64,000 nt of DNA, from positions 310,001 through 374,000 of the forward strand of contig NZ_CP069302.1 in NCBI RefSeq assembly GCF_016839145.1, given 5' to 3'. The translations under genes and the position numbers were made by a program. The notes beneath the pieces were generated by a model that saw only the letters and a list, made by a program, of their open reading frames with translations, did no database searches and was not told the DNA's origin. Of this stretch, positions 1 through 64,000 are shown in pieces (positions within the stretch are counted from its first letter, which is position 1; the number at the start of each line of letters is the position of its first letter). This DNA is from Shinella sp. PSBB067. Its GTDB lineage: Bacteria; Pseudomonadota; Alphaproteobacteria; Rhizobiales; Rhizobiaceae.

Positions 1-708
1 AAGGCGGCGGGCTGCTCGGCGCTGGTGCTGACGCTCGACCTGCAGATCCTCGGCCAGCGCCACAAGGACCTGCGCAACGGCCTGTCCGCCCCGCCGCGCT
101 TCACGCCGAAGCATCTTTGGCAGATGGCGACGCGGCCCTTCTGGTGCCTCGACATGCTCGGCACCAGGCGCCGCACCTTCGGCAACATCGTCGGCCATGC
201 CAAGGGTGTGACGGATCTTTCCTCGCTCTCTTCCTGGACCACGGAGCAGTTCGACCCGCAGCTCTCGTGGAAGGACATCGAATGGATCCGCGAACGCTGG
301 GGCGGCAAGCTCATCCTCAAGGGCATCCTCGACGAGGAGGATGCCCGCATGTCGCTCGGCAGCGGCGCCGACGCGATCATCGTCTCCAACCATGGCGGCC
401 GCCAGCTCGACGGCGCCGCCTCCTCGATCAGCATGCTGCCGCGCATCGTCGATGCGGTCGGCGACAAGATGGAGGTCCATCTCGACGGCGGCATCCGCTC
501 GGGCCAGGATGTGCTGAAGGCGCTTTGCTACGGCGCCAGGGGCACCTATATCGGCCGCCCCTTCCTCTACGGCCTCGGCGCCGGCGGCAAGGCGGGCGTG
601 CGCCGGGCGTTGGAGATCATCCGCAGGGAACTCGACATCACGATGGCCCTGTGCGGCGAACGCGACGTGAAGAACCTCTCGCGTAACAACCTGCACAGGG
701 ACGTATAG
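1..708 (+). CDS. lldD: FMN-dependent L-lactate dehydrogenase, C-terminal part
   Basis: The reading frame is open from the first base of the window, so the N-terminus (about 140-150 residues of a ~380-residue family) lies outside it. Visible are the active-site segment SNHGGRQLDGA with the catalytic His and the substrate-binding Arg, the FMN-phosphate loop DGGIRSGQDVLKAL, and GRPFLYGL. These are hallmarks of alpha-hydroxy-acid oxidising flavoenzymes. The opening KAAGCSALVLTLDLQILGQR with GQRHKDLRNG fits lactate dehydrogenase rather than glycolate oxidase. It would oxidise L-lactate to pyruvate at the membrane. Family membership is secure; the exact substrate is inferred. Confidence 0.88.
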   Translation, partial: KAAGCSALVLTLDLQILGQRHKDLRNGLSAPPRFTPKHLWQMATRPFWCLDMLGTRRRTFGNIVGHAKGVTDLSSLSSWTTEQFDPQLSWKDIEWIRERWGGKLILKGILDEEDARMSLGSGADAIIVSNHGGRQLDGAASSISMLPRIVDAVGDKMEVHLDGGIRSGQDVLKALCYGARGTYIGRPFLYGLGAGGKAGVRRALEIIRRELDITMALCGERDVKNLSRNNLHRDV

Positions 709-755
709 GCGTACAGGGCCGGCGAGACGCGCCGCCGTTCGTGCGAGAACGCCGC

Positions 756-991
756 ATGGACCAGCGAACGACCTCTCGAAGGATCTCGACCGTCGCATCG
801 ATGCGCTCGCGGAGCGATCGATGCAGACCCGCAGCCAGATCATCGAGGACGCGCCGGCGCATGGCCGCTCGCTGGCTTGGCAGCAGAGGTGGGCCGCAGG
901 CATCGAAGCGGGGCTTGCGGAAGCCGCTCGGGGCGACTTCGCCACCGAGGAGGAGATCGCTCTCGTCCTCGACAGGTACGCGGAGCGCTGA
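756..991 (+). pseudogene. Remnant of a ParD/RHH-type antitoxin
   Basis: In the frame ending at the TGA at 989-991 the text reads DLSKDLDRRIDALAERS, then TRSQIIEDA, and ends LAEAARGDFATEEEIALVLDRYAER. This is the usual make-up of a ribbon-helix-helix antitoxin: DNA-binding helices followed by an acidic tail. The natural start (ATG at 756, MDQRTT) is in a different frame from this body, so the N-terminal beta-strand is disconnected by a small indel. The only in-frame ATG lies inside the RHH region and would give about 50 residues. A toxin remnant follows 6 bp later. I read it as broken. Confidence is limited because the intact parent is inferred from family pattern. Confidence 0.6.
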
Positions 992-997
992 TCGCGC

Positions 998-1230
998 TTG
1001 CCGGAGGTCGTCTGGACCCGCCGTTATCTCCGCGAGTTGGACACCATCCACGGCCGGACGAGGCGCCTGCTTTCCGAAAACCCGTTCACGGTCGTGTTGG
1101 TGAGATCGAGGGGACGCGGGAATTCGTCGTTCCCGGAACGCCTTACATCGTCGCCTATCGCGGGCTGGAGACGCGGGTCGAAGTCCTTTTCGTGCAGCGC
1201 ACCGCCCGGGAGCGGCCGGACGCTCTCTGA
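998..1230 (+). pseudogene. Remnant of a ParE/RelE-type toxin, internal deletion and frameshift
   Basis: The TTG-started frame gives MPEVVWTRRYLRELDTI and then jumps straight to RRLLSENPF. The central helical hairpin of about 25 residues normally present in ParE is missing. After ENPF the homology continues in the next frame as GRVGEIEGTREFVVPGTPYIVAYRG and ends VEVLFVQRTARERPDAL before TGA at 1228-1230. Together the halves rebuild a typical ParE C-terminus (GTREFVVPGTPYIVAYR strand). A deletion plus a one-base loss therefore inactivated the toxin. It directly follows the antitoxin remnant in the usual ParD-ParE order. Confidence 0.65.
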
Positions 1231-1233
1231 GAC

Positions 1234-2268
1234 TCAGCCTCTTTCGAAGCCCTGCAGCACGTTCACCGCGTTCACACCCAGCGCCTCCACCGCATAGCCG
1301 CCTTCCATCACGAAAAGCGTCGGCAGGCCGAAATCGGCGATGCGGCGGCCGATGGTGGAGAAGTGTTCGCTCTCCAGCCTGAACTGCGAGATCGGGTCTT
1401 CCTTGAACGTGTCGACACCGAGGGAGACGACGAGGGCGGTCGGCGCGTAGGCGCGGATCTTCGCGTGGGCGTCCTCGAAGGCTGCCAGCCATTCCGGCCA
1501 TGCGGTGCCGGCAGGCAGCGGGTAGTTGAGGTTGTAGCCTTCGCCCTTGCCGGTGCCGCGCTCGCGGGCATAGCCGAGGTGGAAGGGGAACTCGAAGTCC
1601 GGGTCGCCGTGCAGGCTGGCGAGCAGCACGTCGTCCCGCTCGTAGAAGATTTCCTGCGTGCCGTTGCCGTGGTGGTAGTCGATGTCGAAGATCGCGACGC
1701 GGGCATGGCCGTTGTCGAGGAAGCGCTGCGCGGCGACGGCCGCGTTATTCAGGTAGCAATAGCCGCCGAAGAAGTCGCGGCCGGCATGGTGGCCGGGCGG
1801 ACGGCAGAGCGAGAAGGCGGCACGCTCGCCGGCGAGCACGGCGTCGGCCCCGGCAAGAGCGGTATCGGCCGCACGCTTGGCCGCCTGCCACGTCGTTTCG
1901 GTGATCGAGCCGGCCATGTCGAAGGAATAATAGGAAAGCCGGGCGTCGAGGCCCGAGGGCGGGGCGTCGATCATCGGCATGGAGCGATGGCGCCAGCTAT
2001 AGGGCCAGACCTCGCCGTCGCGCCCGGCGGCCTGCCATTCGGAAAAGACGGTCTCCAGGAAATCGAGATAATCGGGCGTATGGATGCGCTCGATGGCGGC
2101 GCGCTCATAGGCCGGCGGCTCGACGACCGGGCCGAGCCCGACCTCGTTCACGCGCCGCAGGACGATCTCGGCGCGTTCCGGCTTTTCGAAGGTCTCGACG
2201 ATGCGGCCGAAGGAGAGCTCCATGCCGCTGTGATGCAGGTGATGGTCGGCGGTGTAGAAGGTTTTCAT
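1234..2268 (-). CDS. Acetylpolyamine amidohydrolase (histone-deacetylase family)
   Basis: A 344-residue class II HDAC-fold enzyme expected to remove acetyl groups from N-acetylputrescine or other acetylpolyamines in the cytoplasm. It shows RPPGHHA with the catalytic His pair (H160, H161), DIDYHHGNG with zinc ligands D197 and H199, and SLGVDTFKEDP with the third zinc ligand D285. The length matches bacterial acetylpolyamine deacetylases. Its start lies 2 bp beyond the stop of the glutamine-synthetase-like gene, so it is the last gene of a three-gene minus-strand operon whose other members fit polyamine breakdown. An unrelated small-molecule deacetylation cannot be excluded, but a protein substrate is unlikely in this setting. 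Confidence 0.85.
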   Translation of the reverse strand: MKTFYTADHHLHHSGMELSFGRIVETFEKPERAEIVLRRVNEVGLGPVVEPPAYERAAIERIHTPDYLDFLETVFSEWQAAGRDGEVWPYSWRHRSMPMIDAPPSGLDARLSYYSFDMAGSITETTWQAAKRAADTALAGADAVLAGERAAFSLCRPPGHHAGRDFFGGYCYLNNAAVAAQRFLDNGHARVAIFDIDYHHGNGTQEIFYERDDVLLASLHGDPDFEFPFHLGYARERGTGKGEGYNLNYPLPAGTAWPEWLAAFEDAHAKIRAYAPTALVVSLGVDTFKEDPISQFRLESEHFSTIGRRIADFGLPTLFVMEGGYAVEALGVNAVNVLQGFERG

Positions 2269-2270
2269 TC

Positions 2271-3659
2271 TCAGACGACCTCGCCGTAGAGCGTGCGTTC
2301 GAGCGCGGTCACTTCCGCCGCGAAACGGCGGTATTCGGCGCGCTTGAGGGCCAGGAAGACGTGGTGCAGGCGCGCGCCGAGCGCTTCCCTCAGGAAGTCC
2401 GAGCGGGCCGCCGTCTCGATGGCGCTGCGCCAGTCCGGCGGCAGCGCATCTCCCGTTGCCTCGGCATAGGCCGTCGTCTCGGGGCCGGGATCGGCCTTCG
2501 CGAGAATGCCCCTGCGCATGCCGGCAAGCACGGTCGCGCCGACGAGATAGGGATTGGAATCGATGCCGGCGGCGCGCTGTTCGAGGTGGCGGCCGGCGGG
2601 TGCGCCGGCCGGGATGCGGATGGCGACGGAACGGTTGTTGGTGCCCCAGGTCGGCGTCGTCGGCGCGTAGCTCTGGGCGGAAAAGCGCCGCCAGGAATTG
2701 AGGTGGGGGGCGAAGACGAGCATGGATTCATGCATCGTTTCAAGCAGGCCCGCGACCGCCTGCCTCAGGAGGGGCGCCAGCGCCTCGTCCCGATCGGCGA
2801 AGAGGTTCTCGCCTTTCGCATCGGCAAGGCTCGCATGGACATGCATGCCGGAACCGGCGCGACCGGCAAAGGGCTTTGCCATGAAGCAGGCCATCATGCC
2901 GTGGCGCACCGCGAGCGCGCGGATGAGGCGCTTCAGCATGGTGATGTCGTCGGCCGCACGCAGCGCGCTGCCGTGGCGCAGCGTCAGTTCGAACTGGCCC
3001 TGGGCATATTCCGAGATCATGGTCTCGACGGGCAGGCCCTGCGCTTTAGCGCCGCGATAGACGGCGTCGATGAACGGCTCCAGCCGGTCGAGCTCGGTGA
3101 CGCCGTAGACCTGGATGCCGTCCGGCCGTTCGCCGGACAGCGGCAGGCGGAGCGGCTGGAAATGGCCGCCCTCCGTGCGTTCGCGGTCGAGCAGGTAGAA
3201 TTCCAGCTCGTAGGCGAGAACGGGATGGTAGCCGTCCGCTTCGAGCAGCTTCACCTGGCGGGCGAGCGCATGGCGCGGATCGGCCGCCATGGGCGTGCCG
3301 TCGAGCTCGAAAAGGGCAAGGCGCACCTCGCCGCGTGGCGGGGACGTCCAGGGTAGGGGGACGAGCGAGCCGGCAACCGGCCAGGCGCGCCTGTCGGCAT
3401 CGCCGTCCGACCAGACGAGGCCGGTCTCCTCCACGTCCTCGCCGGTCACGTCGAGGCCGAGGATCGAGCCGGGCAGGTGCCGGCCGGAGCGGAAGATCGG
3501 CAGGAGCTCGTGCCGCCGGATGATCTTGCCGCGCGCAATGCCGTTGAGGTCGATCAGCACGAGGTCGAAGGCGGTGATGTCCGGATGGGCGGCGAGGAAG
3601 GCTTCGGCTTCGGCAATGTCGGCGGCTTCCGGGGGACGGGTGGGAAGGTCGCGGCTCAC
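2271..3659 (-). CDS. Glutamine synthetase family ligase, gamma-glutamylputrescine synthetase-like
   Basis: A 462-residue glutamine-synthetase-fold protein. It has the beta-grasp N-terminal domain (residues ~25-130, with FDLVLIDLNGIARGKIIRR) and the catalytic domain with GSGMHVHASL (metal/ATP site) and NPYLVGATVLAGMRRGI. The first motif is typical of PuuA/GlnA3-type ligases that glutamylate amines rather than ammonia. It starts with GTG, which overlaps the stop of the upstream aminotransferase by 4 bp (GTGA), indicating translational coupling. With the deacetylase and aminotransferase it would ATP-dependently glutamylate putrescine or a related amine. The exact amine is inferred from context only. 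Confidence 0.8.
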   Translation of the reverse strand: MSRDLPTRPPEAADIAEAEAFLAAHPDITAFDLVLIDLNGIARGKIIRRHELLPIFRSGRHLPGSILGLDVTGEDVEETGLVWSDGDADRRAWPVAGSLVPLPWTSPPRGEVRLALFELDGTPMAADPRHALARQVKLLEADGYHPVLAYELEFYLLDRERTEGGHFQPLRLPLSGERPDGIQVYGVTELDRLEPFIDAVYRGAKAQGLPVETMISEYAQGQFELTLRHGSALRAADDITMLKRLIRALAVRHGMMACFMAKPFAGRAGSGMHVHASLADAKGENLFADRDEALAPLLRQAVAGLLETMHESMLVFAPHLNSWRRFSAQSYAPTTPTWGTNNRSVAIRIPAGAPAGRHLEQRAAGIDSNPYLVGATVLAGMRRGILAKADPGPETTAYAEATGDALPPDWRSAIETAARSDFLREALGARLHHVFLALKRAEYRRFAAEVTALERTLYGEVV

Positions 3660-5029
3660 GCGGCTGCCCTCCGCTCGGCAAGGCGGCCGAGGACGGTCGC
3701 GAACGCCTCGACGAGCCCGTCCGCCTGCTCTTGCGAAAGGGCCGGGCTGACGAGCACCATGTTGTGGAAGGGCGTCAGCAGATAGCCGAGATTGAGCATG
3801 GAAAGATGAAGCGCCGCCTCGATCGTGTCGGAGGCCGCAGCGCGTGCCTCGGCGGCGTTGCGCACCGGCACGGGCGAGAAGACGACCTCCAGCCGGGCGC
3901 CGACGCGCGAGACCGTCCAGCCGAGGCCGGCGGCGGCGATCGCCGCCTTGAAGCCGGCCTCGATGCGGTCGGCGCGGGCCTGCATGGTGCGGTAGGCGTC
4001 CTCGGTCATGACATGTTCGAGGCAGGCGCGCAGGCAGGCGAGCTGCAGCGCGCTGCCGGACAGCGTCGTGCCGATGCCGGAATGGCCGTGGCCGCTCTGC
4101 TCGCGGCGGATGACATGCAGCCTGTCGGAGATCGCCTGCGTCATGCCCCAGACGCTGACGGGAACGCCGCCGCCGATGGGCTTGCCCATGACCATGAGAT
4201 CGGGGTCGAGGCCGTGCACCTTCGTATAGCCGCCGAGGCCGGTGGAGATGGTGTGCGTCTCGTCGATGAGGAGCAGGGTGCCCGCCTCGCGCGTCAGGCG
4301 GCGCAGGGCGTCATGGAAGCCCGGGGCGGGCGGGATCATGCCGCAATTGGTCATGACCGGCTCGGCGAGCACGCAGGCGATGTCCTGCGCGGCGAGCGCC
4401 TTTTCCAGCGCGGCTTCGTCGTTGAAGGGGATGGAGACGGTGAGTTCGCCGAGGTCGCGGACCTGGCCCAGGAGATTGCGGCGCGAGACCGTCCTGCCGT
4501 CGACGAGGTCGACCAGCGTGTCGTCCACGGCGCCGTGATAGCAGCCGTCGAAGACGAGGAGTTTCGCCCGGCCGGTGACGGCGCGCGCGACGCGGATGGC
4601 GAAGCGGTTGGCATCGCTTGCGGTGGCGCCGAGCTGCCAGCGCGGCAGGCCGAAGCGCTCGACGAGGAGCCGGCCGACGATCTGCGCATCGGAGGAGGGC
4701 AGCATGGTCGTGAGGCCGCGGGAGCCGGCATTCCGCAGCGCCTCCAGGACGGGTGCCGGGCCATGGCCGAACATCGCGCCCGTGTCGCCGAGGCAGACGT
4801 CGACGATGCGGTTGCCGTCGATATCGACGAGTTCGGCGCCGCTCGCCTGGTCGATCACGACGGGGAAGGGCGCCGGCCAGTCCAGCATCCAGTGCTGCGG
4901 CACGCCGTCGAAGAAGCCCGATGCCGCTTCGTCATGCGCCGCCGCGGAACGCGGCCTGCGCGCTCGAAACAGCTCCGCTTCCGCCTCGATCAGCGCGCGG
5001 GCGCGCGCCTCCAGGTCCGCCCTCTCCAT
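3656..5029 (-). CDS. Class III PLP aminotransferase, glutamate-1-semialdehyde aminomutase-like
   Basis: A 457-residue fold-type I PLP enzyme with VDIDGNRIVDVCLGDTGAMFGHG near the N-terminus, FDGCYHG, the aspartate segment LLLIDETHT, and the Schiff-base lysine in VMGKPIGGGVPV. It resembles HemL and other class III aminotransferases but heads an amine-catabolism operon, so it more likely transaminates an amine or amino aldehyde. I chose the ATG at 5029 (MERADLEAR) because GGGAGAAC lies just upstream. An in-frame ATG at 5086 has no such site and would place the operator palindrome inside the coding region. Its substrate cannot be read from sequence. Confidence 0.78.
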   Translation of the reverse strand: MERADLEARARALIEAEAELFRARRPRSAAAHDEAASGFFDGVPQHWMLDWPAPFPVVIDQASGAELVDIDGNRIVDVCLGDTGAMFGHGPAPVLEALRNAGSRGLTTMLPSSDAQIVGRLLVERFGLPRWQLGATASDANRFAIRVARAVTGRAKLLVFDGCYHGAVDDTLVDLVDGRTVSRRNLLGQVRDLGELTVSIPFNDEAALEKALAAQDIACVLAEPVMTNCGMIPPAPGFHDALRRLTREAGTLLLIDETHTISTGLGGYTKVHGLDPDLMVMGKPIGGGVPVSVWGMTQAISDRLHVIRREQSGHGHSGIGTTLSGSALQLACLRACLEHVMTEDAYRTMQARADRIEAGFKAAIAAAGLGWTVSRVGARLEVVFSPVPVRNAAEARAAASDTIEAALHLSMLNLGYLLTPFHNMVLVSPALSQEQADGLVEAFATVLGRLAERRAAA

Positions 5030-5048
5030 CCCGTTCTCCCGCAGGTGC

Positions 5049-5087
5049 CTTGAAATGTGATCACATATTGGTTGATGTGATTTCAAG
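5049..5087. promoter_or_regulatory. Large hyphenated palindrome upstream of the polyamine operon
   Basis: CTTGAAAT (5049-5056) and ATTTCAAG (5080-5087) form a perfect 8-bp inverted repeat. Inside it lies the perfect 12-bp palindrome ATGTGATCACAT (5055-5066), and GATGTGAT (5074-5081) repeats its half. The element ends 20 bp before the chosen start of the aminotransferase. It is a likely operator; the adjacent AraC-type gene or a GntR-type protein could bind it. The binder is not known. Confidence 0.6.
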
Positions 5088-5105
5088 TGTCAAACGGCAA
5101 GATGG

Positions 5106-6155
5106 CTACAGGGAACCCACGAGGTGCAGCCAGTCGTGCACGGATGCGGCGGCCTGTTTCTCGGCCGAACCGCGCACGAGCGGGCTTCGGCCGTCCCTCT
5201 CGCGCACCTCGCTCGGGCTCATGCCGAAATGGTTGCGGAAGGCGCGCGAGAAGGCGGACGTGTCGGCAAAGCCGCAGGCATAGGCGATCTCGCCGATCGT
5301 CCGCTTGCCGTCGTTCGCCAGCATCCGCAGGGCGGTGCGCAGGCGGCGGGTGCGGATATAGTCTGTGACGCCGCCGATGGGCTCGAAGAGGCGGTAGAGC
5401 GAGGCGCGCGACAGGCCGAACATCTTGCACAAGTGATCCGGACCGAGATCGGGCAAGGCGATGTGCTGTTCGATGTAGCGGCGGATTTCCATGATGACCG
5501 CGCCGCGCACGGTGGGTGAGGGCCGGCTCCGCGCGGCTATCTTCGGCGCGATGAGACCGGTGACGAGGTTCGCCGTGGCGGCGACGACGGTCGGGGCCTC
5601 CGCGCGGGTGATTTCCGGAAGGTCCGCGAACAGGGCGCGCAGATGGCTGCCGATCAGCCGTGCCGTGCTGGTCGAGCGCTTGAGGAGAAGGCCGTGCAGC
5701 GCATCGTTCTCCGCCTCCCTGCTGAAGAGCAGGTGGCGCGGCAGGACCAGCGTGAGGTTGCGGCAGCGCTGCGTCTGGGAATGCATCGATCGCGTCAGGT
5801 CGAAGACGGAAATATCGCCCGCCTCGACCAGCATCGTCTCGCCGTTCACCGTGCGCATGTCGCTGCCCTCCAGCGTCAGTTGCACGAAGACGAGGTCGAG
5901 GCCGCTGCGGGCGATGTGGCCGGGATCGCGCGAGAAGGCATAGGTCGTGCCCTGCATGTCGGCGACGAAGAAGAGGGCGGGGCCCATGAAATGGGTGGAC
6001 AGCCCCGCACGGAAGTCGGCGAGCCGCTCCGGCATTTCGACCGTGGTGCGGAAGACGGGATCGAGCGTTTCGGTGAAGAGGCGGCTTTTCCGGCGACAAT
6101 CCGCACCGGCTTCGGCGACGACGGAGTGGGACGGCAGCTTGTCGATGGGGCTCAT
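5106..6155 (-). CDS. AraC-family transcriptional regulator
   Basis: A 349-residue protein with an N-terminal cupin-like AraC-binding-type domain (residues ~30-200; QLTLEGS, GDISVFDLTRSM) and a C-terminal double helix-turn-helix. The DNA-binding part includes LCKMFGLSRASLYRLFEPIGGVTDYIRTRRL and the signature GEIAYACGFADTSAFSRAFRNHFGMSPSEVR. It lies just upstream of the polyamine operon on the same strand (about 76 bp to the aminotransferase start), so it is the natural candidate regulator of that operon. An inducer cannot be named. Its start is set by the ATG at 6155; upstream in-frame extension is poorly supported. Confidence 0.85.
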   Translation of the reverse strand: MSPIDKLPSHSVVAEAGADCRRKSRLFTETLDPVFRTTVEMPERLADFRAGLSTHFMGPALFFVADMQGTTYAFSRDPGHIARSGLDLVFVQLTLEGSDMRTVNGETMLVEAGDISVFDLTRSMHSQTQRCRNLTLVLPRHLLFSREAENDALHGLLLKRSTSTARLIGSHLRALFADLPEITRAEAPTVVAATANLVTGLIAPKIAARSRPSPTVRGAVIMEIRRYIEQHIALPDLGPDHLCKMFGLSRASLYRLFEPIGGVTDYIRTRRLRTALRMLANDGKRTIGEIAYACGFADTSAFSRAFRNHFGMSPSEVRERDGRSPLVRGSAEKQAAASVHDWLHLVGSL

Positions 6156-6342
6156 TGCGCCTCACGGTTCCTGAAAATGGATGGCATTGCCTGTCAGGCA
6201 CGCCTGCGGCGACGGTTCCTTCCGTCGTGCCGCGGCAGCGCATGCGCAGCCTTGGCGCGGCGTCTCATTCTTTTGTCTCCCTGTCTCATATTGCCTACCC
6301 CGTTCGGTAATACAATTGACAGTTTAGCCAGCCTCCAACCCC

Positions 6343-7317
6343 ATGGAAAAAAATGGGTCCATTCGGGCCCCGCGCGCGACAAGAACGACAGAGGGCGCAT
6401 CGCCCCGGAACGGGATTGCAGACGTGGACCAGATTTCTTTCGACGACGGCTCGCTGGACTTCCATGTGCCACCCGTCGAATTCCTGCGAGCATCGGTGTT
6501 CGCCGGGGCACGGGATCGGGTGATCGCCGGCAAGCTGGCGCTCTACGAGGGCAACCATCTCTTCAACCGTCTCGTCCTGGAGGAGGGGCGTTACCTCTGT
6601 TATCTCGCCGCCCTGTCGCTCCACAGCGCGCAGGACATGGCGCAGCCCTCGACCTGGCTGACGCTCGGCCGTCTCCAGCGCGAGGTCACGACACTTGGCG
6701 TGGCGAGCCGGAACCGTGTCGAGGCACAGGTCTCTTGCCTGCGCAAATACGGCTTCCTCACCCAGCAGCCCCACGCCCCGGACCGCCGCGTCCGCCTGCT
6801 CGTCCCGAATGACGGGTTCCTGTCGCACGATGCGCGCACGCTCGACCTGCTCGCGAACGGGCTTGCCGAATTCGGTCTTTCGCCGACGGAGGCATCCAGG
6901 AGTGTATCCGGCACGGAGCTGCACCGCGCGATGCGCCGCGCGACGTTGCCGCACTTGCGGGGCATCAGCCACCTCATTCGCCGCCACCCGCAGCTTTCGC
7001 CCTTCTTTGCCCACGACTGCGGCTACATGGTCCTGCTGCTTCTCCTGCGCAATGCGGCGGCAACCGGCGGCCGCGGCGTCTCCACGGGGTATCAGCGGCT
7101 TGCCGTGCAGGCGGGCGTCTCGCGCACCCATGTCCGCCGCATCATCGAGGCGGCGCGGGACGCCGGCCTCCTGACGACCGAGGCCCGCGGCGGCCACGAC
7201 ATCGGGCTGACGCCCGCGATGTGGCAGGCGGCGGACCGCTGGTTCGCCGACCAGTTCGCCCTGACCGACCTGCTCCTGCGCCAGGGGCTGGCGCATCTGT
7301 GTCCGGCCGGCTGCTAG
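6343..7317 (+). CDS. Uncharacterised protein with two winged-helix-like segments
   Basis: I do not recognise the family. The 324-residue product has two HTH-like stretches. The first is around residues 105-140 (WLTLGRLQREVTTLGVASRNRVEAQ, then LRKYGFLTQ). The second is around 245-285 (STGYQRLAVQAGVSRTHVRRIIEAARDAGLLT). Each ends like the wing-entry of MarR/GntR-type domains. A hydrophobic patch YMVLLLLLRNA lies between them. The start is uncertain: ATG at 6343 lacks a clear ribosome site and GTG at 6424 (VDQISFDDG) is an alternative. It ends 4 bp into the stop region of the convergent epimerase gene. It may be a transcription factor, but no target is evident. Confidence 0.6.
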   Translation: MEKNGSIRAPRATRTTEGASPRNGIADVDQISFDDGSLDFHVPPVEFLRASVFAGARDRVIAGKLALYEGNHLFNRLVLEEGRYLCYLAALSLHSAQDMAQPSTWLTLGRLQREVTTLGVASRNRVEAQVSCLRKYGFLTQQPHAPDRRVRLLVPNDGFLSHDARTLDLLANGLAEFGLSPTEASRSVSGTELHRAMRRATLPHLRGISHLIRRHPQLSPFFAHDCGYMVLLLLLRNAAATGGRGVSTGYQRLAVQAGVSRTHVRRIIEAARDAGLLTTEARGGHDIGLTPAMWQAADRWFADQFALTDLLLRQGLAHLCPAGC

Positions 7318-8555
7318 CGCTCGCCGGCCTCTGCAATACCCTTGGTCAGGCTGCCCGTCGCCGGATAGAGCGGGATGAGGCAGGCCTGGAGCGCGTGATA
7401 GATGTCGCCCTTGCCGGCGAACAGGGTGTAGCTCGGCACGAGGTCCTCGGTGAGCTCCTCATGCCAGCCGCCGCGATCCTGATCGAGGAAATGGCGGGCG
7501 ATCGAATCCCAGATCCTGCGATACCAGGTCTCGTGGAAGTCGTCCGGCAGGTGCTCGCAAAGGAAGGCGGCGGCGCCGACGCCCTCGGCCATCGGCCACC
7601 ACAGCTTGTTGCGCTTGGCCGGTTCGTCGTTCCAGTCGAGCGTGTAGAAGAAGCCGCCCTTTTCCTTGTCCCAGCCGAGTGCGATGGACTGGGCGAAGAG
7701 CGCCCTGGCGGCCTCCGGCATCCAGGCGTGCTTGCGTCCGCCAAGCGCATGGAGCTGGAGCACGAGGCGGGCCCATTCGAGCCAGTGGCCGGGCGTGGTG
7801 CCGGAGGGGCGGAACATCTCGTTGCCGCGATAGTCCTTGTCGAGCACCCAGTTCTCGTCGAAATGCTCGGGCACGCGGAAGCCGTTTTCGCCGGCGCGGC
7901 GGCGGATGAGGAGGTCGGCGATACGCTCGGCCTTGTCGAGGTAGCCCTTTTCGCCGGTCGCCTCGTAGGCGGCCATCAGGGCTTCCGTCAGGTGCATGTT
8001 GGAATTCTGGCCGCGGTAGCCGGCGACCGGCGTCCAGTCCGCCTCGAATTCCTCGGCGATCGCGCCGTGCCTGTCGTCCCAGAAGCGGGTGTTGAGGACC
8101 TCCGTGACGTCGGCGATCATGCGGTCGGCGTCGGGATGGCCGGCGACCCTGGCGCTGGAGGCGGCGAGCAGCACGAAGGCGTGGCCGTAGCCCTGCTTGC
8201 TGGCGTCGAGCAGGCCGGAATTGTCGAGCGACCAGTGATAGCCGCCGCGCTCGTGGTCGCGATGCTTCTCCCAGAGATATTTCATGCCGTGATCGACGAT
8301 GTCGTCGGAGCCGGGGCGGCCGAGCAGGCTGCCCATGGAAAAGCAATGCACCATGCGGGCGGTGGAGTGGATGCCGCGCACCGGGTTGCCGGGATTGATC
8401 GGCCGGCCCTCGGCATCGAGTTCATGGAAGCCGCCCAGCGGATTGAAGGCCCGGTTCTGGAAGAAGTCGAACAGGCGGTTCGCTTCCCGCCAGAGCCATT
8501 GGCGGTGGTAGTCGCGCTTGCGCCAAGCCGTGCCGAGATGTCCCGTTGCGCCCAT
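7314..8555 (-). CDS. AGE-family (N-acylglucosamine 2-epimerase-like) sugar isomerase
   Basis: A 413-residue alpha/alpha-barrel enzyme of the AGE superfamily, which interconverts aldoses and ketoses or epimers at C2. Motifs are GIHSTARMVHCFSMG, GYGHAFVLLAASSA, NSNMHLTEALMAAYEATGE, TTPGHWLEWARL (a catalytic His in the family), KLWWPMAEGVGAAAF and GDIYHALQACLIPLYP (second His). The length and motifs are close to the YihS/mannose-isomerase branch. The ATG at 8555 is preceded by AGGAG, so the upstream in-frame ATG at 8585 is rejected. It stands alone between an orphan gene and the erythritol operon on the same strand, so a link to tetrose metabolism is only positional. Confidence 0.82.
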   Translation of the reverse strand: MGATGHLGTAWRKRDYHRQWLWREANRLFDFFQNRAFNPLGGFHELDAEGRPINPGNPVRGIHSTARMVHCFSMGSLLGRPGSDDIVDHGMKYLWEKHRDHERGGYHWSLDNSGLLDASKQGYGHAFVLLAASSARVAGHPDADRMIADVTEVLNTRFWDDRHGAIAEEFEADWTPVAGYRGQNSNMHLTEALMAAYEATGEKGYLDKAERIADLLIRRRAGENGFRVPEHFDENWVLDKDYRGNEMFRPSGTTPGHWLEWARLVLQLHALGGRKHAWMPEAARALFAQSIALGWDKEKGGFFYTLDWNDEPAKRNKLWWPMAEGVGAAAFLCEHLPDDFHETWYRRIWDSIARHFLDQDRGGWHEELTEDLVPSYTLFAGKGDIYHALQACLIPLYPATGSLTKGIAEAGER

Positions 8556-8781
8556 GATGCGTTCTCCTTTTTGATCGGTCCGCATTGTCGTGTCCGGTGC
8601 CGGGGCCTGACCGGAACGCGGCGGAATTTACCGTGGCGTGGGGTCACGCACGGCCCGCAACGTTCACAGTGACGGCTGGCCTCGACAGATGGGAGGCAAT
8701 TTATGGCCCAGAAAGGAAGGAGCCGCAACCATCGGGCCCGGGAATCTCCAGCCGGGGCGCCGGGTCGGCGTGGGATCGCGA

Positions 8782-8810
8782 CGGCGCGCCTTGCGGATTA
8801 AGGCGCGCCG
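8782..8810. terminator. Hairpin at the end of the erythritol operon
   Basis: CGGCGCGCCTT (8782-8792) and AAGGCGCGCCG (8800-8810) form an 11-bp perfect stem with a 7-nt loop, 10 bp past the stop codon of the last ery gene on the minus strand. No strong T-run follows, so it may stop transcription weakly or protect the 3' end. The remainder of 8556-8781 shows no gene. Confidence 0.6.
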
Positions 8811-8819
8811 CTCGTCCGC

Positions 8820-9278
8820 CTAGCTGGCGGCGTTGTACTTGGCGTCCACCGCGTCGATCGCCTTGACGTTGCCGGCGGAGCGGCCGTTCTCGTCGAAGGT
8901 CTGGGCGAGATAGGCGTCGGCGATGGCCTTGGCCAGCTCCGAGCCGATGACGCGGGCGCCCATGGTGATGATCTGCGCGTTGTTGGAGAGCGCGGCGCGC
9001 TCGGCCGAATAGGTGTCGTGCGTCAGCGCGGCGCGGATGCCGGGCACCTTGTTGGCCGAGATGCAGACGCCGATGCCGGTGCCGCAGACGAGGATGGCGC
9101 GGTCGTATTCGCCGGCGATGACGGCCGAGGCGACGCGGTCGGAGAGATTGGCGTAGAAGGCGTCCGCGCCGGCATCGGTGCGCGAGACCTCGTGCACGTC
9201 GTGGCGGTCCTTCAGGTGATCGGCGAGGACCTTGGCAAGGCCTTCGCCCGCGCTGTCACCGGCAATGGCGAGTTTCAT
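8820..9278 (-). CDS. eryI: D-erythrulose 4-phosphate isomerase, RpiB/LacAB family
   Basis: A 152-residue RpiB-fold isomerase expected to convert D-erythrulose 4-phosphate to D-erythrose 4-phosphate, the last step of erythritol catabolism before the pentose phosphate pathway. Visible are [14 protein letters not shown] at the N-terminus (where ribose-phosphate isomerases usually have a DHAG motif), the catalytic cysteine in [15 protein letters not shown], and [16 protein letters not shown]. The ATG at 9278 has AGGAG 6-7 bp upstream. It is the last gene of the eryABCDHI operon, 13 bp after eryH. The assignment over plain RpiB rests on operon position and the changed N-terminal motif. Confidence 0.87.
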
Positions 9279-9291
9279 GGGAAGTCTCCTT

Positions 9292-10062
9292 TCAGATGGT
9301 GGCGGCTGCGCGCGCCAGGATGTCGAGATAGCCTTCAACCTTCCAGGCTGAGCGGCCGATGAAGAGCCCGTCGATGTCGGGGCAGGCGATCAGTTCCGCG
9401 CAGTTCTGCGGGTTGACCGAACCGCCGTAGAGGCAGGGAATGCGGCGGCCGAGAATGTTCTGCGCCACCTTGGCGATCTCGGCGTGGCGCGCGTTCGCAT
9501 AGTCCGCGCTTGCCGGGATGCCCTTCTCGCCGATGGCCCATACGGGCTCGTAGGCGAGCAGGATCTCCGCCTCCTTCTGCGCGCCGTCGAGCTTGCCGAG
9601 GGCGCCGCGCACCTGCTGCGCCAGCACATCCGCCGCCCGGCCGCTTTCGCGGTCGGCGAGCGTTTCGCCGATGCAGATGAGCGGCACGAGCCCGTGGCGC
9701 ACCGCCGCCTCCGTCTTGAGGCCGACCGTCTCGTCCGTCTCGCCGAAATGCTCGCGGCGTTCGGAATGGCCGAGTTCGACGAGGTCGAGATTGCAGTCCT
9801 TCAGCATCACGGGCGAGACCTCGCCCGTCCAGGCACCTTCGTCGGCCCAATGCATGTTCTGGGCGCCGACCTTGACGGAGGTGCCGGAAAGCATGGCCTT
9901 GACCTCGCGCACGGCGGTAAAGGGCGGGATGACGAAGCGCTGGATGCGGGCGTCGGCATCGCCATCCGCCGCCTTCAGGCCCTCGGCGAAGGACTTCGCC
10001 TCGGCGAGCGTCTTGTTCATCTTCCAGCTCGTGCCGACCCAGAACTTCCGGCCTTGGCTCAT
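9292..10062 (-). CDS. eryH: L-erythrulose 1-phosphate isomerase, triosephosphate isomerase family
   Basis: A 256-residue TIM barrel with the full catalytic set: Asn/Lys in GTSWKMNKT, His in [14 protein letters not shown], Glu in [12 protein letters not shown] (loop 6) and the phosphate loop YGGSVNPQN. In the erythritol pathway the TpiA paralogue EryH isomerises L-erythrulose 1-phosphate to D-erythrulose 4-phosphate. It is sandwiched between eryD and eryI, exactly as in Brucella and rhizobial erythritol loci. A housekeeping triosephosphate isomerase role is possible biochemically, but the operon context argues for the tetrulose activity. Confidence 0.9.
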
Positions 10063-10093
10063 GTCGTCGTCTCCCTATCGGTTTCTGTTTTCT

Positions 10094-11038
10094 TCATGTC
10101 GAGGTCCGCAGGAGGAGCCGCGCCGTCCGCTCGTCCGTGATCAGGCCGTGGAGCTTGTGGCTGTGCAGCACGGCGCGGATCGCCTCTGTCTTCACGGGGC
10201 CGCCGGCGATGGCGACGATCCGGTCCCCATCGGTCTCGGAGAACGAGGCGGCAAGCGTGCGGGCGGTCACCGCCGTCTCAAGGATGCGCCCCTTGTTGTC
10301 GAAGAAATGGCCGAGCAGTTCGCCGACGCCGCCGAGCGCGGCGATCTCCTCCAGTTCGTCCGGCTGCAACATGCCGGATTTGACGAGATGGGCCTGGTTG
10401 TCGACGGTGCCGATGCCGACGATCTTGAGGTCGGCGCGCCGCGCAAGGTCGAAGACCTCCTTGACGCCGCGCTGGGCGAGCAGCACCTCGCGGTCCTCCT
10501 CCGTATTGGCGAAGAAGGGCACGGGCATCACATAGGCCTGCGTGCCGGTCTTCTCCGCGAGGCGATGCATCACGTCATAGGGGTTGGCCGCATAGTTGCG
10601 GGTGAGCCCGCCGAGCAGGGAGACGAAGCGCGTGCCGCTCGCGGCGATGCGCGGCAGGTGGCGGACGGCGGCCGACAGCGTTCGGCCATGGCCGAGCCCG
10701 ATGACGGCCGCTTCCCCGCGCTCGATTTCCCGGCGAAGGAAGTCCGCGCCCGCATGGCCGAGGGTGGTGAGCGCCAGCGCATCGTCGTCCGTATCGGGCG
10801 CGACCTCGCAATAGTCGAGCCCGTAGCGGGTCGAGAGCTCGACTTCGAGGTTGGCGCATTCGGCGATCTCGCCGTCGATGCTGACCTTCACCAGGCCGTC
10901 GGCGACCGCGCGCGCGATCAGCCGGTGCGCCTTCACCGAGGGAATGCCGAGCCGCTTGGCAACGGCCGACTGGGTGAACCCGCCGATATAGTGCAGCCAT
11001 GCGGCGCGGACTGCGAGGGAGTGTTCATTGTCGGTCAT
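10094..11038 (-). CDS. eryD: Erythritol operon repressor, SorC/DeoR-type sugar-binding regulator
   Basis: A 314-residue regulator with an N-terminal HTH (residues ~10-50; YIGGFTQSAVAKRLGIPSVKAHRLI) and a long C-terminal sugar-phosphate-binding domain of the SorC type (VIGLGHGRTLSAAVRHL; FDLARRADLKIVGIGTVDNQAH; IVAIAGGPVKTEAIRAVL). In Brucella, EryD represses the ery genes until erythritol is present. It lies between eryC and eryH in the same operon, which implies autoregulation. The length fits the family (~315). Candidate operators are listed in the eryA / DUF2291 intergenic region. Confidence 0.9.
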   Translation of the reverse strand: MTDNEHSLAVRAAWLHYIGGFTQSAVAKRLGIPSVKAHRLIARAVADGLVKVSIDGEIAECANLEVELSTRYGLDYCEVAPDTDDDALALTTLGHAGADFLRREIERGEAAVIGLGHGRTLSAAVRHLPRIAASGTRFVSLLGGLTRNYAANPYDVMHRLAEKTGTQAYVMPVPFFANTEEDREVLLAQRGVKEVFDLARRADLKIVGIGTVDNQAHLVKSGMLQPDELEEIAALGGVGELLGHFFDNKGRILETAVTARTLAASFSETDGDRIVAIAGGPVKTEAIRAVLHSHKLHGLITDERTARLLLRTST

Positions 11039-11131
11039 CGGCGATTCCTGTCCTGCCTTCAGCCGAAGCGGTCTTCAGGCCAAGTCCTAGAGCATTTCCG
11101 CTTTCGCTGGAATTGACCGGGCAGGCGGCGG

Positions 11132-12067
11132 TCAGCCCAGCTTCAGGTCGGATGCGCCCGTATCGATATGCGGTGCCCAGAAGGCGATGCTTTCGGCGAT
11201 CTGCGCAATGACCTCACGGTCGTTCGGCTCGCGTTCCTTGAAGGAGAGTTCGAGGCAGATCTCGTTGTCGACGGCGCCGCCGTCCGCGAAGGCCTTGAGG
11301 AGCGGCTCCGGCTGGATCCTCCCCCTGGCGTTGAATTCGGCGGTGAAAGGCCGGTGGCCGCCCTTGTCCATCAGGCTCTGCTTGATATGGATGGTCGGCG
11401 AGACCTTTGGCACGGCGCGCGCCCAGGCGTAAGGGTCGAAATCATCGGGGTTGCCGGAGGTGACGTCGCCGTGGTCGATGTCGGCCATCATCCACATGGG
11501 GATGGCCATGTCCGCCGCGGTGAGCCGGTCCTGGAGCGCCATGCAGGCCTTTATCGTCTCGCCGAATTCGCGGCCGATGCTCATCGGCTCCCAGAAGACG
11601 TAGGAAAGGCCCGCGCCGCTGGCGTGCTCGGCGACCTCGGCCCAGCAGTCGATGGCGATGCGGGTCAGTTCCTCGCGGCGGGCCGGATCGTCGTAATCCT
11701 TGTAGGTGAAGATGGCGAACTGGGTGCCGACGGAGGTGCCGCCGAGATCGCCGATGATGTCGGCGAAGGTCTTGAACCAGTCGACATAGTAGCGGCGCAC
11801 ATCCGCATCCGGATGGCCGAAATGGTTGAGGCGTCCATAGGGGCCGGTCATGCCCGAGGTGACGCGCACGCCGGTGCGCTGGAGCGCACGGTCCATCTGG
11901 CGCGTCAGCCGGCGGATCGTCGCGGCGTTCCAGCTCGGATTGATGAATTCGTGCGTCAACTGGAGGTCGCGCAGGCGAAGGTCCCGTGCGACGGTCTCGA
12001 CCAGGTCGTCGGGATCGGCGAAGCGGTTGACCAGCGGATTGGTGTTGAGCGAAAGCGTCAGCGGCAT
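11132..12067 (-). CDS. eryC: D-erythrulose 1-phosphate 3-epimerase, sugar phosphate isomerase/epimerase family
   Basis: A 311-residue xylose-isomerase-like TIM barrel that should epimerise D-erythrulose 1-phosphate to L-erythrulose 1-phosphate. Metal and substrate motifs include LSYVFWEPMSIGREFG (metal-binding Glu), MMADIDHGD and SPTIHIKQSLMDKGGHRPF. The ATG at 12067 starts MPLTLSLNTNPLVNRF; the longer upstream frame runs inside eryB and is a shadow. It starts 8 bp after the eryB stop. The 93-bp gap to eryD holds a short GC-rich interrupted repeat (TAGAGCATTTCC...GGAATT) and nothing else obvious. Confidence 0.9.
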   Translation of the reverse strand: MPLTLSLNTNPLVNRFADPDDLVETVARDLRLRDLQLTHEFINPSWNAATIRRLTRQMDRALQRTGVRVTSGMTGPYGRLNHFGHPDADVRRYYVDWFKTFADIIGDLGGTSVGTQFAIFTYKDYDDPARREELTRIAIDCWAEVAEHASGAGLSYVFWEPMSIGREFGETIKACMALQDRLTAADMAIPMWMMADIDHGDVTSGNPDDFDPYAWARAVPKVSPTIHIKQSLMDKGGHRPFTAEFNARGRIQPEPLLKAFADGGAVDNEICLELSFKEREPNDREVIAQIAESIAFWAPHIDTGASDLKLG

Positions 12068-12075
12068 GGTCGTCC

Positions 12076-13587
12076 TCAGGCGGCGGCAGGGCGGGCGGCA
12101 TCGAACCAGTCGGCAAAGGCCGCGCGCTCGGCTTCCGTCAGGTGCAGGTAGTGCTTGGTGCGGCGGTAGAGGATGTCCTCCACCGTCTGCGCCCATTCGG
12201 TGGCGACGAGATAGCGGGCTTCCGCCTCGTAGAACTGGCCACCGAAATGCCGGCCGAGCCCTTCGAGGCCGGTCGCGCCGCCGACGACGGCCTTGGTGCG
12301 CGTGCCGTAGAGGCGGCCGTAATGGTGCACCAGCTTGCGCGGCATCCACGGATAGGCGTCGCGCAGGCCGTTGGCGAAGGTCTCGTAGTCGGCGTTCGGC
12401 ATGTCGCCGCCGGGCAGCGGGGCCTTCTCCGTCCAGTCGCCGCCCATGGTGGGGAAGATGTGCCCGAGGCGATGCATGCCGCGCTCGGCGAGCTCGCGGA
12501 AGGTGGTGATCTTGCCGCCGAAGACGTTGAGCAGCGGCGCGCCGCCCGTCTCGTCGAGGTCGAAGACATAGTCGCGGGTGACGGCGGAGGGATTGCCCTT
12601 GCCGTCGTCGAAGAGCGGGCGCACGCCGGAGAAGGAGTGCAGCACGTCCTGCCGGCGCAGCTTCTCCTTGAAGTAGCGGTTCACGGCCTTCAACAGGTAG
12701 TCGATCTCCGTCTCGTCGGCCGAGACGTCCTCGGCGCGGCCCTCATAGGCGATGTCGGTGGTGCCGATCAGCGCCTTGTCGCCCTCGTAGGGGTTGATGA
12801 AGATGACGCGCTTGTCGTGGTTCTGCACCAGATAGGCGTTCGCCCCCGACCAGAACTTCGGCACGATGATGTGGCTGCCCTTGACGAGGCGGACATTGCG
12901 CGTGGAGTTGGAGCCGGCGACGCGGTTGATGACGTCGGACACCCACGGGCCGGCGCAGTTGACGACGCATTTCGCGCGGAAGGCGCGGGTCTCGCCCGTC
13001 ACGCGGTTCTTCGTCTCCACGATCCAGACACCGTTTTCGCGGCGGGCGGAGACGGCCGGCGAACGGGTCAGCACCACGGCGCCCTTTTCCGCCGCGCCGA
13101 GCGCGTTGAGGGTCACGAGGCGGGCGTCGTCCACCCAGCAGTCGGAATATTCGAAGCCGCGGGTGTACTGGTCGAGGATCGGCGTGCCCTCGGGATCGCG
13201 CGCAAGGTCCAGCGTGCGCGTGCCGGGCAGCTTCTTCCGGCCGCCGAGATGATCGTAGAGGAAAAGGCCGAGGCGCACGAGCCAGGCGGGACGATCCTCG
13301 GGGCTGTGCGGTAGGACGAAGCGCATCGGCCAGATGATGTGCGGGGCGGCGTTGAGCAGCACCTCGCGCTCGATCAGCGCTTCGCGCACCAGCCGGAATT
13401 CGTAATATTCGAGGTAGCGCAGGCCGCCGTGCACCAGCTTGCCGGACCGGGAGGAGGTGCCCTCGGCAAGGTCGTCCTTTTCGCACAGCACGACCTTCAG
13501 GCCGCGGCCCGCCGCGTCGCGCGCGATGCCGGCGCCGTTGATGCCGCCACCGATCACGAAGAGGTCAATAAGCTCGGGCTCGTTCAT
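12076..13587 (-). CDS. eryB: D-erythritol 1-phosphate dehydrogenase, FAD-dependent (GlpD family)
   Basis: A 503-residue flavoprotein that oxidises erythritol phosphate to the tetrulose phosphate and passes electrons to quinone at the membrane. It has the dinucleotide-binding GGGINGAGIARDAAGRG at residues ~11-27, GTSSRSGKLVHGGLRYLEYYEF, DYVFDLDETGG, and the late FAD contact NVFGGKITTFRELAE. The C-terminal DUF-type helical domain of GlpD follows. The ATG at 13587 (MNEPELID) has GGAGA upstream; the ATG at 13608 is less well placed. Its place between eryA and eryC separates it from a true glycerol-3-phosphate dehydrogenase. Confidence 0.91.
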   Translation of the reverse strand: MNEPELIDLFVIGGGINGAGIARDAAGRGLKVVLCEKDDLAEGTSSRSGKLVHGGLRYLEYYEFRLVREALIEREVLLNAAPHIIWPMRFVLPHSPEDRPAWLVRLGLFLYDHLGGRKKLPGTRTLDLARDPEGTPILDQYTRGFEYSDCWVDDARLVTLNALGAAEKGAVVLTRSPAVSARRENGVWIVETKNRVTGETRAFRAKCVVNCAGPWVSDVINRVAGSNSTRNVRLVKGSHIIVPKFWSGANAYLVQNHDKRVIFINPYEGDKALIGTTDIAYEGRAEDVSADETEIDYLLKAVNRYFKEKLRRQDVLHSFSGVRPLFDDGKGNPSAVTRDYVFDLDETGGAPLLNVFGGKITTFRELAERGMHRLGHIFPTMGGDWTEKAPLPGGDMPNADYETFANGLRDAYPWMPRKLVHHYGRLYGTRTKAVVGGATGLEGLGRHFGGQFYEAEARYLVATEWAQTVEDILYRRTKHYLHLTEAERAAFADWFDAARPAAA

Positions 13588-13635
13588 CCAGGTCTCCTTC
13601 GACGCCACCCGCCGGGCGGCGCATTCCTCGTTTCG

Positions 13636-15186
13636 TCAGCGCGCGGCCAGGATGTCCCAGGCGGGCGCAATGCCCCGGCGAACATCCGAATAGGCGGCAA
13701 AGAGGCGCGTCATGCGTTCGGTGTCTTCGGGCTTCGGCCGTTCGGCCTCGCCGAGTTCCGGCGTCACCCAGTCGGCAATGCAGTCGTCCATCGTGCGGTA
13801 TGCGCCGATGGCGACCGCGGCCATCATCGAGGCGCCGGCCGCGCCCGCTTCCTCGCGCGTGCTGACACGGACAGGCGCGCCGAGCGCGGCACCGAGCGTG
13901 CCCCGCAGGGCGGCCGAGCGGGCCGCGCCGCCGCTGATGCGCAGTTCGGCGGGCAGCGTGCCCATGGCGGCGTAGCAATCGCGCGTCGCCATGCCGAGGC
14001 CTTCGAGGACGGCGCGCACGAGATCGGGATAGCGATGGCGGCTGGAAAGGCCGGTGAAGTTGGCGCGGGCGCGGGCATTGACGAAGGGACCGCGCTCGCC
14101 GGCCTCGGAAATGTAGGGGTGATAGAGGATATTGCCGGGCTTGCTGGCGGCGAACCACTGGTCGACGCGGCCGATCATCTCGCTGAGCCCGACGGTGACG
14201 CCGAATTCACCGAGAAGGTCTGCGCCGAGCTGGAGCAGCCAGTCGAGGTTGATCGTCGCACCCATGTTGGTCTGCACCTGCGTGACGATGCCGGGGATCG
14301 GCAGGGCGATGACGTAGCCGGTGCGCTCGGCATTCAGCACCACATCGGAAACGGGCTTGGCGAGAAGATGCACACCCGTCGAGCCGATGGCCGAGCAGGC
14401 GGCGTTGCGGCCCTCGCTGCGCACGCCCGCGCCGAGCGCCGTCATGCACATGTCGACATAGCCGAGGCAGACCGGCGTGCCGGCCTTCAGGCCGGACGCC
14501 GCGGCCGCTTCCGCCGTCAGCGGATGGGCGGTTTCTGTGCCCTCGATCACCTCCGGCAGCAGGGCGCGGCGATGCGTCAGGCCGAGGGCGGCGAGCACGT
14601 CGCTGTCGTAGCTGCGGGTGCGGAAATTGCCGAAGGTGAAGCTGACTTCGGACGGGTCGGTGGCGCGGATGCCCGTCAGGTTGAGGTAGAGCCAGTCCTT
14701 GCAGTGCATGGCCGTCTCGGCGCCGGCGAGCAGTTCCGGGAAATACCGGTCCATGTGGGCAAGCTGGGCGCCCTGCTGGCAGGTGTTGAGGCCGGTGCCC
14801 GTCGCCTCGAACCGTGCGCGGTCGGCCTGCGTGGCGGCGAGGCGCTCGACGGTCGGTGCGGCGCGGGCGTCAAGCCATAGCCAGGCATCGCCCGCCGGCC
14901 GGTTGCCCGCCCCGACGAGCCAGGTGCCGTCCCCCTGGCCGGTGACGGCGATGGAGGCGGTGCGGCCGGCGAGGCCCTCCACCTTTTCGGCGAGCCCGCG
15001 CAGGGCGCGCGTGCAGTCGAGCCAGGTCTGGTCGAGGGACTGCGTGACGGCGCCGTCGTCGCCGGTCGTATAGGTGTTGCGGACGGAGGCGCTGGCGATC
15101 TGCCGGCCGCCGAGGCTGAAGGCGACGGCCTTCATGACGGACGTGCCGGCGTCGATGCCGATGATCAGGTCTGCGGTCTCAGCCAT
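13636..15186 (-). CDS. eryA: Erythritol kinase, FGGY family
   Basis: A 516-residue FGGY carbohydrate kinase that phosphorylates erythritol with ATP, the entry step of the pathway. Phosphate-1 motif IIGIDAGTSVMKAVAFSL opens the protein. WLWLDARAAPT and GSTGVHLLAK mark domain I, and LRISGGAARSAALRGTLGAALGAPV followed by EEAGAAGASMMAAVAIG is the FGGY C-terminal signature. The ATG at 15186 follows a weak CAGG ribosome site; in-frame ATGs further upstream run into the promoter region and give non-homologous sequence. First gene of the eryABCDHI operon. Confidence 0.92.
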   Translation of the reverse strand: MAETADLIIGIDAGTSVMKAVAFSLGGRQIASASVRNTYTTGDDGAVTQSLDQTWLDCTRALRGLAEKVEGLAGRTASIAVTGQGDGTWLVGAGNRPAGDAWLWLDARAAPTVERLAATQADRARFEATGTGLNTCQQGAQLAHMDRYFPELLAGAETAMHCKDWLYLNLTGIRATDPSEVSFTFGNFRTRSYDSDVLAALGLTHRRALLPEVIEGTETAHPLTAEAAAASGLKAGTPVCLGYVDMCMTALGAGVRSEGRNAACSAIGSTGVHLLAKPVSDVVLNAERTGYVIALPIPGIVTQVQTNMGATINLDWLLQLGADLLGEFGVTVGLSEMIGRVDQWFAASKPGNILYHPYISEAGERGPFVNARARANFTGLSSRHRYPDLVRAVLEGLGMATRDCYAAMGTLPAELRISGGAARSAALRGTLGAALGAPVRVSTREEAGAAGASMMAAVAIGAYRTMDDCIADWVTPELGEAERPKPEDTERMTRLFAAYSDVRRGIAPAWDILAAR

Positions 15187-15340
15187 GGGGCACGCCTGCG
15201 CGGCCCGCGACGGCCCTTGCCGCTTCGACTGGCGCGAAACAGAGCATTCGATCCTCCCGATAGTCTTCCACGAAAGCGCGCGCTGCTTTCCGGCCCGGCC
15301 CTGGACGTCAACGCAGAGCTTCCGGACGTCGCAAAAGAAC

Positions 15341-15357
15341 ATAACACAAAGTTATCG
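15341..15357. promoter_or_regulatory. Candidate EryD operator, eryA side
   Basis: ATAAC-ACAAA-GTTAT is a 5-bp inverted repeat with a 5-nt spacer, followed by CG. The 17-nt stretch matches a second site at 15719-15735 in 12 of 17 positions, sharing ATAACAC at one end and TATCG at the other. It lies about 155 bp before the eryA start. Confidence 0.5.
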
Positions 15358-15690
15358 TGTGTCTCGTAAAATTTTTCCGGTCACGAATTTTTTTTCAGAT
15401 AGGATGAAAGCCTGTGGAAACGGGCCGGCCGGCGTGCTCTCGGCGCTGCCGTGCCCTCCACGGCTGGCCCGCCCCTGACGCAGGGCTCGCCTCCGAAGAG
15501 CCTGGTAGAGCCGGATTTTTTGCAATTTTCCAATTCTATTCATTTGGTTGCGGCGATCCTGCGTACCTGCCGGACTGCAGATGGCCGCGCCGGCCTGACG
15601 AGGGCCTCCTCAAGACGCGGGGGTGAAATATTTCGGTGAAAAAGTGGAGCTGGATGGCGTGGCGGTTCGAAAAGGCCGATTGACAGGCCA

Positions 15691-15703
15691 TGTTAATTTA
15701 ACA
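15691..15703. promoter_or_regulatory. Palindrome in the eryEFG-side promoter
   Basis: TGTTAA-T-TTAACA is a perfect 6-bp inverted repeat with one central base in the AT-rich island. It may be an operator or part of a promoter. It sits 16 bp before the next candidate site. Confidence 0.45.
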
Positions 15704-15718
15704 TATATACTGCGACAT

Positions 15719-15735
15719 ATAACACGCTTATATCG
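15719..15735. promoter_or_regulatory. Candidate EryD operator, eryEFG side
   Basis: ATAACACGCTTATATCG shares 12 of 17 positions with the site at 15341-15357. It is embedded in a wider imperfect inverted repeat from 15712 to 15736 (ATATAA against TTATAT, flanked by GCG and CGC). It lies about 210 bp before the first gene of the transporter operon. Confidence 0.5.
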
Positions 15736-15943
15736 CAACTGCGAAAATGTGTGCAATGCAGCGCAAGGCGGGTGAGGAGATCCGGCCGGCGCGTTCAGGG
15801 AGGGCATCATGAGATATTCCGTTTGGAACGCATCGGCGCTCGGCCGGTCCGCCGCAGGCGTGCCCCTCGGCGCATGTCCCGCGCCGGCCTCCTGCCGCCG
15901 CTCCCGCTGACCTCTCCATCGTTCAACCGCAAGGCCGACCGAC

Positions 15944-16594
15944 ATGACCGACGCCACGTTATCGAAATCGCCCCAGCCCGCGCGTAGCTATCGTTGGATC
16001 GGCATCGCCGCAGTCGTCGTGCTGCTCGGCGCCATGGCCTTCGACACGAAGATCGTGCGGATCGGCTCGGAAAACGACGTCCAGGTGAAGCGGTTCTCGC
16101 CGGAGGCCTTCGGCGCCGAGCAGTTCCCCCTCATCCGCCAGAACGTCGAGACGCGTGCCGTCGATGCGGCCGAGCTGTCGCAGGCGATCGCCGCCGACAA
16201 GAAGGCGGCGGGCGAGAAATACGGCGTCGCGACCTCCGTCGGCCCCGTCGTCCCGGTCAAGTTTACCGGCGTCGTCGGGGAACGCAAGGCGAACTACAAT
16301 GTCGTGGCGGTCGAGGGGCTTCCGGCCGAACTGACCGTGCGCGTGCAGACGGGCCCGGCGCTCAACGGCACGGACCTGCGCGATGCGACCGGCCAGATCG
16401 AGTTCGGCCAGTTCAGGAACCAGATCGAATACCAGGACGCGGGATCGGCCCTCAACAACGAGGTCAAGAAGGTCGTGCTCGGCGGCATCGACCCGGCGGC
16501 GCTCACCGGCAAGACCGTCTTGGTGGTCGGCGTCTTCAAGCTGGTCAACCCGAAGAGCTGGATCGTCACGCCCGTGAGGTTCGATGTCCAATGA
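15944..16594 (+). CDS. DUF2291 family exported/anchored protein leading the erythritol transporter operon
   Basis: A 216-residue protein with one N-terminal hydrophobic segment (residues ~17-33, IGIAAVVVLLGAMAF) and no lipobox cysteine visible, followed by a periplasmic-type domain. It contains EAFGAEQFPLIRQNVETRAVD, TGVVGERKANYNVVAVEGLP and DATGQIEFGQFRNQIEYQDAGSALNNEV. This pattern matches DUF2291 proteins, which commonly sit beside ribose-type ABC transporters and have no established role. Its stop overlaps the ATPase start (ATGA), so it is translationally coupled to eryE. I infer an accessory role in polyol uptake. Confidence 0.72.
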   Translation: MTDATLSKSPQPARSYRWIGIAAVVVLLGAMAFDTKIVRIGSENDVQVKRFSPEAFGAEQFPLIRQNVETRAVDAAELSQAIAADKKAAGEKYGVATSVGPVVPVKFTGVVGERKANYNVVAVEGLPAELTVRVQTGPALNGTDLRDATGQIEFGQFRNQIEYQDAGSALNNEVKKVVLGGIDPAALTGKTVLVVGVFKLVNPKSWIVTPVRFDVQ

Positions 16595-18132
16595 GCACGC
16601 CCGTGGAGACAGGCCGGAAGGGTGAAGTCGTGCTCGCCGCGCGCAACGTGGCGAAGTCCTACGGCAGCGTCCATGCCCTCAAGGGCGTCAACTTCGACAT
16701 TCATCGCGGCCAGGTGACGACGCTGTTCGGCGAGAACGGCGCCGGCAAGTCGACGCTGATGAAGATCCTTTCCGGCGTGGTGCAGCCGACGTCCGGAGAA
16801 ATCATTCTCGATGGGGAACCCACCGCTTTCGCGTCATCCTCCCAAGCGCGCGACCGCGGCATCTCCATCATCCATCAGGAGCTCAGCCTCGCGCCCAACA
16901 TGAACGTCCGCGACAACATCTTCATGGGTCGCGAGATCATGACGGCGACGGGCGTGGACTTCGCGGAAGAAGAGCGCCAGACGCGCCTCCTGATGGCTGA
17001 ACTCGAAGAGGACATCGATCCTCTCACACCCGTCGAGGACCTGCGCCTCGGCCAGCAGCAGATCGTCGAGATCGCGCGGGCCCTGTCGGTCAATTCGCGC
17101 ATCCTGATCATGGACGAGCCGACCTCGGCGCTGAGCGCGTCCGAAGTGGAGGTGCTGTTCAAGGTCATCCGCGACCTCACCGGCCGCGGCGTCTCCATCG
17201 TCTATATCTCGCATCACCTCGAAGAGGCGCTGCAGATCACCAATCACGCGGTCGTCCTGCGCGACGGCACGATGACGGCCTATGCCGAGCGCAAGGACAT
17301 CGACCTCGAATGGATCGTCCGCCACATGGTGGGCGACAATTTCGACCTCGGTTCGCCGCCGGCCGGCTACGACAAGGGCGACGTGTCGCTCGCCATCGAG
17401 GGCCTCACGGTTCCCGATCCCGGCGGTGCCGGCTATTCGGTCGTCGACGGCCTTTCCCTCTCCGTGCGCGCGGGCGAGATCGTCTGCATCTACGGCCTGA
17501 TGGGCGCGGGGCGCACGGAACTGCTCGAAACCGTCGCCGGCCGCCTCAAGGCCACGGCCGGAAAGGTCGTGCTGAAGGGCAGGGACGTCACCGGCCAGTC
17601 GATCGCCGACTGTATCCGCGACGGCCTCGTGCTGGTGCCGGAAGACCGGCAGCGCGACGGCCTGGTCCAGACCATGTCCGTCGGCCGCAACCTGTCGCTC
17701 GCAAGCCTTCGCACCTTCACCCGCGGGCTCTTCACCTCGACGTCCCGCGAGACGGGCCTTGTCGGCGATGCGATCCGCAAGGTGCATATCAAGACCGACG
17801 GCGGCGAAGCGGCGATCGGCTCGCTTTCGGGCGGCAACCAGCAGAAGGTCGTCATCGGCAAGATGCTGGCGACCAATCCCGAGGTCATCCTGCTCGACGA
17901 ACCGAGCCGCGGCATCGACATCGGCGCCAAGGCCGAGGTCTTCAAGCTGCTCGCCGAGCGCGCGCGGCAGGGCCTTGCCGTCGTCTACACCACGTCCGAG
18001 GTCGGCGAATGCCTGAGCATCGCCCACCGCATCATCGTCATGCGGCGCGGCCGGATTTCCGCCGAGTTCGGTCCCGACGCGACCAAAGAACAGATCATGG
18101 CCGCCTCGGGCGAAGCCGTGCATGCCCACTAG
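16591..18132 (+). CDS. eryE: Erythritol ABC transporter ATP-binding protein, two ABC domains
   Basis: A 513-residue RbsA/XylG-type ATPase that energises sugar-alcohol import. The first ABC domain has Walker A GENGAGKST, the degenerate signature LRLGQQQIVEIAR, and Walker B ILIMDEPTSAL. The second has a divergent Walker A (GLMGAGRTE) and an intact signature LSGGNQQKVVIGK with Walker B VILLDEPSRGID. The weakened second nucleotide site is usual in this family. ATG at 16591 overlaps the preceding stop. It is followed by the permease and binding-protein genes. Confidence 0.9.
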   Translation: MSTPVETGRKGEVVLAARNVAKSYGSVHALKGVNFDIHRGQVTTLFGENGAGKSTLMKILSGVVQPTSGEIILDGEPTAFASSSQARDRGISIIHQELSLAPNMNVRDNIFMGREIMTATGVDFAEEERQTRLLMAELEEDIDPLTPVEDLRLGQQQIVEIARALSVNSRILIMDEPTSALSASEVEVLFKVIRDLTGRGVSIVYISHHLEEALQITNHAVVLRDGTMTAYAERKDIDLEWIVRHMVGDNFDLGSPPAGYDKGDVSLAIEGLTVPDPGGAGYSVVDGLSLSVRAGEIVCIYGLMGAGRTELLETVAGRLKATAGKVVLKGRDVTGQSIADCIRDGLVLVPEDRQRDGLVQTMSVGRNLSLASLRTFTRGLFTSTSRETGLVGDAIRKVHIKTDGGEAAIGSLSGGNQQKVVIGKMLATNPEVILLDEPSRGIDIGAKAEVFKLLAERARQGLAVVYTTSEVGECLSIAHRIIVMRRGRISAEFGPDATKEQIMAASGEAVHAH

Positions 18133-18145
18133 GAGCGCTGAATCC

Positions 18146-19186
18146 ATGTCAGTCACACCTGCAATCGACACAAAGGCAGCGGCGAACGGCGGCAAGCGCA
18201 GGAAGAGCCTTGTCGAGCTCCTGTTCGAAGGCCGCGCCTTCTTCGCGCTCATCGCCATCGTCGTCGTCTTCTCGCTGATGTCGCCGAACTACTTCACGAT
18301 CAACAACTTCCTGATCATGGCCTCGCATGTCGCGATCTTCGGCCTGCTCGCCATCGGCATGCTGCTCGTCATCCTCAATGGCGGCATCGATCTTTCGGTC
18401 GGCTCGACGCTCGGCCTTGCCGGTGTGGTGGCGGGCTTCCTCATGCAGGGCGTGACGCTGCCGCAGATCGGCGTGATCCTCTATCCCTCGGTCTGGGTCG
18501 TGGTGGTGCTCACCTGCCTGCTCGGGGCCGTGGTCGGCGCGGTCAACGGCGTGCTGATCGCCTATCTGCGCGTGCCGGCCTTCGTGGCGACGCTCGGCGT
18601 GCTCTACGTCGCCCGCGGCATCGCCCTGCTGATGACCAACGGCCTGACCTACAACAATCTCGGCGGCCGTCCCGAGCTCGGCAATACCGGCTTCGACTGG
18701 CTCGGCTTCAACCGCCTTGCCGGCGTGCCGATCGGCGTCATCGTCCTGCTCGTCATCGCGGTCGCCTGCCATGTCCTGCTGACGCGCACGGCCTTCGGCC
18801 GCTGGCTCTATGCCTCGGGCGGCAACGAGCGCGCCGCGGAGCTCTCGGGCGTGCCGGTCAAGCGCGTCAAGATCATCGTCTACGTGCTCTCTGGCGTCTG
18901 CGCGGCGATTGCGGGCCTCGTCTTGTCCTCGCAGCTCACCTCGGCGGGCCCGACGGCCGGCACCACCTACGAGCTGACGGCGATCGCCGCCGTCGTCATC
19001 GGCGGCGCGGCGCTGACGGGCGGCCGCGGCACGGTGGTCGGCACCATGCTCGGCGCCTTCGTCATCGGCTTCCTCTCGGACGGGCTCGTGATCATCGGCG
19101 TCTCGGCCTACTGGCAGACGGTTTTCACCGGCGCCGTCATCGTCACCGCCGTTCTCCTGAACAGCGTCAAATACGGTCGCCGCTGA
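18146..19186 (+). CDS. eryF: Erythritol ABC transporter permease
   Basis: A 346-residue RbsC-type membrane permease. After a short charged N-terminus, hydrophobic segments run through the length. Family signatures LVILNGGIDLSVGSTLGLAG and VNGVLIAYLRVPAFVATLGVLYVARGIA are clear, as is the C-terminal AAVVIGGAALTGGRGTVVGT loop that contacts the ATPase. The ATG at 18146 (MSVTPAID) has AGGAG upstream; the longer frame from 18122 starts inside eryE. Second gene of the transporter set. Confidence 0.89.
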   Translation: MSVTPAIDTKAAANGGKRRKSLVELLFEGRAFFALIAIVVVFSLMSPNYFTINNFLIMASHVAIFGLLAIGMLLVILNGGIDLSVGSTLGLAGVVAGFLMQGVTLPQIGVILYPSVWVVVVLTCLLGAVVGAVNGVLIAYLRVPAFVATLGVLYVARGIALLMTNGLTYNNLGGRPELGNTGFDWLGFNRLAGVPIGVIVLLVIAVACHVLLTRTAFGRWLYASGGNERAAELSGVPVKRVKIIVYVLSGVCAAIAGLVLSSQLTSAGPTAGTTYELTAIAAVVIGGAALTGGRGTVVGTMLGAFVIGFLSDGLVIIGVSAYWQTVFTGAVIVTAVLLNSVKYGRR

Positions 19187-19302
19187 ACGCGGCGACCGAC
19201 TGGAACTGACCGCCGCCGGGAGAGGCGGACCATCGAGTGGCCCGGAAGCGGAAAGTATTGCCGAAAATCGGCGTAACCGAACTCAACAAAGGGAGTGAGA
19301 CT

Positions 19303-20250
19303 ATGTTCAAAAAAGGTATGCGTGTACTCTTCGCGGCAACGGCCGTCATGCCGCTGCTGTTCAGCTCGGCCTGGGCCGAAGGCCTGATCACCGTCATCGT
19401 CAACGATCCGTCGAACCCCTACTGGTTCACGGAAGGCGAAGTGGCCAAGAAGACCGCCGAAGACCTCGGCTACACGGCCAATGTCGGCGCCCACAAGGGT
19501 GACACCAACACCGAGAGCAACCTGATCGACACCGCGATCACCAACAAGTCGGTCGCCATCATCCTCGACCCGGCGAATGCCGACGGTTCCGTCGGTGCGG
19601 TCAAGAAGGCCGTCGCCGCCGGCATCCCCGTCATCCTCGTCAATGCCGAGATCAACCAGGAAGGCCTTGCCAAGGCGCAGCTCGTCTCGAACAACGCCCA
19701 GGGCGCCGCTCTCGGTGCGCAGCAATGGGTCGAGGCGGTCGGCGACAAGGGCAAGTATGTCGAGCTCTTCGGCGCTCCCTCCGACAACAACGCCGCAACG
19801 CGTTCGAACGGCTACGAAACCGTCCTGACGCAGTATCCGGATCTCGAAAAGGTCGGCAAGGAAGTGGCCGACTGGGATCGCACCAAGGGCCATGCCAAGA
19901 TGCAGTCCCTGCTTCAGGCGAACCCGGACATCATCGGCGTGATCAGCGGCAACGACGAGATGGCCCTCGGCGCCATCGCCGCGCTCAAGGAAGCCGGCAA
20001 GCTCGACCAGGTCAAGGTCGGCGGCTTCGACGGTTCGCCGGATGCGGTCGCCGCCATCAAGGCCGGTGAACTGCAGTACACCGTCCTCCAGCCGGTCGCC
20101 GTGTTCTCGGAAGCGGCCGTCAAGCAGGCCGACAACGTGATCAAGAACGGCTCGACCGGTGTCGACACCGAAAAGCAGCTCTTCGATTGCCTCCTGATCA
20201 CCAAGGACAATGTCGACAAGTACACCGCTCCCTTCGTCTTGAGCGAGTAA
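19303..20250 (+). CDS. eryG: Erythritol ABC transporter periplasmic binding protein
   Basis: A 315-residue type I periplasmic sugar-binding protein. A signal peptide covers residues 1-24 (MFKKGMRVLFAATAVMPLLFSS, cleavage after AWA). The mature part has VIVNDPSNPYWFTEGEVAKK, IILDPANADGSVGAVKKAVAAGIPVILVNAEIN and the ligand-site GNDEMALGAIAALKEAG, as in ribose-binding-protein relatives. The ATG at 19303 has GGGAG upstream. It is the last transporter gene and is followed by a strong hairpin. Erythritol specificity is inferred from the locus. Confidence 0.89.
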   Translation: MFKKGMRVLFAATAVMPLLFSSAWAEGLITVIVNDPSNPYWFTEGEVAKKTAEDLGYTANVGAHKGDTNTESNLIDTAITNKSVAIILDPANADGSVGAVKKAVAAGIPVILVNAEINQEGLAKAQLVSNNAQGAALGAQQWVEAVGDKGKYVELFGAPSDNNAATRSNGYETVLTQYPDLEKVGKEVADWDRTKGHAKMQSLLQANPDIIGVISGNDEMALGAIAALKEAGKLDQVKVGGFDGSPDAVAAIKAGELQYTVLQPVAVFSEAAVKQADNVIKNGSTGVDTEKQLFDCLLITKDNVDKYTAPFVLSE

Positions 20251-20258
20251 TTTATCCC

Positions 20259-20284
20259 GGGAGCGCCCGTCCGCGGGCGCTCCC
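20259..20284 (+). terminator. Strong hairpin after eryG
   Basis: GGGAGCGCCCG (20259-20269) pairs perfectly with CGGGCGCTCCC (20274-20284) around a 4-nt loop, 8 bp past the eryG stop. ATTTCG follows, so the T-tract is weak. It separates the transporter operon from the next regulator gene. Confidence 0.7.
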
Positions 20285-20368
20285 ATTTCGCATTCCCGGG
20301 CTTTTCCGGGCCAGCTTGGCATTTTCCTTGCCGCCCGATACGAGATACGAAACCTCTATCCTCGAAGC

Positions 20369-21223
20369 ATGGCAGGGCCTACGGTGAACAAGAAAGTCGA
20401 CGTCAAGGATTTGCTTTCGGAAGAATTGCCGAGCGACAGCCGGCATGCGCGCCAGCTCGTGCGGCGCCAGATGATCGCCGAGACGGTGATCGCCGAAGGC
20501 TCGATCCGCATCGAGGACCTGACCGAGCGCTTCGGCATCAGCCTCATGACGGCGCACCGGGATGTCGACGAACTCGTCAGCCGCGGCCTCTTCCGCAAGA
20601 CGCGCGGCATCGTCTCCGCCGCGCCGACCAGCCTCATCGAATCCTCCGACGTCTACCGCGCCACCCGGCAGGCGAAGGAGAAGAAGGCGGTCGCGAAAGC
20701 CGCCATGCAGTTCGTCGAGCCGGGCCAGGCGATCTTCATGGACGACGCCACGACCGTTCACGAGATGACGCGGTTCCTGCCGGCCAAGGTGCCGTTGACG
20801 GTCATCACCAACTCGCTCGTCCTCATCAACGCGCTGAAGGAGGTGAGCGACCTCAACCTCATCTGTCTCGGGGGGCAGTTCTACAACTGGTGCAATGCCT
20901 TCATGGGGCACATCACCACCAACGAGATCCGTCGGCTGCGCGCCGACACCGTGTTCATGTCGCTGTCGGCCATCGTCGACGACGTGGTCTATCACCAGTC
21001 GCCCGAGACGGTGGAGACCAAGCGGGCGATGTTCGAAAGCGCGGCAAGGCGCGTGCTCCTGGCGGACCACACCAAATTCGAGCGGCGCGCGCTGCATCAC
21101 TTCGCGACGCTCAAGGAATTCGACGCCGTGATCGTCGACGAGGATATCCCGATCTCCCACCTGTCGCGCATGCGCTCGAAGGGGATCAACGTGATTGTGG
21201 CGGACGGCGAACGGTCCGGCTGA
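20369..21223 (+). CDS. DeoR-family transcriptional regulator of the second polyol module
   Basis: A 284-residue DeoR-type repressor. The N-terminal HTH (residues ~35-75) reads EGSIRIEDLTERFGISLMTAHRDVDELVSRGLFRKTRG. The sugar-phosphate sensor domain follows with AIFMDDATTVHEMTRFLP, LTVITNSLVLINAL, LICLGGQFYNWCNAFMG and the C-terminal DHTKFERRALHHFATLKEFD. It lies 70 bp before a kinase gene on the same strand and probably controls that operon. Ligand unknown; a phosphorylated polyol or ketose is likely. Confidence 0.86.
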   Translation: MAGPTVNKKVDVKDLLSEELPSDSRHARQLVRRQMIAETVIAEGSIRIEDLTERFGISLMTAHRDVDELVSRGLFRKTRGIVSAAPTSLIESSDVYRATRQAKEKKAVAKAAMQFVEPGQAIFMDDATTVHEMTRFLPAKVPLTVITNSLVLINALKEVSDLNLICLGGQFYNWCNAFMGHITTNEIRRLRADTVFMSLSAIVDDVVYHQSPETVETKRAMFESAARRVLLADHTKFERRALHHFATLKEFDAVIVDEDIPISHLSRMRSKGINVIVADGERSG

Positions 21224-21292
21224 GGGGACCGCTGCCGCGGCTGCCCCGATACCCGGTTCCGTTCCGCCATTCGCCTGAGAATGGAGGCATGG

Positions 21293-22819
21293 ATGCCCTG
21301 CATCATGGGTATAGACAGCGGCCTGACAGTGACCAAGGCCGTCATTTTCGACGCTGATGGAACGGTGCTCGCCATCGCCCGCCGACGCGTTCCCCAGCTC
21401 ATCCCCGCGCCGCAGCAGGTCGAGCGCGACATGGACGGCCTGTGGACCGCGACGGCCGACGCCATCCGCGAGGCGATCGCCGCCTCAGGCCGCCCGGCCT
21501 CCGATATCGTGGCGATTGCCGCGACCGCCCACGGCGACGGCATCTACCTCCTTGATGAAGACAAAAGGCCGCTCGGCCCCGCCGTCGTCTCGCTCGACAC
21601 GCGCGCCGGGGCGATCGCCGACGCCTGGAACGAAGGCGAGGTCGGCGCCCGCGCGCTTGAACTGACCGGCCAGCGCCCGCATGCCTCGGCGCCCTCCGCC
21701 ATCCTGCGCTGGATCGTCGAGCACCAGCCGGAGCGCTATGCCCGCATCGCCCATTTCATCGCCGCCAAGGACTGGCTGCGCTTCTGCCTCTGCGGCACCA
21801 TCGGCACGGACCGCACGGAGGCGAGCACTTCGTTTACGGATGTGGCGACGCAGGACTATGCCGAGGACGCCTTCCACCTCTTCGGGCTGGACCGCCTCGC
21901 CGGACGGCAGCCATCGATGGCGGCTTCCACCGAGGTCGTCGGCGGCGTGACGGCGGAGACCGCGCGCCTGACCGGGCTGATCGAGGGCACGCCCGTGATG
22001 GCGGGCCTGCACGACGTCACGGCTTCCGCGCTCGGCATGGGCGGCTATGGCGAAGGCGTGGTGGCCGTCATCGCCGGCACCTATTCGATCAACGAGACCG
22101 TCTCGCCCGCGCCGAAGGTCGATGGCCGCTGGTTCTGCCGCAACGGCATCCTGCCCGGCGAATGGAACAACATGTCCATCTCGCCCGCCTCGACCGCCAA
22201 TTACGACTGGTTCATCGAGCAGTTCTGCGCCGCCGATGCCCGGCAGGCGGAGACCGCGGGCGAGAGCATCCATACGATCCTCGGCAGGGAATTCGAGGCG
22301 GCGCGCGAGCGGCCTTCCGGCACCTTCTTCCATCCCTACCTCTTCGGCTCGCCCTTCGGCGGCGCGTCCAGCGCCGGCTTCTACGGCCTCAATGCCTGGC
22401 ACGACCGTGGTGACCTCGTCCGCGCGGTGCTGGAGGGCATCGCCTTCAACCACCGCGTCCATGTCGATGCGCTGCGCGACGGCTTTGCCCCGACCGCCGC
22501 GCGCCTGACGGGCGGCGTCTCGCGCAATCCCGCCATGGCCGGCCTCTTCGCCGATATCCTCGGCATGCCCGTCACCGCGACGCGCACCGAGGAGGCGGCG
22601 GCCTGGGGCGCGGCGCTCTGCGCGGGTGCCGGCGCCGGCCTCTACGCCTCGCCCACCGACGATCCGCGCGACCTCGCATCGATCGAGACCACCTACCAGC
22701 CGGACCCCGACCGGCAGCGTGCCTATGACGAGAAATACCGGGTCTTCCTCGATCTCGCCGAGGCGATGAAACCACTCTGGCCGACGCTGCGGCGTCTCGG
22801 CGGGGCGGCGCAAGTTTAG
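21293..22819 (+). CDS. FGGY-family carbohydrate kinase
   Basis: A 508-residue sugar kinase. N-terminal phosphate motif MGIDSGLTVTKAVIFDADG, the substrate region HGDGIYLLDEDKRPLGPAVVSLDTRAGA, GTYSINETVSP and the C-terminal signature ARLTGGVSRNPAMAGLFADILGMPV with EEAAAWGAALCAGAGAG are all present. I chose ATG 21293 (MPCIMGIDSG) because GGAGG lies 5 bp upstream; ATG 21281 overlaps that site. It resembles xylulose/L-xylulose-type kinases more than glycerol kinase. Together with the next gene it forms a kinase plus phosphate-dehydrogenase pair analogous to eryA-eryB. Substrate not determined. Confidence 0.82.
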   Translation: MPCIMGIDSGLTVTKAVIFDADGTVLAIARRRVPQLIPAPQQVERDMDGLWTATADAIREAIAASGRPASDIVAIAATAHGDGIYLLDEDKRPLGPAVVSLDTRAGAIADAWNEGEVGARALELTGQRPHASAPSAILRWIVEHQPERYARIAHFIAAKDWLRFCLCGTIGTDRTEASTSFTDVATQDYAEDAFHLFGLDRLAGRQPSMAASTEVVGGVTAETARLTGLIEGTPVMAGLHDVTASALGMGGYGEGVVAVIAGTYSINETVSPAPKVDGRWFCRNGILPGEWNNMSISPASTANYDWFIEQFCAADARQAETAGESIHTILGREFEAARERPSGTFFHPYLFGSPFGGASSAGFYGLNAWHDRGDLVRAVLEGIAFNHRVHVDALRDGFAPTAARLTGGVSRNPAMAGLFADILGMPVTATRTEEAAAWGAALCAGAGAGLYASPTDDPRDLASIETTYQPDPDRQRAYDEKYRVFLDLAEAMKPLWPTLRRLGGAAQV

Positions 22820-22821
22820 GA

Positions 22822-24504
22822 ATGCCGATCATGACAGAAACGACAGCCGGAACCGTCGAGACCTTCGACGTCATCGTCCTTGGCGCGGGCATCAACGGGG
22901 CGGGGCTGTTCCGCGATCTCTGCCTGCAGGGGCTGAAATGCCTGATCGTCGACAAGGCCGACTTCGGCTCCGGCACCAGCGCCGCCCCCTCGCGCCTCAT
23001 CCATGGCGGCATCAAGTATCTGGAGACCGGCGAACTCGGCCTCGTCGCGCAGTCGACGCTGGAGCGCAACCTCCTCCTGCGCAACGCGCCGCATTGCGTG
23101 GAGCCGCTGCCGACCTTCATTCCCTCCTTCTCGCTGACGAAGGGCGCCTTCGCCGCGCTGCGCACGCTGCTCGGCTCCACCACCGCCCCGCGCAGCCGCG
23201 GCGCGCTCCTCATCAAGATCGGCCTTGCGCTCTACGATCTCTATGGCGCGCGCCACCGCGTCATGCCGAAGCACCAGTTCTTCTTCCGCCGCAAGGCGCT
23301 TGAGGAGATGCCGGCGATCACGCCGCGCATCGTCGCGGGCGGCATCTATTACGACGCCAAGATCAGCCGGCCCGAACGGCTCGTCTGGGAGCTGGTGCGC
23401 GATGGCCTCGACGCCAGCCCGGCCTCCCGCGCCATGAACGACACGACGTTGCTCGGGCAGGACGACGGCGTTCTGCGATTGCAGGATCCGCGCGGCGGTG
23501 AACGGCGCGCCCGCGCCGGCATCGTCGTCAACGGGACGGGGCCGTGGATCGATCATGTCAATGATACGCTCGGCGTTCCCGGCAAGCTGATCGGCGGCAC
23601 CAAGGGTTCGCATATCCTCCTGAGGTACCCGGAGCTGGTGGAAAGCCTGAAAGGCCGCATGATCTATTTCGAGGCGGACGACGGCCGCATCTGCCTCGTC
23701 TACGATTTCCTCGGTCTCGCGCTCGTCGGCTCGACCGACATCAAGGCGGACAATCCCGATACGGTGCGCTGCGAGAAGGACGAGATCGACTATTTCCTCG
23801 CCAGCCTCCGCTCGCTCCTGCCGGCCCTGCAATTCGGCCGCGAGCAGATCGTCTATGCCTATAGCGGCATCCGCCCGCTGCCGGCCTCCGACGCCAGCCA
23901 GCCGGGCCTGATCAGCCGCGACCATTCGGCGCCCGTGGCGGAGCCGGCGGAAGGCCGGCCGTTCTCGGTCATCTCGCTGGTCGGCGGCAAGTGGACGACG
24001 TTCCGCGGCTTCGCCGAGGAGGTAGCCGACACGATCCTCTCCCGCCTCGGCCGTAACAGGGCGGTGAGCACGCAGATGCTGCCGATCGGCGGCGGGCGCG
24101 GCTTTCCGGTGGAGGCGGCGGAGCGGCGCGCGTGGATTTCCGGGCGCGCCGCGAAGAGCGGCCTGGCCGAAGCGCGCGTCGAGGCGCTTCTTGCCCGCTA
24201 CGGAACGACCGCCGATGCCGTTCTCGCGCATATCGAGGAAACGGGAGACGTACTGCTCGCCCATGTCGAAGGCTACGGCCGCGGCGAGATCGACTGGATC
24301 GCGCGCAACGAGATGGTCGAACATCTCGCCGATATCGTCATGCGCCGGACGACGCTCGCCATCGAAGGCAGGCTGACGGCCGAAGGGCTCGACGAGATCG
24401 CGGCGATTGCTGCTGCCGCGCTGGGCTGGGACGAGGGCCGGCAGGCGGACGAGCTTGCGCAGGTCACGCGCCACCTGACGGCGTTCAATCGCGTAAACCT
24501 TTGA
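22822..24504 (+). CDS. FAD-dependent glycerol-3-phosphate-type dehydrogenase
   Basis: A 560-residue GlpD-family flavoprotein with VIVLGAGINGAGLFRDLCLQG (FAD site, residues ~18-38), GTSAAPSRLIHGGIKYLETGE, YYDAKISRPERLVWELVRDG, and SLVGGKWTTFRGFAEEV. The C-terminal helical domain contains ARNEMVEHLADIVMRRT. Its start is 2 bp after the kinase stop. It is a clear paralogue of eryB but longer, so it likely oxidises a different polyol phosphate (glycerol 3-phosphate, threitol phosphate or similar) to a ketose phosphate at the membrane. Confidence 0.84.
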   Translation: MPIMTETTAGTVETFDVIVLGAGINGAGLFRDLCLQGLKCLIVDKADFGSGTSAAPSRLIHGGIKYLETGELGLVAQSTLERNLLLRNAPHCVEPLPTFIPSFSLTKGAFAALRTLLGSTTAPRSRGALLIKIGLALYDLYGARHRVMPKHQFFFRRKALEEMPAITPRIVAGGIYYDAKISRPERLVWELVRDGLDASPASRAMNDTTLLGQDDGVLRLQDPRGGERRARAGIVVNGTGPWIDHVNDTLGVPGKLIGGTKGSHILLRYPELVESLKGRMIYFEADDGRICLVYDFLGLALVGSTDIKADNPDTVRCEKDEIDYFLASLRSLLPALQFGREQIVYAYSGIRPLPASDASQPGLISRDHSAPVAEPAEGRPFSVISLVGGKWTTFRGFAEEVADTILSRLGRNRAVSTQMLPIGGGRGFPVEAAERRAWISGRAAKSGLAEARVEALLARYGTTADAVLAHIEETGDVLLAHVEGYGRGEIDWIARNEMVEHLADIVMRRTTLAIEGRLTAEGLDEIAAIAAAALGWDEGRQADELAQVTRHLTAFNRVNL

Positions 24505-24594
24505 TCGCTTTCAGGCCGAAAGCCCTCTCTTTGCCCTTTTCCCGGCCCGATCCATATTGCATCTTCGCGGCTCGATAGCTCGCAGGAGGACCCC

Positions 24595-26295
24595 ATGACC
24601 AAGATCGTCGATGACCCGGAAGCCTTTGCCTCGTCCGCGTTGGCGGGCTTTTCCCGTGTCTACGGGCGCTATGTCCGGTTGGTGAAGGGCGGCGTCGTTC
24701 GCTCCACGGCAGTGCCGCGCGGCAAGGTCTCGGTCGTCGTCGGCGGCGGATCGGGGCATTATCCGGCCTTCGCCGGCTATGTCGGGCCGGGCATGGCGGA
24801 CGCGGCGGTGGCCGGCGAAATCTTCGCTTCCCCCTCGACGGCGGCAGTCGCCCGTGTGTGCCGCAACGCCGAGTATGGCGGCGGCATCATTCTCGGCTTC
24901 GGCAATTATGCCGGCGACGTGCTCAATTTCGGCGTGGCGGCGGAGCGGCTGAGGGCGGAAGGCATCGACGTGCGCATCGTCACGGTGACGGACGACGTGG
25001 CGAGCGCGCCCGCCGACCGGCACCTGCAACGCCGCGGCATTGCCGGCGATCTCGTGGTCTTCAAGGTCGCGGGCGCGGCTGCGGAGGCGGGGCTTGCGAT
25101 CGACGAGGTCGAGCGCATCACCCGGCTCGCCAACAGCCGCACCTTCTCCTTCGGCGTCGCCTTTGGCGGCTGCACGCTCCCCGGCGCGAAGGAACCGCTC
25201 TTCACCGTGCCCGATGGCATGATGGCGCTCGGTCTCGGCATTCACGGCGAACCCGGCATCCGCGACGCCGACATCGTGCCGGCGGGCGAGCTGGCGAGGC
25301 TGCTGGTCGATACCGTCCTGGCGGAGTGCCCGGCCGGCGCGCGGCGCGCCGCCGTGCTGCTCAACGGTCTCGGCGCGACCAAGTATGAAGAGCTCTTCGT
25401 CCTCTGGGGCGCCGTCGAAGAGCATCTGCAGGCGGCCGGCGTCGATCTCGTCGCGCCCGAGGTCGGCGAATATGTCACCAGCCTCGACATGCAGGGCTGC
25501 TCCCTGACGGTGATGTGGCTCGACGAGGAGCTCGAACGCTACTGGCTGGCGCCCTGCGACACGCCCGTCTTTCGCCGCGGCGAGACGTTTCGCACGCAGC
25601 CCGCGGCTGCGCGGGACGGTGCGGAGGACGAGGCGCCGGCCTTCGGTCCCGCTACGCCCGCCTCGCAGGAAGGCGCCCGGTGCCTTGCCGGCATCCTCGA
25701 TGCCATGGTGTCGGCGCTGAGCGAGGCGGAAGCCGAACTCGGCCGGATCGACGCCTTTGCCGGCGACGGCGACCATGGACAGGGCATGCGGCGCGGCGCG
25801 ACGGCCGCCCGCGAGGCGATCCATCAGGCCGTTGCCGGCGGCGCGGGCGCAAGGAGCGCGCTTGCGGTGGCCGGCGATGCCTGGGCGGACCGCGCCGGCG
25901 GCACGTCGGGCGCCATCTGGGGACTTCTGCTCCGTTCATGGAGTTCCGCCTTCTCCGACGAGGCGGCCCCGGCGGAGGCTGACGTGGTTCGCGGCGCGCG
26001 CCTGGCACTCGACGATGTGATGCGTCTCGGCGGGGCGAAGCCGGGCGACAAGACGCTCGTCGACGCCTTCGTGCCTTTCGTTTCCTCGCTGGAGACCGCA
26101 AGGGCGGACGGCCTGTCGCTGAAGGAGGCATGGCAGAAGGCCGGCGCCACCTGCGAGGCGGCCGCACAGGCGACGGCGCCGCTTTCGCCGCGGCTCGGCC
26201 GGGCCCGTCCCCTTGCCGAACGCAGCATCGGCCATCCCGATGCCGGCGCCGTCTCGCTGGCGCTGATCGCAAGGACGATCGCCGGGCGCCTTTGA
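24595..26295 (+). CDS. Dihydroxyacetone/erythrulose kinase, DhaK-DhaL fusion
   Basis: A 566-residue ATP-type ketose kinase. The DhaK part (residues ~1-330) has VVVGGGSGHYPAFAGYVG and H217 in LGIHGEPG, the residue that covalently binds the ketone in this family. A linker of about 25 residues leads to the DhaL part, with the ATP/Mg motif AGDGDHGQGMRRG (D391, D393, H394) and DRAGGTSGAIWGLLL. Relatives phosphorylate dihydroxyacetone, D-erythrulose or L-erythrulose. Erythrulose phosphates are the substrates of EryH and EryI encoded nearby, so an erythrulose kinase is an attractive reading. It lies 90 bp after the dehydrogenase, preceded by AGGAGG. Confidence 0.85.
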   Translation: MTKIVDDPEAFASSALAGFSRVYGRYVRLVKGGVVRSTAVPRGKVSVVVGGGSGHYPAFAGYVGPGMADAAVAGEIFASPSTAAVARVCRNAEYGGGIILGFGNYAGDVLNFGVAAERLRAEGIDVRIVTVTDDVASAPADRHLQRRGIAGDLVVFKVAGAAAEAGLAIDEVERITRLANSRTFSFGVAFGGCTLPGAKEPLFTVPDGMMALGLGIHGEPGIRDADIVPAGELARLLVDTVLAECPAGARRAAVLLNGLGATKYEELFVLWGAVEEHLQAAGVDLVAPEVGEYVTSLDMQGCSLTVMWLDEELERYWLAPCDTPVFRRGETFRTQPAAARDGAEDEAPAFGPATPASQEGARCLAGILDAMVSALSEAEAELGRIDAFAGDGDHGQGMRRGATAAREAIHQAVAGGAGARSALAVAGDAWADRAGGTSGAIWGLLLRSWSSAFSDEAAPAEADVVRGARLALDDVMRLGGAKPGDKTLVDAFVPFVSSLETARADGLSLKEAWQKAGATCEAAAQATAPLSPRLGRARPLAERSIGHPDAGAVSLALIARTIAGRL

Positions 26296-26359
26296 GCCGC
26301 GGCTCGGCGAAGATCAAAGGGCGGCATGTCGCCGCGAAGTAATTCCCTCCAAATGCGGA

Positions 26360-27061
26360 TCACTCGAACAGGTCGGGATTGTCGGCCTCGATCTGCGGCA
26401 GGTCGGCGAGGATGCCGTTGAGGTGGCTGCGCATGGCCGTTTCGGCGGCGTCGGCGTTTCGTGTGTCGATGGCGTCGATGATCGCCTCGTGCTCGGCGAT
26501 CAGCCGCGTCATCGAATCGGGGTGGCGGAGCTGGAGGTTGCAGACCCGGTCCATATGCGCCTTGATGTCCGAGATGGCGTTCCAGGCAAGGCCGCAGCCG
26601 GCGCCTTGCGCAATGGCGATGTGAAACTGCTCGTCCTCGCGGCGGAAGGCGTTGTGGTCGTGCGCCTCCATCGCCGCCTTCTGGCGGGAAAGGATCGTGT
26701 CGATCCGTCGCCGCGTCCAGCTATCGAAGGTCTCGCTGGCGCGGCGGGCGACGGCGGTCTCGATCGCCTCGCGCACGAAGCGCGCCTCCATCATCTGCCG
26801 CGCGGAGATGCGCACGACGACCGTGCCCCGGTTCGGGCGGATATCCACCAGCTTCGATTTGCCAAGCGCGATCAGCGCCTCGCGCACCGGCTGGCGCGAC
26901 ACGCCCATGCGCGTCGCGATCTCCTGTTCGGAAAGCCGGGTGCCGGGGGCGAGTTCCAGCCGGATGATGGATTCGCGCAGGTCCCGCTCCACCTGCGCCG
27001 CCGCGGTTTCGCCGGTGTCGATCTTCAGGGATTCAAGGTTCATGTCTTTTGCCGCCGTCAT
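26360..27061 (-). CDS. GntR-family (FCD type) regulator of the uronate operon
   Basis: A 233-residue FadR-subfamily regulator. The wHTH (residues ~25-85) includes LAPGTRLSEQEIATRMGVSRQPVREALIALGKSKLVDIRPNRGTVV. The all-helical FCD ligand domain follows with its metal-type residues, for example HIAIAQGAG and IAEHEAIIDAIDTRNADAAETAMRSHL. It is divergent from the aldehyde dehydrogenase / transporter / kdu operon, the usual place for its regulator. A hexuronate or 2-keto-3-deoxygluconate-like inducer is inferred. Start may be 27061 or the internal ATG at 27043. Confidence 0.86.
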   Translation of the reverse strand: MTAAKDMNLESLKIDTGETAAAQVERDLRESIIRLELAPGTRLSEQEIATRMGVSRQPVREALIALGKSKLVDIRPNRGTVVVRISARQMMEARFVREAIETAVARRASETFDSWTRRRIDTILSRQKAAMEAHDHNAFRREDEQFHIAIAQGAGCGLAWNAISDIKAHMDRVCNLQLRHPDSMTRLIAEHEAIIDAIDTRNADAAETAMRSHLNGILADLPQIEADNPDLFE

Positions 27062-27084
27062 CCGTTGACATCCAATTTAAACCA

Positions 27085-27100
27085 CCATACAGTACCATAC
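27085..27100. promoter_or_regulatory. Candidate GntR operator between regulator and uronate operon
   Basis: CCATAC occurs twice (27085-27090 and 27095-27100), exactly one helical turn apart. It is read on the other strand as GTATGG-TACT-GTATGG and centred on GTAC, typical of FCD-GntR sites. It lies in the 124-bp divergent promoter region, 24 bp from the regulator start. Confidence 0.5.
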
Positions 27101-27185
27101 AATTCAGATGCAACAGAAATCCGGCGGCCTGAAAGCCGGATGAACAGGGAGGGGCCGGTGCCACAAGGCCGGCCTGAAGACGATA

Positions 27186-28700
27186 TTGCTGTCCAATTTC
27201 ATTGCGCCCGATTCCAGCGATGCCCGCCTCGGCATTAAATCCCGCTACCGGATGCTTGTCGATGGCAAGTCTGTCGACGCAGCTTCAGGCAAGACCATCG
27301 ACCGCGTGAGCCCGGGCCATGCCGGCGTCGTGGTGGGCACCTGGCCCGAAGCCTCGGCGGACGATGTGCGCAAGGCCATCGCGGCCGCGCGGCGCGCCTT
27401 CGATAGCGGCCCTTGGCCGCGCATGTCGGGCGCCGAGCGCTCGCGCCTGATGTTCAAGGTGGCGGACCTGATCCTTGCCCATCAGGAGGATCTGGCGCTC
27501 ACCGAGAGCCTGGAGGTCGGCAAGCCGATCGCCCAGGCCCGCGGCGAGATCGGCTTCTGCGCCGACCTCTGGTCCTATGCGGCCGGCCAGGCCCGCGCAT
27601 TGGAGGGCCAGAGCCACAACAATATCGGCGACGACCGCCTCGGCCTCGTGCTGCGCGAGCCGGTCGGCGTCGTCGGCATCATCACGCCGTGGAACTTCCC
27701 CTTCATCATCGCCTCCGAGCGCGTGCCGTGGGCGATCGGCGCCGGCTGCACGGTGGTGCTGAAGCCCTCCGAATTCACCTCCGGCACCTCGATCCGCATG
27801 GCGGAACTGGCGCGCGAGGCCGGCATTCCCGATGGCGTCTTCAACGTCGTCACCGGCTATGGCGACCCGGCAGGCCAGGTGCTGGCGGAAGACCCGGGTG
27901 TCGACATGATCGCCTTCACCGGCTCGGTGCGCGTCGGCACCAAGCTTGGCGAGATCGCGGCGCGCAGCGTCAAGCGCGTCGGGTTGGAGCTCGGCGGCAA
28001 GGGGCCGCAGATCGTCTTCGCCGACGCGGATCTCGAAGCGGCGGCCGACGGCATCGCCTATGGCGTCTACCACAATGCCGGCCAGTGCTGCATTTCCGGC
28101 AGCCGGCTGCTGGTGCAGGAAGGCATCCGCGACGCATTGATGGAGCGCCTCCTCGACATTTCCCGCAAGGTGACCTTCGGCGACCCGCTGAACGAGCGCA
28201 CCAGGATCGGTGCCATGATATCCGAAGCGCATGCCGAGAAGGTGCATTCCTATGTGGAGGCCGGCGTCGCCTCGGGCGCGGAACTGCTGCTCGGCGGCGA
28301 GAGGGTCGGCAGGCAGGCCGGGCTCTACTACGCCCCGACCGTCTTTGCCGGCGTCACGCCCGACATGTCGATCGCCCGGGAGGAGATTTTCGGGCCGGTG
28401 CTGTCGACGCTGACCTTCAGGACGGCGGACGAGGCCGTGGCGCTCGCCAACGGAACCGAATTCGGCCTGTCGGCCTCGGTCTGGTCGACCAATCTGGAAA
28501 ACGCGCTGCAGAGCATCCGCCGCATCCGCGCCGGCCGCTGCTGGATCAACAGCGTGATCGACGGCACGCCGGAACTGCCGATCGGCGGCTACAAGAAGAG
28601 CGGCCTCGGCCGCGAGCTCGGCCGCTACGGCTTCGACGAATATTCCCAGTTCAAGGGCGTGCACGTCACGCTCGGGCGCCCGGCGCCCTGGTTCGGGTAA
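27186..28700 (+). CDS. NAD(P)-dependent aldehyde dehydrogenase
   Basis: A ~500-residue aldehyde dehydrogenase. Visible are GIITPWNFPFIIASERVPWAIGAGCTVVLKPSEFT (cofactor cleft), the catalytic glutamate in GLELGGKGPQIVFADAD, the catalytic cysteine in YHNAGQCCISGSRLLV, and EEIFGPVLSTLTF. The family does not fix the substrate. As first gene of the uronate operon it may oxidise a sugar-acid-derived semialdehyde (for example alpha-ketoglutarate semialdehyde). The start is uncertain: TTG at 27186 keeps the whole conserved N-terminus, while ATG at 27252 would cut 22 residues. Confidence 0.82.
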   Translation: MLSNFIAPDSSDARLGIKSRYRMLVDGKSVDAASGKTIDRVSPGHAGVVVGTWPEASADDVRKAIAAARRAFDSGPWPRMSGAERSRLMFKVADLILAHQEDLALTESLEVGKPIAQARGEIGFCADLWSYAAGQARALEGQSHNNIGDDRLGLVLREPVGVVGIITPWNFPFIIASERVPWAIGAGCTVVLKPSEFTSGTSIRMAELAREAGIPDGVFNVVTGYGDPAGQVLAEDPGVDMIAFTGSVRVGTKLGEIAARSVKRVGLELGGKGPQIVFADADLEAAADGIAYGVYHNAGQCCISGSRLLVQEGIRDALMERLLDISRKVTFGDPLNERTRIGAMISEAHAEKVHSYVEAGVASGAELLLGGERVGRQAGLYYAPTVFAGVTPDMSIAREEIFGPVLSTLTFRTADEAVALANGTEFGLSASVWSTNLENALQSIRRIRAGRCWINSVIDGTPELPIGGYKKSGLGRELGRYGFDEYSQFKGVHVTLGRPAPWFG

Positions 28701-28731
28701 CCGGCCGCATCTTGCGGCATGAGGAGGAAAA

Positions 28732-28792
28732 TCTCGGCTGGCGTGATCTTTGGTCGGAGCCCGCCAGCCGAGACTCGGGTCTTTTGGACCCG
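28732..28792 (+). promoter_or_regulatory. Two tandem hairpins between aldehyde dehydrogenase and transporter genes
   Basis: TCTCGGCTGGCG (28732-28743) and CGCCAGCCGAGA (28762-28773) form a 12-bp perfect stem with an 18-nt loop. Directly after, CGGGTC (28776-28781) and GACCCG (28787-28792) form a second hairpin with loop TTTTG. They lie 30 bp before the binding-protein start. They could be an attenuator, an RNA-processing site that raises downstream expression, or a partial terminator. Confidence 0.6.
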
Positions 28793-28821
28793 CATTGCAC
28801 ATCCAAAGGGAGGATACGCAA

Positions 28822-29772
28822 ATGAGATTGACCAGGTTGAGAACCGCCGCATTGGCTGCGGGCCTGACCACCATGATGGCGTCGACGGCGCTTGCCGCAG
28901 ACGTCAAGGCCACGATGATCATCTACCTCGATCCGAGTGTCCAGTTCTTTAATCCGGTGGTGAAGGGCGCGCAAGACGCTGCCGCCCAGTTCGGCGTCGA
29001 TCTCGACGTGCAATATGCCAACAACGATCCGGTGCGCCAGAACGACCTGATCGAAAGCGCGACGGCGAGCGGCGTCGACGGCATCGCGGTCGCGATCTCC
29101 TCGTCGGACGCCTTCGACGAGAGCATCTGCGCGGCGGTCAAGGCCGGCATCGTCGTCATCGGCTTCAACAACGACGACCTCGACGGCGCCAAGGGCAATT
29201 GCCGCCAGGCCTATGTCGGCATGGACGAATTCGCCTCGGGCTACGAGCTCGGCAACCGCATGATCAAGGAATTCGGCCTGAAGTCCGGCGACGTCGTCTT
29301 CAACCCGCGCGAAATCCCCGAGGCGAGCTTCGCGGTCGCCCGCGGCGGCGGCATCGAGAAGGCGATGACGGAGGCCGGCATCAAGGTGGAGACGGTGCGC
29401 GCCGGCCTCGATCCGGCCGAGGCGCAGAACATCATGGCGCAGTTCCTCATCGCCAATCCGAACGTGAAGGCGCTGTTCGGCACGGGGTCGGTCACCTCGA
29501 CGGTCGGCGCGGGCGCCATCAAGGATGCCGGCGTGGACATCCCCTTCGGCGGCTTCGACCTTGCCGTCGAGATCGTCAATGCGGTGGAGTCCGGCGCGAT
29601 GTTCGCGACCATGGACCAGCAGCCCTATCTCCAGGGCTACTATCCCATCGCGCAGATCGCGCTTTCCAAGAAATACGGGCTGACCCCGACCGACATCGAC
29701 ACGGGGCAGGGCGCCTTCCTCGACAAGTCGCGCATCAGTTCGGTCAAGCCGCTGATCGGCAGCTTCCGCTAA
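28822..29772 (+). CDS. Sugar/uronate ABC transporter periplasmic binding protein
   Basis: A 316-residue type I binding protein of the FrcB/RbsB group. Signal peptide residues 1-25 (MRLTRLRTAALAAGLTT, cleavage after ALA). The mature part has MIIYLDPSVQFFNPVVKGAQDAA, VDGIAVAISSSDAFD, a hinge GFNNDDLDG and GTGSVTSTVGAGAIKDAG. GGGAGG precedes the ATG at 28822; the upstream frame from 28750 is untranslated leader. With the following permease and single-domain ATPase it forms a complete importer, presumably for an oligo- or monouronate given kduI-kduD-kdgF downstream. Confidence 0.87.
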   Translation: MRLTRLRTAALAAGLTTMMASTALAADVKATMIIYLDPSVQFFNPVVKGAQDAAAQFGVDLDVQYANNDPVRQNDLIESATASGVDGIAVAISSSDAFDESICAAVKAGIVVIGFNNDDLDGAKGNCRQAYVGMDEFASGYELGNRMIKEFGLKSGDVVFNPREIPEASFAVARGGGIEKAMTEAGIKVETVRAGLDPAEAQNIMAQFLIANPNVKALFGTGSVTSTVGAGAIKDAGVDIPFGGFDLAVEIVNAVESGAMFATMDQQPYLQGYYPIAQIALSKKYGLTPTDIDTGQGAFLDKSRISSVKPLIGSFR

Positions 29773-29786
29773 CCGCGTCAAGAGCG

Positions 29787-29811
29787 AACCTGCCGGCATG
29801 TCCGGCGGGTT
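29787..29811 (+). terminator. Intercistronic hairpin after the binding-protein gene
   Basis: AACCTGCCGG (29787-29796) and CCGGCGGGTT (29802-29811) form a 10-bp stem with one wobble pair and a 5-nt loop, 15 bp after the stop. Such hairpins often stabilise the binding-protein mRNA and lower permease expression. It is probably not a full stop, because the permease has no other promoter that I can see. Confidence 0.55.
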
Positions 29812-29841
29812 CCCCGTTCCCCAACGACCGAGTGCCAGACC

Positions 29842-30861
29842 GTGACACCCATCCTTGCCGACAGTGCCGCGCCCCGCTCGCGCACGCAAAGACAGTCCAT
29901 CCTCAAACAGATCATGGGCATGCCCGCGGGGGCGATCTTCCTGGTCTTCATGACCTTGCAGATCGTCTGCATCGCCGGCGCGCTCCTCTATCCCAACGAG
30001 TTCCGCTACCTCTCGCCGCAGAACCTGACGATCCTGATGAAGGCCATTCCCGTGCTCGGCTGCCTGGCGCTCGGCGCCGGCGTGCTGATGATCGCCGGCG
30101 AATTCGACCTTTCCATCGGCTCCGTCTACACCTTCACCGCCGTCCTGATGGCGAGCCTCGTCGGGGCCGGCGTCAGCGCCTTCGTCGCTGCACCGCTCGG
30201 CATCGTCGTCGGCCTCATGATCGGGCTTCTGAACGGCCACATCACCCTTCGCTTCGGCCTGCCGTCCTTCATCGTGACGCTCGGCGGCCTGCTCTTCTGG
30301 CGCGGCGCGGTCCTGCTCTACAACGGTGCGGTCCAGGTGCGCTTCGACCCCGAGCCGGCCTTCACCAGCCTCTTTTCCGGCACGCTGCTCGGCATCAACG
30401 CCGCCTTCATCTGGATCGTCCTCCTCGTCGTCGGCTTCCATTTCCTGCTGCACCGCCACCGCTTCGGCAACCACGTCTTCGCCACGGGCGGCAATCGCGG
30501 CGCCGCCGAGGCGATCGGCATCAACACCAATCGCGTCAAGCTCGTCGCATTCGCCATTGCGGGCGGCATGGCGGCGGTCGCGGGCATTCTCGCCACCGCC
30601 CGCGTCGGCAGCGTGCAGCCGGGGCAGGGCGCGGGCCTCGAACTCCAGGCGATCGCGGCCTGCGTCATCGGCGGCCTGTCGCTGCGCGGCGGACGCGGCT
30701 CGATCGTCGGCATCTTCCTCGGCGTTCTGCTCATCCACACCATCACCGACGTGCTGCTGCTCCTGCGTGCGCCCGGCTTCTATCTCGACATGTTCATCGC
30801 GACGCTGATCGTGCTGGCCGCCATCTTCAACCATCTCATCGAGCGGCGAGGGCTTGCGTGA
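29842..30861 (+). CDS. Sugar/uronate ABC transporter permease
   Basis: A 339-residue FrcC/RbsC-type permease starting with GTG. After a 25-residue cytoplasmic start come multiple membrane segments. They include the family motif LMIAGEFDLSIGSVYTFTAV, then LLNGHITLRFGLPSFIVTLGGLLFWRG and the ATPase-coupling loop ACVIGGLSLRGGRGSIVG. Its stop overlaps the ATPase start (TGATG), showing coupled translation. Substrate inferred from the operon. Confidence 0.87.
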   Translation: MTPILADSAAPRSRTQRQSILKQIMGMPAGAIFLVFMTLQIVCIAGALLYPNEFRYLSPQNLTILMKAIPVLGCLALGAGVLMIAGEFDLSIGSVYTFTAVLMASLVGAGVSAFVAAPLGIVVGLMIGLLNGHITLRFGLPSFIVTLGGLLFWRGAVLLYNGAVQVRFDPEPAFTSLFSGTLLGINAAFIWIVLLVVGFHFLLHRHRFGNHVFATGGNRGAAEAIGINTNRVKLVAFAIAGGMAAVAGILATARVGSVQPGQGAGLELQAIAACVIGGLSLRGGRGSIVGIFLGVLLIHTITDVLLLLRAPGFYLDMFIATLIVLAAIFNHLIERRGLA

Positions 30862-31598
30862 TGTCGAACCCCAATCTTCTCGAACTGCACAACATCTCCA
30901 AGAGCTTCGGCGCGCTCACGGCACTCCGCGATCTGAGCTTCCATATCGGCGAGGGGGAGGTCGTGGGCCTGCTCGGCGACAACGGTGCCGGCAAGTCGAC
31001 GACCGTCAACCTGATCTCCGGCATCCACAAGCCGACCGACGGCTATCTCAGCGTCGACGGCAAGAAGACCCTCTTCACCTGCCGCTCGGATTCGGCCGAC
31101 GCCGGCATCGAGACGATCTACCAGCACACCGCGCTGGTCGACAGCCTCTCGATCACCCGCAACATCTTCATGGGACGCGAGCTGACGGACCGCTTCGGTT
31201 TTCTCCGCCAGGCCGAGATGCGCGACATCGCCATGGAGGTGCTGCAGAACGCCGTGCATATCTCGGGCATCGATTCCCCCGATACGCTGGTCGGCAACCT
31301 CTCCGGTGGCCAGAAGCAGGCCGTCGCCATCGCCCGCGCCGTCTATTTCAAGAAGCGCGTGCTGCTGCTCGACGAGCCGACCTCGGCGCTTTCGGTGCGC
31401 GAGACGGAGGCGCTCCTGAACCAGGTGCTGAAGCTCAAGGCGGAGAACGTCTCCAGCGTGCTGGTGACGCACAACATCTACCACGCCTACCAGGTCTGCG
31501 ACCGGTTCGTCATCATGAGCCACGGCACCAAGGTCTTCGACGTCGCCAAGGCCGACACGACGATCAACCAGCTGACCGAGTATGTCGTGCTCACCTGA
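30861..31598 (+). CDS. Sugar/uronate ABC transporter ATP-binding protein, single domain
   Basis: A 245-residue ABC ATPase with Walker A LLGDNGAGKSTTVN, signature NLSGGQKQAVAIARAV, Walker B VLLLDEPTSAL and switch His in VTHNIYHAY. It has one ABC domain, unlike the double-domain EryE, so it matches the FrcA branch seen in rhizobial fructose transporters and presumably acts as a homodimer. It follows the permease with a TGATG overlap and precedes kduI by 30 bp. Confidence 0.88.
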   Translation: MSNPNLLELHNISKSFGALTALRDLSFHIGEGEVVGLLGDNGAGKSTTVNLISGIHKPTDGYLSVDGKKTLFTCRSDSADAGIETIYQHTALVDSLSITRNIFMGRELTDRFGFLRQAEMRDIAMEVLQNAVHISGIDSPDTLVGNLSGGQKQAVAIARAVYFKKRVLLLDEPTSALSVRETEALLNQVLKLKAENVSSVLVTHNIYHAYQVCDRFVIMSHGTKVFDVAKADTTINQLTEYVVLT

Positions 31599-31628
31599 TC
31601 CCATTCCTGAAAGCAAGAGGCAGATGCC

Positions 31629-32471
31629 GTGACTATTTCCGTATCAGTACGCCAGGTCGTCGGGCCCGAGGATGCCGCAAGGCGCAACACGCAGGGCCTG
31701 CGCGACGGCTTCGTCATCGAGGCGCTGTTCCAGCCGGGCAGGGTCAACCTGACCTACTCCCATCTCGACCGGATGATCGTCGGCGGCGTGGTTCCGACCG
31801 CGCAGACGCTCGTCGTGGACCGGGTCGTCGAGACCGGTACGGAGCAGTTCCTCGAGCGCCGCGAGGCCGCCATCGTCAATATCGGCGGTGCCGGTGTCGT
31901 GCGCGTCGGCGGCAGGGACTACGCGCTCGGCTTCCAGGAAGCGCTTTATGTCGGCATGGGGGAGGGCGCGCTTGCCTTTGCCAGCGACGATGCGGGCGAG
32001 CCCGCCCTGTTCTACCTGCTCAGCGCCCCCGCGCACCGCATCTGCCGGACGGTCCACATCACGCGGGAGATGGCGCGGAAGGTCGTCCTCGGCTCGGCGG
32101 AGGAGTCCAATGCCCGCACCATCAACCAGTATGTGCACCCGGATGTCTGCGAGAGCTGCCAGTTGCTCGTCGGCCTGACGATGTTCGAGCCCGGCTCGGT
32201 CTGGAACACCATGCCGGCGCATGTGCACGACCGGCGCATGGAGGTCTATCTCTATTTCGGCATGGAGGAGGCGACGCGCATCTTCCATTTCATGGGGGAG
32301 CCGGGCGAGACGCGGCATGTCGTGCTGAAGAACCGTGAGGCGGTCCTGTCGCCGGGCTGGTCTATCCATTCGGGCGCGGGCACGGGGCGCTACGCCTTCA
32401 TCTGGGCCATGGCGGGCGACAACATGAGCTTCACCGACATGGACAAGGTGCCGATGGACGCGCTGCGATGA
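31629..32471 (+). CDS. kduI: 5-keto-4-deoxyuronate isomerase
   Basis: A 280-residue double-cupin enzyme converting 5-keto-4-deoxyuronate (DKI) to 2,5-diketo-3-deoxygluconate in breakdown of unsaturated uronates from pectin-like polymers. The metal site is complete: H198 and H200 in PAHVHDRRMEVY, E205, and H247 in SIHSGAGTG. N-terminal DGFVIEALFQPGRVNLTYSHLDRMIVGG is also characteristic. Starts with GTG. Its stop overlaps kduD (ATGA). The length matches E. coli KduI (~278). Confidence 0.93.
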   Translation: MTISVSVRQVVGPEDAARRNTQGLRDGFVIEALFQPGRVNLTYSHLDRMIVGGVVPTAQTLVVDRVVETGTEQFLERREAAIVNIGGAGVVRVGGRDYALGFQEALYVGMGEGALAFASDDAGEPALFYLLSAPAHRICRTVHITREMARKVVLGSAEESNARTINQYVHPDVCESCQLLVGLTMFEPGSVWNTMPAHVHDRRMEVYLYFGMEEATRIFHFMGEPGETRHVVLKNREAVLSPGWSIHSGAGTGRYAFIWAMAGDNMSFTDMDKVPMDALR

Positions 32472-33223
32472 CGATGTTCGATCTGTCCGGCCGCTGGGCG
32501 ATCGTCACCGGCGCCAATACCGGCATCGGCCGGGCCATTGCGGCAGGGCTCGCCGGAGCGGGCGCCGACGTCGTCGGCGTCGGACGCTCCGCCATGACGG
32601 AGACGGAGGCGGACGTCACGGCCGCCGGCCGGCGGTTCGTCGCGGTCGCTGCCGATCTTTCGAAGCCGGGCATTGCCGGCACGGTGATCGCCGAGGCGCT
32701 GGCGGCCGGCGCCACGCCCGACATCCTCGTCAACAATGCCGGCATCATCCGCCGCGCCGATGCGCTGGATTTTTCGCAGGAGGACTGGGATGCGGTGATC
32801 GACACCAACCTGAAGTCCGTCTTCTTCCTGTGCCAGGCCTTCGCGAAAGCCGCGATCGCCGCCGGCCGCAAGGCGAAGATCATCAACATCGCCTCGCTCC
32901 TTTCCTTCCAGGGCGGCATCCGCGCGCCCTCCTACACGGCGGCGAAGAGCGGCCTTGCCGGCCTGACGAAGCTGATGGCGAACGAATGGGCGCCGCGCGG
33001 CATCAACGTCAATGCCATCGCGCCCGGCTATGTCGAGACCAACAACACGACGGCCCTCAGGGCCGATGCCGAGCGGAGCGCCGACATCCTGAAGCGCATT
33101 CCGGCCGGCCGGTGGGCGCGGCCGGACGACATGGCCGGCGCCGCCGTCTTCCTTGCATCCCCGGCATCCGATTATGTCCATGGCGCCATCCTGCCGGTGG
33201 ACGGCGGGTGGCTTGCCCGGTAG
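32468..33223 (+). CDS. kduD: 2-deoxy-D-gluconate 3-dehydrogenase (SDR family)
   Basis: A 251-residue short-chain dehydrogenase that reduces 2,5-diketo-3-deoxygluconate to 2-keto-3-deoxygluconate. It has the NAD(P) motif VTGANTGIGRAIAAGLAGAG, ILVNNAGIIRR, the catalytic serine in INIASLLSF and YTAAKSG (Tyr and Lys). The C-terminus GAILPVDGGWLAR is typical. Coupled to kduI by a 4-bp overlap. KdgK and KdgA, needed to finish the route, are not in this window. Confidence 0.92.
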   Translation: MTMFDLSGRWAIVTGANTGIGRAIAAGLAGAGADVVGVGRSAMTETEADVTAAGRRFVAVAADLSKPGIAGTVIAEALAAGATPDILVNNAGIIRRADALDFSQEDWDAVIDTNLKSVFFLCQAFAKAAIAAGRKAKIINIASLLSFQGGIRAPSYTAAKSGLAGLTKLMANEWAPRGINVNAIAPGYVETNNTTALRADAERSADILKRIPAGRWARPDDMAGAAVFLASPASDYVHGAILPVDGGWLAR

Positions 33224-33231
33224 GAGAACCC

Positions 33232-33558
33232 ATGACGCACTACACCCTGCCCGAAAACACCGTCTGGACCGAAGTCGCTCCCGGCAATCGCCGCGCGGTG
33301 CTGAGCGAGCGCCCGGAATTGATGCTCGTCGCCTTCCGTTTCGAGGAAGGCGCCGTCGGCGCCCTGCATTCCCATCCGCACACGCAGGTGAGCTACGTCG
33401 CCGAAGGCGCCTTCGATGTCACGGTGGACGGCATCACCACCCGCCTTGCCGCCGGAAGCAGCTTCATCGTCGCCCCGAACCTCGTCCACGGCGTCGTCGC
33501 GCTGACGCCGGGCCTGCTGATCGATACGTTCACGCCGCGGCGAGACGATTTCCTGTAA
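33232..33558 (+). CDS. kdgF: KdgF-like cupin, unsaturated uronate ring opening
   Basis: A 108-residue single cupin with metal ligands in GALHSHPHTQVSYVAEG (H46, H48, Q52) and APNLVHGV (H86), the layout of KdgF. KdgF linearises 4,5-unsaturated galacturonate or mannuronate to 5-keto-4-deoxyuronate, the substrate of KduI. It begins 8 bp after kduD, and kduI-kduD-kdgF completes the front end of the pathway. Small cupins are versatile, but size, metal residues and context all agree. The following 267 bp (33559-33825) hold no gene I can support. Confidence 0.88.
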   Translation: MTHYTLPENTVWTEVAPGNRRAVLSERPELMLVAFRFEEGAVGALHSHPHTQVSYVAEGAFDVTVDGITTRLAAGSSFIVAPNLVHGVVALTPGLLIDTFTPRRDDFL

Positions 33559-33825
33559 CGGGACAGCGGCCGGATTGCCGCGGCGCCATCGCCCTTCACG
33601 ATGCCTATCTGGCAGGTGGTCGCCGCCGGAATGCCGCAGGAGGTGCCGTCGGCGGATCTGATTTCCCTCGTCCTCGGCGTGCGGTGCGCGGCCGGTACAA
33701 TCTTCAACACGCGATGGATTGAAGCGGAAGGCGCAAGGATAATTCCTCACCTGGATGCCGGGAACAATGTGGCCGGCAAGCTGTTCCTATCGAGCCTGCT
33801 CAAAGGCTAGAACGAGGAAAAATCC

Positions 33826-34143
33826 ATGAAAAAGCTTATCCTAGCTGCTGCGCTTCTGGGCGCATCGACCCTTGGCGCCTTCGCGCAGACGTCCACGGCT
33901 CCGGCGACCGACGGCGATACGCCGGCCGTGGCCACGCCGGACAGCAAGAACGCGACCGCCCCCGTCGAGGGTGCGAACAGCTTCACCGAAGCCCAGGCGC
34001 AGGAGCGCCTTACCGAGGCGGGCTATGCTGACGTCACCGGCCTCACCCTCGACGGCAAGGGCGTCTGGCGCGCCAAGGCGATGAAGGACGGCAAGTCCGT
34101 GGATGTCGCCCTCGACTACCAGGGCAACATCGTCGCCAACTAA
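33826..34143 (+). CDS. Small secreted protein, PepSY-like
   Basis: A 105-residue protein with a signal peptide (residues 1-20, MKKLILAAALLGASTLGAFA), a Thr/Pro/Ala-rich linker to residue ~45, and a compact C-terminal domain. That domain reads EAQAQERLTEAGYADVTGLTLDGKGVWRAKAMKDGKSVDVALDYQGNIV, in the manner of PepSY/YpmB-like small domains. It is periplasmic; function unknown. GAGGAAAAA precedes the ATG. It is followed 23 bp later by the stress-type gene, so the pair may be co-transcribed. Confidence 0.75.
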   Translation: MKKLILAAALLGASTLGAFAQTSTAPATDGDTPAVATPDSKNATAPVEGANSFTEAQAQERLTEAGYADVTGLTLDGKGVWRAKAMKDGKSVDVALDYQGNIVAN

Positions 34144-34166
34144 CCCCCAGCCTCCAGGAGATTTCC

Positions 34167-34760
34167 ATGAAAACGGTTACAGCACTTTTTGACGATTATT
34201 CCGATGCGAGCGCGGCCGTCAGCGCCCTTGAAGCGCGCGGCGTGCCTTCCAGCGACATCAGCATCGTCTCCAACAATGCAGACGACCGCTACGGCAAGGA
34301 AAGCAACGCGGCCGAGGGTGCCGGAGCCGGTGCGGGCATCGGCGCCGCCGTGGGCGGCGTCGGCGGCCTCCTGACCGGGCTCGGCATCATGGCGATACCC
34401 GGCGTCGGGCCTGTCGTGGCGGCGGGCTGGCTCGCGGCGACGGCGGCGGGCGCGGCTGCGGGTGCCGTTGCGGGCGGTGCCGCCGGCGGCCTGATCGGCG
34501 CGATGACGGAATCCGGCGTTCCCGAAGAGCACGCGCATGTCTATGCCGAGGGCGTACGCCGCGGCGGCACGCTCGTTACGGCGCGGGTCGATGACGGCCT
34601 TTATGCCGAGGCCGAGGCCATCCTTCGCAAATCCAACTGGGTCGATCCCGATGCGCGGCGTGCCGCCTATTCCGAAGGCGGCTGGTCCCGCTTCGACGAC
34701 ACGCTGGACCCCTACGGGCCCGCCGAGATCGAACAGGAGCGGATGCGCTACCGACGCTGA
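34167..34760 (+). CDS. General-stress-protein-17M-like protein with glycine-zipper core
   Basis: A 197-residue protein. The N-terminal domain (residues 1-50) MKTVTALFDDYSDASAAVSALEARGVPSSDISIVS is the GSP17M/YflT-like fold. The middle (residues ~52-115) is a Gly/Ala-rich double hydrophobic zipper (GAGAGIGAAVGGVGGLLTGLG and following). The C-terminal stretch YAEGVRRGGTLVTARVDDG is a second ferredoxin-like piece. Such proteins are widespread stress proteins, perhaps membrane-inserted oligomers; the role is unknown. Closed by a clear terminator hairpin. Confidence 0.78.
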   Translation: MKTVTALFDDYSDASAAVSALEARGVPSSDISIVSNNADDRYGKESNAAEGAGAGAGIGAAVGGVGGLLTGLGIMAIPGVGPVVAAGWLAATAAGAAAGAVAGGAAGGLIGAMTESGVPEEHAHVYAEGVRRGGTLVTARVDDGLYAEAEAILRKSNWVDPDARRAAYSEGGWSRFDDTLDPYGPAEIEQERMRYRR

Positions 34761-34768
34761 ATTGACGA

Positions 34769-34797
34769 GGAAAGGCCGGTATCTCTCCGGCCTTTCC
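34769..34797 (+). terminator. Rho-independent-type hairpin after the stress gene
   Basis: GGAAAGGCCGG (34769-34779) pairs perfectly with CCGGCCTTTCC (34787-34797) with a 7-nt loop, 9 bp past the stop codon. The downstream DUF72 gene starts 7 bp later. Confidence 0.75.
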
Positions 34798-34803
34798 CGA
34801 TCC

Positions 34804-35514
34804 ATGGGGCAGACGAACGTGCCGGTTATCGCGACAGCGGGATGGTCGATCCCGAGGGCCGTGGCGCACAGGTTTCCCGAAACGGGAAGCGGGCTTGCCC
34901 GTTATGCCGCCGTTTTCGACGGCGTGGAGATCAACTCGACCTTCTACCGCCGCCATCAGGTCAAAACGTTCGAGCGCTGGGCGCAATCGGTGCCGGACAG
35001 CTTCCGGTTCGCAATCAAGATCCCCCGCGAGATCACCCATGAGCGCAGGTTGCGGGCCGTCGACCGGCCTTTCGGCACGTTCGTGGAGGAGGTTTCGGCG
35101 CTCGGTGGCAAGCTCGGGCCGCTGTTGTGCCAGCTCCCACCCAGCCTCAGGTTCGACGCCGCCGATGCAGGAGACGCCTTTGCCGCGATGCGCAAGGCCT
35201 TTACAGGCGCCTTGGTGATCGAACCGCGCCACAGGAGTTGGGCAACGCCGGCCGCCGATGCGCTCCTGGCACGGTACGGCATCGACCGCGTACTGGCAGA
35301 CCCGGCGCCCGTCTCGCCGGCGGAGGATTTTCCGGAACCGGCGAGATATATCCGGCTGCATGGCGCGCCGACGATGTATCATTCCTCCTACAGCGACGCG
35401 GAAATCCGGTCGTTCGGAGGCCGCCTCGCCGCCGATGGCTGGTGCGTTTTCGACAACACCGCCTCCGGGGCCGCCATCGAGAATGCGCTGACGATGCGCG
35501 ATCGGCCGGCGTGA
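34804..35514 (+). CDS. DUF72 family protein
   Basis: A 236-residue TIM-barrel-like protein. Family hallmarks are IATAGWSIPRA at the start, FDGVEINSTFYRRHQVKTFERWAQSVPDSFRFAIKIPREITHERRL, LGPLLCQLPPSLRFD, ALVIEPRHRSW, YIRLHGAPTMYHSSY and the end WCVFDNTASGAAIENAL. DUF72 proteins are conserved but their activity is unsettled; this one is at the short end of the usual 230-300. The ATG at 34804 (MGQTNVPV) is the first that agrees with the family; upstream frame extension overlaps the previous gene. It ends 12 bp from the convergent kinase gene. Confidence 0.82.
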   Translation: MGQTNVPVIATAGWSIPRAVAHRFPETGSGLARYAAVFDGVEINSTFYRRHQVKTFERWAQSVPDSFRFAIKIPREITHERRLRAVDRPFGTFVEEVSALGGKLGPLLCQLPPSLRFDAADAGDAFAAMRKAFTGALVIEPRHRSWATPAADALLARYGIDRVLADPAPVSPAEDFPEPARYIRLHGAPTMYHSSYSDAEIRSFGGRLAADGWCVFDNTASGAAIENALTMRDRPA

Positions 35515-35526
35515 GGAGGGCGCCCT

Positions 35527-37485
35527 TCAGCCATCGTATGCCGGGCGTTGTGGCCGGCCGGTGCCGGACATGGCGCGCTGGATGATGTCTTCGAGCTGGC
35601 GCTCGCCGAAGGGCTTCGACAGGCGCAGCAGGTCCGCGCGGGCTTCCGGCGGCAATTCCGAGTAGCCCGTGGCGAGGATGATCGGAATGTGCGGCCAGCG
35701 TTCCCGCACGACATCGGCGAGCTGGGAGCCGGTCATCTGGGGCATGGCCTGGTCGGTGACGATGAGGTCGATCTTCCGCTCGGCGAGAAACGCGAGCGCC
35801 TTCGTGCCGGAGCTCGCCTCGCATACCGTGTGGCCCATGTCCTCCAGCATCATGACGGTGTTCATCAGCACGAGCGGATCGTCGTCGACCGCCAGGACCG
35901 AGAGATGGGCCACCTTGGCCGGTCGCGTTTCCATGGGTTTATGCTCCTGCTTGCTGCATGGTTCGGCCTCGACAATCGGAAGCCAGAGTTCGGCCGTCGT
36001 GCCCGCGCCCGGCTCGGAATGAAGAACGAGCTTTCCGTTCGACTGCGCCATGAGGCCCTGCACCATCGAAAGTCCCAGTCCCGTGCCCTTGCCGATGCCC
36101 TTGGTCGTGAAGAAGGGCGAGGGGGCATTCCTCAGCGTGTCCTGGTCCATGCCCTGACCTTCGTCCTGTAAGTAAAGACAGAGATAGGGTCCGTCCCCGA
36201 GGTCCGGATGTCTTCGGGCAGCGTCGGTCTCCAGCCGGGCGCCGATAACCAGGTGACCGCCGTCCGGCATGGCGTCCCGCGCGTTGATCGCGAGGTTGAG
36301 GAGCGCGTTGACCATCTGGTTCGGGTCCGTGCACACCGACGGCAGGCTGAGGGGAAAGCGCGTTTCGACGACGATGGCAGGACCGATGGATCGCTGCAGC
36401 ATGTCCGTCATGCCGCGGATCAGCGCCCACAGATCGACGGGCTCGAAATCCAGGTCCTGGCGGCGGGAAAAGGCCAGCAGCCGCTGGGTGAGGGAGGCGC
36501 CGCGCTGCGTTGCCTGCAGCGCGTTGTCGATCAGCGACTGCGCTTCGGGGCCGGGCGTGATGCGCCTCTGGAGGAGGTCGAGACTTGCCTGAATCACCAT
36601 CAGGAGATTGTTGAAGTCGTGCGCGACGCCGCCGGTGAGCTGGCCCAGCGCCTCCATCTTCTGCGCCTGGAACAGTTCTTCCCTCGCCAGTTCGAGCGCC
36701 TCCTGCGCATCCCGCTTTTCCGTTATGTCGCGCGTGATCTTGGCAAACCCGATCAGCGCGCCGTCTTCGCCGCGGATGGCATCGATGATCGCATTCGCCC
36801 AGAACCGCGTGCCGTCCTTGCGCAGCCGCCAGCCCTCCGACTCGTAGCGGCCGTCCCGCCGGGCGGTTTCGAGGGCGCGCGCCGGAATTCCGGCGAGCCT
36901 GTCCTGTTCGGGAAAGAAGCTGGAGAAGTGCCGGCCGATGATCTCGTCCGGAAGGTAGCCCTTGATGCGTTCGGCGCCGGCATTCCAGCTCGAGACGTTC
37001 CCCTCGGCGTCCATCATGTAGATGGCGTAGTCCGTGACGCCCTGCACGAGAAGACGGAACTGCTGCTCGGCCTTGCGAATCTGTTCCTCCGCCTGCCTCC
37101 GCTCGGTCAGGTCGCGGGTGATCTTGGCAAAGCCGATGAGATTGCCGTTCGCCTCGCGGATGGGATCGATGATGACATGCGCCCAGAATTCGGAGCCGTC
37201 CTTGCGCACACGCCATCCTTCGCCCTCGAACCGGCCTTCCTCGGCCGCGTGCCTCAAGGCGACGAGCGGAAGGCCGCCCTCGCGATCGGCAGGGCGGTAG
37301 AAACGTGAGAAATGCGTTCCGAGAACCTCCGCCGCCTCGTAGCCCTTGAAGCGGCTCGCGCCGGCGTTCCAGCTGACGATATTGCCCTGCGGATCCAGCA
37401 TGTAGATTGCGTAATCGGTAATAGCGTCCACCAGCAACCTGTAGCGGTCTTCCCCGTCAAGGGCTGGTCCCCCGTGGTCGATCAT
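35527..37485 (-). CDS. Soluble PAS-PAS hybrid histidine kinase with receiver domain
   Basis: A 652-residue cytoplasmic sensor with no membrane segment. Two adjacent PAS/PAC units (residues ~13-125 and ~133-247) are near repeats of each other, both containing TDYAIYM, SWNAGA, KGY, FW and IGFAKITRD. A HWE/HisKA-type dimerisation box follows with phospho-accepting H289 in GGVAHDFNNLL, then the ATPase (NLAINARDAMPDGG, GKGTGLGLSMVQGLM). The C-terminal receiver has D578 in LIVTDQAMPQM. ATG 37485 (MIDHGGPAL) has GAGGGG upstream; the longer frame from 37629 is unlikely. Cognate regulator and signal unknown. Confidence 0.86.
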   Translation of the reverse strand: MIDHGGPALDGEDRYRLLVDAITDYAIYMLDPQGNIVSWNAGASRFKGYEAAEVLGTHFSRFYRPADREGGLPLVALRHAAEEGRFEGEGWRVRKDGSEFWAHVIIDPIREANGNLIGFAKITRDLTERRQAEEQIRKAEQQFRLLVQGVTDYAIYMMDAEGNVSSWNAGAERIKGYLPDEIIGRHFSSFFPEQDRLAGIPARALETARRDGRYESEGWRLRKDGTRFWANAIIDAIRGEDGALIGFAKITRDITEKRDAQEALELAREELFQAQKMEALGQLTGGVAHDFNNLLMVIQASLDLLQRRITPGPEAQSLIDNALQATQRGASLTQRLLAFSRRQDLDFEPVDLWALIRGMTDMLQRSIGPAIVVETRFPLSLPSVCTDPNQMVNALLNLAINARDAMPDGGHLVIGARLETDAARRHPDLGDGPYLCLYLQDEGQGMDQDTLRNAPSPFFTTKGIGKGTGLGLSMVQGLMAQSNGKLVLHSEPGAGTTAELWLPIVEAEPCSKQEHKPMETRPAKVAHLSVLAVDDDPLVLMNTVMMLEDMGHTVCEASSGTKALAFLAERKIDLIVTDQAMPQMTGSQLADVVRERWPHIPIILATGYSELPPEARADLLRLSKPFGERQLEDIIQRAMSGTGRPQRPAYDG

Positions 37486-37793
37486 GCCCGTCCCCTCATT
37501 CCCAACCGCCTCAAACGCGCAAGTCCCGGTTAGGTTCCCGCCATTCCGAAAAGACATTGATGCGTTCAGCGATGACCTGTTGCGTTCAGGCGGCATCCAT
37601 GGCACGGCGCACGGGGCTGTTTTCGCCATGAGCCGGTTGCCTTGGGGCAGGGTTCGTGCTCAAGAAGGCAGCCGGAAGATTACACGACAGGAGTGGTTCT
37701 CCAAAAGATCCGCGGGCTCGAAATGCCTGCCAACCGTCACCCGAACACGCACAGCCCGATCGCCGCGCCGTGCCGATCCGAGGAAGCAATCCC
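37486..37793. other. Divergent intergenic region without a recognised gene
   Basis: 308 bp between the hybrid kinase and the ABC exporter. The open frame here is a leader of the exporter frame and is not conserved-looking. I see no clear operator, terminator or RNA structure. It must hold the two divergent promoters. Confidence 0.5.
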
Positions 37794-39551
37794 GTGCCTG
37801 AAATGATCAAGCGCTTCGCCGCCTATTACCGCCCGCATCGTGGCCTGTTCGCGCTGGACTTTTCCTCCGCCGTCGCCGCGGGCCTCCTAGAGCTTGCCTT
37901 CCCGGTCGCCGTGACGCTCTTCATCGACCGCCTGCTGCCGACCGGCCGGCTCGATCTCATCGCGCTCGCCGCCGTCGGCCTGCTCGTCATCTATCTCGTC
38001 AATGCGGGCCTGCAGGTCATTGTCACCTATTGGGGCCACATGCTCGGCGTGCGCATCGAGACGGAGATGCGCCGCAAGGCTTTCGATCACCTGCAGAAGC
38101 TCTCCTTCGGCTATTTCGACAACCAGAAGACGGGCCATCTCGTCGCGAGGCTGACCAAGGACCTGGAGGAGATCGGCGAGGTTGCCCATCATGGGCCGGA
38201 GGATCTCTTCATCGCCGTCATGACGCTGGTCGGCGCCTTCATCCTCATGCTCTGGGTGCATGTGCCGCTGGCGCTGATCACCGCCGTCATCGTGCCGCTG
38301 ACGGCCTTCGTCACCACCCATTACGGGGTGCGCATGACCTCGACCTGGCATGCGATCTACGGCCGCGTCGCCGATTTCAACGCCCGCATCGAGGAGAATG
38401 TCGGCGGCATCCGCGTCGTGCAGGCCTTCGCCAACGAGGATCACGAGCGCCGGCTCTTCGACGAGAGCAACCGCAACTACCTCGTCACCAAGCTCGAGGC
38501 CTACAAGGTGATGGCCGCCTCCGCCTCGCTCTCCTACCTCTCCATGCGCTTCGTGCAGGTGGTGGTGATGCTGGCGGGCGCCTGGTTCGTCACGCGCGGC
38601 GAGCTTTCGGCCGGCGGCTTCGTCGGCTTCCTGCTGCTGGTCAACGTGTTCTTCCGGCCGATCGACAAGATCAACTCGATCATCGAGACCTATCCGAAGG
38701 GCATTGCCGGCTTCACGCGCTACACGAAATTCCTCGACACCGAGCCCGACATCGGCGACCGGCCGGGCGCCCGCGAGGCGGGCCGGCTGCGCGGCGACAT
38801 CGAATACCGCGCCGTCGCCTTCGGCTACAGCGAGGGCCGGCCGGTCTTCGATGGCCTCGACCTTTCCATCGCGGCGGGCGAGACCGTCGCCTTCGTCGGC
38901 CCGTCCGGGGCGGGCAAGACGACGATCTGCTCGCTGCTGCCGCGCTTCTACGAGGTGGCGGACGGGGCGATCACCATCGACGGCATCGACATCAGGGACA
39001 TGACGCTGAAGTCGCTGCGCTCGAACATCGGCATCGTGCAGCAGGATGTCTTCCTCTTCGCCGGCACGATCCGCGAGAACATCGCCTATGGCCGGCTCGG
39101 CGCGACGGAAGCGGAGATCGTCGAGGCCGCCCGCCGCGCCCGGCTCGACGGCGTGATCGCCAGCCTGCCCGAGGGGCTCGATACCGTCGTCGGCGAGCGT
39201 GGCGTCAAGCTGTCCGGCGGCCAGAAGCAGCGCCTGGCGATTGCCCGCATCTTCCTGAAGAACCCGCCGATCCTGATCCTCGACGAGGCGACCTCGGCGC
39301 TGGACACGGAGACGGAACGGGCGATCCAGCAGTCGCTGGCCGAGCTTTCGGCCGGGCGCACCACGCTGGTCATCGCCCACCGCCTCGCCACCATCGCCAA
39401 TGCCGACCGCATCCTCGTCGTCGATGACGGGCGCATCGTCGAGCAGGGAAGCCATGCCGAGCTCATCGCCCGGAAGAACGGCCGCTACAGGAACCTCCAG
39501 GCCGTGCAGGCGGAGGGCGCCGCCATCCGTCCGTTGCATCTTGAGGGATAG
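37794..39551 (+). CDS. ABC-type exporter, fused membrane and ATPase domains
   Basis: A 585-residue half-transporter. The N-terminal domain has about six membrane segments (residues ~15-310; LDFSSAVAAGLLELAFPVAVTLFIDRLL, LSFGYFDNQKTGHLVARLTKDLEEIGE). The ATPase follows with Walker A VGPSGAGKTTICSLLPRFY, Q-loop QQDVFLFAGTIRENI, signature KLSGGQKQRLAIARIFLKNP, Walker B LILDEATSALD and H-loop VIAHRLATI. It works as a homodimer, exporting lipids, peptides or drugs; the substrate cannot be told. The GTG at 37794 has AGGA 9 bp upstream; ATG at 37803 is the alternative. Confidence 0.87.
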   Translation: MPEMIKRFAAYYRPHRGLFALDFSSAVAAGLLELAFPVAVTLFIDRLLPTGRLDLIALAAVGLLVIYLVNAGLQVIVTYWGHMLGVRIETEMRRKAFDHLQKLSFGYFDNQKTGHLVARLTKDLEEIGEVAHHGPEDLFIAVMTLVGAFILMLWVHVPLALITAVIVPLTAFVTTHYGVRMTSTWHAIYGRVADFNARIEENVGGIRVVQAFANEDHERRLFDESNRNYLVTKLEAYKVMAASASLSYLSMRFVQVVVMLAGAWFVTRGELSAGGFVGFLLLVNVFFRPIDKINSIIETYPKGIAGFTRYTKFLDTEPDIGDRPGAREAGRLRGDIEYRAVAFGYSEGRPVFDGLDLSIAAGETVAFVGPSGAGKTTICSLLPRFYEVADGAITIDGIDIRDMTLKSLRSNIGIVQQDVFLFAGTIRENIAYGRLGATEAEIVEAARRARLDGVIASLPEGLDTVVGERGVKLSGGQKQRLAIARIFLKNPPILILDEATSALDTETERAIQQSLAELSAGRTTLVIAHRLATIANADRILVVDDGRIVEQGSHAELIARKNGRYRNLQAVQAEGAAIRPLHLEG

Positions 39552-39617
39552 GCCAGGCGCCGCGACCGCTCCTCTTGTCCCGCGCCCGGGGAGGGCAGGG
39601 CGGGTCGGACGCCGCCT

Positions 39618-39971
39618 TCAACCCTCCCGCAGGATACTGTCCATGGGCCGGCCTCGCGCCAGCTCGTCGATGAGTTTGTCGAGGTAGCGGATTTCCCGCA
39701 TGGTCGGCTCCTCTATGTCCTCCACCCGCACGCCGCAGACGACACCCTTGATCGAGCGCCGTGCGGGATTGAGCGCGGGCGCCTCCGCGAAGAACGTCTC
39801 GAAGTCGTTCTGCTGCGCGAGCCGGGCGTGAAGCTCCCTGTCGTCATAGCCCGTCAACCAGCAGATGATCCGGTCGACCTCGGCCTTCGTGCGCCCCTTC
39901 TTCCCGGCCTTGGCAACGTAGAGCGGATATACGCTCGCAAAGCTGGTCGTGTAGATCCTGTGTTTCGCCAT
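39618..39971 (-). CDS. DUF2200 family protein
   Basis: A 117-residue protein beginning [43 protein letters not shown] and ending with [30 protein letters not shown]. It matches the DUF2200 pattern almost end to end. Members are conserved in bacteria and occasionally annotated as YdhG-like, without known biochemistry. Start at 39971; an in-frame ATG eight codons upstream is unsupported. It is convergent with the ABC exporter and divergent from the amidohydrolase gene, with no operon partner. Confidence 0.8.
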
Positions 39972-40136
39972 GGGTTTTCGGCCCCGTCCTTGCAATTTCG
40001 GGGGGTGATTTCACATCCGATCGACGCGAGGATCAACCGGCGGGCGATGTTTTCCGCGCCAGTGCCGGGGCAGCGTGTGACGGCCGGCATGAGAATGTCC
40101 ACGGAACCCGTATGCTTTTCCGACGTTTAGGGCGTC

Positions 40137-40970
40137 ATGGAAACACGAGAGACGTCGGCGGATCTTGTCGCACAACCACTTTGGTCGATGACCCGGGGTC
40201 TTTCGCCGCTCGTCGGCACGGCCATTCATGACGGACATTTCCTGCACGAGGACGTCGCGGCGCTGATGGCATTGAGCCCGGACGACCGCCTGCGCGAGGA
40301 GGATCCGTTCACGGCGGCCTTCATCCAGGACCTCGGCAACCGTGTCGTCGTTCATCGTTCACGTTTCGAGGTCGACCTGAACAGGCCGCGCGAGGGTGCG
40401 GTCTATCTGCGCCCGGAACAGGCCTGGGGCCTCGACATCTGGCGTGAGCGACCCTCCACGGCGAGGGTCGAGGCGATACTGCGCCAGCACGACGGCTATT
40501 ACGAGATGCTGCATGCCCTGTTGTGCGACGTGCAGCGCGCGCATGGCCGCTTCATCCTGCTCGACATCCACAGCTACAACCATCGCCGCGCCGGTCCCGG
40601 CGCGCCGCCGACGGCCCAGGCGGATGCGCCCGACATCAACATCGGCACCTTCTCCATGGACAGGGCCTATTGGGCGCCGGTGCTCGATTCATTTATGGCG
40701 TGCCTGCGCCGCCAGCCCTTCCCAGGCCGGCAGCTCGACGTACGTGAGAATGTCGCCTTTGCCGGGAAGGGGGAGCAGACGCGCTTCGTCCATGCCCGTT
40801 TTCCCGGCACGGGCTGCGCCATCGCCGTGGAATTCAAGAAGATATTCATGGACGAGTGGACGGGAGAGCCCGATCCGCAGGCCATAGAGGCCCTGCGGGC
40901 GGCCATCCGCGCCAGCCTGCCGGTTCTGGAAGCGGCGCTCGCGGCCATGCCCGGCGGGAAAACGCCATGA
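40137..40970 (+). CDS. N-formylglutamate amidohydrolase family protein
   Basis: A 277-residue zinc-hydrolase-like protein. Family motifs are SPLVGTAIHDGHFLHEDVAAL (usual SxPHxG region modified to AIHDGH), HRSRFEVDLNRPREGAVYL, LLDIHSYNHRRAG and the C-terminal AVEFKKIFMDEWTGEPD. Classical members release formate from N-formyl-L-glutamate in histidine breakdown, but no hut genes are nearby. This divergent branch travels with QEGLA/DUF1704 and ATP-grasp genes. Its stop overlaps the next start (ATGA), so the three are one transcription unit. The true substrate is unknown. Confidence 0.8.
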   Translation: METRETSADLVAQPLWSMTRGLSPLVGTAIHDGHFLHEDVAALMALSPDDRLREEDPFTAAFIQDLGNRVVVHRSRFEVDLNRPREGAVYLRPEQAWGLDIWRERPSTARVEAILRQHDGYYEMLHALLCDVQRAHGRFILLDIHSYNHRRAGPGAPPTAQADAPDINIGTFSMDRAYWAPVLDSFMACLRRQPFPGRQLDVRENVAFAGKGEQTRFVHARFPGTGCAIAVEFKKIFMDEWTGEPDPQAIEALRAAIRASLPVLEAALAAMPGGKTP

Positions 40971-42820
40971 GCGGCCGGGCAAAGCCGGCGCAAGATGTCG
41001 GCGCCCGCGTTGCGGAAGCGCTCGACCACGGCCTGCCCGTGCGCCTCGATCTTCCAAGGCGTGGCCGCCTTCACCTCGATCGCCCGCTGCCGTTCCTCGC
41101 CGTGCATGTGGGACGGCGCGCGGCTCCCGCGGCGCGGGCTGCGGCGATGGCGAATGCCGCCTACCTCCTGGCCGGCAATCTTTCCGACGCGGCGGCCGTC
41201 GTGCGTGAGGTCGCCGCCCGTATGCGCGAGCAGTTCGGCGCATTCCTCGTGCTCGATTTCGGCGAGCTTTCCCGCGATCGATTGGCGAAGGACACGCCTT
41301 TTCTGGCGCCGTTCCGCATCAGCGTTTCCTCATCCTCCGACAAGGCTGCGGAACGGGCGCTGTCGGCCTTCGTCGGCGCGGTGGAGAAGATCGACGGGCG
41401 CTATCGCGCGCCGCGGATCGAGCGCTCGGCGCTTTCCGAGGATTCCCATTCCGGCCTTGCCCGTCGCCTGCCGGATTGTTCCACGCTCACCGTGCGGGTC
41501 GCTCCGATCTACAGGGTGCCGCAATCGCGCGCCGTCTATCCGGAATTGCAGGGGTGGCTGGTCGCCCATCTGCTCGATGCCGGCCTGCAGGCCGCGGCAC
41601 AGTTTTCGCGGACCGAGACGGCGCTTTCCCCCGCGACGCACCGGGCGCTTGGCCGCCGCGTCTTCGTCGAGGCCGTCACGCGGGCCGACCGGGCGATGGA
41701 CGAGATCGCCGCAAGCTTCGATTTCCTGCTCGCGGTCACGCCCATCAATGCCGACACCGCCTTCGAGGAATTCAGCGCCTCGGGTTTCGAGCGCGCGCCC
41801 GTCTTCCTCTACCGCCCGCTCGCCATCGACATTGCCGCGCGCAAGAAGGCCTTGTTCTCCATCACCCTCGACCGTTTCGAGGATCCCGTGCTGGAGAAGC
41901 TTTTCGGCGAAAAGCAGCAGGAGCTTGATCTGCAGCTCTCCATGCTTTCGGCGCGCGAAGACGGCCGTTTCGTCGAGATGAGCCGGGCGCTCTACGGCTC
42001 GGTCGATGCGCGGCTGGAGAAGGCGGCGCGCGACATTCTCGACGCGACGGCGCTTTCCGGCCGCGCGCGGGAGCCGCAGATGGTCGATCATCGCTATGTC
42101 GAGCGGCGGGCAAGAGCGATGATCGGCGGCTACAGCGCGCAGTTCTCCGCCTTCTCGCCGCGCGTCGAGGTGCGCGACGACCTTCCCGCCGGGCTCATGG
42201 TCTCCAGCGACCGCCTGCTGATCGCAAGCTCGACGACCATGGCCCGCGAGCGGGTGGAGGCGCTGCTGAGCCACGAGGTCGGCGTGCATCTCCTGACCTA
42301 TTGCAACGGCTCCGGCCACGGCCTGCGGCTCTTCCGCACCGGCCTTGCGGGCTATGAAGGTGCGCAGGAGGGCCTCGCCGTACTGGCGGAATATCTGGCG
42401 GGCGGGATGACGACGGCAAGGCTCCGGCTGATCGCGGCCCGCGTGGTCGCCTGCGCCGCCATGCTGGACGGGGCGAGCTTCGTGGAAACGTTCAGGCTGC
42501 TCTCGCGGGAGGAGGGGTTCCGGCCGCCGGCCGCCTTCAACATCGCGCTTCGACTGCATCGCGGCGGCGGGCTCGCCAAGGACGCCATCTACCTGCGCGG
42601 CCTTCTCGACATCCTCGCGCATCTGCGTGCCGGCGGCGACCTGGAGCCGTTCTGGCTCGGCAAGATCGCGGCCCGCCATTTTGCCGTGATGCAGGAGCTG
42701 AGCCAGCGCGGCCTGCTCAAGGCGCCCCGGCTCGTGCCGCAATTCATGACCGCCAGGGGCGCGCCCGAGCGCCTCGCCCGGCTTCGCGCCGGCCTCACCC
42801 CTCTCGATCTCGTCTCATAG
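40967..42820 (+). CDS. QEGLA-motif (DUF1704) zinc metallopeptidase
   Basis: A 617-residue protein. Residues ~1-270 form a poorly characterised N-terminal domain. The C-terminal half holds a zinc-peptidase core with H436-E437 and H441 in LLSHEVGVHLLT and Q467-E468 in GAQEGLAVLAEYL, the motif that names the family; E468 is a likely third zinc ligand. Bacterial members have been labelled 'flavohemoglobin expression-modulating'. Related eukaryotic MATCAP-type enzymes are carboxypeptidases that remove a C-terminal tyrosine or glutamates from tubulin. It overlaps the amidohydrolase gene and lies 9 bp before the ATP-grasp gene. Bacterial substrate unknown. Confidence 0.84.
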   Translation: MSGRAKPAQDVGARVAEALDHGLPVRLDLPRRGRLHLDRPLPFLAVHVGRRAAPAARAAAMANAAYLLAGNLSDAAAVVREVAARMREQFGAFLVLDFGELSRDRLAKDTPFLAPFRISVSSSSDKAAERALSAFVGAVEKIDGRYRAPRIERSALSEDSHSGLARRLPDCSTLTVRVAPIYRVPQSRAVYPELQGWLVAHLLDAGLQAAAQFSRTETALSPATHRALGRRVFVEAVTRADRAMDEIAASFDFLLAVTPINADTAFEEFSASGFERAPVFLYRPLAIDIAARKKALFSITLDRFEDPVLEKLFGEKQQELDLQLSMLSAREDGRFVEMSRALYGSVDARLEKAARDILDATALSGRAREPQMVDHRYVERRARAMIGGYSAQFSAFSPRVEVRDDLPAGLMVSSDRLLIASSTTMARERVEALLSHEVGVHLLTYCNGSGHGLRLFRTGLAGYEGAQEGLAVLAEYLAGGMTTARLRLIAARVVACAAMLDGASFVETFRLLSREEGFRPPAAFNIALRLHRGGGLAKDAIYLRGLLDILAHLRAGGDLEPFWLGKIAARHFAVMQELSQRGLLKAPRLVPQFMTARGAPERLARLRAGLTPLDLVS

Positions 42821-42829
42821 GAGCCTTCC

Positions 42830-43879
42830 ATGCGCATCGCATTCTTCGTCAATTCGATCGCCGACGAGAGCCCGCAGTTCACGACGACGGCCCTGGCGCT
42901 CGCCGCGCTCAACCGCGGACATGAAATCTGCTATGTCACGCCGGGCGATTTCGTGCTCCGCCCGGACGACAGCCTGTCCGTGCGCGGCCTCGTGCTGCCG
43001 TCCTCCGGCTACAAGAAGCCGGAAACGCTGCACAAGGACCTTCAGGGGGAGCGCGCGGAAAGCCGTGTCTTCGACATCGGCGAGATCGACGTGCTGTTCC
43101 TGCGCAACGATCCTTCCCTCGACATGACCGACAGGCCCTGGGCGACCAGCGTGGGGGCGCTGTTCGGGCGGCTCGCGGTGTTGCGCGGCACGCTGGTCGT
43201 CAACGATCCGGCGGGTCTCGCCAAGGCGCAGAACAAGCTCTACCTGCAGGACTTTCCCGCCTCCGTCCGGCCGGCGACGCTGGTCTCCAAGAGCATCGAG
43301 GAGATCCGGGCCTTCATCGAGGGGCAGAAGAGGAAGGGGGCGATCATCAAGCCGCTGCAGGGCTCGGGCGGCAAGAACGTCTTCAAGGTCACCTCGCCGG
43401 ACGACCACAACCTCAACCAGATCTTCGAGGCGGTGAGCGGGGAGGGCTACCTCATCGCCCAGAGCTTCATGCCGGAAGCCAGCGAGGGCGACGTGCGCTT
43501 CTTCGTGATGAACGGCCGGCCCCTGATGCGCGACGGCAAATATGCCGCCTTCCGCCGCGTGCCTGCCAAGGGCGAGATCCGCTCGAACGTCCATGTCGGC
43601 GGCGGCCCGGTGCGGGTCGAGGTGATGCCCGAAATGCTCGCCGTCGTCGAGGCCGTCCGCCCCAAGCTCGTGGAGGACGGCATGTTCCTCGTCGGCCTCG
43701 ACATCGTCGGCGACAAGATACTGGAGATAAACGTGTTCACGCCAGGCGGGCTCAGCAATCTCGCAGAGCTCTACGGAGCCAATTTCTCCGAGAGCGTGAT
43801 CGCCGCGCTCGAGGAGAAGATCGCCATACGCGAAGCCTACGGCCGCAGCATCGAGAACAGCCGGCTCGCGACGCTGTGA
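42830..43879 (+). CDS. ATP-grasp ligase, glutathione-synthetase-like
   Basis: A 349-residue GshB-like ligase. N-terminal domain MRIAFFVNSIADESPQFTTTALALAALNRGHEI, then DVLFLRNDPSLDMTDRPWA. The ATP-grasp core shows AIIKPLQGSGGKNVFKV, the acidic FVMNGRPL, EIRSNVHVGGGPVRVE and the Mg/ATP end ILEINVFTPGGLSN. Family enzymes join a carboxylate to an amine through an acyl phosphate. As third gene of the triad it likely acts on the same substrate that the peptidase and amidohydrolase process. AGGAG precedes the start. The IS30 element lies 39 bp beyond the stop. Confidence 0.83.
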   Translation: MRIAFFVNSIADESPQFTTTALALAALNRGHEICYVTPGDFVLRPDDSLSVRGLVLPSSGYKKPETLHKDLQGERAESRVFDIGEIDVLFLRNDPSLDMTDRPWATSVGALFGRLAVLRGTLVVNDPAGLAKAQNKLYLQDFPASVRPATLVSKSIEEIRAFIEGQKRKGAIIKPLQGSGGKNVFKVTSPDDHNLNQIFEAVSGEGYLIAQSFMPEASEGDVRFFVMNGRPLMRDGKYAAFRRVPAKGEIRSNVHVGGGPVRVEVMPEMLAVVEAVRPKLVEDGMFLVGLDIVGDKILEINVFTPGGLSNLAELYGANFSESVIAALEEKIAIREAYGRSIENSRLATL

Positions 43880-43918
43880 ATGCGGGCTTGTGTTCCATAA
43901 TATAGATTACGTGATCGT

Positions 43919-43960
43919 TCGGTGTGGCCGGGGTGGGTTCAAGGATGAAGTGCGACTTGC
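43919..43960 (+). repeat. Left terminal inverted repeat of the IS30 element
   Basis: Begins TCGGTGTG, carries GGTTCAAG in the middle and ends with GCGACTTGC. It matches the right end in these three blocks but has about 10 extra bases after TCGGTGTG. Confidence 0.65.
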
Positions 43961-43999
43961 GAATGATGCCAATGGTTTATCAGTCGCAAGGACGCTGCA

Positions 44000-45010
44000 A
44001 TGAAACACACCTACTCCCACCTGGACCTGAATGAACGCCGCAGGATAGCGCGCTGGCGTCACGCCGGCCTGAGCGTCGATATCATCGCGGAGAAGCTGGG
44101 ACGTCATCGCTCGACGATCTTCCGCGAGGTTCGGCGCAACGTCTACATCGACAAGGAATGGCCTGATCTCAGCGGCTACCATTGCGCGACCGCGCATGAC
44201 ATGGCTTGCGAACGGCGGGCCAAGCTCAGGAAGCTCGCGCGCTTCTCGCATGTCCGCCAGTCCGTCATCGAACGGATCGTGCACGGCTGGTCGCCGCAAC
44301 AGATCGCCGGTCGGATGCGGCTGGAGCACCATCCGATTTCGGTCAGCCACGAGACGATCTACAAGTTTGCCTATTCGGCCGACGGACATGCCATCAAGCT
44401 CTGGAAACATCTGCCGGAACATCGTGCGCGACGCCGGCCACGTCATGCGAGGCGCCGGCATGGCCAGCGCTTCAGCCCGGATCTCAACATTTTGCGCCGC
44501 CCGGACGTGGTTGCCGATCGCAGGCAGTTCGGACATTGGGAATGCGACCTGATCCAGTTCCGCCAGAAGTTCGGCAAGGCGAACGTGACGTCACTGGTCG
44601 AGCGGGTCAGCCGCTTTGCTGTTCTCTTTCGCAACAACGACAGGCAGTCGCGCCCGATCATGGAGCGTCTCATCGGCGTGCTGCAGGCCCTGCCCCATCG
44701 CGCACGGCGCTCGATCACTTTCGACCGTGGGACGGAGTTTACCGACTGGCCCTACCTCCAGGCCGGGATCGGCTCCGCGACATGGTTCTGCGACCCGCAA
44801 TCGCCCTGGCAGAAAGGCACCGTCGAGAACACGAACGGGCGGGCCAGGAAATGGCTTTCGAGGGATGTCGATCCGCTCTCGATTACCGACCAGGATCTGA
44901 AGGACATCTGCGACCGGCTGAACACAACGCCACGCAAGTGCCTCGGCTACAAGACACCGGCCGAGGTCTTTCGCCAGAAGCTACTCGCGCAGATGCGATC
45001 CGGAGGGTAG
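44000..45010 (+). CDS. IS30-family transposase
   Basis: A 336-residue DDE transposase, full length for the family. The N-terminal HTH region reads HLDLNERRRIARWRHAGLSVDIIAEKLGRHRSTIFREVRRN, followed by a second HTH around WSPQQIAGRMRLEHHPISVSHETIYKFAY. Catalytic residues are in FGHWECDLIQF (D), SITFDRGTEFTDW (D) and KGTVENTNGRARKWLSR (E). The C-terminus LNTTPRKCLGYKTPAEVF is the IS30 signature. No frameshift or stop is seen, so it may be active. Confidence 0.95.
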   Translation: MKHTYSHLDLNERRRIARWRHAGLSVDIIAEKLGRHRSTIFREVRRNVYIDKEWPDLSGYHCATAHDMACERRAKLRKLARFSHVRQSVIERIVHGWSPQQIAGRMRLEHHPISVSHETIYKFAYSADGHAIKLWKHLPEHRARRRPRHARRRHGQRFSPDLNILRRPDVVADRRQFGHWECDLIQFRQKFGKANVTSLVERVSRFAVLFRNNDRQSRPIMERLIGVLQALPHRARRSITFDRGTEFTDWPYLQAGIGSATWFCDPQSPWQKGTVENTNGRARKWLSRDVDPLSITDQDLKDICDRLNTTPRKCLGYKTPAEVFRQKLLAQMRSGG

Positions 45011-45023
45011 CATCAACGAGCCT

Positions 45024-45055
45024 GCAAGTCGCGCCTGGGCTTGAGCTCACACCGA
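45024..45055 (-). repeat. Right terminal inverted repeat of the IS30 element
   Basis: On the minus strand it reads TCGGTGTG, then GCTCAAG, then GCGACTTGC. It is 32 bp long against 42 bp for the left copy. Confidence 0.65.
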
Positions 45056-45070
45056 GCGGGCTCGCCGTCG

Positions 45071-45235
45071 TCAGATGCCCTGCGGTGCGATGAACTGGTA
45101 ATAGGTCCAGACGAGAGCGATCACGATGGCGATCGCAAGCCAGATCAGTCCCTTTTTCGGCCCCGGCGCGGCAGGCTTCCTGTTGTCCTGCTTCGGCTTC
45201 CGGCGTTCGAATTTCAGAACGTTATTGTCGTTCAA
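45071..45235 (-). CDS. Small single-membrane-span protein downstream of nnrR
   Basis: A 54-residue protein beginning (TTG start) with NDNNVLKFERRKPKQDNRKP, a very basic tail, then one membrane helix GLIWLAIAIVIALVWTYYQFI and a five-residue end. I chose the TTG at 45235 because a perfect GGAGG lies 6 bp upstream; a longer ATG frame (73 residues) would bury that site in coding sequence. It lies 65 bp after nnrR on the same strand. No homologue is recognised. The positive-inside rule puts the N-terminus in the cytoplasm. Confidence 0.65.
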   Translation of the reverse strand: MNDNNVLKFERRKPKQDNRKPAAPGPKKGLIWLAIAIVIALVWTYYQFIAPQGI

Positions 45236-45300
45236 GGCATTCCTCCGTCGCGCACCGCGCGAAGATCTAACGGCGTTCGGTCTTTGCGGCAACCGGTGCC

Positions 45301-45996
45301 TCAGTCGCGCGGGCCGTCGGCGAGCGCGGCGAGCCCGGCGAGGTCACGGATCAGGAGCTTCTGCCGCCCGCCTTCGACGAGCCCCTGCGATTCCCATGCG
45401 CTGAGGATACGCGACACCGTATGCAGCGTCGTGCCCGTCATCTCGGCTATGTCCTGGCGCGAAATGGGGAAGTCGATGCGGATGCCCTCCCCTTCCTTGC
45501 GGCCGGCCTGCTTGGAAAGGCGCAGCACGGCATGGGCGACACGGCGCTCCACTTCCTGCGTCGACATTTCCCGGATGCGGGTGTGGGCTTCCTCCAGCCG
45601 CTGGCCGATGGTCTGCATGGTGCTGACGGCAAGGCGCGGATTCTGCTCGACGAAATGCGGCCACAGGTCGGTCGGCCAGCCGAGGATGACGCTCTCGGTC
45701 GCCGCGCGCGCGGTGCCCGGATAGTCGGCGCGCTGCAGGGCCTTGGCAAATCCGAAGAGGTCGCCGGGATGCACGACGCGCACGATGATCTGCTGGCCGT
45801 CCTCCGTCACCTGCGTCACCTTCAGCCGGCCGTGCAGCAGGAGGAAGAAGCTCGTGGCCTGCTGGCCCTGTTCGAAGACGGCATCGCCCTGCGCCACGCG
45901 GCGTGCCGTTGCGTGGGTCAGAAGCCTGTCGAGATCCTCGTCGCTCATCCTGTCGAACAGGGCGAGCGACTGGACGACGGTCCGGTCAATCTTCAC
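45301..45996 (-). CDS. nnrR: Crp/Fnr-family nitric-oxide-responsive regulator
   Basis: A 231-residue regulator: cyclic-nucleotide-type sensor barrel (residues ~15-130; GDAVFEQGQQATSFFLLLHGRLKV, VHPGDLFGFAKAL), dimer helix, and HTH ISRQDIAEMTGTTLHTVSRILSAWESQGLV (residues ~178-208). It contains no cysteine at all, so it cannot carry an Fnr iron-sulfur cluster, which fits the DNR/NnrR branch that senses NO. It begins with GTG behind AAGGA. It borders nirV-nirK and is the natural activator of the TTGnn-N4-nnCAA sites found across this island. Confidence 0.87.
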   Translation of the reverse strand: MKIDRTVVQSLALFDRMSDEDLDRLLTHATARRVAQGDAVFEQGQQATSFFLLLHGRLKVTQVTEDGQQIIVRVVHPGDLFGFAKALQRADYPGTARAATESVILGWPTDLWPHFVEQNPRLAVSTMQTIGQRLEEAHTRIREMSTQEVERRVAHAVLRLSKQAGRKEGEGIRIDFPISRQDIAEMTGTTLHTVSRILSAWESQGLVEGGRQKLLIRDLAGLAALADGPRD

Positions 45997-46058
45997 GATA
46001 GAGTCCTTCTTGCGTGAAAGTTACCGGCTTCTATCACGCCTCTTCCTCCGCAGGAAGT

Positions 46059-46973
46059 TCAGAGGGGAATTCCGTGCTCCCGAAGCGTGGCGAGCAGCGG
46101 TGCATACCAGCGGGTATCCTTGACGAGCCGGAAGCCGACATTGTCGGGGGGAACGCCGACGGCGCAGCCGCCGCCCTTCGGATTGCGCACGAACGAGCTC
46201 ATGGCGGCGCGGTGCTTGCCGCTCGCGACATAGATGCCGCACGACGAGGCGTCGTTCACCACGCGCCCCGCCTTGTCGAGATTGACACGGCGGTTGCACG
46301 TCGCCGTCCACTCCCAGACGTTGCCGGCGAAATCGGCAAGGCCGTATTCGTTTTCGCCGAAACGGCCGAGCGCCTGGGGAACGGGATCGCGCGAGGCCTT
46401 GCGTGCCGCTTCGCGGCGATAGTCGGCAAGCCAGCGGTCCGCCGGATTGGTGCTGTTGATGTCGACGCCGAGCGCGTCGTCGGGAAAGCGCGATCCGGCG
46501 GCGAAGGCAAGGTCCTGGTCGCTCGGCAGGACCCAGATCTCGCCGGTTCTCGCGCCGAGCCATTTCGCATAGGCCATGGCGTCGTCATAGCTGACGCCCG
46601 TTGCCGGCGTATTGGCGGGGTCGGCCGGGGCGAAGCCGGGTTCGGCCGCCGCGCAGGCGCCGTCGGCGACGCAGCGCGCGTAGTCGCCGGCCGTGACCTG
46701 GTATTTCATGATGGTGAGCGGGCGCCGCACGGCGAGCGCCTTCACCGGGCCGTCCACGGCAAAGCCGTTGCGGAAGAATTCGCCGCTTTCACGATAGTCG
46801 AAGCTGCGCGGGGCGATTTCCACCGTCATCGGCTCGTCCAGCACGGGGCCGGCCGGCGCACTGCCGAGAAGGTCCGTCTTGAGCGCGAGCCCGCCGGCAA
46901 GGGCCGCGAGCAGGAGAGCGGGAAGAGCGAGCGATGTCCACGAATTGCCGGGCTTCGATGTCAGCACAGCCAT
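46059..46973 (-). CDS. nirV: NirV, formylglycine-generating-enzyme-fold protein
   Basis: A 304-residue protein with an N-terminal membrane anchor (residues ~12-32, SLALPALLLAALAGGLAL) and a periplasmic SUMF1/FGE domain. The domain has PLTIMKYQVTAGDYARCVADGAC, PATGVSYDDAMAYAKWLGARTGEIWVLPSDQDLAFAAG, EYGLADFAGNVWEWT and FVRNPKGGG. NirV genes follow nirK in many rhizobia; the role is not settled and real sulfatase-activating activity is doubtful here. The ATG at 46973 has GGAGG upstream. It follows nirK by 106 bp on the same strand. Confidence 0.88.
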   Translation of the reverse strand: MAVLTSKPGNSWTSLALPALLLAALAGGLALKTDLLGSAPAGPVLDEPMTVEIAPRSFDYRESGEFFRNGFAVDGPVKALAVRRPLTIMKYQVTAGDYARCVADGACAAAEPGFAPADPANTPATGVSYDDAMAYAKWLGARTGEIWVLPSDQDLAFAAGSRFPDDALGVDINSTNPADRWLADYRREAARKASRDPVPQALGRFGENEYGLADFAGNVWEWTATCNRRVNLDKAGRVVNDASSCGIYVASGKHRAAMSSFVRNPKGGGCAVGVPPDNVGFRLVKDTRWYAPLLATLREHGIPL

Positions 46974-47079
46974 GACGGCCTCCTTGCGCCTCGCCCGGAC
47001 GATCGTTCGCCGTCCGGGAGCGCGCCGCGTTTGGGAGATGTGCCCGCCGCAGGGCGGGCACATCGGTTTCACTCGGGCG

Positions 47080-48222
47080 TCAGGCGCCGCTCGGCGGGCT
47101 GACCGAGGTCATCAGGTCGTTGTTCCATTCGCCCTCGACCGTGAAGTGACCGGCCGCGCCCAGTTCGAAGGCCTCGATGAGGTTGTGGTTCACGTAGGCG
47201 TAAATGCCGGGCTGCTGGAAGGTGTAGAAGGCCGCGCCCGCCGTGCCGCCCGGAATGAACCAGGTTTCCTGGTCGACGTCAGGAACGTTGTGGAACTTGC
47301 CGGTTGCCCAGACATAGTCGCCGTGGCCACCGATGAGGTGGGGGCGGGTGTCGCGGTTGGCCTGCGAGTGCACGACGAGGACCTTCTCGCCCACCTTCGC
47401 CTTGAGGGCATTGTCGCCGGTGAGAGCCCCGACGGCGCCGTTGAAGACGATATGGCTCGGGGTCAGCGTGCGCATGACCTTCAGCGTGTCGTCATAGGCT
47501 TCGCCGACGCTGTCGTACTTCTTGTAGTTCCCCTCTTCGTCGCGGGGCACGTAGAAGTCCTGCTCGCCGACATAGTAGACGCGGTCGTAGGTCAGTTCCT
47601 TGCCGTGGCCGTCCGTCAGGCCTTCGCGCGGCAGGACCATGATCGCACCGTTCATGCCCGAGGTGACGTGCCACGGAACCATGCCGGGAGGTGCGCAATG
47701 GTAGACGAAGACGCCGGCCTTGGTGGCCTTGAAGCGCAGGATCGTCTGCTCGCCGGGGTTGACCACCGTCAGCGCGCCGCCGCCGAGGGCGCCGGTTGCC
47801 GCGTGGAAGTCGATGTTGTGCTGCAGCTCGTTGGTCTCGGGGTTGATGAGCGTCAGCTCGACATAGTCGTCCTGGTGCACGACCATCAGCGGGCCCGGGA
47901 CCGAGCCGTTGAAGGTCATGGCGTGGACTTCCGTGCCCTTGTCGTCGAGGATCAGCTTCTTTTCCTCGATCTTCATGGTGAATTCGTAGATCTTCGGGCC
48001 GCCTTCGGCCTTCTGGGTGTGGGCATGAACGAAGGGCGGCTTGACAAGCTCGACCTTCACCCGTTCCAGCTTTGCGATGTCGGCCGCCGTTGCGGCTGCA
48101 TTGGTCTGGATGGCGCCGCCTTCGGCCCGCGCCACCGATGCAGCAATGATCGGCGTCAGAACGCCGGCGAGGGCGGCACCGCCGAGAATGGTGCGGCGTG
48201 TTATCTGAAACTGCTCAGTCAT
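47080..48222 (-). CDS. nirK: Copper-containing nitrite reductase
   Basis: A 380-residue periplasmic enzyme reducing nitrite to nitric oxide. The N-terminal signal is of the Tat type ([15 protein letters not shown], residues 7-21; cleavage near ARA). Type 1 copper ligands H135, C176, H185 and M190 and type 2 ligands H140 and H175 are present, with catalytic D138. The third type 2 ligand is in [14 protein letters not shown]. Two cupredoxin domains give the class I length. An NnrR-type box lies 79 bp upstream of its start, and nirV follows. Confidence 0.96.
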
Positions 48223-48300
48223 TGCATTTCTCCTTGGTTGAAAGGACGGGCGGTGTGTCGCCCTGTCGTTTCTGTTCTAGGAGCATTCGCGCCGGCCTCT

Positions 48301-48314
48301 TTGAGTTGGGACAA
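48301..48314 (-). promoter_or_regulatory. Candidate NnrR box for nirK
   Basis: TTGAG-TTGG-GACAA, a TTG-N8-CAA dyad. Its centre is 85 bp before the nirK start. If it acts at about -41, transcription would begin some 44 bp before the gene. Confidence 0.68.
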
Positions 48315-48364
48315 AGAGGGCTTTTTCCCGGATGCGGCATTTTGGCAGCCCGCCGATTTGCTCT

Positions 48365-48378
48365 TTGCCATCTCGCAA
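48365..48378 (+). promoter_or_regulatory. Candidate NnrR box for nnrS
   Basis: TTGCC-ATCT-CGCAA, flanked by T and A to give TTTGCC...CGCAAAG. Its centre is 66 bp before the nnrS start, leaving a leader of about 25 nt if placed at -41. Confidence 0.75.
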
Positions 48379-48437
48379 AGAAGCGCCCACGTCTCTCCCC
48401 TAAAAGAAGCTGACAATTGCAAAGGAAAGAGACGATC

Positions 48438-49652
48438 ATGACTGCAAGCCAACCCGCAGCGCGCGTCAGCCGCGCCGTCCCGCGCGGCCTCTCCCGCACC
48501 GGTCCGGTTCTGTTTTCCTACGGCTTCCGGCCGTTCTTCTTGGCCGGCGGCGTGTGGGCCGTGGTCGCCATGGTGCTGTGGATCGCGACGATCACCGGCC
48601 GGATCGATCTTGCCGGCGACTACGGCGCGCCGAACTGGCACGCCCACGAAATGCTCTTCGGCTTCGCATCCGCCGTGCTCGCCGGCTTCCTGCTCACGGC
48701 GGTGCCGAACTGGACGGGGCGGCTGCCCGTATCCGGCTGGCCGCTCGCCGGGCTCTTCGGCCTGTGGTGCGCCGGACGCCTCGCGCTGCTGGCCGCCGAC
48801 CGGATCGGCGTGGTGGAGGCGGCCGTCATCGACGGCCTCTTCCTGCCGGTTCTCCTCGGCATCTGCACGCGGGAGATCGTCGCCGGGCGCAAATGGAAGG
48901 ACCTGAAGATTCTCGGCGGCCTGCTGGCGCTGTCGCTGGCCAATGCGGTCTTCCACGTGGCGGTCATCGGCGGCGGGGACGACCACATGGCGATTCGCCT
49001 GGGCGTCGCCGCCTATGTCGTGCTGGTGATGATCGTCGGCGGCCGCATCGTGCCGAGCTTCACGCGCAACTGGCTCAACAAGGTCGGCCGCAGCGATTTC
49101 CCGGTGCCGTACAATCGTTTCGACACCGCGGCCATCCTTGCCGGCGTCGCGGCCCTCGCCGCCTGGACGGCGGTGCCGGCGCATCCCGCCACCGCCGGCC
49201 TCGGGATCGTCGCCGCCGTCCTGCACGCCATTCGCCTGCGCCGCTGGCGCGGCTGGACGACGCTGCCGGAAAAGCTGCTCGTCGTCCTCCACGTCGCCTA
49301 TGCCTTCGTGCCCCTCGGGCTGCTCGCCATCGCGTTCAGCGCGCTCGGCTACCTGGAGGAGCGCTCGGTGCTCCACGTGCTGTCGGTCGGCGCGATCGCC
49401 TGCATGATGCTGGCGGTGATGACGCGCGCCAGCCTCGGCCATACCGGCCGGCCCCTGGCGGCCTCGCGCCTCACCGTCGCCGCCTATGTGGCGCTGGTGC
49501 TTTGCGCGCTGGTGCGCCCGTTCGGCGAAGTGCTTCCCGATGCCAGCGAACAAATCTATGCGGCCGCGGGCCTGCTGTGGATCGTGGCCTTCGGGCTCTT
49601 CTGCCTGGAATATGCCCCGATCCTCGCGCGCAAGCGGCGTGTGCCCCTGTGA
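48438..49652 (+). CDS. nnrS: NnrS family haem-copper-type membrane protein
   Basis: A 404-residue integral membrane protein with about 12 hydrophobic segments. Family landmarks are LFSYGFRPFFLAGGVWAVVAM, NWHAHEMLFGFASAVLAGFLLTAVPNWTG, VGGRIVPSFTRNWL and VMTRASLGHTGRPLAA. His residues in the WHAHE and SLGHTG segments are likely metal or haem ligands. NnrS is tied to nitrosative-stress protection in denitrifiers. ATG 48438 (MTASQPAAR) has AAGGAAAGAG upstream. Divergent from nirK with its own NnrR-type box. Confidence 0.92.
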   Translation: MTASQPAARVSRAVPRGLSRTGPVLFSYGFRPFFLAGGVWAVVAMVLWIATITGRIDLAGDYGAPNWHAHEMLFGFASAVLAGFLLTAVPNWTGRLPVSGWPLAGLFGLWCAGRLALLAADRIGVVEAAVIDGLFLPVLLGICTREIVAGRKWKDLKILGGLLALSLANAVFHVAVIGGGDDHMAIRLGVAAYVVLVMIVGGRIVPSFTRNWLNKVGRSDFPVPYNRFDTAAILAGVAALAAWTAVPAHPATAGLGIVAAVLHAIRLRRWRGWTTLPEKLLVVLHVAYAFVPLGLLAIAFSALGYLEERSVLHVLSVGAIACMMLAVMTRASLGHTGRPLAASRLTVAAYVALVLCALVRPFGEVLPDASEQIYAAAGLLWIVAFGLFCLEYAPILARKRRVPL

Positions 49653-49658
49653 ATGCAG

Positions 49659-49685
49659 AACGGCCCGGAGATGATCCGGGCCGTT
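49659..49685. terminator. Bidirectional terminator between nnrS and the DUF59 gene
   Basis: AACGGCCCGGA (49659-49669) and TCCGGGCCGTT (49675-49685) form an 11-bp perfect stem with a 5-nt loop. It starts 6 bp past nnrS and ends 4 bp before the convergent stop. T follows on the plus side. Confidence 0.8.
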
Positions 49686-49689
49686 TCCG

Positions 49690-49983
49690 TCAGGTCTCCA
49701 TCATGTCCGGCGTCCAAGGCGGCTCGTAGGTCAGGTGCACTTCGGCATATTCGACCCCCGGAACATCCCAGACGCAATTGCCGACAGCCTCCTTGAGGAA
49801 GGCCGTCGCCGGGCAGCCACGCGTCGTGGTGGTCATGGTGATGCGGGCGATGCCGCCCTCCTCCACGACGACAGCGTAGATCAGGCCGAGATCGACGATG
49901 TTGCGGCCGATCTCCGGGTCGATGATCACGCGCAGGGCCTTGCGGATATCCTCTTCGAGCGCGGCTTTCTGCTGCTCGTCCAT
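49690..49983 (-). CDS. DUF59/MIP18-type metal-sulfur cluster assembly factor
   Basis: A 97-residue single-domain protein: ALRVIIDPEIGRNIVDLGLIYAVVVEEGGIARITMTTTTRGCPATAFLKEAVGN. It carries the conserved DPEIG, DLGLIY and the family cysteine in the TRGCP segment. DUF59 proteins such as SufT or PaaD help deliver iron-sulfur clusters to target proteins. It is the last gene of a four-gene operon reading toward nnrS and starts 4 bp after the DUF2249 gene. ATG 49983 (MDEQQKAAL) is preferred over an upstream frame start inside the neighbouring gene. Confidence 0.87.
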   Translation of the reverse strand: MDEQQKAALEEDIRKALRVIIDPEIGRNIVDLGLIYAVVVEEGGIARITMTTTTRGCPATAFLKEAVGNCVWDVPGVEYAEVHLTYEPPWTPDMMET

Positions 49984-49987
49984 CGTC

Positions 49988-50521
49988 TCAATCCTTCGGC
50001 CGGCCGACCCGCACGAGGATGCGATAGGCCGTGCCCGCATCGTCGAAATTGCCGGCCCACTGGTGGCCGCGCTTGGTCAGTTCGGGGAACAGGAACAGCG
50101 GTTCGCGGGAGAGGACCGCAAACAGCACCTCGCCTTCTTCCATGTCCTCGACTGCGGCAAGGATGCGCACCATCGGCTCCGGCGGATCGAGGTCCTCAAG
50201 GTCGAGGTGGATCGACGGGTCGGGCCAGGTGTCCGGCCTGTCGGCATCGGCCGAGATCTCGACGGCCGGCACGCCCGTGCGGGGCGTGAACAGCACTTCC
50301 CAGTGGCCGCTCTCGATCTCGCGGGCCTCGTGATCGAAGCCACGGCCTTCCATCACGCGGAAGAGAGGCTGCGGGCGGAAGGGGGCGACGAGCTTCAGCC
50401 CCTGCCCCGGCAAGAGTTCCTGCACGGCCCGCATGATCTCCTGGAACGGCTCGCCGCCATTCTTGAGGGTCGGCCGGACATCGAGCACCTTCGGCGCGAT
50501 CTCGGTTGAAATGTCGGGCAT
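49988..50521 (-). CDS. Two-domain DUF2249 protein
   Basis: A 177-residue cytoplasmic protein with two DUF2249-like units. Unit 1 (residues ~10-80) reads VLDVRPTLKNGGEPFQEIMRAVQELLPGQGLKLVAPFRPQPLFRVMEGRGF, ending HWEVLF. Unit 2 (residues ~100-177) reads DLEDLDPPEPMVRILAAVEDMEEGEVLFAVLSREPLFLFPELTKRGHQW. The fold is related to TusA/SirA-like sulfur carriers, but the usual catalytic cysteine of TusA is absent. It overlaps none but is spaced 4 bp from both neighbours, so it is co-translated with the membrane protein and DUF59 gene. Role in denitrification unknown. Confidence 0.83.
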   Translation of the reverse strand: MPDISTEIAPKVLDVRPTLKNGGEPFQEIMRAVQELLPGQGLKLVAPFRPQPLFRVMEGRGFDHEAREIESGHWEVLFTPRTGVPAVEISADADRPDTWPDPSIHLDLEDLDPPEPMVRILAAVEDMEEGEVLFAVLSREPLFLFPELTKRGHQWAGNFDDAGTAYRILVRVGRPKD

Positions 50522-50525
50522 TCTT

Positions 50526-51878
50526 TTATCTCCTTGGGACGGATAGAGGCAAAAAGAGGTGCGGCTGGACCATGCCGTCAGGCGCGCGTAGCGCCGCCGG
50601 CACGACGGACAGCCGGCGCGTGCGGATGAATTCCCGCATCAGCGCCACGGTGACGACGAGCTGCAGGCAGGCGACACCGCGGAAGATGTCGGTCGTGCCC
50701 CAAAACAGCGCCACCGTGGCGGCGGCGACCGCGCCATAGTAGATTCGGAACAGGATACGCGTATGGCCTTCCTCGACAAGGTCCTGCACGCGCGGCACAG
50801 GCGCGCGGCCGAGGATCGGCCCGTAGGCCTCCAGCCAGGTCAGAAAGGCGACGATCTTGTAGAGCTGGGCAAGCCCCAGGCCGGTGAGCCAGCCGAAGAC
50901 GAAGAGATAGACGAGCGCCGCGACGTTGTCTCCCGTGCGGACCGCCGGCACGTTGACAAGGGCGATGGCGACGACGAGCGCCGCGAAGGCGGGAAAGGTC
51001 GCGCGGATGTTCAGCTCCGCGCGTTTGCGCTTGCGGGCCTGGTAGATCTGCCTGATGTCGCCGCCATAGAGGGCCACGGCCGCCAGCGCCAGGACCAGGG
51101 CGGCGGGAAACAGGATGGAGGCGCCGGGAAGGGAAAGCGCGACAAGGGGAATGCAGGCGGCGACGAGGCCGATCGCGAGGCCCGCCGTCCACCAGACGGC
51201 ACGGCTCGTGCGCCGCTCGACCTCGGGCGCGAGGAGGAACATGGCGAGCAGGCGATAGCTGACGCCGACCGCCGTGATGCTGAGCCAGCCGCCGAGCCCC
51301 AATGTCGCATGCAGTCCGAGACCCTCGGCGACCAGGCGGGCGAAGAGGACGCTGTCGCCGAGGCCGGAGAGGGCAAGCGTGAACGCCGCGCCGACGAGGA
51401 CCGCGACGACGAGGCAGGTGAGCCCCACCGCCACGAAGCGGGCGGGGAGCTGCAAGGGGCGCGCGGCGAAGAGCGTGACGGCAAGGATGCCGGCGACGAG
51501 GCCGAAGCCGGCAAGGAGCATGGCGCCGCCGACGGGCAAAAGAAGGAGCGGCAGGTCGATGGCGCCGGAAAGCGCGACGAAGCCGGCGACGAGGAAGCCG
51601 AGGCCGGCGAGGAGCAGCACCAGCGCAGGCGCCGCCAGATGCCCGCCGACGAGCGGCCGGGCGATGAGGACAGGCACGAACTGCAGGAGCGCGCCCGCCA
51701 TCAGCAGGCTCAGCCAGCCGATCGCGACGACGTGAACCAGCACCAGCGTTTCCGGCGCGCCCATGTCGGCAGCGGGATAACCATAGCCCGCGACCATCAG
51801 TCCCTGCCCTGCAAGAAGCATCAGGCAGGCAGCGGCGAAGTAGGACATTGTCCAGCGGGAGAGCGTGGCGCCCGGCAT
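50526..51878 (-). CDS. Twelve-span membrane protein of the denitrification island
   Basis: A 450-residue integral membrane protein, almost entirely hydrophobic with about 12 helices. Conserved-looking histidines occur in ETLVLVHVVAIGWLSLLMAGALLQFVPVL and AEGLGLHATLGLGGWLSITAVGVSYRLLAMFLL, reminiscent of haem-copper oxidase subunit I or NnrS-like folds; ALVYLFVFGWLTGLGLAQLYKIVAFLTWLEAYGP is a third strong block. No known enzyme assignment. It sits between DUF2249 genes in an operon with an NnrR-type box. The ATG at 51878 (MPGATLSRW) is chosen; the upstream frame start overlaps the previous gene. Confidence 0.8.
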   Translation of the reverse strand: MPGATLSRWTMSYFAAACLMLLAGQGLMVAGYGYPAADMGAPETLVLVHVVAIGWLSLLMAGALLQFVPVLIARPLVGGHLAAPALVLLLAGLGFLVAGFVALSGAIDLPLLLLPVGGAMLLAGFGLVAGILAVTLFAARPLQLPARFVAVGLTCLVVAVLVGAAFTLALSGLGDSVLFARLVAEGLGLHATLGLGGWLSITAVGVSYRLLAMFLLAPEVERRTSRAVWWTAGLAIGLVAACIPLVALSLPGASILFPAALVLALAAVALYGGDIRQIYQARKRKRAELNIRATFPAFAALVVAIALVNVPAVRTGDNVAALVYLFVFGWLTGLGLAQLYKIVAFLTWLEAYGPILGRAPVPRVQDLVEEGHTRILFRIYYGAVAAATVALFWGTTDIFRGVACLQLVVTVALMREFIRTRRLSVVPAALRAPDGMVQPHLFLPLSVPRR

Positions 51879-51903
51879 GTCTGGTTCCTTCGCCGCGCTG
51901 GGG

Positions 51904-52185
51904 TTAGTGATCCGAGCCGCAGCAGCAGTCGCAACCGCCGCCGCCATCCAGCCGGCCGATCTCGACGCGCCAGACGTCCGGCCCCTGTTCCAGGTAGTCC
52001 CAGCCGAACTCGCCGGGGAAATTCGTTTCGAGCTGGTAGTGCAGCGGACGCGGGTCGTGGTCGCTGGTAATCAGCATGGAATTGCCGGGAAGCAGCGCGC
52101 CGAGCATGCCGAAGATGCGCGGATGGCGCTCGCGCGGGGGAACCGTGCGGACGTCGATGGAGGGCTTTTCCTGTTGTTCAGACAT
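51904..52185 (-). CDS. DUF2249 protein with cysteine-rich metal-binding-like tail
   Basis: A 93-residue protein: one DUF2249 domain (SIDVRTVPPRERHPRIFGMLGALLPGNSMLITSDHDPRPLHYQLETNFPGEFGW) with the family's DHDPRPL motif, followed by WRVEIGRLDG and the tail GGGGCDCCCGSDH. The CxCCC cluster with terminal His looks able to bind a metal or cluster. It is the first gene of the four-gene operon, divergent from hemN. ATG 52185 (MSEQQEKPS) is the only start consistent with the domain. Confidence 0.84.
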   Translation of the reverse strand: MSEQQEKPSIDVRTVPPRERHPRIFGMLGALLPGNSMLITSDHDPRPLHYQLETNFPGEFGWDYLEQGPDVWRVEIGRLDGGGGCDCCCGSDH

Positions 52186-52286
52186 GTTCGGTGTTTCCGT
52201 CCCGGCCGCTCCGAATTCCGTTCCGGAAGGACGCGGCCGAACCGACCGGAACCGCCCGACGCTAGTCCGGTGCCCATTTCCCCACT

Positions 52287-52300
52287 TTGACGTTGCGCAA
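52287..52300 (-). promoter_or_regulatory. Candidate NnrR/Fnr box, DUF2249 operon side
   Basis: TTGAC-GTTG-CGCAA on the plus strand; a TTG-N8-CAA dyad whose centre is 108 bp before the DUF2249 start and 118 bp before hemN. It could serve either gene. Confidence 0.62.
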
Positions 52301-52335
52301 ACAATTCCGGAAATGCCGGCCCGATGGCTCCTTGC

Positions 52336-52349
52336 TTGGCTTTTCGCAA
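52336..52349 (+). promoter_or_regulatory. Candidate NnrR box for hemN
   Basis: TTGGC-TTTT-CGCAA followed by AAG. The centre is 69 bp before the hemN start, giving a leader near 28 nt if the box sits at -41. Confidence 0.7.
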
Positions 52350-52411
52350 AGAAGGCGCCCCCTCCCCCTCCTAGGCTTTCGTCAATCGACACACCGGACA
52401 AGGAAAACGCC

Positions 52412-53764
52412 ATGCAACACGCCCTGATCGAAAAATACGGCGAGGCGCGGCTGCCGCGCTATACGAGCTATCCCACGGCGCCCGCCTTCTCGCCGTCCGT
52501 CGGCGCCGGCACCTATGGCGACTGGCTTTCCGCCATCGCGCCGGGAACGGAGGCCTCGCTCTACCTGCACATTCCGTTCTGCCGCTCGATGTGCTGGTAC
52601 TGCGGCTGTCACACCACCATCACCCAGCGCGACGAGCCGATCCTCGATTATATCGACATGCTGCGCAAGGAGATCGGCCTCGTCTCCGAAAGGGTCGGCA
52701 ACCGGCTGAAAGTCCGCCACATCCATTTCGGCGGCGGCACGCCGACGATCATGCAGCCGGAGGAATTCCGCGACCTGATCGGCCTGATGCGCGCCCGCTT
52801 CGCCTTCACGGCGGGCATGGAGATCGCCGTGGAGATCGACCCGCGCACGCTGACGCCCGACATGGCCGAGGCGCTCGGTGAGGCCGGCGTCACGCGCGCC
52901 AGCCTCGGCGTGCAGAGCTTCGATCCCGTCGTGCAGAAGGCGATCAACCGCATCCAGAGCGAGGCGCAGACGGCGGAAGCCGTGACGCGGTTGCGCGCGG
53001 CCGGCATCGGCGGCATCAATTTCGACCTCATCTACGGCCTGCCGCACCAGACGGTAGTGTCCTGCATCGAGACCGCGAAGGCGGCCGTCGCCATGCGGCC
53101 GGAACGCTTCGCCGTGTTCGGCTATGCGCATATCCCCTCCTTCAAGAAGCACCAGCGGCTGATCGACGAGCGCGCCCTGCCGGATGCGGCGATGCGCGCC
53201 GAGCAGGCGGAGGCGATCGCCGAAACGCTGGTGGCGGCCGGTTATGTCCGCATCGGCCTCGACCACTACGCCCTGCCGGTTGACAGCCTTGCGGTTGCGG
53301 CCGGCCGCGGCCGCCTGCACCGCAATTTCCAGGGCTATACGACGGATGCCTGCACGACGCTCATCGGCTTCGGCGCCTCGTCCATCGGCCGCACGCCTGA
53401 TGGTTACATGCAGAACGAGGTGCCGCCCGGCCTCTATGCGCAGCGCATCGCGTCCGGCCAGCTCGCGACCGTCAAGGGCTATCGCCTCACCGCCGAAGAT
53501 CGCCTTCGCGCCGAGATCATCGAACGGCTGATGTGCGATTTCCGCGCCGATGTCACGACAATCGCCGCCCGGCACGGCTTCGACGCCGCGCCGCTCATCG
53601 AGGGCAACGCGCGGCTGATGGCGCTCAAGGAGGACGGTGCGGTCGTCATCCGCGGCGGCACGGTCACGGTGCGGCAGGACCATCGCTTCATCATCCGCGC
53701 CGTCGCGGCCGCCTTCGATGCCTATATCGACAGTTCGGCCCGCACCCACAGCAAGGCCGCCTGA
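52412..53764 (+). CDS. hemN: Oxygen-independent coproporphyrinogen III oxidase
   Basis: A 450-residue radical SAM enzyme making protoporphyrinogen under low oxygen, as needed for haem-rich denitrification enzymes. The cluster motif CRSMCWYC (C57, C61, C64) with C66 beside it, HIHFGGGTPTIM, the SAM-binding EIDPRTLTPDM, GVQSFDPVVQKAINRIQ and INFDLIYGLPHQT are all present. HYALPVDSLAVAAGRGRLHRNFQGYT and the C-terminal HemN domain follow. An NnrR-type box lies upstream, and a perfect terminator hairpin follows. Confidence 0.95.
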   Translation: MQHALIEKYGEARLPRYTSYPTAPAFSPSVGAGTYGDWLSAIAPGTEASLYLHIPFCRSMCWYCGCHTTITQRDEPILDYIDMLRKEIGLVSERVGNRLKVRHIHFGGGTPTIMQPEEFRDLIGLMRARFAFTAGMEIAVEIDPRTLTPDMAEALGEAGVTRASLGVQSFDPVVQKAINRIQSEAQTAEAVTRLRAAGIGGINFDLIYGLPHQTVVSCIETAKAAVAMRPERFAVFGYAHIPSFKKHQRLIDERALPDAAMRAEQAEAIAETLVAAGYVRIGLDHYALPVDSLAVAAGRGRLHRNFQGYTTDACTTLIGFGASSIGRTPDGYMQNEVPPGLYAQRIASGQLATVKGYRLTAEDRLRAEIIERLMCDFRADVTTIAARHGFDAAPLIEGNARLMALKEDGAVVIRGGTVTVRQDHRFIIRAVAAAFDAYIDSSARTHSKAA

Positions 53765-53771
53765 AACGAGA

Positions 53772-53803
53772 AAGGCCCGGCATGGTGCGGCATGCCGGGC
53801 CTT
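53772..53803. terminator. Bidirectional terminator between hemN and norD
   Basis: AAGGCCCGGCATG (53772-53784) pairs perfectly over 13 bp with CATGCCGGGCCTT (53791-53803) around a 6-nt loop. It serves two convergent genes: hemN ends 8 bp before it and norD 21 bp after. Confidence 0.85.
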
Positions 53804-53824
53804 CCCACGCAGGTCTCGTGTCCT

Positions 53825-55723
53825 CTATCCCACAAGACCGCGGTAGATCGCCGGCAGTGCCGCGGGCAGCCTGGCGATGTTGCTGACGATGGCGTAGCCG
53901 TTGCGGCCGAACATGGCCGGCACGTAGGCCTGCGCCTCCCGGTCGACCGTCACCCCGAACACGCTGACGCCCGTGCGGCGCGCTTCCGTGACGGCGCGGC
54001 GGCTGTCCTCCAGCGCGAAGCGGCCCTCGTAGTGGTCCACGTCGTTCGGCTTGCCGTCGGTGAGGACGAGGAGGAGCTTGCGGCGGTTCGGCTGCTCGCG
54101 GAGCTTGGCCGCCGCATGGCGGATCGCCGGGCCGATGCGGGTGTAGAAGCCCGGCTTCAGCGCCGCGATGCGCGCCTCAACGCCATGGCCCATCGGCTCG
54201 CCGAAATCCTTGACCGTCTCGACGCGCACCCAGGAGCGGCGACGCGAGGTGAAGGTGAGGATCGAGTGATTGTCGCCGCAGGCCGCAAGGCCGTGGGCGA
54301 GCACCGTCAGCGCCTCCTTCTCGACATCGAGCACCCGGCGATTGTCGAACCAGGCGTCGGTGGAGAGCGAGACGTCGACGAGGATGGTGACGGCGAGGTC
54401 GTGCGCCTGCGGCCGGCTCATCAGGTGGATGCGGTCGCTGCCCTGCCCGCCGGCGGCAAGGTCGCTGCGCGCCCGTACCACGGCATCGAGGTCGAGTTCC
54501 GCCCCGTCGAGCTGTGCGCGCAGCATCTCGTGCCTTGGCCGCAGCACCTCGAACTGCCGGCGCACGCGGCGGATGAGGCTCCTGGTGTCGGCATCGGCCT
54601 CCGTCACGGCGGCAGTATCAGGCGCGGGCGAGGCGAGCACGCGGCAATGGTCCGGCAGGTAGGTCGCCGTGCGGTAGTCCCATTCGGGATAGGTGTATTC
54701 GCCGGTCAGCCGGGTGCGGTCGAGCGCTTCGGGCGGCAGGTCGAGGTCGAAGTGGAAGCGCGCGGCGGGCCTTCCCTTGCGCTCGCCGAGCGTCATGTCG
54801 TCCAGTTCATCGGCGGCGGAGGCGTCATGGTCGTCGCTGTCGTCGCCGGGGCGGTCGACATTGACCATCTCGGCCATGGCGAGGATCTTCTCGAAGCGGT
54901 TGAGGATGAAGGGGCTGCGTTCGCTCTTGTGGTTCTCCGCCTTCTCGCGCTCCGCCACATGCCGGCCGGTCTCGGCGGCCTGCGGATCGCCGCCGCTCGC
55001 CGGCTGGTCGTCCTCTCCCCTTCCCTCGCCGTCCTCGCGGGCAAGCGCATCCGGCCAGAGCGGCACGGGCAGCATGGGCAGGTAGCCGGGCGGCGCGCGA
55101 TGGGGGAAGATGACCGGCAGCGTGTCGTCGGCAAGCCCGGCGCCCTTCTTCAGGAGGGCGAGGATGCGATTTTCGACATGGCGCTCGATGGAGGGCAGCG
55201 GCCGGCTGCGGCGCGCATCGAGCGTCGCGGCGCAAAGCCGGCGGTAGCGCCGGGCAAGGCCCGGAAAGGCAGCGAGAACGGCCTTCGCCGTCGCCTCCGC
55301 CCGCGCGACGATCGCAAGGTCGCGCTGGAGCGGGTCGGCATGCGTCACCTGGTCCAGCGGCATGACGGCCATGGCGGCGGCGAGCCAGACATAGAGGTCA
55401 CGGTTGAGACCGCGGTCGGCGAAGAGGGCGATCTCGCCGGGCAGCATCAGCGTCGCGTGGTCGCGGCCGGGCTGCACCAGCTTCTCCTCGCCGAGCCCCA
55501 TGCGTTCGCGCAGCCGCAGGCGGTGCGTCGAGGTGCGCCCGCGCGCCGGCGCGATCTGCACCGCGCCCTCCCCGCCGAAGCCGCGGAAGCAGACGGCGAG
55601 CACGGGCCGGACGTCCTCCAGCCGGACGGCATGGTCCGGGTGGCGTTGCCATGTGGCGGTGTTGCCGACGAGCCTGTGCCAGGCCCGGCCGACGGTCTCC
55701 TCCAGCTCCAGGAAATCCAGCAT
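53825..55723 (-). CDS. norD: Nitric oxide reductase activation protein NorD, von Willebrand A domain
   Basis: A 632-residue cytoplasmic protein. A long N-terminal helical region (LDFLELEETVGRAWHRLVG) leads to a central acidic linker (DDSDDHDASAADELDD), then a C-terminal VWA domain. The MIDAS motif is ILVDVSLSTDAW, and LLLVLTDGKPNDVDHYEGRFALEDSRRAV is typical. With NorQ it forms an AAA/VWA chaperone pair inserting the non-haem iron into NorB. ATG 55723 (MLDFLELEE) is the family start; the upstream frame overlaps norQ. Confidence 0.92.
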   Translation of the reverse strand: MLDFLELEETVGRAWHRLVGNTATWQRHPDHAVRLEDVRPVLAVCFRGFGGEGAVQIAPARGRTSTHRLRLRERMGLGEEKLVQPGRDHATLMLPGEIALFADRGLNRDLYVWLAAAMAVMPLDQVTHADPLQRDLAIVARAEATAKAVLAAFPGLARRYRRLCAATLDARRSRPLPSIERHVENRILALLKKGAGLADDTLPVIFPHRAPPGYLPMLPVPLWPDALAREDGEGRGEDDQPASGGDPQAAETGRHVAEREKAENHKSERSPFILNRFEKILAMAEMVNVDRPGDDSDDHDASAADELDDMTLGERKGRPAARFHFDLDLPPEALDRTRLTGEYTYPEWDYRTATYLPDHCRVLASPAPDTAAVTEADADTRSLIRRVRRQFEVLRPRHEMLRAQLDGAELDLDAVVRARSDLAAGGQGSDRIHLMSRPQAHDLAVTILVDVSLSTDAWFDNRRVLDVEKEALTVLAHGLAACGDNHSILTFTSRRRSWVRVETVKDFGEPMGHGVEARIAALKPGFYTRIGPAIRHAAAKLREQPNRRKLLLVLTDGKPNDVDHYEGRFALEDSRRAVTEARRTGVSVFGVTVDREAQAYVPAMFGRNGYAIVSNIARLPAALPAIYRGLVG

Positions 55724-55731
55724 GGCGGACC

Positions 55732-56535
55732 TCAGCGGATCATCGCGTCGGCGATTTCGAGGAGCGCGGCGCGGACGTCCGGCTCGTCGGTGAGCGGCTC
55801 GATCATGGCGGCACGGACCGCCTCGCGCATCGTCATGCCGCTGTCGATGAGGCAGGCGCAATAGACGAGAAGGCGCGTGGAGACGCCCTCTTCAAGGTCG
55901 TGGCCCTTGAGGGCGCGCAGCCGGTGGGCGAGCGCGACGAGCGGGGCGACGCGCGCCTCGTCGAGGCCGCTTTCGGTGGCGACGACGGCGATCTCGGCCG
56001 CCTTCGGCAGGAAGTCGAACTCGATGGCGACGAAACGCTGGCGCGTGGAGGGCTTCAGCGCCTTCAGGAGGTTCTGGTAGCCGGGATTGTAGGAGACGAC
56101 GAGCATGAAGCCGGCGGGGGCTTCCAGCACCTCGCCGGTGCGCTCCAGCGGCAGGATGCGGCGGTCGTCGGTGAGCGGATGGAGCACGACGGCGACGTCC
56201 TTGCGGGCTTCGACGATCTCGTCGAGATAGCAGACGCCTCCCTCGCGCACGGCGCGCGTCAGTGGGCCGTCGACCCAGACCGTGTCGCCGCCCTTGAGCA
56301 GATAGCGGCCGGTGAGGTCGGCGGCCGAAAGGTCGTCATGGCAGGAGACGGTGGAGAGCGGCAGGCCGAGCCTTGCGGCCATGTGGCTGACGAAACGGGT
56401 CTTGCCGCAGCCCGTGGGTCCCTTCAGAAGCAGCGGAAGCTGGCGCGTCCAGGCGGTCTCGAACAGGGCGCATTCGTTGCCGGAGGGGCTGTAGGCGGGG
56501 ATGTCGGCGCGCGCGGCCTTGAGCATCACGTTCAT
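55732..56535 (-). CDS. norQ: Nitric oxide reductase activation AAA ATPase NorQ
   Basis: A 267-residue MoxR-type AAA+ ATPase with Walker A LLKGPTGCGKTRFVSHMAARL, Walker B GVCYLDEIVEARKDV, sensor VSYNPGYQNLLKALKPSTRQRFVAIEFDFL and the C-terminal lid LSTRLLVYCACLI-like segment. It partners NorD in maturing the NO reductase. ATG 56535 has GGAGA 5 bp upstream; ATG at 56553 is the alternative. It follows norB by 64 bp and precedes norD by 8 bp. Confidence 0.93.
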   Translation of the reverse strand: MNVMLKAARADIPAYSPSGNECALFETAWTRQLPLLLKGPTGCGKTRFVSHMAARLGLPLSTVSCHDDLSAADLTGRYLLKGGDTVWVDGPLTRAVREGGVCYLDEIVEARKDVAVVLHPLTDDRRILPLERTGEVLEAPAGFMLVVSYNPGYQNLLKALKPSTRQRFVAIEFDFLPKAAEIAVVATESGLDEARVAPLVALAHRLRALKGHDLEEGVSTRLLVYCACLIDSGMTMREAVRAAMIEPLTDEPDVRAALLEIADAMIR

Positions 56536-56599
56536 GTCGGTCTCCAGGTTCATAGAGGAAAATGTGCCGGCCCCGCGGGATGACGGGGCCGGCCAGCAC

Positions 56600-57946
56600 T
56601 CACTCGGCCGGCTGGACCATCCGGGTGAGGCTGTCGGCACGCTCGCGGCCGGGCACCAGCACGGCCCAGATGAACATCAGCGCCGAGACGAGGACGACGG
56701 CGCCCGAGCCGAGGCGGACCCAGTAGAACAGCGAGAGCTGGTCCTGCACGTCCATGAAGCTTTCGCCGAGCACGCGCTGGAGGTGGATCTGCACGACGCC
56801 CGCGAAGGTGAGCGCGAAGGTCATGACAGACATGGCCGTGCACATGATCCAGAACGAGGCGATCGAGAGCCACTGGTTGTAGGGCTGGCGGCCGCGGATC
56901 TCGGGGATCGCATAGGCCATCATGGCGAGATTCAGCATCACATAGGCGCCGAAGAAGGCGAGGTGACCATGCGCGGCGGTGACCTGCGTGCCGTGGCTGT
57001 AGTAGTTCACCGACGACAGCGTGTGCAGGAAGCCCCAGACGCCCGCGCCGAAGAAGGCCATGACCGAGCAGCCGATCGACCAGAGCAGCGCCGCCTTGTT
57101 CGGATGGTTGCGGCCGGCCTTCCAGGTCATCACGAAGGTGAATATGACCATGGTGAAGAAGGGCGCCACTTCCAGCGTCGAGAACAGCGAGCCGATCCAC
57201 TGCCAGTAGCCCGGCGCGCCGATCCAGTAATAATGGTGGCCGGTGCCGAGGATGCCCGAGAAGAGGGCGAGGCCGACGATGACGTAGAGCCACTTTTCCA
57301 CGACTTCGCGGTCGATGCCGTTGATCTTGATCATCAGGAAGGCGAGCACGGAGGCCATGATCAGCTCCCAGACGCCCTCGACCCACAGATGGATGACGTA
57401 CCACCAGTACATCTTGTCGAGCGCGAGGTTCGCCGGGTTGTAGAAGGCGAAGAGGAAGAAGAGGGCAAGGCCCCACAGGCCGAACAGCAGTATGTTGATG
57501 ACCGTGGTCTTGCGGCCCTTCAGCGCGGTCATGGTGATGTTGAAGAGGAACATCAGCACGACGACGACGATGCCGATCTTGGCGGCGAAGGTCTGCTCGA
57601 GGAATTCGCGGCCCTCATGGATGCGAAACATGTAGCCGACGACCGTCAGCCCCGCCGCCACGAAGAACAGCCAGAACTGGACGACGGCGAGCTTCGGGCT
57701 GAACAGCTCGGTCTCGGTCTCCTCCGGGATCATGTAGTAGGTCGCGCCCATGAAGCCCATGAGCAGCCAGACGACGAGCGCATTGGTGTGGATCATGCGC
57801 ACGATGTTGAAGGGCAGGAGCTCGGAGAGCGTGTTCGGCAGCACGTAGATCGTGCCGGCGAGGACCCCGAAGGCCACCTGGGCGAGGAACAGGCCGAGCG
57901 CGCCGTAGAAGTACAGCATCGCGACCTTTTGCGTTTGATATTTCAT
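56600..57946 (-). CDS. norB: Nitric oxide reductase catalytic subunit (cNOR)
   Basis: A 448-residue, twelve-span haem b/b3-FeB subunit reducing two NO to N2O. Landmarks: FNIVRMIHTNALVVWLLMGFMGATYYMIPEE (haem-ligand His), YWWYVIHLWVEGVWELIMASVLAFLMIK, HHYYWIGAPGYWQWIGSLFSTLEVAPF, and HGTQVTAAHGHLAFFGAYVMLNLAMMAYAIP. Glutamates near FeB (ETET, VEGVWE) are those typical of NorB. ATG 57946 has GAGGAG upstream. Second gene of norCBQD. Confidence 0.96.
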   Translation of the reverse strand: MKYQTQKVAMLYFYGALGLFLAQVAFGVLAGTIYVLPNTLSELLPFNIVRMIHTNALVVWLLMGFMGATYYMIPEETETELFSPKLAVVQFWLFFVAAGLTVVGYMFRIHEGREFLEQTFAAKIGIVVVVLMFLFNITMTALKGRKTTVINILLFGLWGLALFFLFAFYNPANLALDKMYWWYVIHLWVEGVWELIMASVLAFLMIKINGIDREVVEKWLYVIVGLALFSGILGTGHHYYWIGAPGYWQWIGSLFSTLEVAPFFTMVIFTFVMTWKAGRNHPNKAALLWSIGCSVMAFFGAGVWGFLHTLSSVNYYSHGTQVTAAHGHLAFFGAYVMLNLAMMAYAIPEIRGRQPYNQWLSIASFWIMCTAMSVMTFALTFAGVVQIHLQRVLGESFMDVQDQLSLFYWVRLGSGAVVLVSALMFIWAVLVPGRERADSLTRMVQPAE

Positions 57947-57970
57947 GTCTTTTCTCCTCAACGCTATCGG

Positions 57971-58423
57971 TCAGCCGGCATCGTTCGGCGGCCAGTTCTG
58001 GGTGTTGATCCTGCTCGTCCATTCCAGGAAGTCGGCAAGGTCGTTGAGTTCCTGTTCGGTGAGGTTGAACTGCGGCATCTGCCGCCGGCCCTCCGCCCCG
58101 CTCGGCTGGGCGGCCATCCAGGCCTTGAAGGCCTCGCGCGCGCCTTCCGGGTCGTCGACGCCGCCATAGCGCTTCCAGACATTGCCCAGTTCGGGCGCGA
58201 AATAGGCGCCCTCGCCGAGCAAGGTATGACAATTGATGCAGGCGTTCTTTTCCCAGACGTGCTTGCCGCGCGCGACGCTGTCCGTCAGCGTCGTCTCGTC
58301 GGTGGACGTCGTGCGCATGTAATAGTGGGAGTGGGCCGTGAGCCCGACGAAAATCGTGAAGAAGAAGATGGACCCGCCATAGAAGACGTTGCGGGCCCCG
58401 GTCTTGGTTAGGCGCTCTGCCAT
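57971..58423 (-). CDS. norC: Nitric oxide reductase cytochrome c subunit
   Basis: A 150-residue membrane-anchored cytochrome c that feeds electrons to NorB. One N-terminal helix (residues ~14-30, FYGGSIFFFTIFVGL) precedes the haem motif CINCH (62-66) in WEKNACINCHTLLGEGAYFAPELGNVWKRYGG. The axial Met lies in RRQMPQFNLTEQELNDLADFLEWTSRINTQNWPP. ATG 58423 (MAERLTKTG) is the family start. A TTG-N8-CAA box lies about 126 bp upstream and drives norCBQD. Confidence 0.95.
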   Translation of the reverse strand: MAERLTKTGARNVFYGGSIFFFTIFVGLTAHSHYYMRTTSTDETTLTDSVARGKHVWEKNACINCHTLLGEGAYFAPELGNVWKRYGGVDDPEGAREAFKAWMAAQPSGAEGRRQMPQFNLTEQELNDLADFLEWTSRINTQNWPPNDAG

Positions 58424-58548
58424 CCCCTGGTCCTTTCCCTTGCCGGACCCTGAGGGCCGGCGCCAAAACCCCGCCAACTGGTTTGCCGGCGATCCCCTCG
58501 CCGGCTTGCGGGACGTCTCTGGTTCTAGACGCGGGAGAAAAGCCTTCT

Positions 58549-58562
58549 TTGCGAATAGGCAA
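58549..58562 (-). promoter_or_regulatory. Candidate NnrR box for norCBQD
   Basis: TTGCG-AATA-GGCAA on the plus strand, flanked to TTTGCG...GGCAAAG. Its centre is 132 bp before the norC start; it lies just past the norF stop, 16 bp away. Confidence 0.75.
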
Positions 58563-58578
58563 AGACCGGGGCGGTTCG

Positions 58579-58854
58579 TCAGCCGATCAGCGTGGCGGCG
58601 ACGGCGCGGGCAAGCGCAAGCGAGAGGAGCGCCGCCGGCCAGGCGAGCAGCGCCGAGCGCATGAAGCCGCGATTGGCGCGCAGTTCCATGAAGTCGAGGA
58701 TGACGAGGCGGCCCTTCGCATAGGCCATGACGAGCACGGCGGCGATCGGCACCAGCAGCCCGCCGCTGAGGCCGCCGACGAGGGCGCCGCCGAGGGCCAG
58801 CGTCAGCAGCATGGCGAGGGTGGCGATGAACTGTTCGCGGGCCTGTCGGGTCAT
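58579..58854 (-). CDS. norF: NorF, cytochrome c oxidase subunit IV-like protein
   Basis: A 91-residue membrane protein with about three helices: QFIATLAMLLTLALGGALVGGLSG, LLVPIAAVLVMAYAKGRLVILDFMELR and SALLAWPAALLSLALARAVAATLIG. It resembles small subunit IV-type proteins. In rhizobial nor loci norE and norF precede norCBQD and are needed for full NO reductase activity, not for catalysis itself. It is separated from norE by 7 bp. Confidence 0.87.
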   Translation of the reverse strand: MTRQAREQFIATLAMLLTLALGGALVGGLSGGLLVPIAAVLVMAYAKGRLVILDFMELRANRGFMRSALLAWPAALLSLALARAVAATLIG

Positions 58855-58861
58855 GGGTGCC

Positions 58862-59416
58862 TCAGGTGAGATAGACGATGGGGAACATCACGAGCCAGAC
58901 GAGGTCGATGGCGTGCCAGAGCGTGGCGATCATCACGACATTGGCCCGCGACGGTCGCCAGGCGACGAGCAGGAGGATGCCGGCGCCGAAGACGACATGC
59001 AGCAGGTGGAAGCCCGTGATGAGGAAATAGAGCTCCGAAAGCCGGCCCGCCCCGCCGATACCCGACCGGATCTCGATCGTGTATTCGACGGCCTTGACCG
59101 CGACGAAGGCGAGACCGAGCAGCGCGGCAAGGACGAGCGGCCCACGGACCGCGCCTTCGCCGCGGCGGACCGCGAGCGCCGCCTGCCAGCCGCTGCAGAC
59201 GAGAAGTACGGTGTTGAGCGCGGCAAGGCCCGGATGAAGATGCGACCTCAGGAGCAGGGCTCCCTCGCCGTCCACCATGGTCATCACCATGAAGGCGACG
59301 AGCAGCGCGCCGAAGGCCGCAAGCTCGCTCCACACCAGAATCCATAAAAGCAGGGAATCGGCTTCCCCGCTCTCCGCCTTGCCAACGGCAATGTTCACGT
59401 CGTCTATCGTCGCCAT
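58862..59416 (-). CDS. norE: NorE, cytochrome c oxidase subunit III-like protein
   Basis: A 184-residue membrane protein with five predicted helices. Signature pieces are LLWILVWSELAAFGALLVAFMVM, LHPGLAALNTVLLVCSGWQAALAVRRGE and ELYFLITGFHLLHVVFGAGILLLVAW, then ATLWHAIDLVWLVMFPIVYL. The His and Glu set matches subunit III of haem-copper oxidases. Start ATG at 59416 is the family start; upstream frame is not conserved. An NnrR-type box lies 34 bp upstream, close enough that its promoter might give a leaderless or very short leader mRNA. Confidence 0.9.
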   Translation of the reverse strand: MATIDDVNIAVGKAESGEADSLLLWILVWSELAAFGALLVAFMVMTMVDGEGALLLRSHLHPGLAALNTVLLVCSGWQAALAVRRGEGAVRGPLVLAALLGLAFVAVKAVEYTIEIRSGIGGAGRLSELYFLITGFHLLHVVFGAGILLLVAWRPSRANVVMIATLWHAIDLVWLVMFPIVYLT

Positions 59417-59449
59417 GCCCCTGCCTAGCGCGTCCACCGGCGGCCTTCT

Positions 59450-59463
59450 TTGCGCAGGCACAA
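59450..59463. promoter_or_regulatory. Candidate NnrR box between norE and a small ORF
   Basis: TTGCG-CAGG-CACAA, flanked to TTTGCG...CACAAAG. Its centre is 40 bp before norE (minus) and 60 bp before the small ORF (plus). The plus-strand distance gives a leader near 19 nt, so it fits the small ORF best and could serve both. Confidence 0.75.
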
Positions 59464-59516
59464 AGAACGGCGGGGCAGGCCGCGCCATGGTGGGCGGCAA
59501 AGGAAAGGAATCCTCC

Positions 59517-59672
59517 ATGACGGACGCACAGTTCGGCCTCCTCGTCGCCGCGCCGGTCATCGCCGGTTTTGCCGTGGTGCTCTATCGCATGGGCGTGCTC
59601 CAGGGAGCGGGGACGCTTTCGGCCGTCGGGGCGTCGGTCGTCATCGCCGCCGTCCTGTTCTTCGGCCAGTGA
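59517..59672 (+). CDS. Small two-span membrane protein under a candidate NnrR box
   Basis: A 51-residue protein, [18 protein letters not shown] then [31 protein letters not shown], essentially two hydrophobic helices joined by a short polar turn. AAAGGAAAGGA upstream of the ATG at 59517 is a good ribosome site. It is divergent from norEF and shares their candidate NnrR box, so it is probably made under NO or nitrite respiration. I recognise no family. A pncB gene with a separate start follows 91 bp later. Confidence 0.62.
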
Positions 59673-59763
59673 GCGGCTTGCAATCGGCGTTTCGATAAAC
59701 GAGGCTGGCGCGATCCGCCGGTCGGCTTCTTCCGGTGAGTCCCGTACCTGCCCAGGAGCCGGC

Positions 59764-61068
59764 ATGGCCGTCACCGACATCGCGACCCGCACCTACGACC
59801 ACAATTTCCGGCTCGATCCGATCGTGCGCAGCCTGCTCGACACGGATTTCTACAAGCTGCTGATGCTGCAGATGATCCGGCAGCTCCACCCGGACGTTTC
59901 GGCGACCTTCTCCCTGATCAACCGCACCAGGAGCGTGCGGCTTGCCGACATCATCGACGAGGGGGAGCTGCGCGCCCAGCTCGACCACGCCCGCAGCGTG
60001 CGCTTCACCAAGAAGGAGCTGATCTGGCTGGCGGGCAACAGCTTCTACGGCAAGGCCCGCATGTTCGGCCCGGACTTCATCACCTGGCTCTCGACGTTCC
60101 AGCTTCCCGACTATGACCTGCGCAAGGCGGACGGGCAGTACGAGCTGCATTTCGACGGGCCGTGGACGCATACGAGCATGTGGGAGATCCCGGCGCTCGC
60201 CGTCATCAACGAGATGAAGTCGCGTGCGGCGATGCGCAACCGCGGCCGCTTCGCGCTCGACGTGCTCTATGCCCGCGCCAAGGCGCGCCTGTGGGAAAAG
60301 GTGGAGCGGCTGAGGCAATTGCCGGACCTCGTCATCTCGGATTTCGGAACCCGCAGGCGGCATGGTTTCCTGTGGCAGCGCTGGTGTGTCGAGGCGCTCA
60401 AGGAAGGGCTCGGCGAGCGCTTCATCGGCACGTCCAACGTGCTGCTGGCCATGGATGCGGACCTTGAGGCCATCGGCACCAATGCGCACGAACTGCCGAT
60501 GGTCGCGGCGGCGCTGGCCGAGGGCGACAAGGCGCTTGCCCAAGCGCCCTACCAGGTGCTGGAGGAATGGCGCCGGCACTACAACGGCAACCTCCTCATC
60601 GCGCTTCCCGATGCCTTCGGCACGGCGTCGTTCCTCGCCAAGGCGCCGGACTGGCTCGCCGACTGGACCGGCTTCCGCCCGGACAGCGCACCGCCGATCG
60701 AGGGCGGCGAGCAGATCATCGACTGGTGGCGGCAGAAGGGGCGCGACCCGCGCGAGAAACTGCTGATCTTCTCCGACGGCATGGACGTCGACACGATCGA
60801 GGAGACCTACCGGCATTTCCACGGCCGGGTGCGCATGAGCTTCGGCTGGGGCACCAATCTCACCAACGATTTCCGGGGCTGCGATCCCGATGGCGGCCAC
60901 GGGCTCGACCCGATCTCCCTTGTCTGCAAGGTCACGAGCGCGAACGGCCGTCCAGCCGTCAAGCTCTCCGACAATCCCGTCAAGGCGACCGGCGACCCGG
61001 CGGAAATCGAACGCTATCGCCGGGTCTTCGGCGTCGACGGCCAGGCGGCGCGGCCGGTGGAGGTCTGA
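59764..61068 (+). CDS. pncB: Nicotinate phosphoribosyltransferase
   Basis: A 434-residue enzyme of NAD salvage that makes nicotinate mononucleotide from nicotinate and PRPP with ATP. Clear motifs are [16 protein letters not shown] at the N-terminus, [81 protein letters not shown] and [15 protein letters not shown] 59764 ([12 protein letters not shown]) fits the family start; the longer frame overlaps the small NnrR-boxed ORF. Downstream GST is 57 bp away. Confidence 0.95.
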
Positions 61069-61125
61069 TCGTGCCCCAATGCCATGTTCCCGGGAACCCT
61101 GCGCGTGCTGCCGCATTTTCCCGCC

Positions 61126-61833
61126 ATGACCTATGAACTCTATTACTGGACGGGCATTCAGGGCCGGGGCGAATATATCCGCCTCGCGCTCGAAGCGGCC
61201 GGCGCGCCCTATCGCGACGTGGCGCGGGAGGACGGCGATCACGTCATCGCGGATGCCGGCAGGAAGATTGCAACGCCCTCTTTTGCCCCGCCCTTCCTGA
61301 AGGACGGCCCGCTGGTCGTGGGCCAGGTCGCGGCGATCCTTCTTCATCTCGGCGACAGGCTCGACCTGGCGCCGAAGGACGAGCGTCTCCGTCTCTGGAC
61401 GCACCAGATCCAGCTTACCATCGCCGATTTCGTCCTGGAGGGGCACGACGTGCACCATCCGCTTGGCGCGGGACGCTATTACGAGGAGCAGAAGCCGGAA
61501 TCGCTTCGGCGGGCGGAGGAGTTCCGCGAAGAACGCGTTCCCAAGTTCCTCGACTGGTTCGAGACCGTTCTCGAACGAAACCCCGAGGGCCCGGCGCATC
61601 TGGTCGGCGATCGCCTCAGCTATGCGGATCTCTCTCTCTTCCAGGCGATGAGCGGCCTCGCCTACGCATTCCCCAACCTCATGAAGCGGCTGGGGCCAAA
61701 GTACGGGAAGGTCGAGGCGCTCTGCAGGATGGTCGCGGAACTGCCGCGAATCGCGGCCTACCTTTCAAGCGAACGGCGGCTGCCGCCGAACGAGAGCGAC
61801 CTGTTCCGCCACTATCCCGAACTGGATCCCTGA
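61126..61833 (+). CDS. Glutathione S-transferase family protein
   Basis: A 235-residue two-domain GST: thioredoxin-like N-terminal part TYELYYWTGIQGRGEYIRLALEAAGAPYRDV with the binding motif VGQVAAILLHLGDRL, and an all-helical C-terminal part (residues ~90-215; LRRAEEFREERVPKFLDWFETVLE, HLVGDRLSYADLSLFQAMSGLAYAF). The Tyr near residue 6 could be the thiol-activating residue. The ATG at 61126 is set by the family start. Substrate unknown; a general detoxification role is usual. Confidence 0.87.
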   Translation: MTYELYYWTGIQGRGEYIRLALEAAGAPYRDVAREDGDHVIADAGRKIATPSFAPPFLKDGPLVVGQVAAILLHLGDRLDLAPKDERLRLWTHQIQLTIADFVLEGHDVHHPLGAGRYYEEQKPESLRRAEEFREERVPKFLDWFETVLERNPEGPAHLVGDRLSYADLSLFQAMSGLAYAFPNLMKRLGPKYGKVEALCRMVAELPRIAAYLSSERRLPPNESDLFRHYPELDP

Positions 61834-61845
61834 ACCGGCAGCGGG

Positions 61846-62310
61846 TCAGCCGACCCGCTTTTCCAGTTCTTCTTCCTCGATCATCGCGGCAGCGCCCGGC
61901 ACGGCGACGAACTGTTCCAGCGTCATCGTGTCGAGGATCGCGGCGATGGCGTCGCGCACGTCGGTCATGGCGCGGCGCACCTGACAGGCTTCCGGATCGG
62001 CGCAGTCCTCGCAGGCCTCGTAGGCCGTGCGGCTTGCGCAACGGATCGGCGCCAGCGGACCGTCGAGCACGCGGATGGCGTGGCCGATGCGGATGTCCGA
62101 GGCGGCATGGGACAGCGAATAACCGCCGCCCGGCCCCTTCTTCGAACGCAGCATGCCGGCATTGCGCAGTTCGAGAAGGATCGTGTCGAGGAACTTCTTC
62201 GGGATGTTGTTGCGCAACGCGATCTCGCTGACGAAAGCCGTTTCGCCCGGCGCCAGCCGCGCGAGGTCCACGAGGGCCTTCAATCCGTATTTTCCCTTTT
62301 TCGTCAGCAT
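61846..62310 (-). CDS. Rrf2-family regulator with four cysteines
   Basis: A 154-residue regulator. The N-terminal wHTH reads MLTKKGKYGLKALVDLARL and AFVSEIALRNNIPKKFLDTILLELRNAGMLRSKKGPGGGYSLS. A helix then leads to C91, C100, C103 and C109 (CxxxxxxxxCxxC, then a further Cys after five residues), able to hold an iron-sulfur cluster as in IscR, NsrR or RirA. Divergent from a taurine/sulfonate transporter operon, it may control sulfur or NO-linked genes. Which of these cannot be settled by sequence alone. Confidence 0.85.
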   Translation of the reverse strand: MLTKKGKYGLKALVDLARLAPGETAFVSEIALRNNIPKKFLDTILLELRNAGMLRSKKGPGGGYSLSHAASDIRIGHAIRVLDGPLAPIRCASRTAYEACEDCADPEACQVRRAMTDVRDAIAAILDTMTLEQFVAVPGAAAMIEEEELEKRVG

Positions 62311-62788
62311 TTCGGCCTGCTTTCCAACAGCATATGCGGCAGTATGGACGCTCCCATGCGTCCGGCGGTTTCATCCATCGTCTTCGGGAAGATCGACCGT
62401 GTCACCCTTTCGAGGTGATTCCGGCTCATTCTAGGCACCGAAGTGCGAAAAACATATAAAAATGGTATAATTTATTTGGCTGTGGCGCCGCAAGGAAATA
62501 AGCCCTCGCGTCAACCGCTTAGGCGGTTTTGGCGCCAAACGTGCCCAAATGGCATCATTTCCCGCCCTGATTGCCCCAGATCCAGCGTGAATAGAGAAAA
62601 ATCGGCTTCGAAACGGGCCGATGCGACCGCCGATTCCTTCCGTTTCGGCCTTTCTACGGAAAACGCAAAACCAATCGCGCGAGAGCCGCAAAATTGAGGC
62701 GAAAATTTCTCTACTAAATTTATCGATTAAATAATCTTGGGAAACCGGCCCGCGACATCCCGGGCGACGGAAACTTGAGGAGAGGACC
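62311..62788. other. 478-bp AT-richer intergenic region between the Rrf2 gene and tauA
   Basis: No protein gene is supported. A TATAAT box (62466-62471) lies upstream of a small hairpin AACCGC-TTAG-GCGGTT (62513-62528) followed by TT (TTTT in all at 62527-62530), with GGCGCC repeated on both sides. Another near-palindrome GATTA-AA-TAATC lies about 60 bp before tauA. The region must hold divergent promoters and could encode a short RNA. Confidence 0.45.
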
Positions 62789-63793
62789 ATGCCCATCACC
62801 CGCAGAGCCCTGCTTGCCGCGACCGCCGCCCTTGCCATGGCGGCCTCGTTCGGCGCAGCCCATGCCGAGGACGTGACGCTCAACATCGGCTACCAGCCGA
62901 TCGTCGAGCCGTCGCGCGTCCCGCAGGCCGACGGCACCTATGAGAAGGTGACCGGCGCCAGGATCAACTGGCAGAAATTCGACGGCGGCGCGGATGTGAT
63001 CGCCGCCATCGCCTCCGGCTCGCTCGACATCGGCTATGTCGGCTCCTCGCCGCTTGCGGCCGCCGCCAGCCGCGAGCTGCCGATCGAGACGATCTTCGTC
63101 GTCGGCCTCATCAGCGAGGCGGAAGCGCTTGCGGTGAAATCCATCGAGAAGCCGGAAGACCTTGCCGGCAAGAAGATCGCGACGCCCTTCGTCTCGACCG
63201 CGCATTACAGCCTGCTGACGGCGCTGAAGCACTGGAACGTCGATCCCAAGTCCGTCGAGATCCTCAACCTGCGTCCGCCCGAAATCGCGGCCGCCTGGGA
63301 ACGCGGCGACATCGACGGCGCCTATGTCTGGGATCCGGTGCTTGCCGAGCTGAAGAAGAGCGGCAAGGTCCTGGCGACATCCGCAGATGTCGCGGACTGG
63401 GGCGGCCCCACCTTCGACGCCTGGATCGTCAGCCGGAAATTCGCCGAGGACCATCCGGATGTCGTGGCGAAATTCGTCCGGGTCACCGGCGATGCGACGG
63501 CCGCCTATCGCGCCAATCCCGATGCCTGGAACGCCACCTCGCCGGAGGCCGAAAAGATCGCGCGCCTCACCGGCGCCAAGCAGGACGAGGTCCCGGCGCT
63601 CCTCAAGGGCTATATCTTCCCGACGCTCGAGGAGCAGGCCGGCGAGGCGCTGCTCGGCGGCGGCACGGTGAAGGCGGTTGCCGATACCTCGGCCTTCCTG
63701 CTGGAGCAGGGCAAGATCCCGGCGGCCCTTTCGGACTATTCGCCCTACGTCTCCACCCGCTGGGTGACGGACGCGACGAAGCTCGCCTACTGA
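62789..63793 (+). CDS. tauA: Taurine/sulfonate ABC transporter binding protein
   Basis: A 334-residue periplasmic protein. Signal peptide residues 1-26 (RRALLAATAALAMAASFGAAHA) carries an Arg pair that could suggest Tat export, but it fits Sec too. The mature chain has TLNIGYQPIVEPSRVPQADGTYEK, WQKFDGGADVIAAIASGSLDIGYVGSSPLAAAAS and WVIVSR-type segments, ending VSTRWVTDATKLAY. This matches TauA/SsuA, which bind taurine or alkanesulfonates for sulfur supply. A TauB-like gene begins 91 bp later. GAGGAGAGG precedes the start. Confidence 0.9.
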   Translation: MPITRRALLAATAALAMAASFGAAHAEDVTLNIGYQPIVEPSRVPQADGTYEKVTGARINWQKFDGGADVIAAIASGSLDIGYVGSSPLAAAASRELPIETIFVVGLISEAEALAVKSIEKPEDLAGKKIATPFVSTAHYSLLTALKHWNVDPKSVEILNLRPPEIAAAWERGDIDGAYVWDPVLAELKKSGKVLATSADVADWGGPTFDAWIVSRKFAEDHPDVVAKFVRVTGDATAAYRANPDAWNATSPEAEKIARLTGAKQDEVPALLKGYIFPTLEEQAGEALLGGGTVKAVADTSAFLLEQGKIPAALSDYSPYVSTRWVTDATKLAY

Positions 63794-63816
63794 AGGCGAC
63801 GATCCTGCGGCGGAGG

Positions 63817-63848
63817 TGGCCCGGTTGCGCGCAAGCGCCGCCGGGCCA
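63817..63848 (+). terminator. Intercistronic hairpin between tauA and the ATPase gene
   Basis: TGGCCCGG (63817-63824) pairs with CCGGGCCA (63841-63848), and the loop contains the palindrome TTGCGCGCAA (63825-63834). It probably lowers ATPase expression relative to the binding protein, as is common in ABC operons. Confidence 0.55.
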
Positions 63849-63884
63849 TCGCCGGACGATACGGCACCAGCTCCCGGAGGCCCC

Positions 63885-64000
63885 ATGAGCATCCTGACAT
63901 TCCGCAACATCGCGTTGCGCTATCCGCCGAGGGCGGGCCGCAACGGCGCGGATGAGAAGCTCGTCCTCGACGGCATCAACCTGCAGGTCGCGTCGGATGA
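63885..64000 (+). CDS. tauB: Taurine/sulfonate ABC transporter ATP-binding protein, N-terminal part
   Basis: Only the first 38 residues are in the window: MSILTFRNIALRYPPRAGRN, then GADEKLVLDGINLQVAS. This is the usual opening of TauB/SsuB ATPases before the Walker A motif. The ATG at 63885 has CGGAGG a few bases upstream. It follows tauA, so the full operon (probably tauABC) continues past the end of the window. Confidence 0.8.
   Translation, partial: MSILTFRNIALRYPPRAGRNGADEKLVLDGINLQVASD

Follow-up and report, generated by a model that had tools for sequence, protein, structure and literature searches.

A three-gene cassette of Shinella sp. PSBB067 encoding an amidohydrolase-family enzyme, a MATCAP-type peptidase and an ATP-grasp ligase

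Why should a bacterium keep a putative amino acid ligase in one tightly packed cassette with two putative hydrolases? The question is raised by a locus of Shinella sp. PSBB067 situated in a stretch of 64,000 nucleotides (NZ_CP069302.1, positions 310,001 to 374,000), here termed the window, in whose numbering all coordinates are given. Three genes follow each other on the plus strand: NFGA (40137..40970) encodes a protein of 277 aa from the N-formylglutamate-amidohydrolase family, PEP (40967..42820) a long-form MATCAP/QEGLA metallopeptidase of 617 aa, and GRASP (42830..43879) an ATP-grasp ligase of 349 aa that belongs to the PRK12458 clade. The start codon of PEP at 40967 shares the tetranucleotide ATGA with the stop of NFGA, and GRASP begins 9 nt after the end of PEP. 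A sequence-only reading had described an N-formylglutamate amidohydrolase-like/QEGLA/ATP-grasp triad of overlapping or nearly abutting genes; its coordinates and frames are correct, and in Shinella the three genes form one cassette.

The three proteins

The proposed N-formylglutamate amidohydrolase-like nature of the first gene product is borne out by its match to the Pfam family FGase (PF05013; 87 bits, cut-off 28.9). NFGA, which also shows the FGase fold, is an active-looking member of this family and scores well below the equivalog cut-off for HutG N-formylglutamate deformylase (TIGR02017, 29.8 versus 278.75). Structure comparison puts the FGase fold near M14 carboxypeptidases and poly-gamma-glutamate hydrolases.

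Kinship of the second protein to the MATCAP carboxypeptidases, likewise claimed before, holds: PEP passes the cut-offs of MATCAP in Pfam (PF08014, 312.6 bits versus 27) and of QEGLA in NCBIfam (TIGR02421, 360.8 bits versus 338.65), and it retains the metal motifs. Its AlphaFold model (pLDDT 90.6, pTM 0.87) contains the MATCAP fold, at about 22% sequence identity to MATCAP, with the peptidase domain spanning residues 254-617 (41726..42817). Both motifs are intact. HEVGVH (residues 436-441, 42272..42289) aligns with the HExxxH motif of MATCAP1 in structure 7z5g, of which E281 is needed for activity, and QEGLA (residues 467-471, 42365..42379), with E468 as the probable third metal ligand, aligns with the EEG motif of the same protein. 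H436, E437, G439, V440 and H441 as well as Q467, E468, G469 and A471 are invariant in all 81 sequences compared. Upstream of the peptidase domain, residues 30-217 (41054..41617) are predicted to adopt an FGase/M14-type fold lacking the catalytic histidine. According to the model, PEP thus carries a degenerate amidohydrolase domain (pseudo-amidohydrolase) at its N-terminus, a feature absent from the earlier description and new here. Fusions of FGase and MATCAP exist among the relatives.

GRASP scores 459.5 bits with PRK12458 (NF009110, cut-off 408) and 166.4 bits with GSH-S_ATP (PF02955, cut-off 23), and among solved structures it is closest to E. coli GshB (1gsa, phmmer 6.4e-33). On the objection that it might be a plain glutathione synthetase paralogue, anticipated in the sequence-only reading, the scores are as follows: the window ligase fails both GshB equivalog cut-offs (PRK05246, 208.4 versus 272; TIGR01380, 200.3 versus 299.05), whereas the six other clade members scanned exceed the former (277.8-295.2) and stay below the latter (237.1-249.3). 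In 299 genomes sampled across the phylum, members of PRK12458 reach 459-488 bits, and no other match exceeds 241 bits. Of the residues of E. coli GshB, the clade retains R86, R210, R225, R233, D273, E281 and N283, each in 86 or 87 of 87 sequences. The column of C289 is occupied by G (83/87) or A (4/87), and that of R291 holds R or K in none of the 87 sequences, as opposed to four out of four GshB proteins of other genomes. In GRASP, the signature FTPGGLSNL (residues 303-311, 43736..43762) replaces TSPTCIREI of GshB. This comparison, in which a TSPTCIRE-type loop with R or K at the position of E. coli residue 291 marks GshB, was devised here rather than taken from a published criterion, and it uses four GshB loci after omission of L002, a shadow-frame reading. 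Another GshB-like gene is present elsewhere in the Shinella genome. The name given to the ligase subfamily by NCBI is glutathione synthetase.

Conservation and neighbourhood of the cassette

A survey of the three-gene neighbourhood, proposed earlier as a check, showed the genes to be co-conserved. The triad occurs in the same order and on the same strand at 80 of 80 loci, these being the best 80 of 560 confirmed and hence close relatives; at L053 NFGA and the ligase are each split over frames. Between the three proteins, pairwise distances are correlated at 0.68-0.71, which none of 300 permutations attained. In the 299 genomes of the phylum sample, nine of ten PRK12458 ligases adjoin a MATCAP gene; the remaining ligase begins 48 nt from the end of its contig. 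Among 121 Vibrionaceae each of the 40 ligases of this type has a MATCAP gene beside it, which in 39 cases occupies a fusion-sized frame; conversely, 39 of the 41 MATCAP frames of at least 600 aa adjoin a ligase, and the pair is found in 35 of 35 genomes of a genus taken to be Photobacterium. At L148, too, NFGA is present, 1.4 kb upstream. The laboratory strain Sinorhizobium meliloti 1021 contains the triad on pSymB (NC_003078.1, about 1123000-1126800), which makes its function directly testable. Within one branch of the MATCAP family, peptidase, ligase and amidohydrolase together form a fixed unit.

The coupling does not extend to the MATCAP family as a whole. A rule by which every MATCAP has a ligase is ruled out by the phylum sample, where 22 of 29 genomes with MATCAP are devoid of a PRK12458-type ligase. 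A ligase is also missing beside four FGase-linked peptidase genes of Vibrionaceae, namely G329 and G399 (intact-looking fusions), G307 (a broken fusion) and G340 (FGase match not detectable), which indicates that the hydrolases can be kept alone. The sequence-only interpretation of the triad as a modification cycle or small-peptide pathway is partly supported. Within the order to which the window belongs, a MATCAP gene is present in only 3 of 249 sampled genomes, and the module is accordingly dispensable.

Among the 41 largest families of neighbouring ORFs, which extend down to 12 loci, none apart from the triad and shadow frames occurs at over 30 of the 81 loci. A conserved regulator or transporter at the alphaproteobacterial loci was rejected, since, shadow frames of the triad aside, these families consist of ABC transporter components whose position varies (30 and 18 loci) and one family resembling permeases (13 loci). 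A RiPP or graspetide cluster was dismissed since among ORFs of 18-90 aa in the 700-nt flanks no group covers more than 8 of the 81 loci, and a role in anti-phage defence because PADLOC returned no family for the three proteins at E 0.01; the peptidase likewise has no match among 50,697 phage records. Polyamine (puu-like) genes next to the Vibrio locus L146 were dropped, as they are not among the neighbours shown for other Vibrio loci.

A candidate ligation and trimming module and its alternatives

Starting from what sequence and structure models show, namely the gene coupling, the predicted folds, the intact motifs, the pseudo-domain and the fusions, we propose, with medium confidence, that the cassette is a self-contained module for amino acid ligation and trimming. 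The chemistry, the substrate and an equal role in Shinella and Photobacterium damselae are what we infer. The ligase would form an acyl phosphate of a peptide or protein carboxylate and attach an amino acid in the manner of GshB and RimK. The MATCAP peptidase would take off C-terminal residues, like the human enzymes related to it, which cleave off tyrosine and trim glutamate chains, and the FGase-family enzyme would cleave an N-acyl or gamma-glutamyl-type bond resistant to the peptidase. The dead FGase-like domain of PEP may hold or present the substrate, or may pair with its apparently active counterpart, NFGA. Adjustment to low external osmolarity would be the likeliest setting, and glutamate or a glutamate chain the likeliest substrate.

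The osmotic setting is suggested by P. damselae, in which adjacent genes RS17020, called GshB, and RS17025, a QEGLA protein, are reported to be up 38.4-fold and 27.5-fold, respectively, in 1% versus 3% NaCl, together with RimK (52.2-fold) (PMC10308900). We take RS17020/RS17025 to be a ligase-peptidase pair of the present type, and low salt would then be a condition of probably strong expression for the unit. As low salt is reported to alter 1,808 genes in this organism, induction alone is weak evidence. In one lineage, RloA-, RloB- and RloC-like genes lie 3' of the ligase at four of six loci, with remnants at a fifth; the RloA-like (110.6 versus 210) and RloB-like (414.2 versus 900) proteins both score below the Rlo cut-offs. 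The rlo genes are described as important for hypo-osmotic tolerance, and RloA as cleaving polyglutamate (PMC12239564). All 16 Vibrionaceae loci read have an HdfR-like LysR gene close by, and E. coli HdfR reportedly binds the gltBD promoter (PMC2984483). These osmotic and glutamate links stem from Gammaproteobacteria and further genomes, not from the alphaproteobacterial triads; neither rlo nor hdfR is found among the 41 largest families of conserved neighbours of the latter, and the Shinella genome has no match to the retropepsin-like peptidase family PF05618. That the unit is kept across distant bacteria and that its presumed marine counterpart is induced by low salt make it look like a real, unexplored pathway of reversible modification or peptide metabolism.

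The first alternative, which we consider rather unlikely, is a small-peptide pathway: the ligase would make a glutathione-like peptide or osmolyte that the two hydrolases mature or recycle, and no protein would be modified. The proximity of GRASP to GshB among solved structures, the retention of seven GshB residues throughout the clade, the six members that exceed the PRK05246 cut-off and the lack of a conserved target gene among the 41 neighbour families fit such a pathway; it is harder to reconcile with the other GshB-like gene of Shinella, the altered TSPTCIRE loop and the fact that protein tails are what the human relatives of MATCAP act on. A further reading, somewhat less probable still, is a bacterial glutamylation cycle run by the three folds of the tubulin code. 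The ATP-grasp enzyme would act as writer, MATCAP would trim the chains, and the M14-like FGase, as eraser, would strip the terminal or branch-point residue in the way CCP5 acts on tubulin. The inactive domain of PEP would be a substrate-holding scaffold, and an osmotic downshift would turn the set on alongside RimK, either for tagging a protein or for storing free glutamate as osmotically silent oligomers.

Salvage, in which the hydrolases degrade modified peptides and the ligase is a co-inherited accessory, appears improbable. Two of the three genes do encode hydrolases, and ligase-free peptidases occur both in Vibrionaceae (four genes) and in most MATCAP genomes of the phylum sample (22/29), but the Vibrionaceae ligase always sits beside the peptidase (40/40) and the clade retains the ligase catalytic residues almost throughout (at least 86/87). 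Least credible, indeed very improbable, is a plain glutathione synthetase paralogue linked with two unrelated peptidases by operon hitch-hiking. The subfamily name, the designation of RS17020 as GshB by the P. damselae authors (PMC10308900) and the passing of PRK05246 by six clade members would agree with it; the score gap of PRK12458 in 299 genomes, a linkage that spans distant families and the existence of the FGase-MATCAP fusion argue against it.

Relation to known systems

The module of ligation and trimming favoured here resembles RimABK of Pseudomonas, where an ATP-grasp amino acid ligase (RimK) is co-encoded with a peptidase (RimB) that removes the added residues, and the reported RimB-RimK hybrid proteins (PMC11957791, PMC12239564) parallel the FGase-MATCAP fusions. 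However, RimB is a retropepsin-like aspartic enzyme, whereas the peptidases of the window are of MATCAP and FGase type, and the Pseudomonas ligase is a true RimK, whereas GRASP scores 60.5 against the subfamily cut-off of 143.4 for RimK (TIGR00768). RloABC of Pseudomonas aeruginosa, an operon of ATP-grasp protein and peptidase reported to serve hypo-osmotic tolerance (PMC12239564), is similar in outline, but it comprises a secreted aspartic enzyme (RloA) and a membrane protein (RloB), neither of which belongs to the window triad. With glutathione synthetase GshB, the ligase shares domains and ATP and metal residues; it differs in forming a separate score group, in its changed loop and in having another GshB-like gene in the genome.

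The TTL and TTLL ligases are ATP-grasp enzymes, and the CCP deglutamylases are M14 enzymes. The likeness of the cassette to the machinery of these proteins and the MATCAP/TMCP tubulin carboxypeptidases consists in the MATCAP fold with HExxxH and (E/Q)EG, the ATP-grasp ligase and the FGase fold near M14. It is unlike that machinery in being a bacterial module without tubulin, with a pseudo-FGase domain in the peptidase, a GshB-like ligase and low identity to MATCAP. Should the cassette prove a writer, trimmer and eraser set, bacteria would possess a fold-level parallel to the machinery that modifies tubulin. In 2009, Iyer, Abhiman, Burroughs and Aravind reportedly predicted ATP-grasp amidoligases in operons with peptidases, and a related gene set may already figure in their work; in the open-licence literature, no paper treating all three genes together was found. 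The characterised MATCAP peptidases in the open-licence literature surveyed are eukaryotic only, and human TMCPs are reported to trim glutamate chains (PMC10499314). Bacterial MATCAP relatives currently bear the name 'flavohemoglobin expression-modulating'.

The three-gene cassette in Shinella and its near relatives

The gene for an N-formylglutamate amidohydrolase-like protein of the FGase family (NFGA, 40137-40970, + strand) overlaps in ATGA with the start of the gene for a long-form MATCAP/QEGLA metallopeptidase (PEP, 40967-42820, + strand), which is followed by the gene for an ATP-grasp ligase of the PRK12458 clade (GRASP, 42830-43879, + strand). All three exceed the curated domain cut-offs. 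The sequence-only reading had described these genes as a coupled unit, and this unit is real and well conserved. A contig scan with a peptidase alignment confirmed at least 560 relatives, and since the best 80 of these were kept, the sample represents near relatives, mostly Hyphomicrobiales. Gene order and strand are identical in 80 of these 80 loci and, with longest-ORF boundaries, the distance from PEP stop to GRASP start is at most 18 nt in 79 of them, the sole larger gap being 113 nt (L108). Pairwise, the distances of NFGA, PEP and GRASP are correlated (Spearman 0.68-0.71; 0 of 300 permutations each), which is the expectation for a jointly inherited cassette and, taken alone, no proof of interaction. 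The other ORF families near the triad are ABC parts (30 and 18 loci), permease-like proteins (13 loci) and shadow frames (41 largest families shown), and no small ORF is widely shared in the flanks, the largest group comprising 8 of 81 loci. In Devosia sp. A8/3-2 (L053), NFGA and ligase each match in two pieces or frames, reflecting either a frame break or a sequencing error.

The contig carrying the Shinella triad comprises 375,573 bases and is one of four in the genome. A genome search revealed a single MATCAP gene and six matches to FGase, the weakest being NFGA; it also revealed a second GSH-S_ATP gene on another contig with a stronger GshB match than that of GRASP, and no PF05618 protease. 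Among the relatives retrieved, S. yambaruensis is the nearest; the same triad is present on plasmid pShin-02 of Shinella sp. HZN7, annotated as N-formylglutamate amidohydrolase, QEGLA motif protein and glutathione synthetase. A DUF2200 gene (39618-39995, - strand) separates the triad from an ABC exporter, and a gene for a transposase with HTH_38 and rve domains, presumably IS30-like, follows immediately downstream of the triad (44000-45010). Further on, genes related to nitrite reduction and NO (45301-49652) encode a Crp-type regulator, an FGE-sulfatase-domain protein that we take to be NirV-like, a presumably NirK-like copper oxidase and NnrS. In relatives, none of these genes is a conserved neighbour of the triad (41 largest ORF families shown). 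The peptidase family owes its name to a flavohemoglobin.

Linkage and distribution in distant bacteria

The three-gene neighbourhood survey proposed along with the sequence-only reading showed that the linkage of ligase and MATCAP is kept far off, as a same-strand MATCAP gene adjoins 40 of 40 ligases in 121 Vibrionaceae genomes and a MATCAP gene adjoins nine of ten PRK12458 ligases in 299 genomes of the phylum, counts that are phylogenetically non-independent, as are those given below for the genus of G243. The tenth ligase of the phylum sample has a contig end within 48 nt of its start. The ten matches over the cut-off stem from 8 of the 299 genomes and are separated by a score gap, from 459 to 241 bits, from the next best ones; MATCAP occurs in 29 of the 299 genomes, and the remaining 22 of these contain no PRK12458 ligase over the cut-off. 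One genome, G113, bears three ligase-containing loci (L149, L163, L164) and, at the edge of a contig, a MATCAP fragment.

In the Vibrionaceae, 39 of 41 MATCAP frames of at least 600 aa have an adjoining ligase, as does one of nine shorter frames. The two long frames lacking it are an FGase-MATCAP fusion that looks intact (G399) and a frame with undetectable FGase match (G340). In a separate sample from the genus of G243, the fusion occurs in seven genomes, five of which have the ligase; of the others, G329 has an intact and G307 a broken fusion. In loci that are neither alphaproteobacterial nor fusions, NFGA adjoins the peptidase in L145 and L165, lies 1.4 kb upstream of it in L148 and 2 kb from it in L163, and was not found near L149; L164, L166 and L167 are at contig ends and outside this assessment. 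In L147 (6158-9110), a long-form MATCAP gene adjoins a gene for an AstE/AspA-type amidohydrolase without a ligase, so that a different amidohydrolase occupies the FGase slot.

The distribution of the module is patchy. In the order to which Shinella belongs, 3 of the 249 sampled genomes have a MATCAP gene, and the peptidase has matches in 114 of 72,556 plasmid records, Sinorhizobium accounting for 79.

Osmotic and glutamate clues to function

The triad most likely catalyzes amino-acid ligation with matching removal, perhaps with glutamate chains as substrate and osmotic adaptation as its setting; its target may be a protein or a small peptide. An HdfR-like LysR gene is found near 16 of 16 Vibrionaceae loci read and a DUF413 gene, which we take to be maoP-like, near 15 of 16, the commonest layout being DUF413-ligase-fusion with the LysR gene divergent. 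For the LysR protein of L145, HdfR is the closest family, though the score stays under the HdfR cut-off (172.8 of 240). In E. coli, the promoter of gltBD is bound by HdfR (PMC2984483). In a single lineage elsewhere, the ligase is followed by RloA-, RloB- and RloC-like genes in four of six loci, and a fifth has remnants of two of them. These families were assigned on one locus, L165, where the RloC-like protein exceeds the cut-off of TIGR02291 and the other two are under the Rlo cut-offs. In P. aeruginosa, tolerance of hypo-osmotic conditions is controlled by rlo genes, and polyglutamate is cleaved by RloA (PMC12239564). None of the rlo-like, HdfR-like and DUF413 neighbours is conserved beside alphaproteobacterial triads (41 largest ORF families shown).

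For Photobacterium damselae RM-71 at 1% versus 3% NaCl, PMC10308900 reports up-regulation of A0J47_RS17020 ('Glutathione synthase GshB', 38.4-fold), of the QEGLA protein RS17025 with the neighbouring tag (27.5-fold) and of RimK (52.2-fold), among 1,808 altered genes in total. The ligase adjoins a MATCAP gene in 35 of 35 sampled genomes of the genus taken as Photobacterium and, from tag order and this genus-wide conservation, we infer that RS17020 and RS17025 are a triad-type pair. The gene reported as GshB in Table 2 of that study, and set there against V. cholerae gshB, is probably a triad-type ligase, so the glutathione reading of that study may need revision.

RimK/RimB, as described in the abstract of PMC11957791, shows that bacterial ligase/peptidase pairs acting on protein tails exist, so this kind of system is already known. 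Its form built on MATCAP and FGase appears to be new. ATP-grasp amidoligases were reportedly surveyed in a 2009 study. As regards short-form MATCAP genes, those of L132 and L135 are preceded, as judged by eye, by a small lipoprotein-like gene, without Pfam match in L132, and a TetR-like gene, and that of L137 (3043-5617) adjoins a gene for genuine RimK, scoring 448.7 against the RimK equivalog cut-off of 331.
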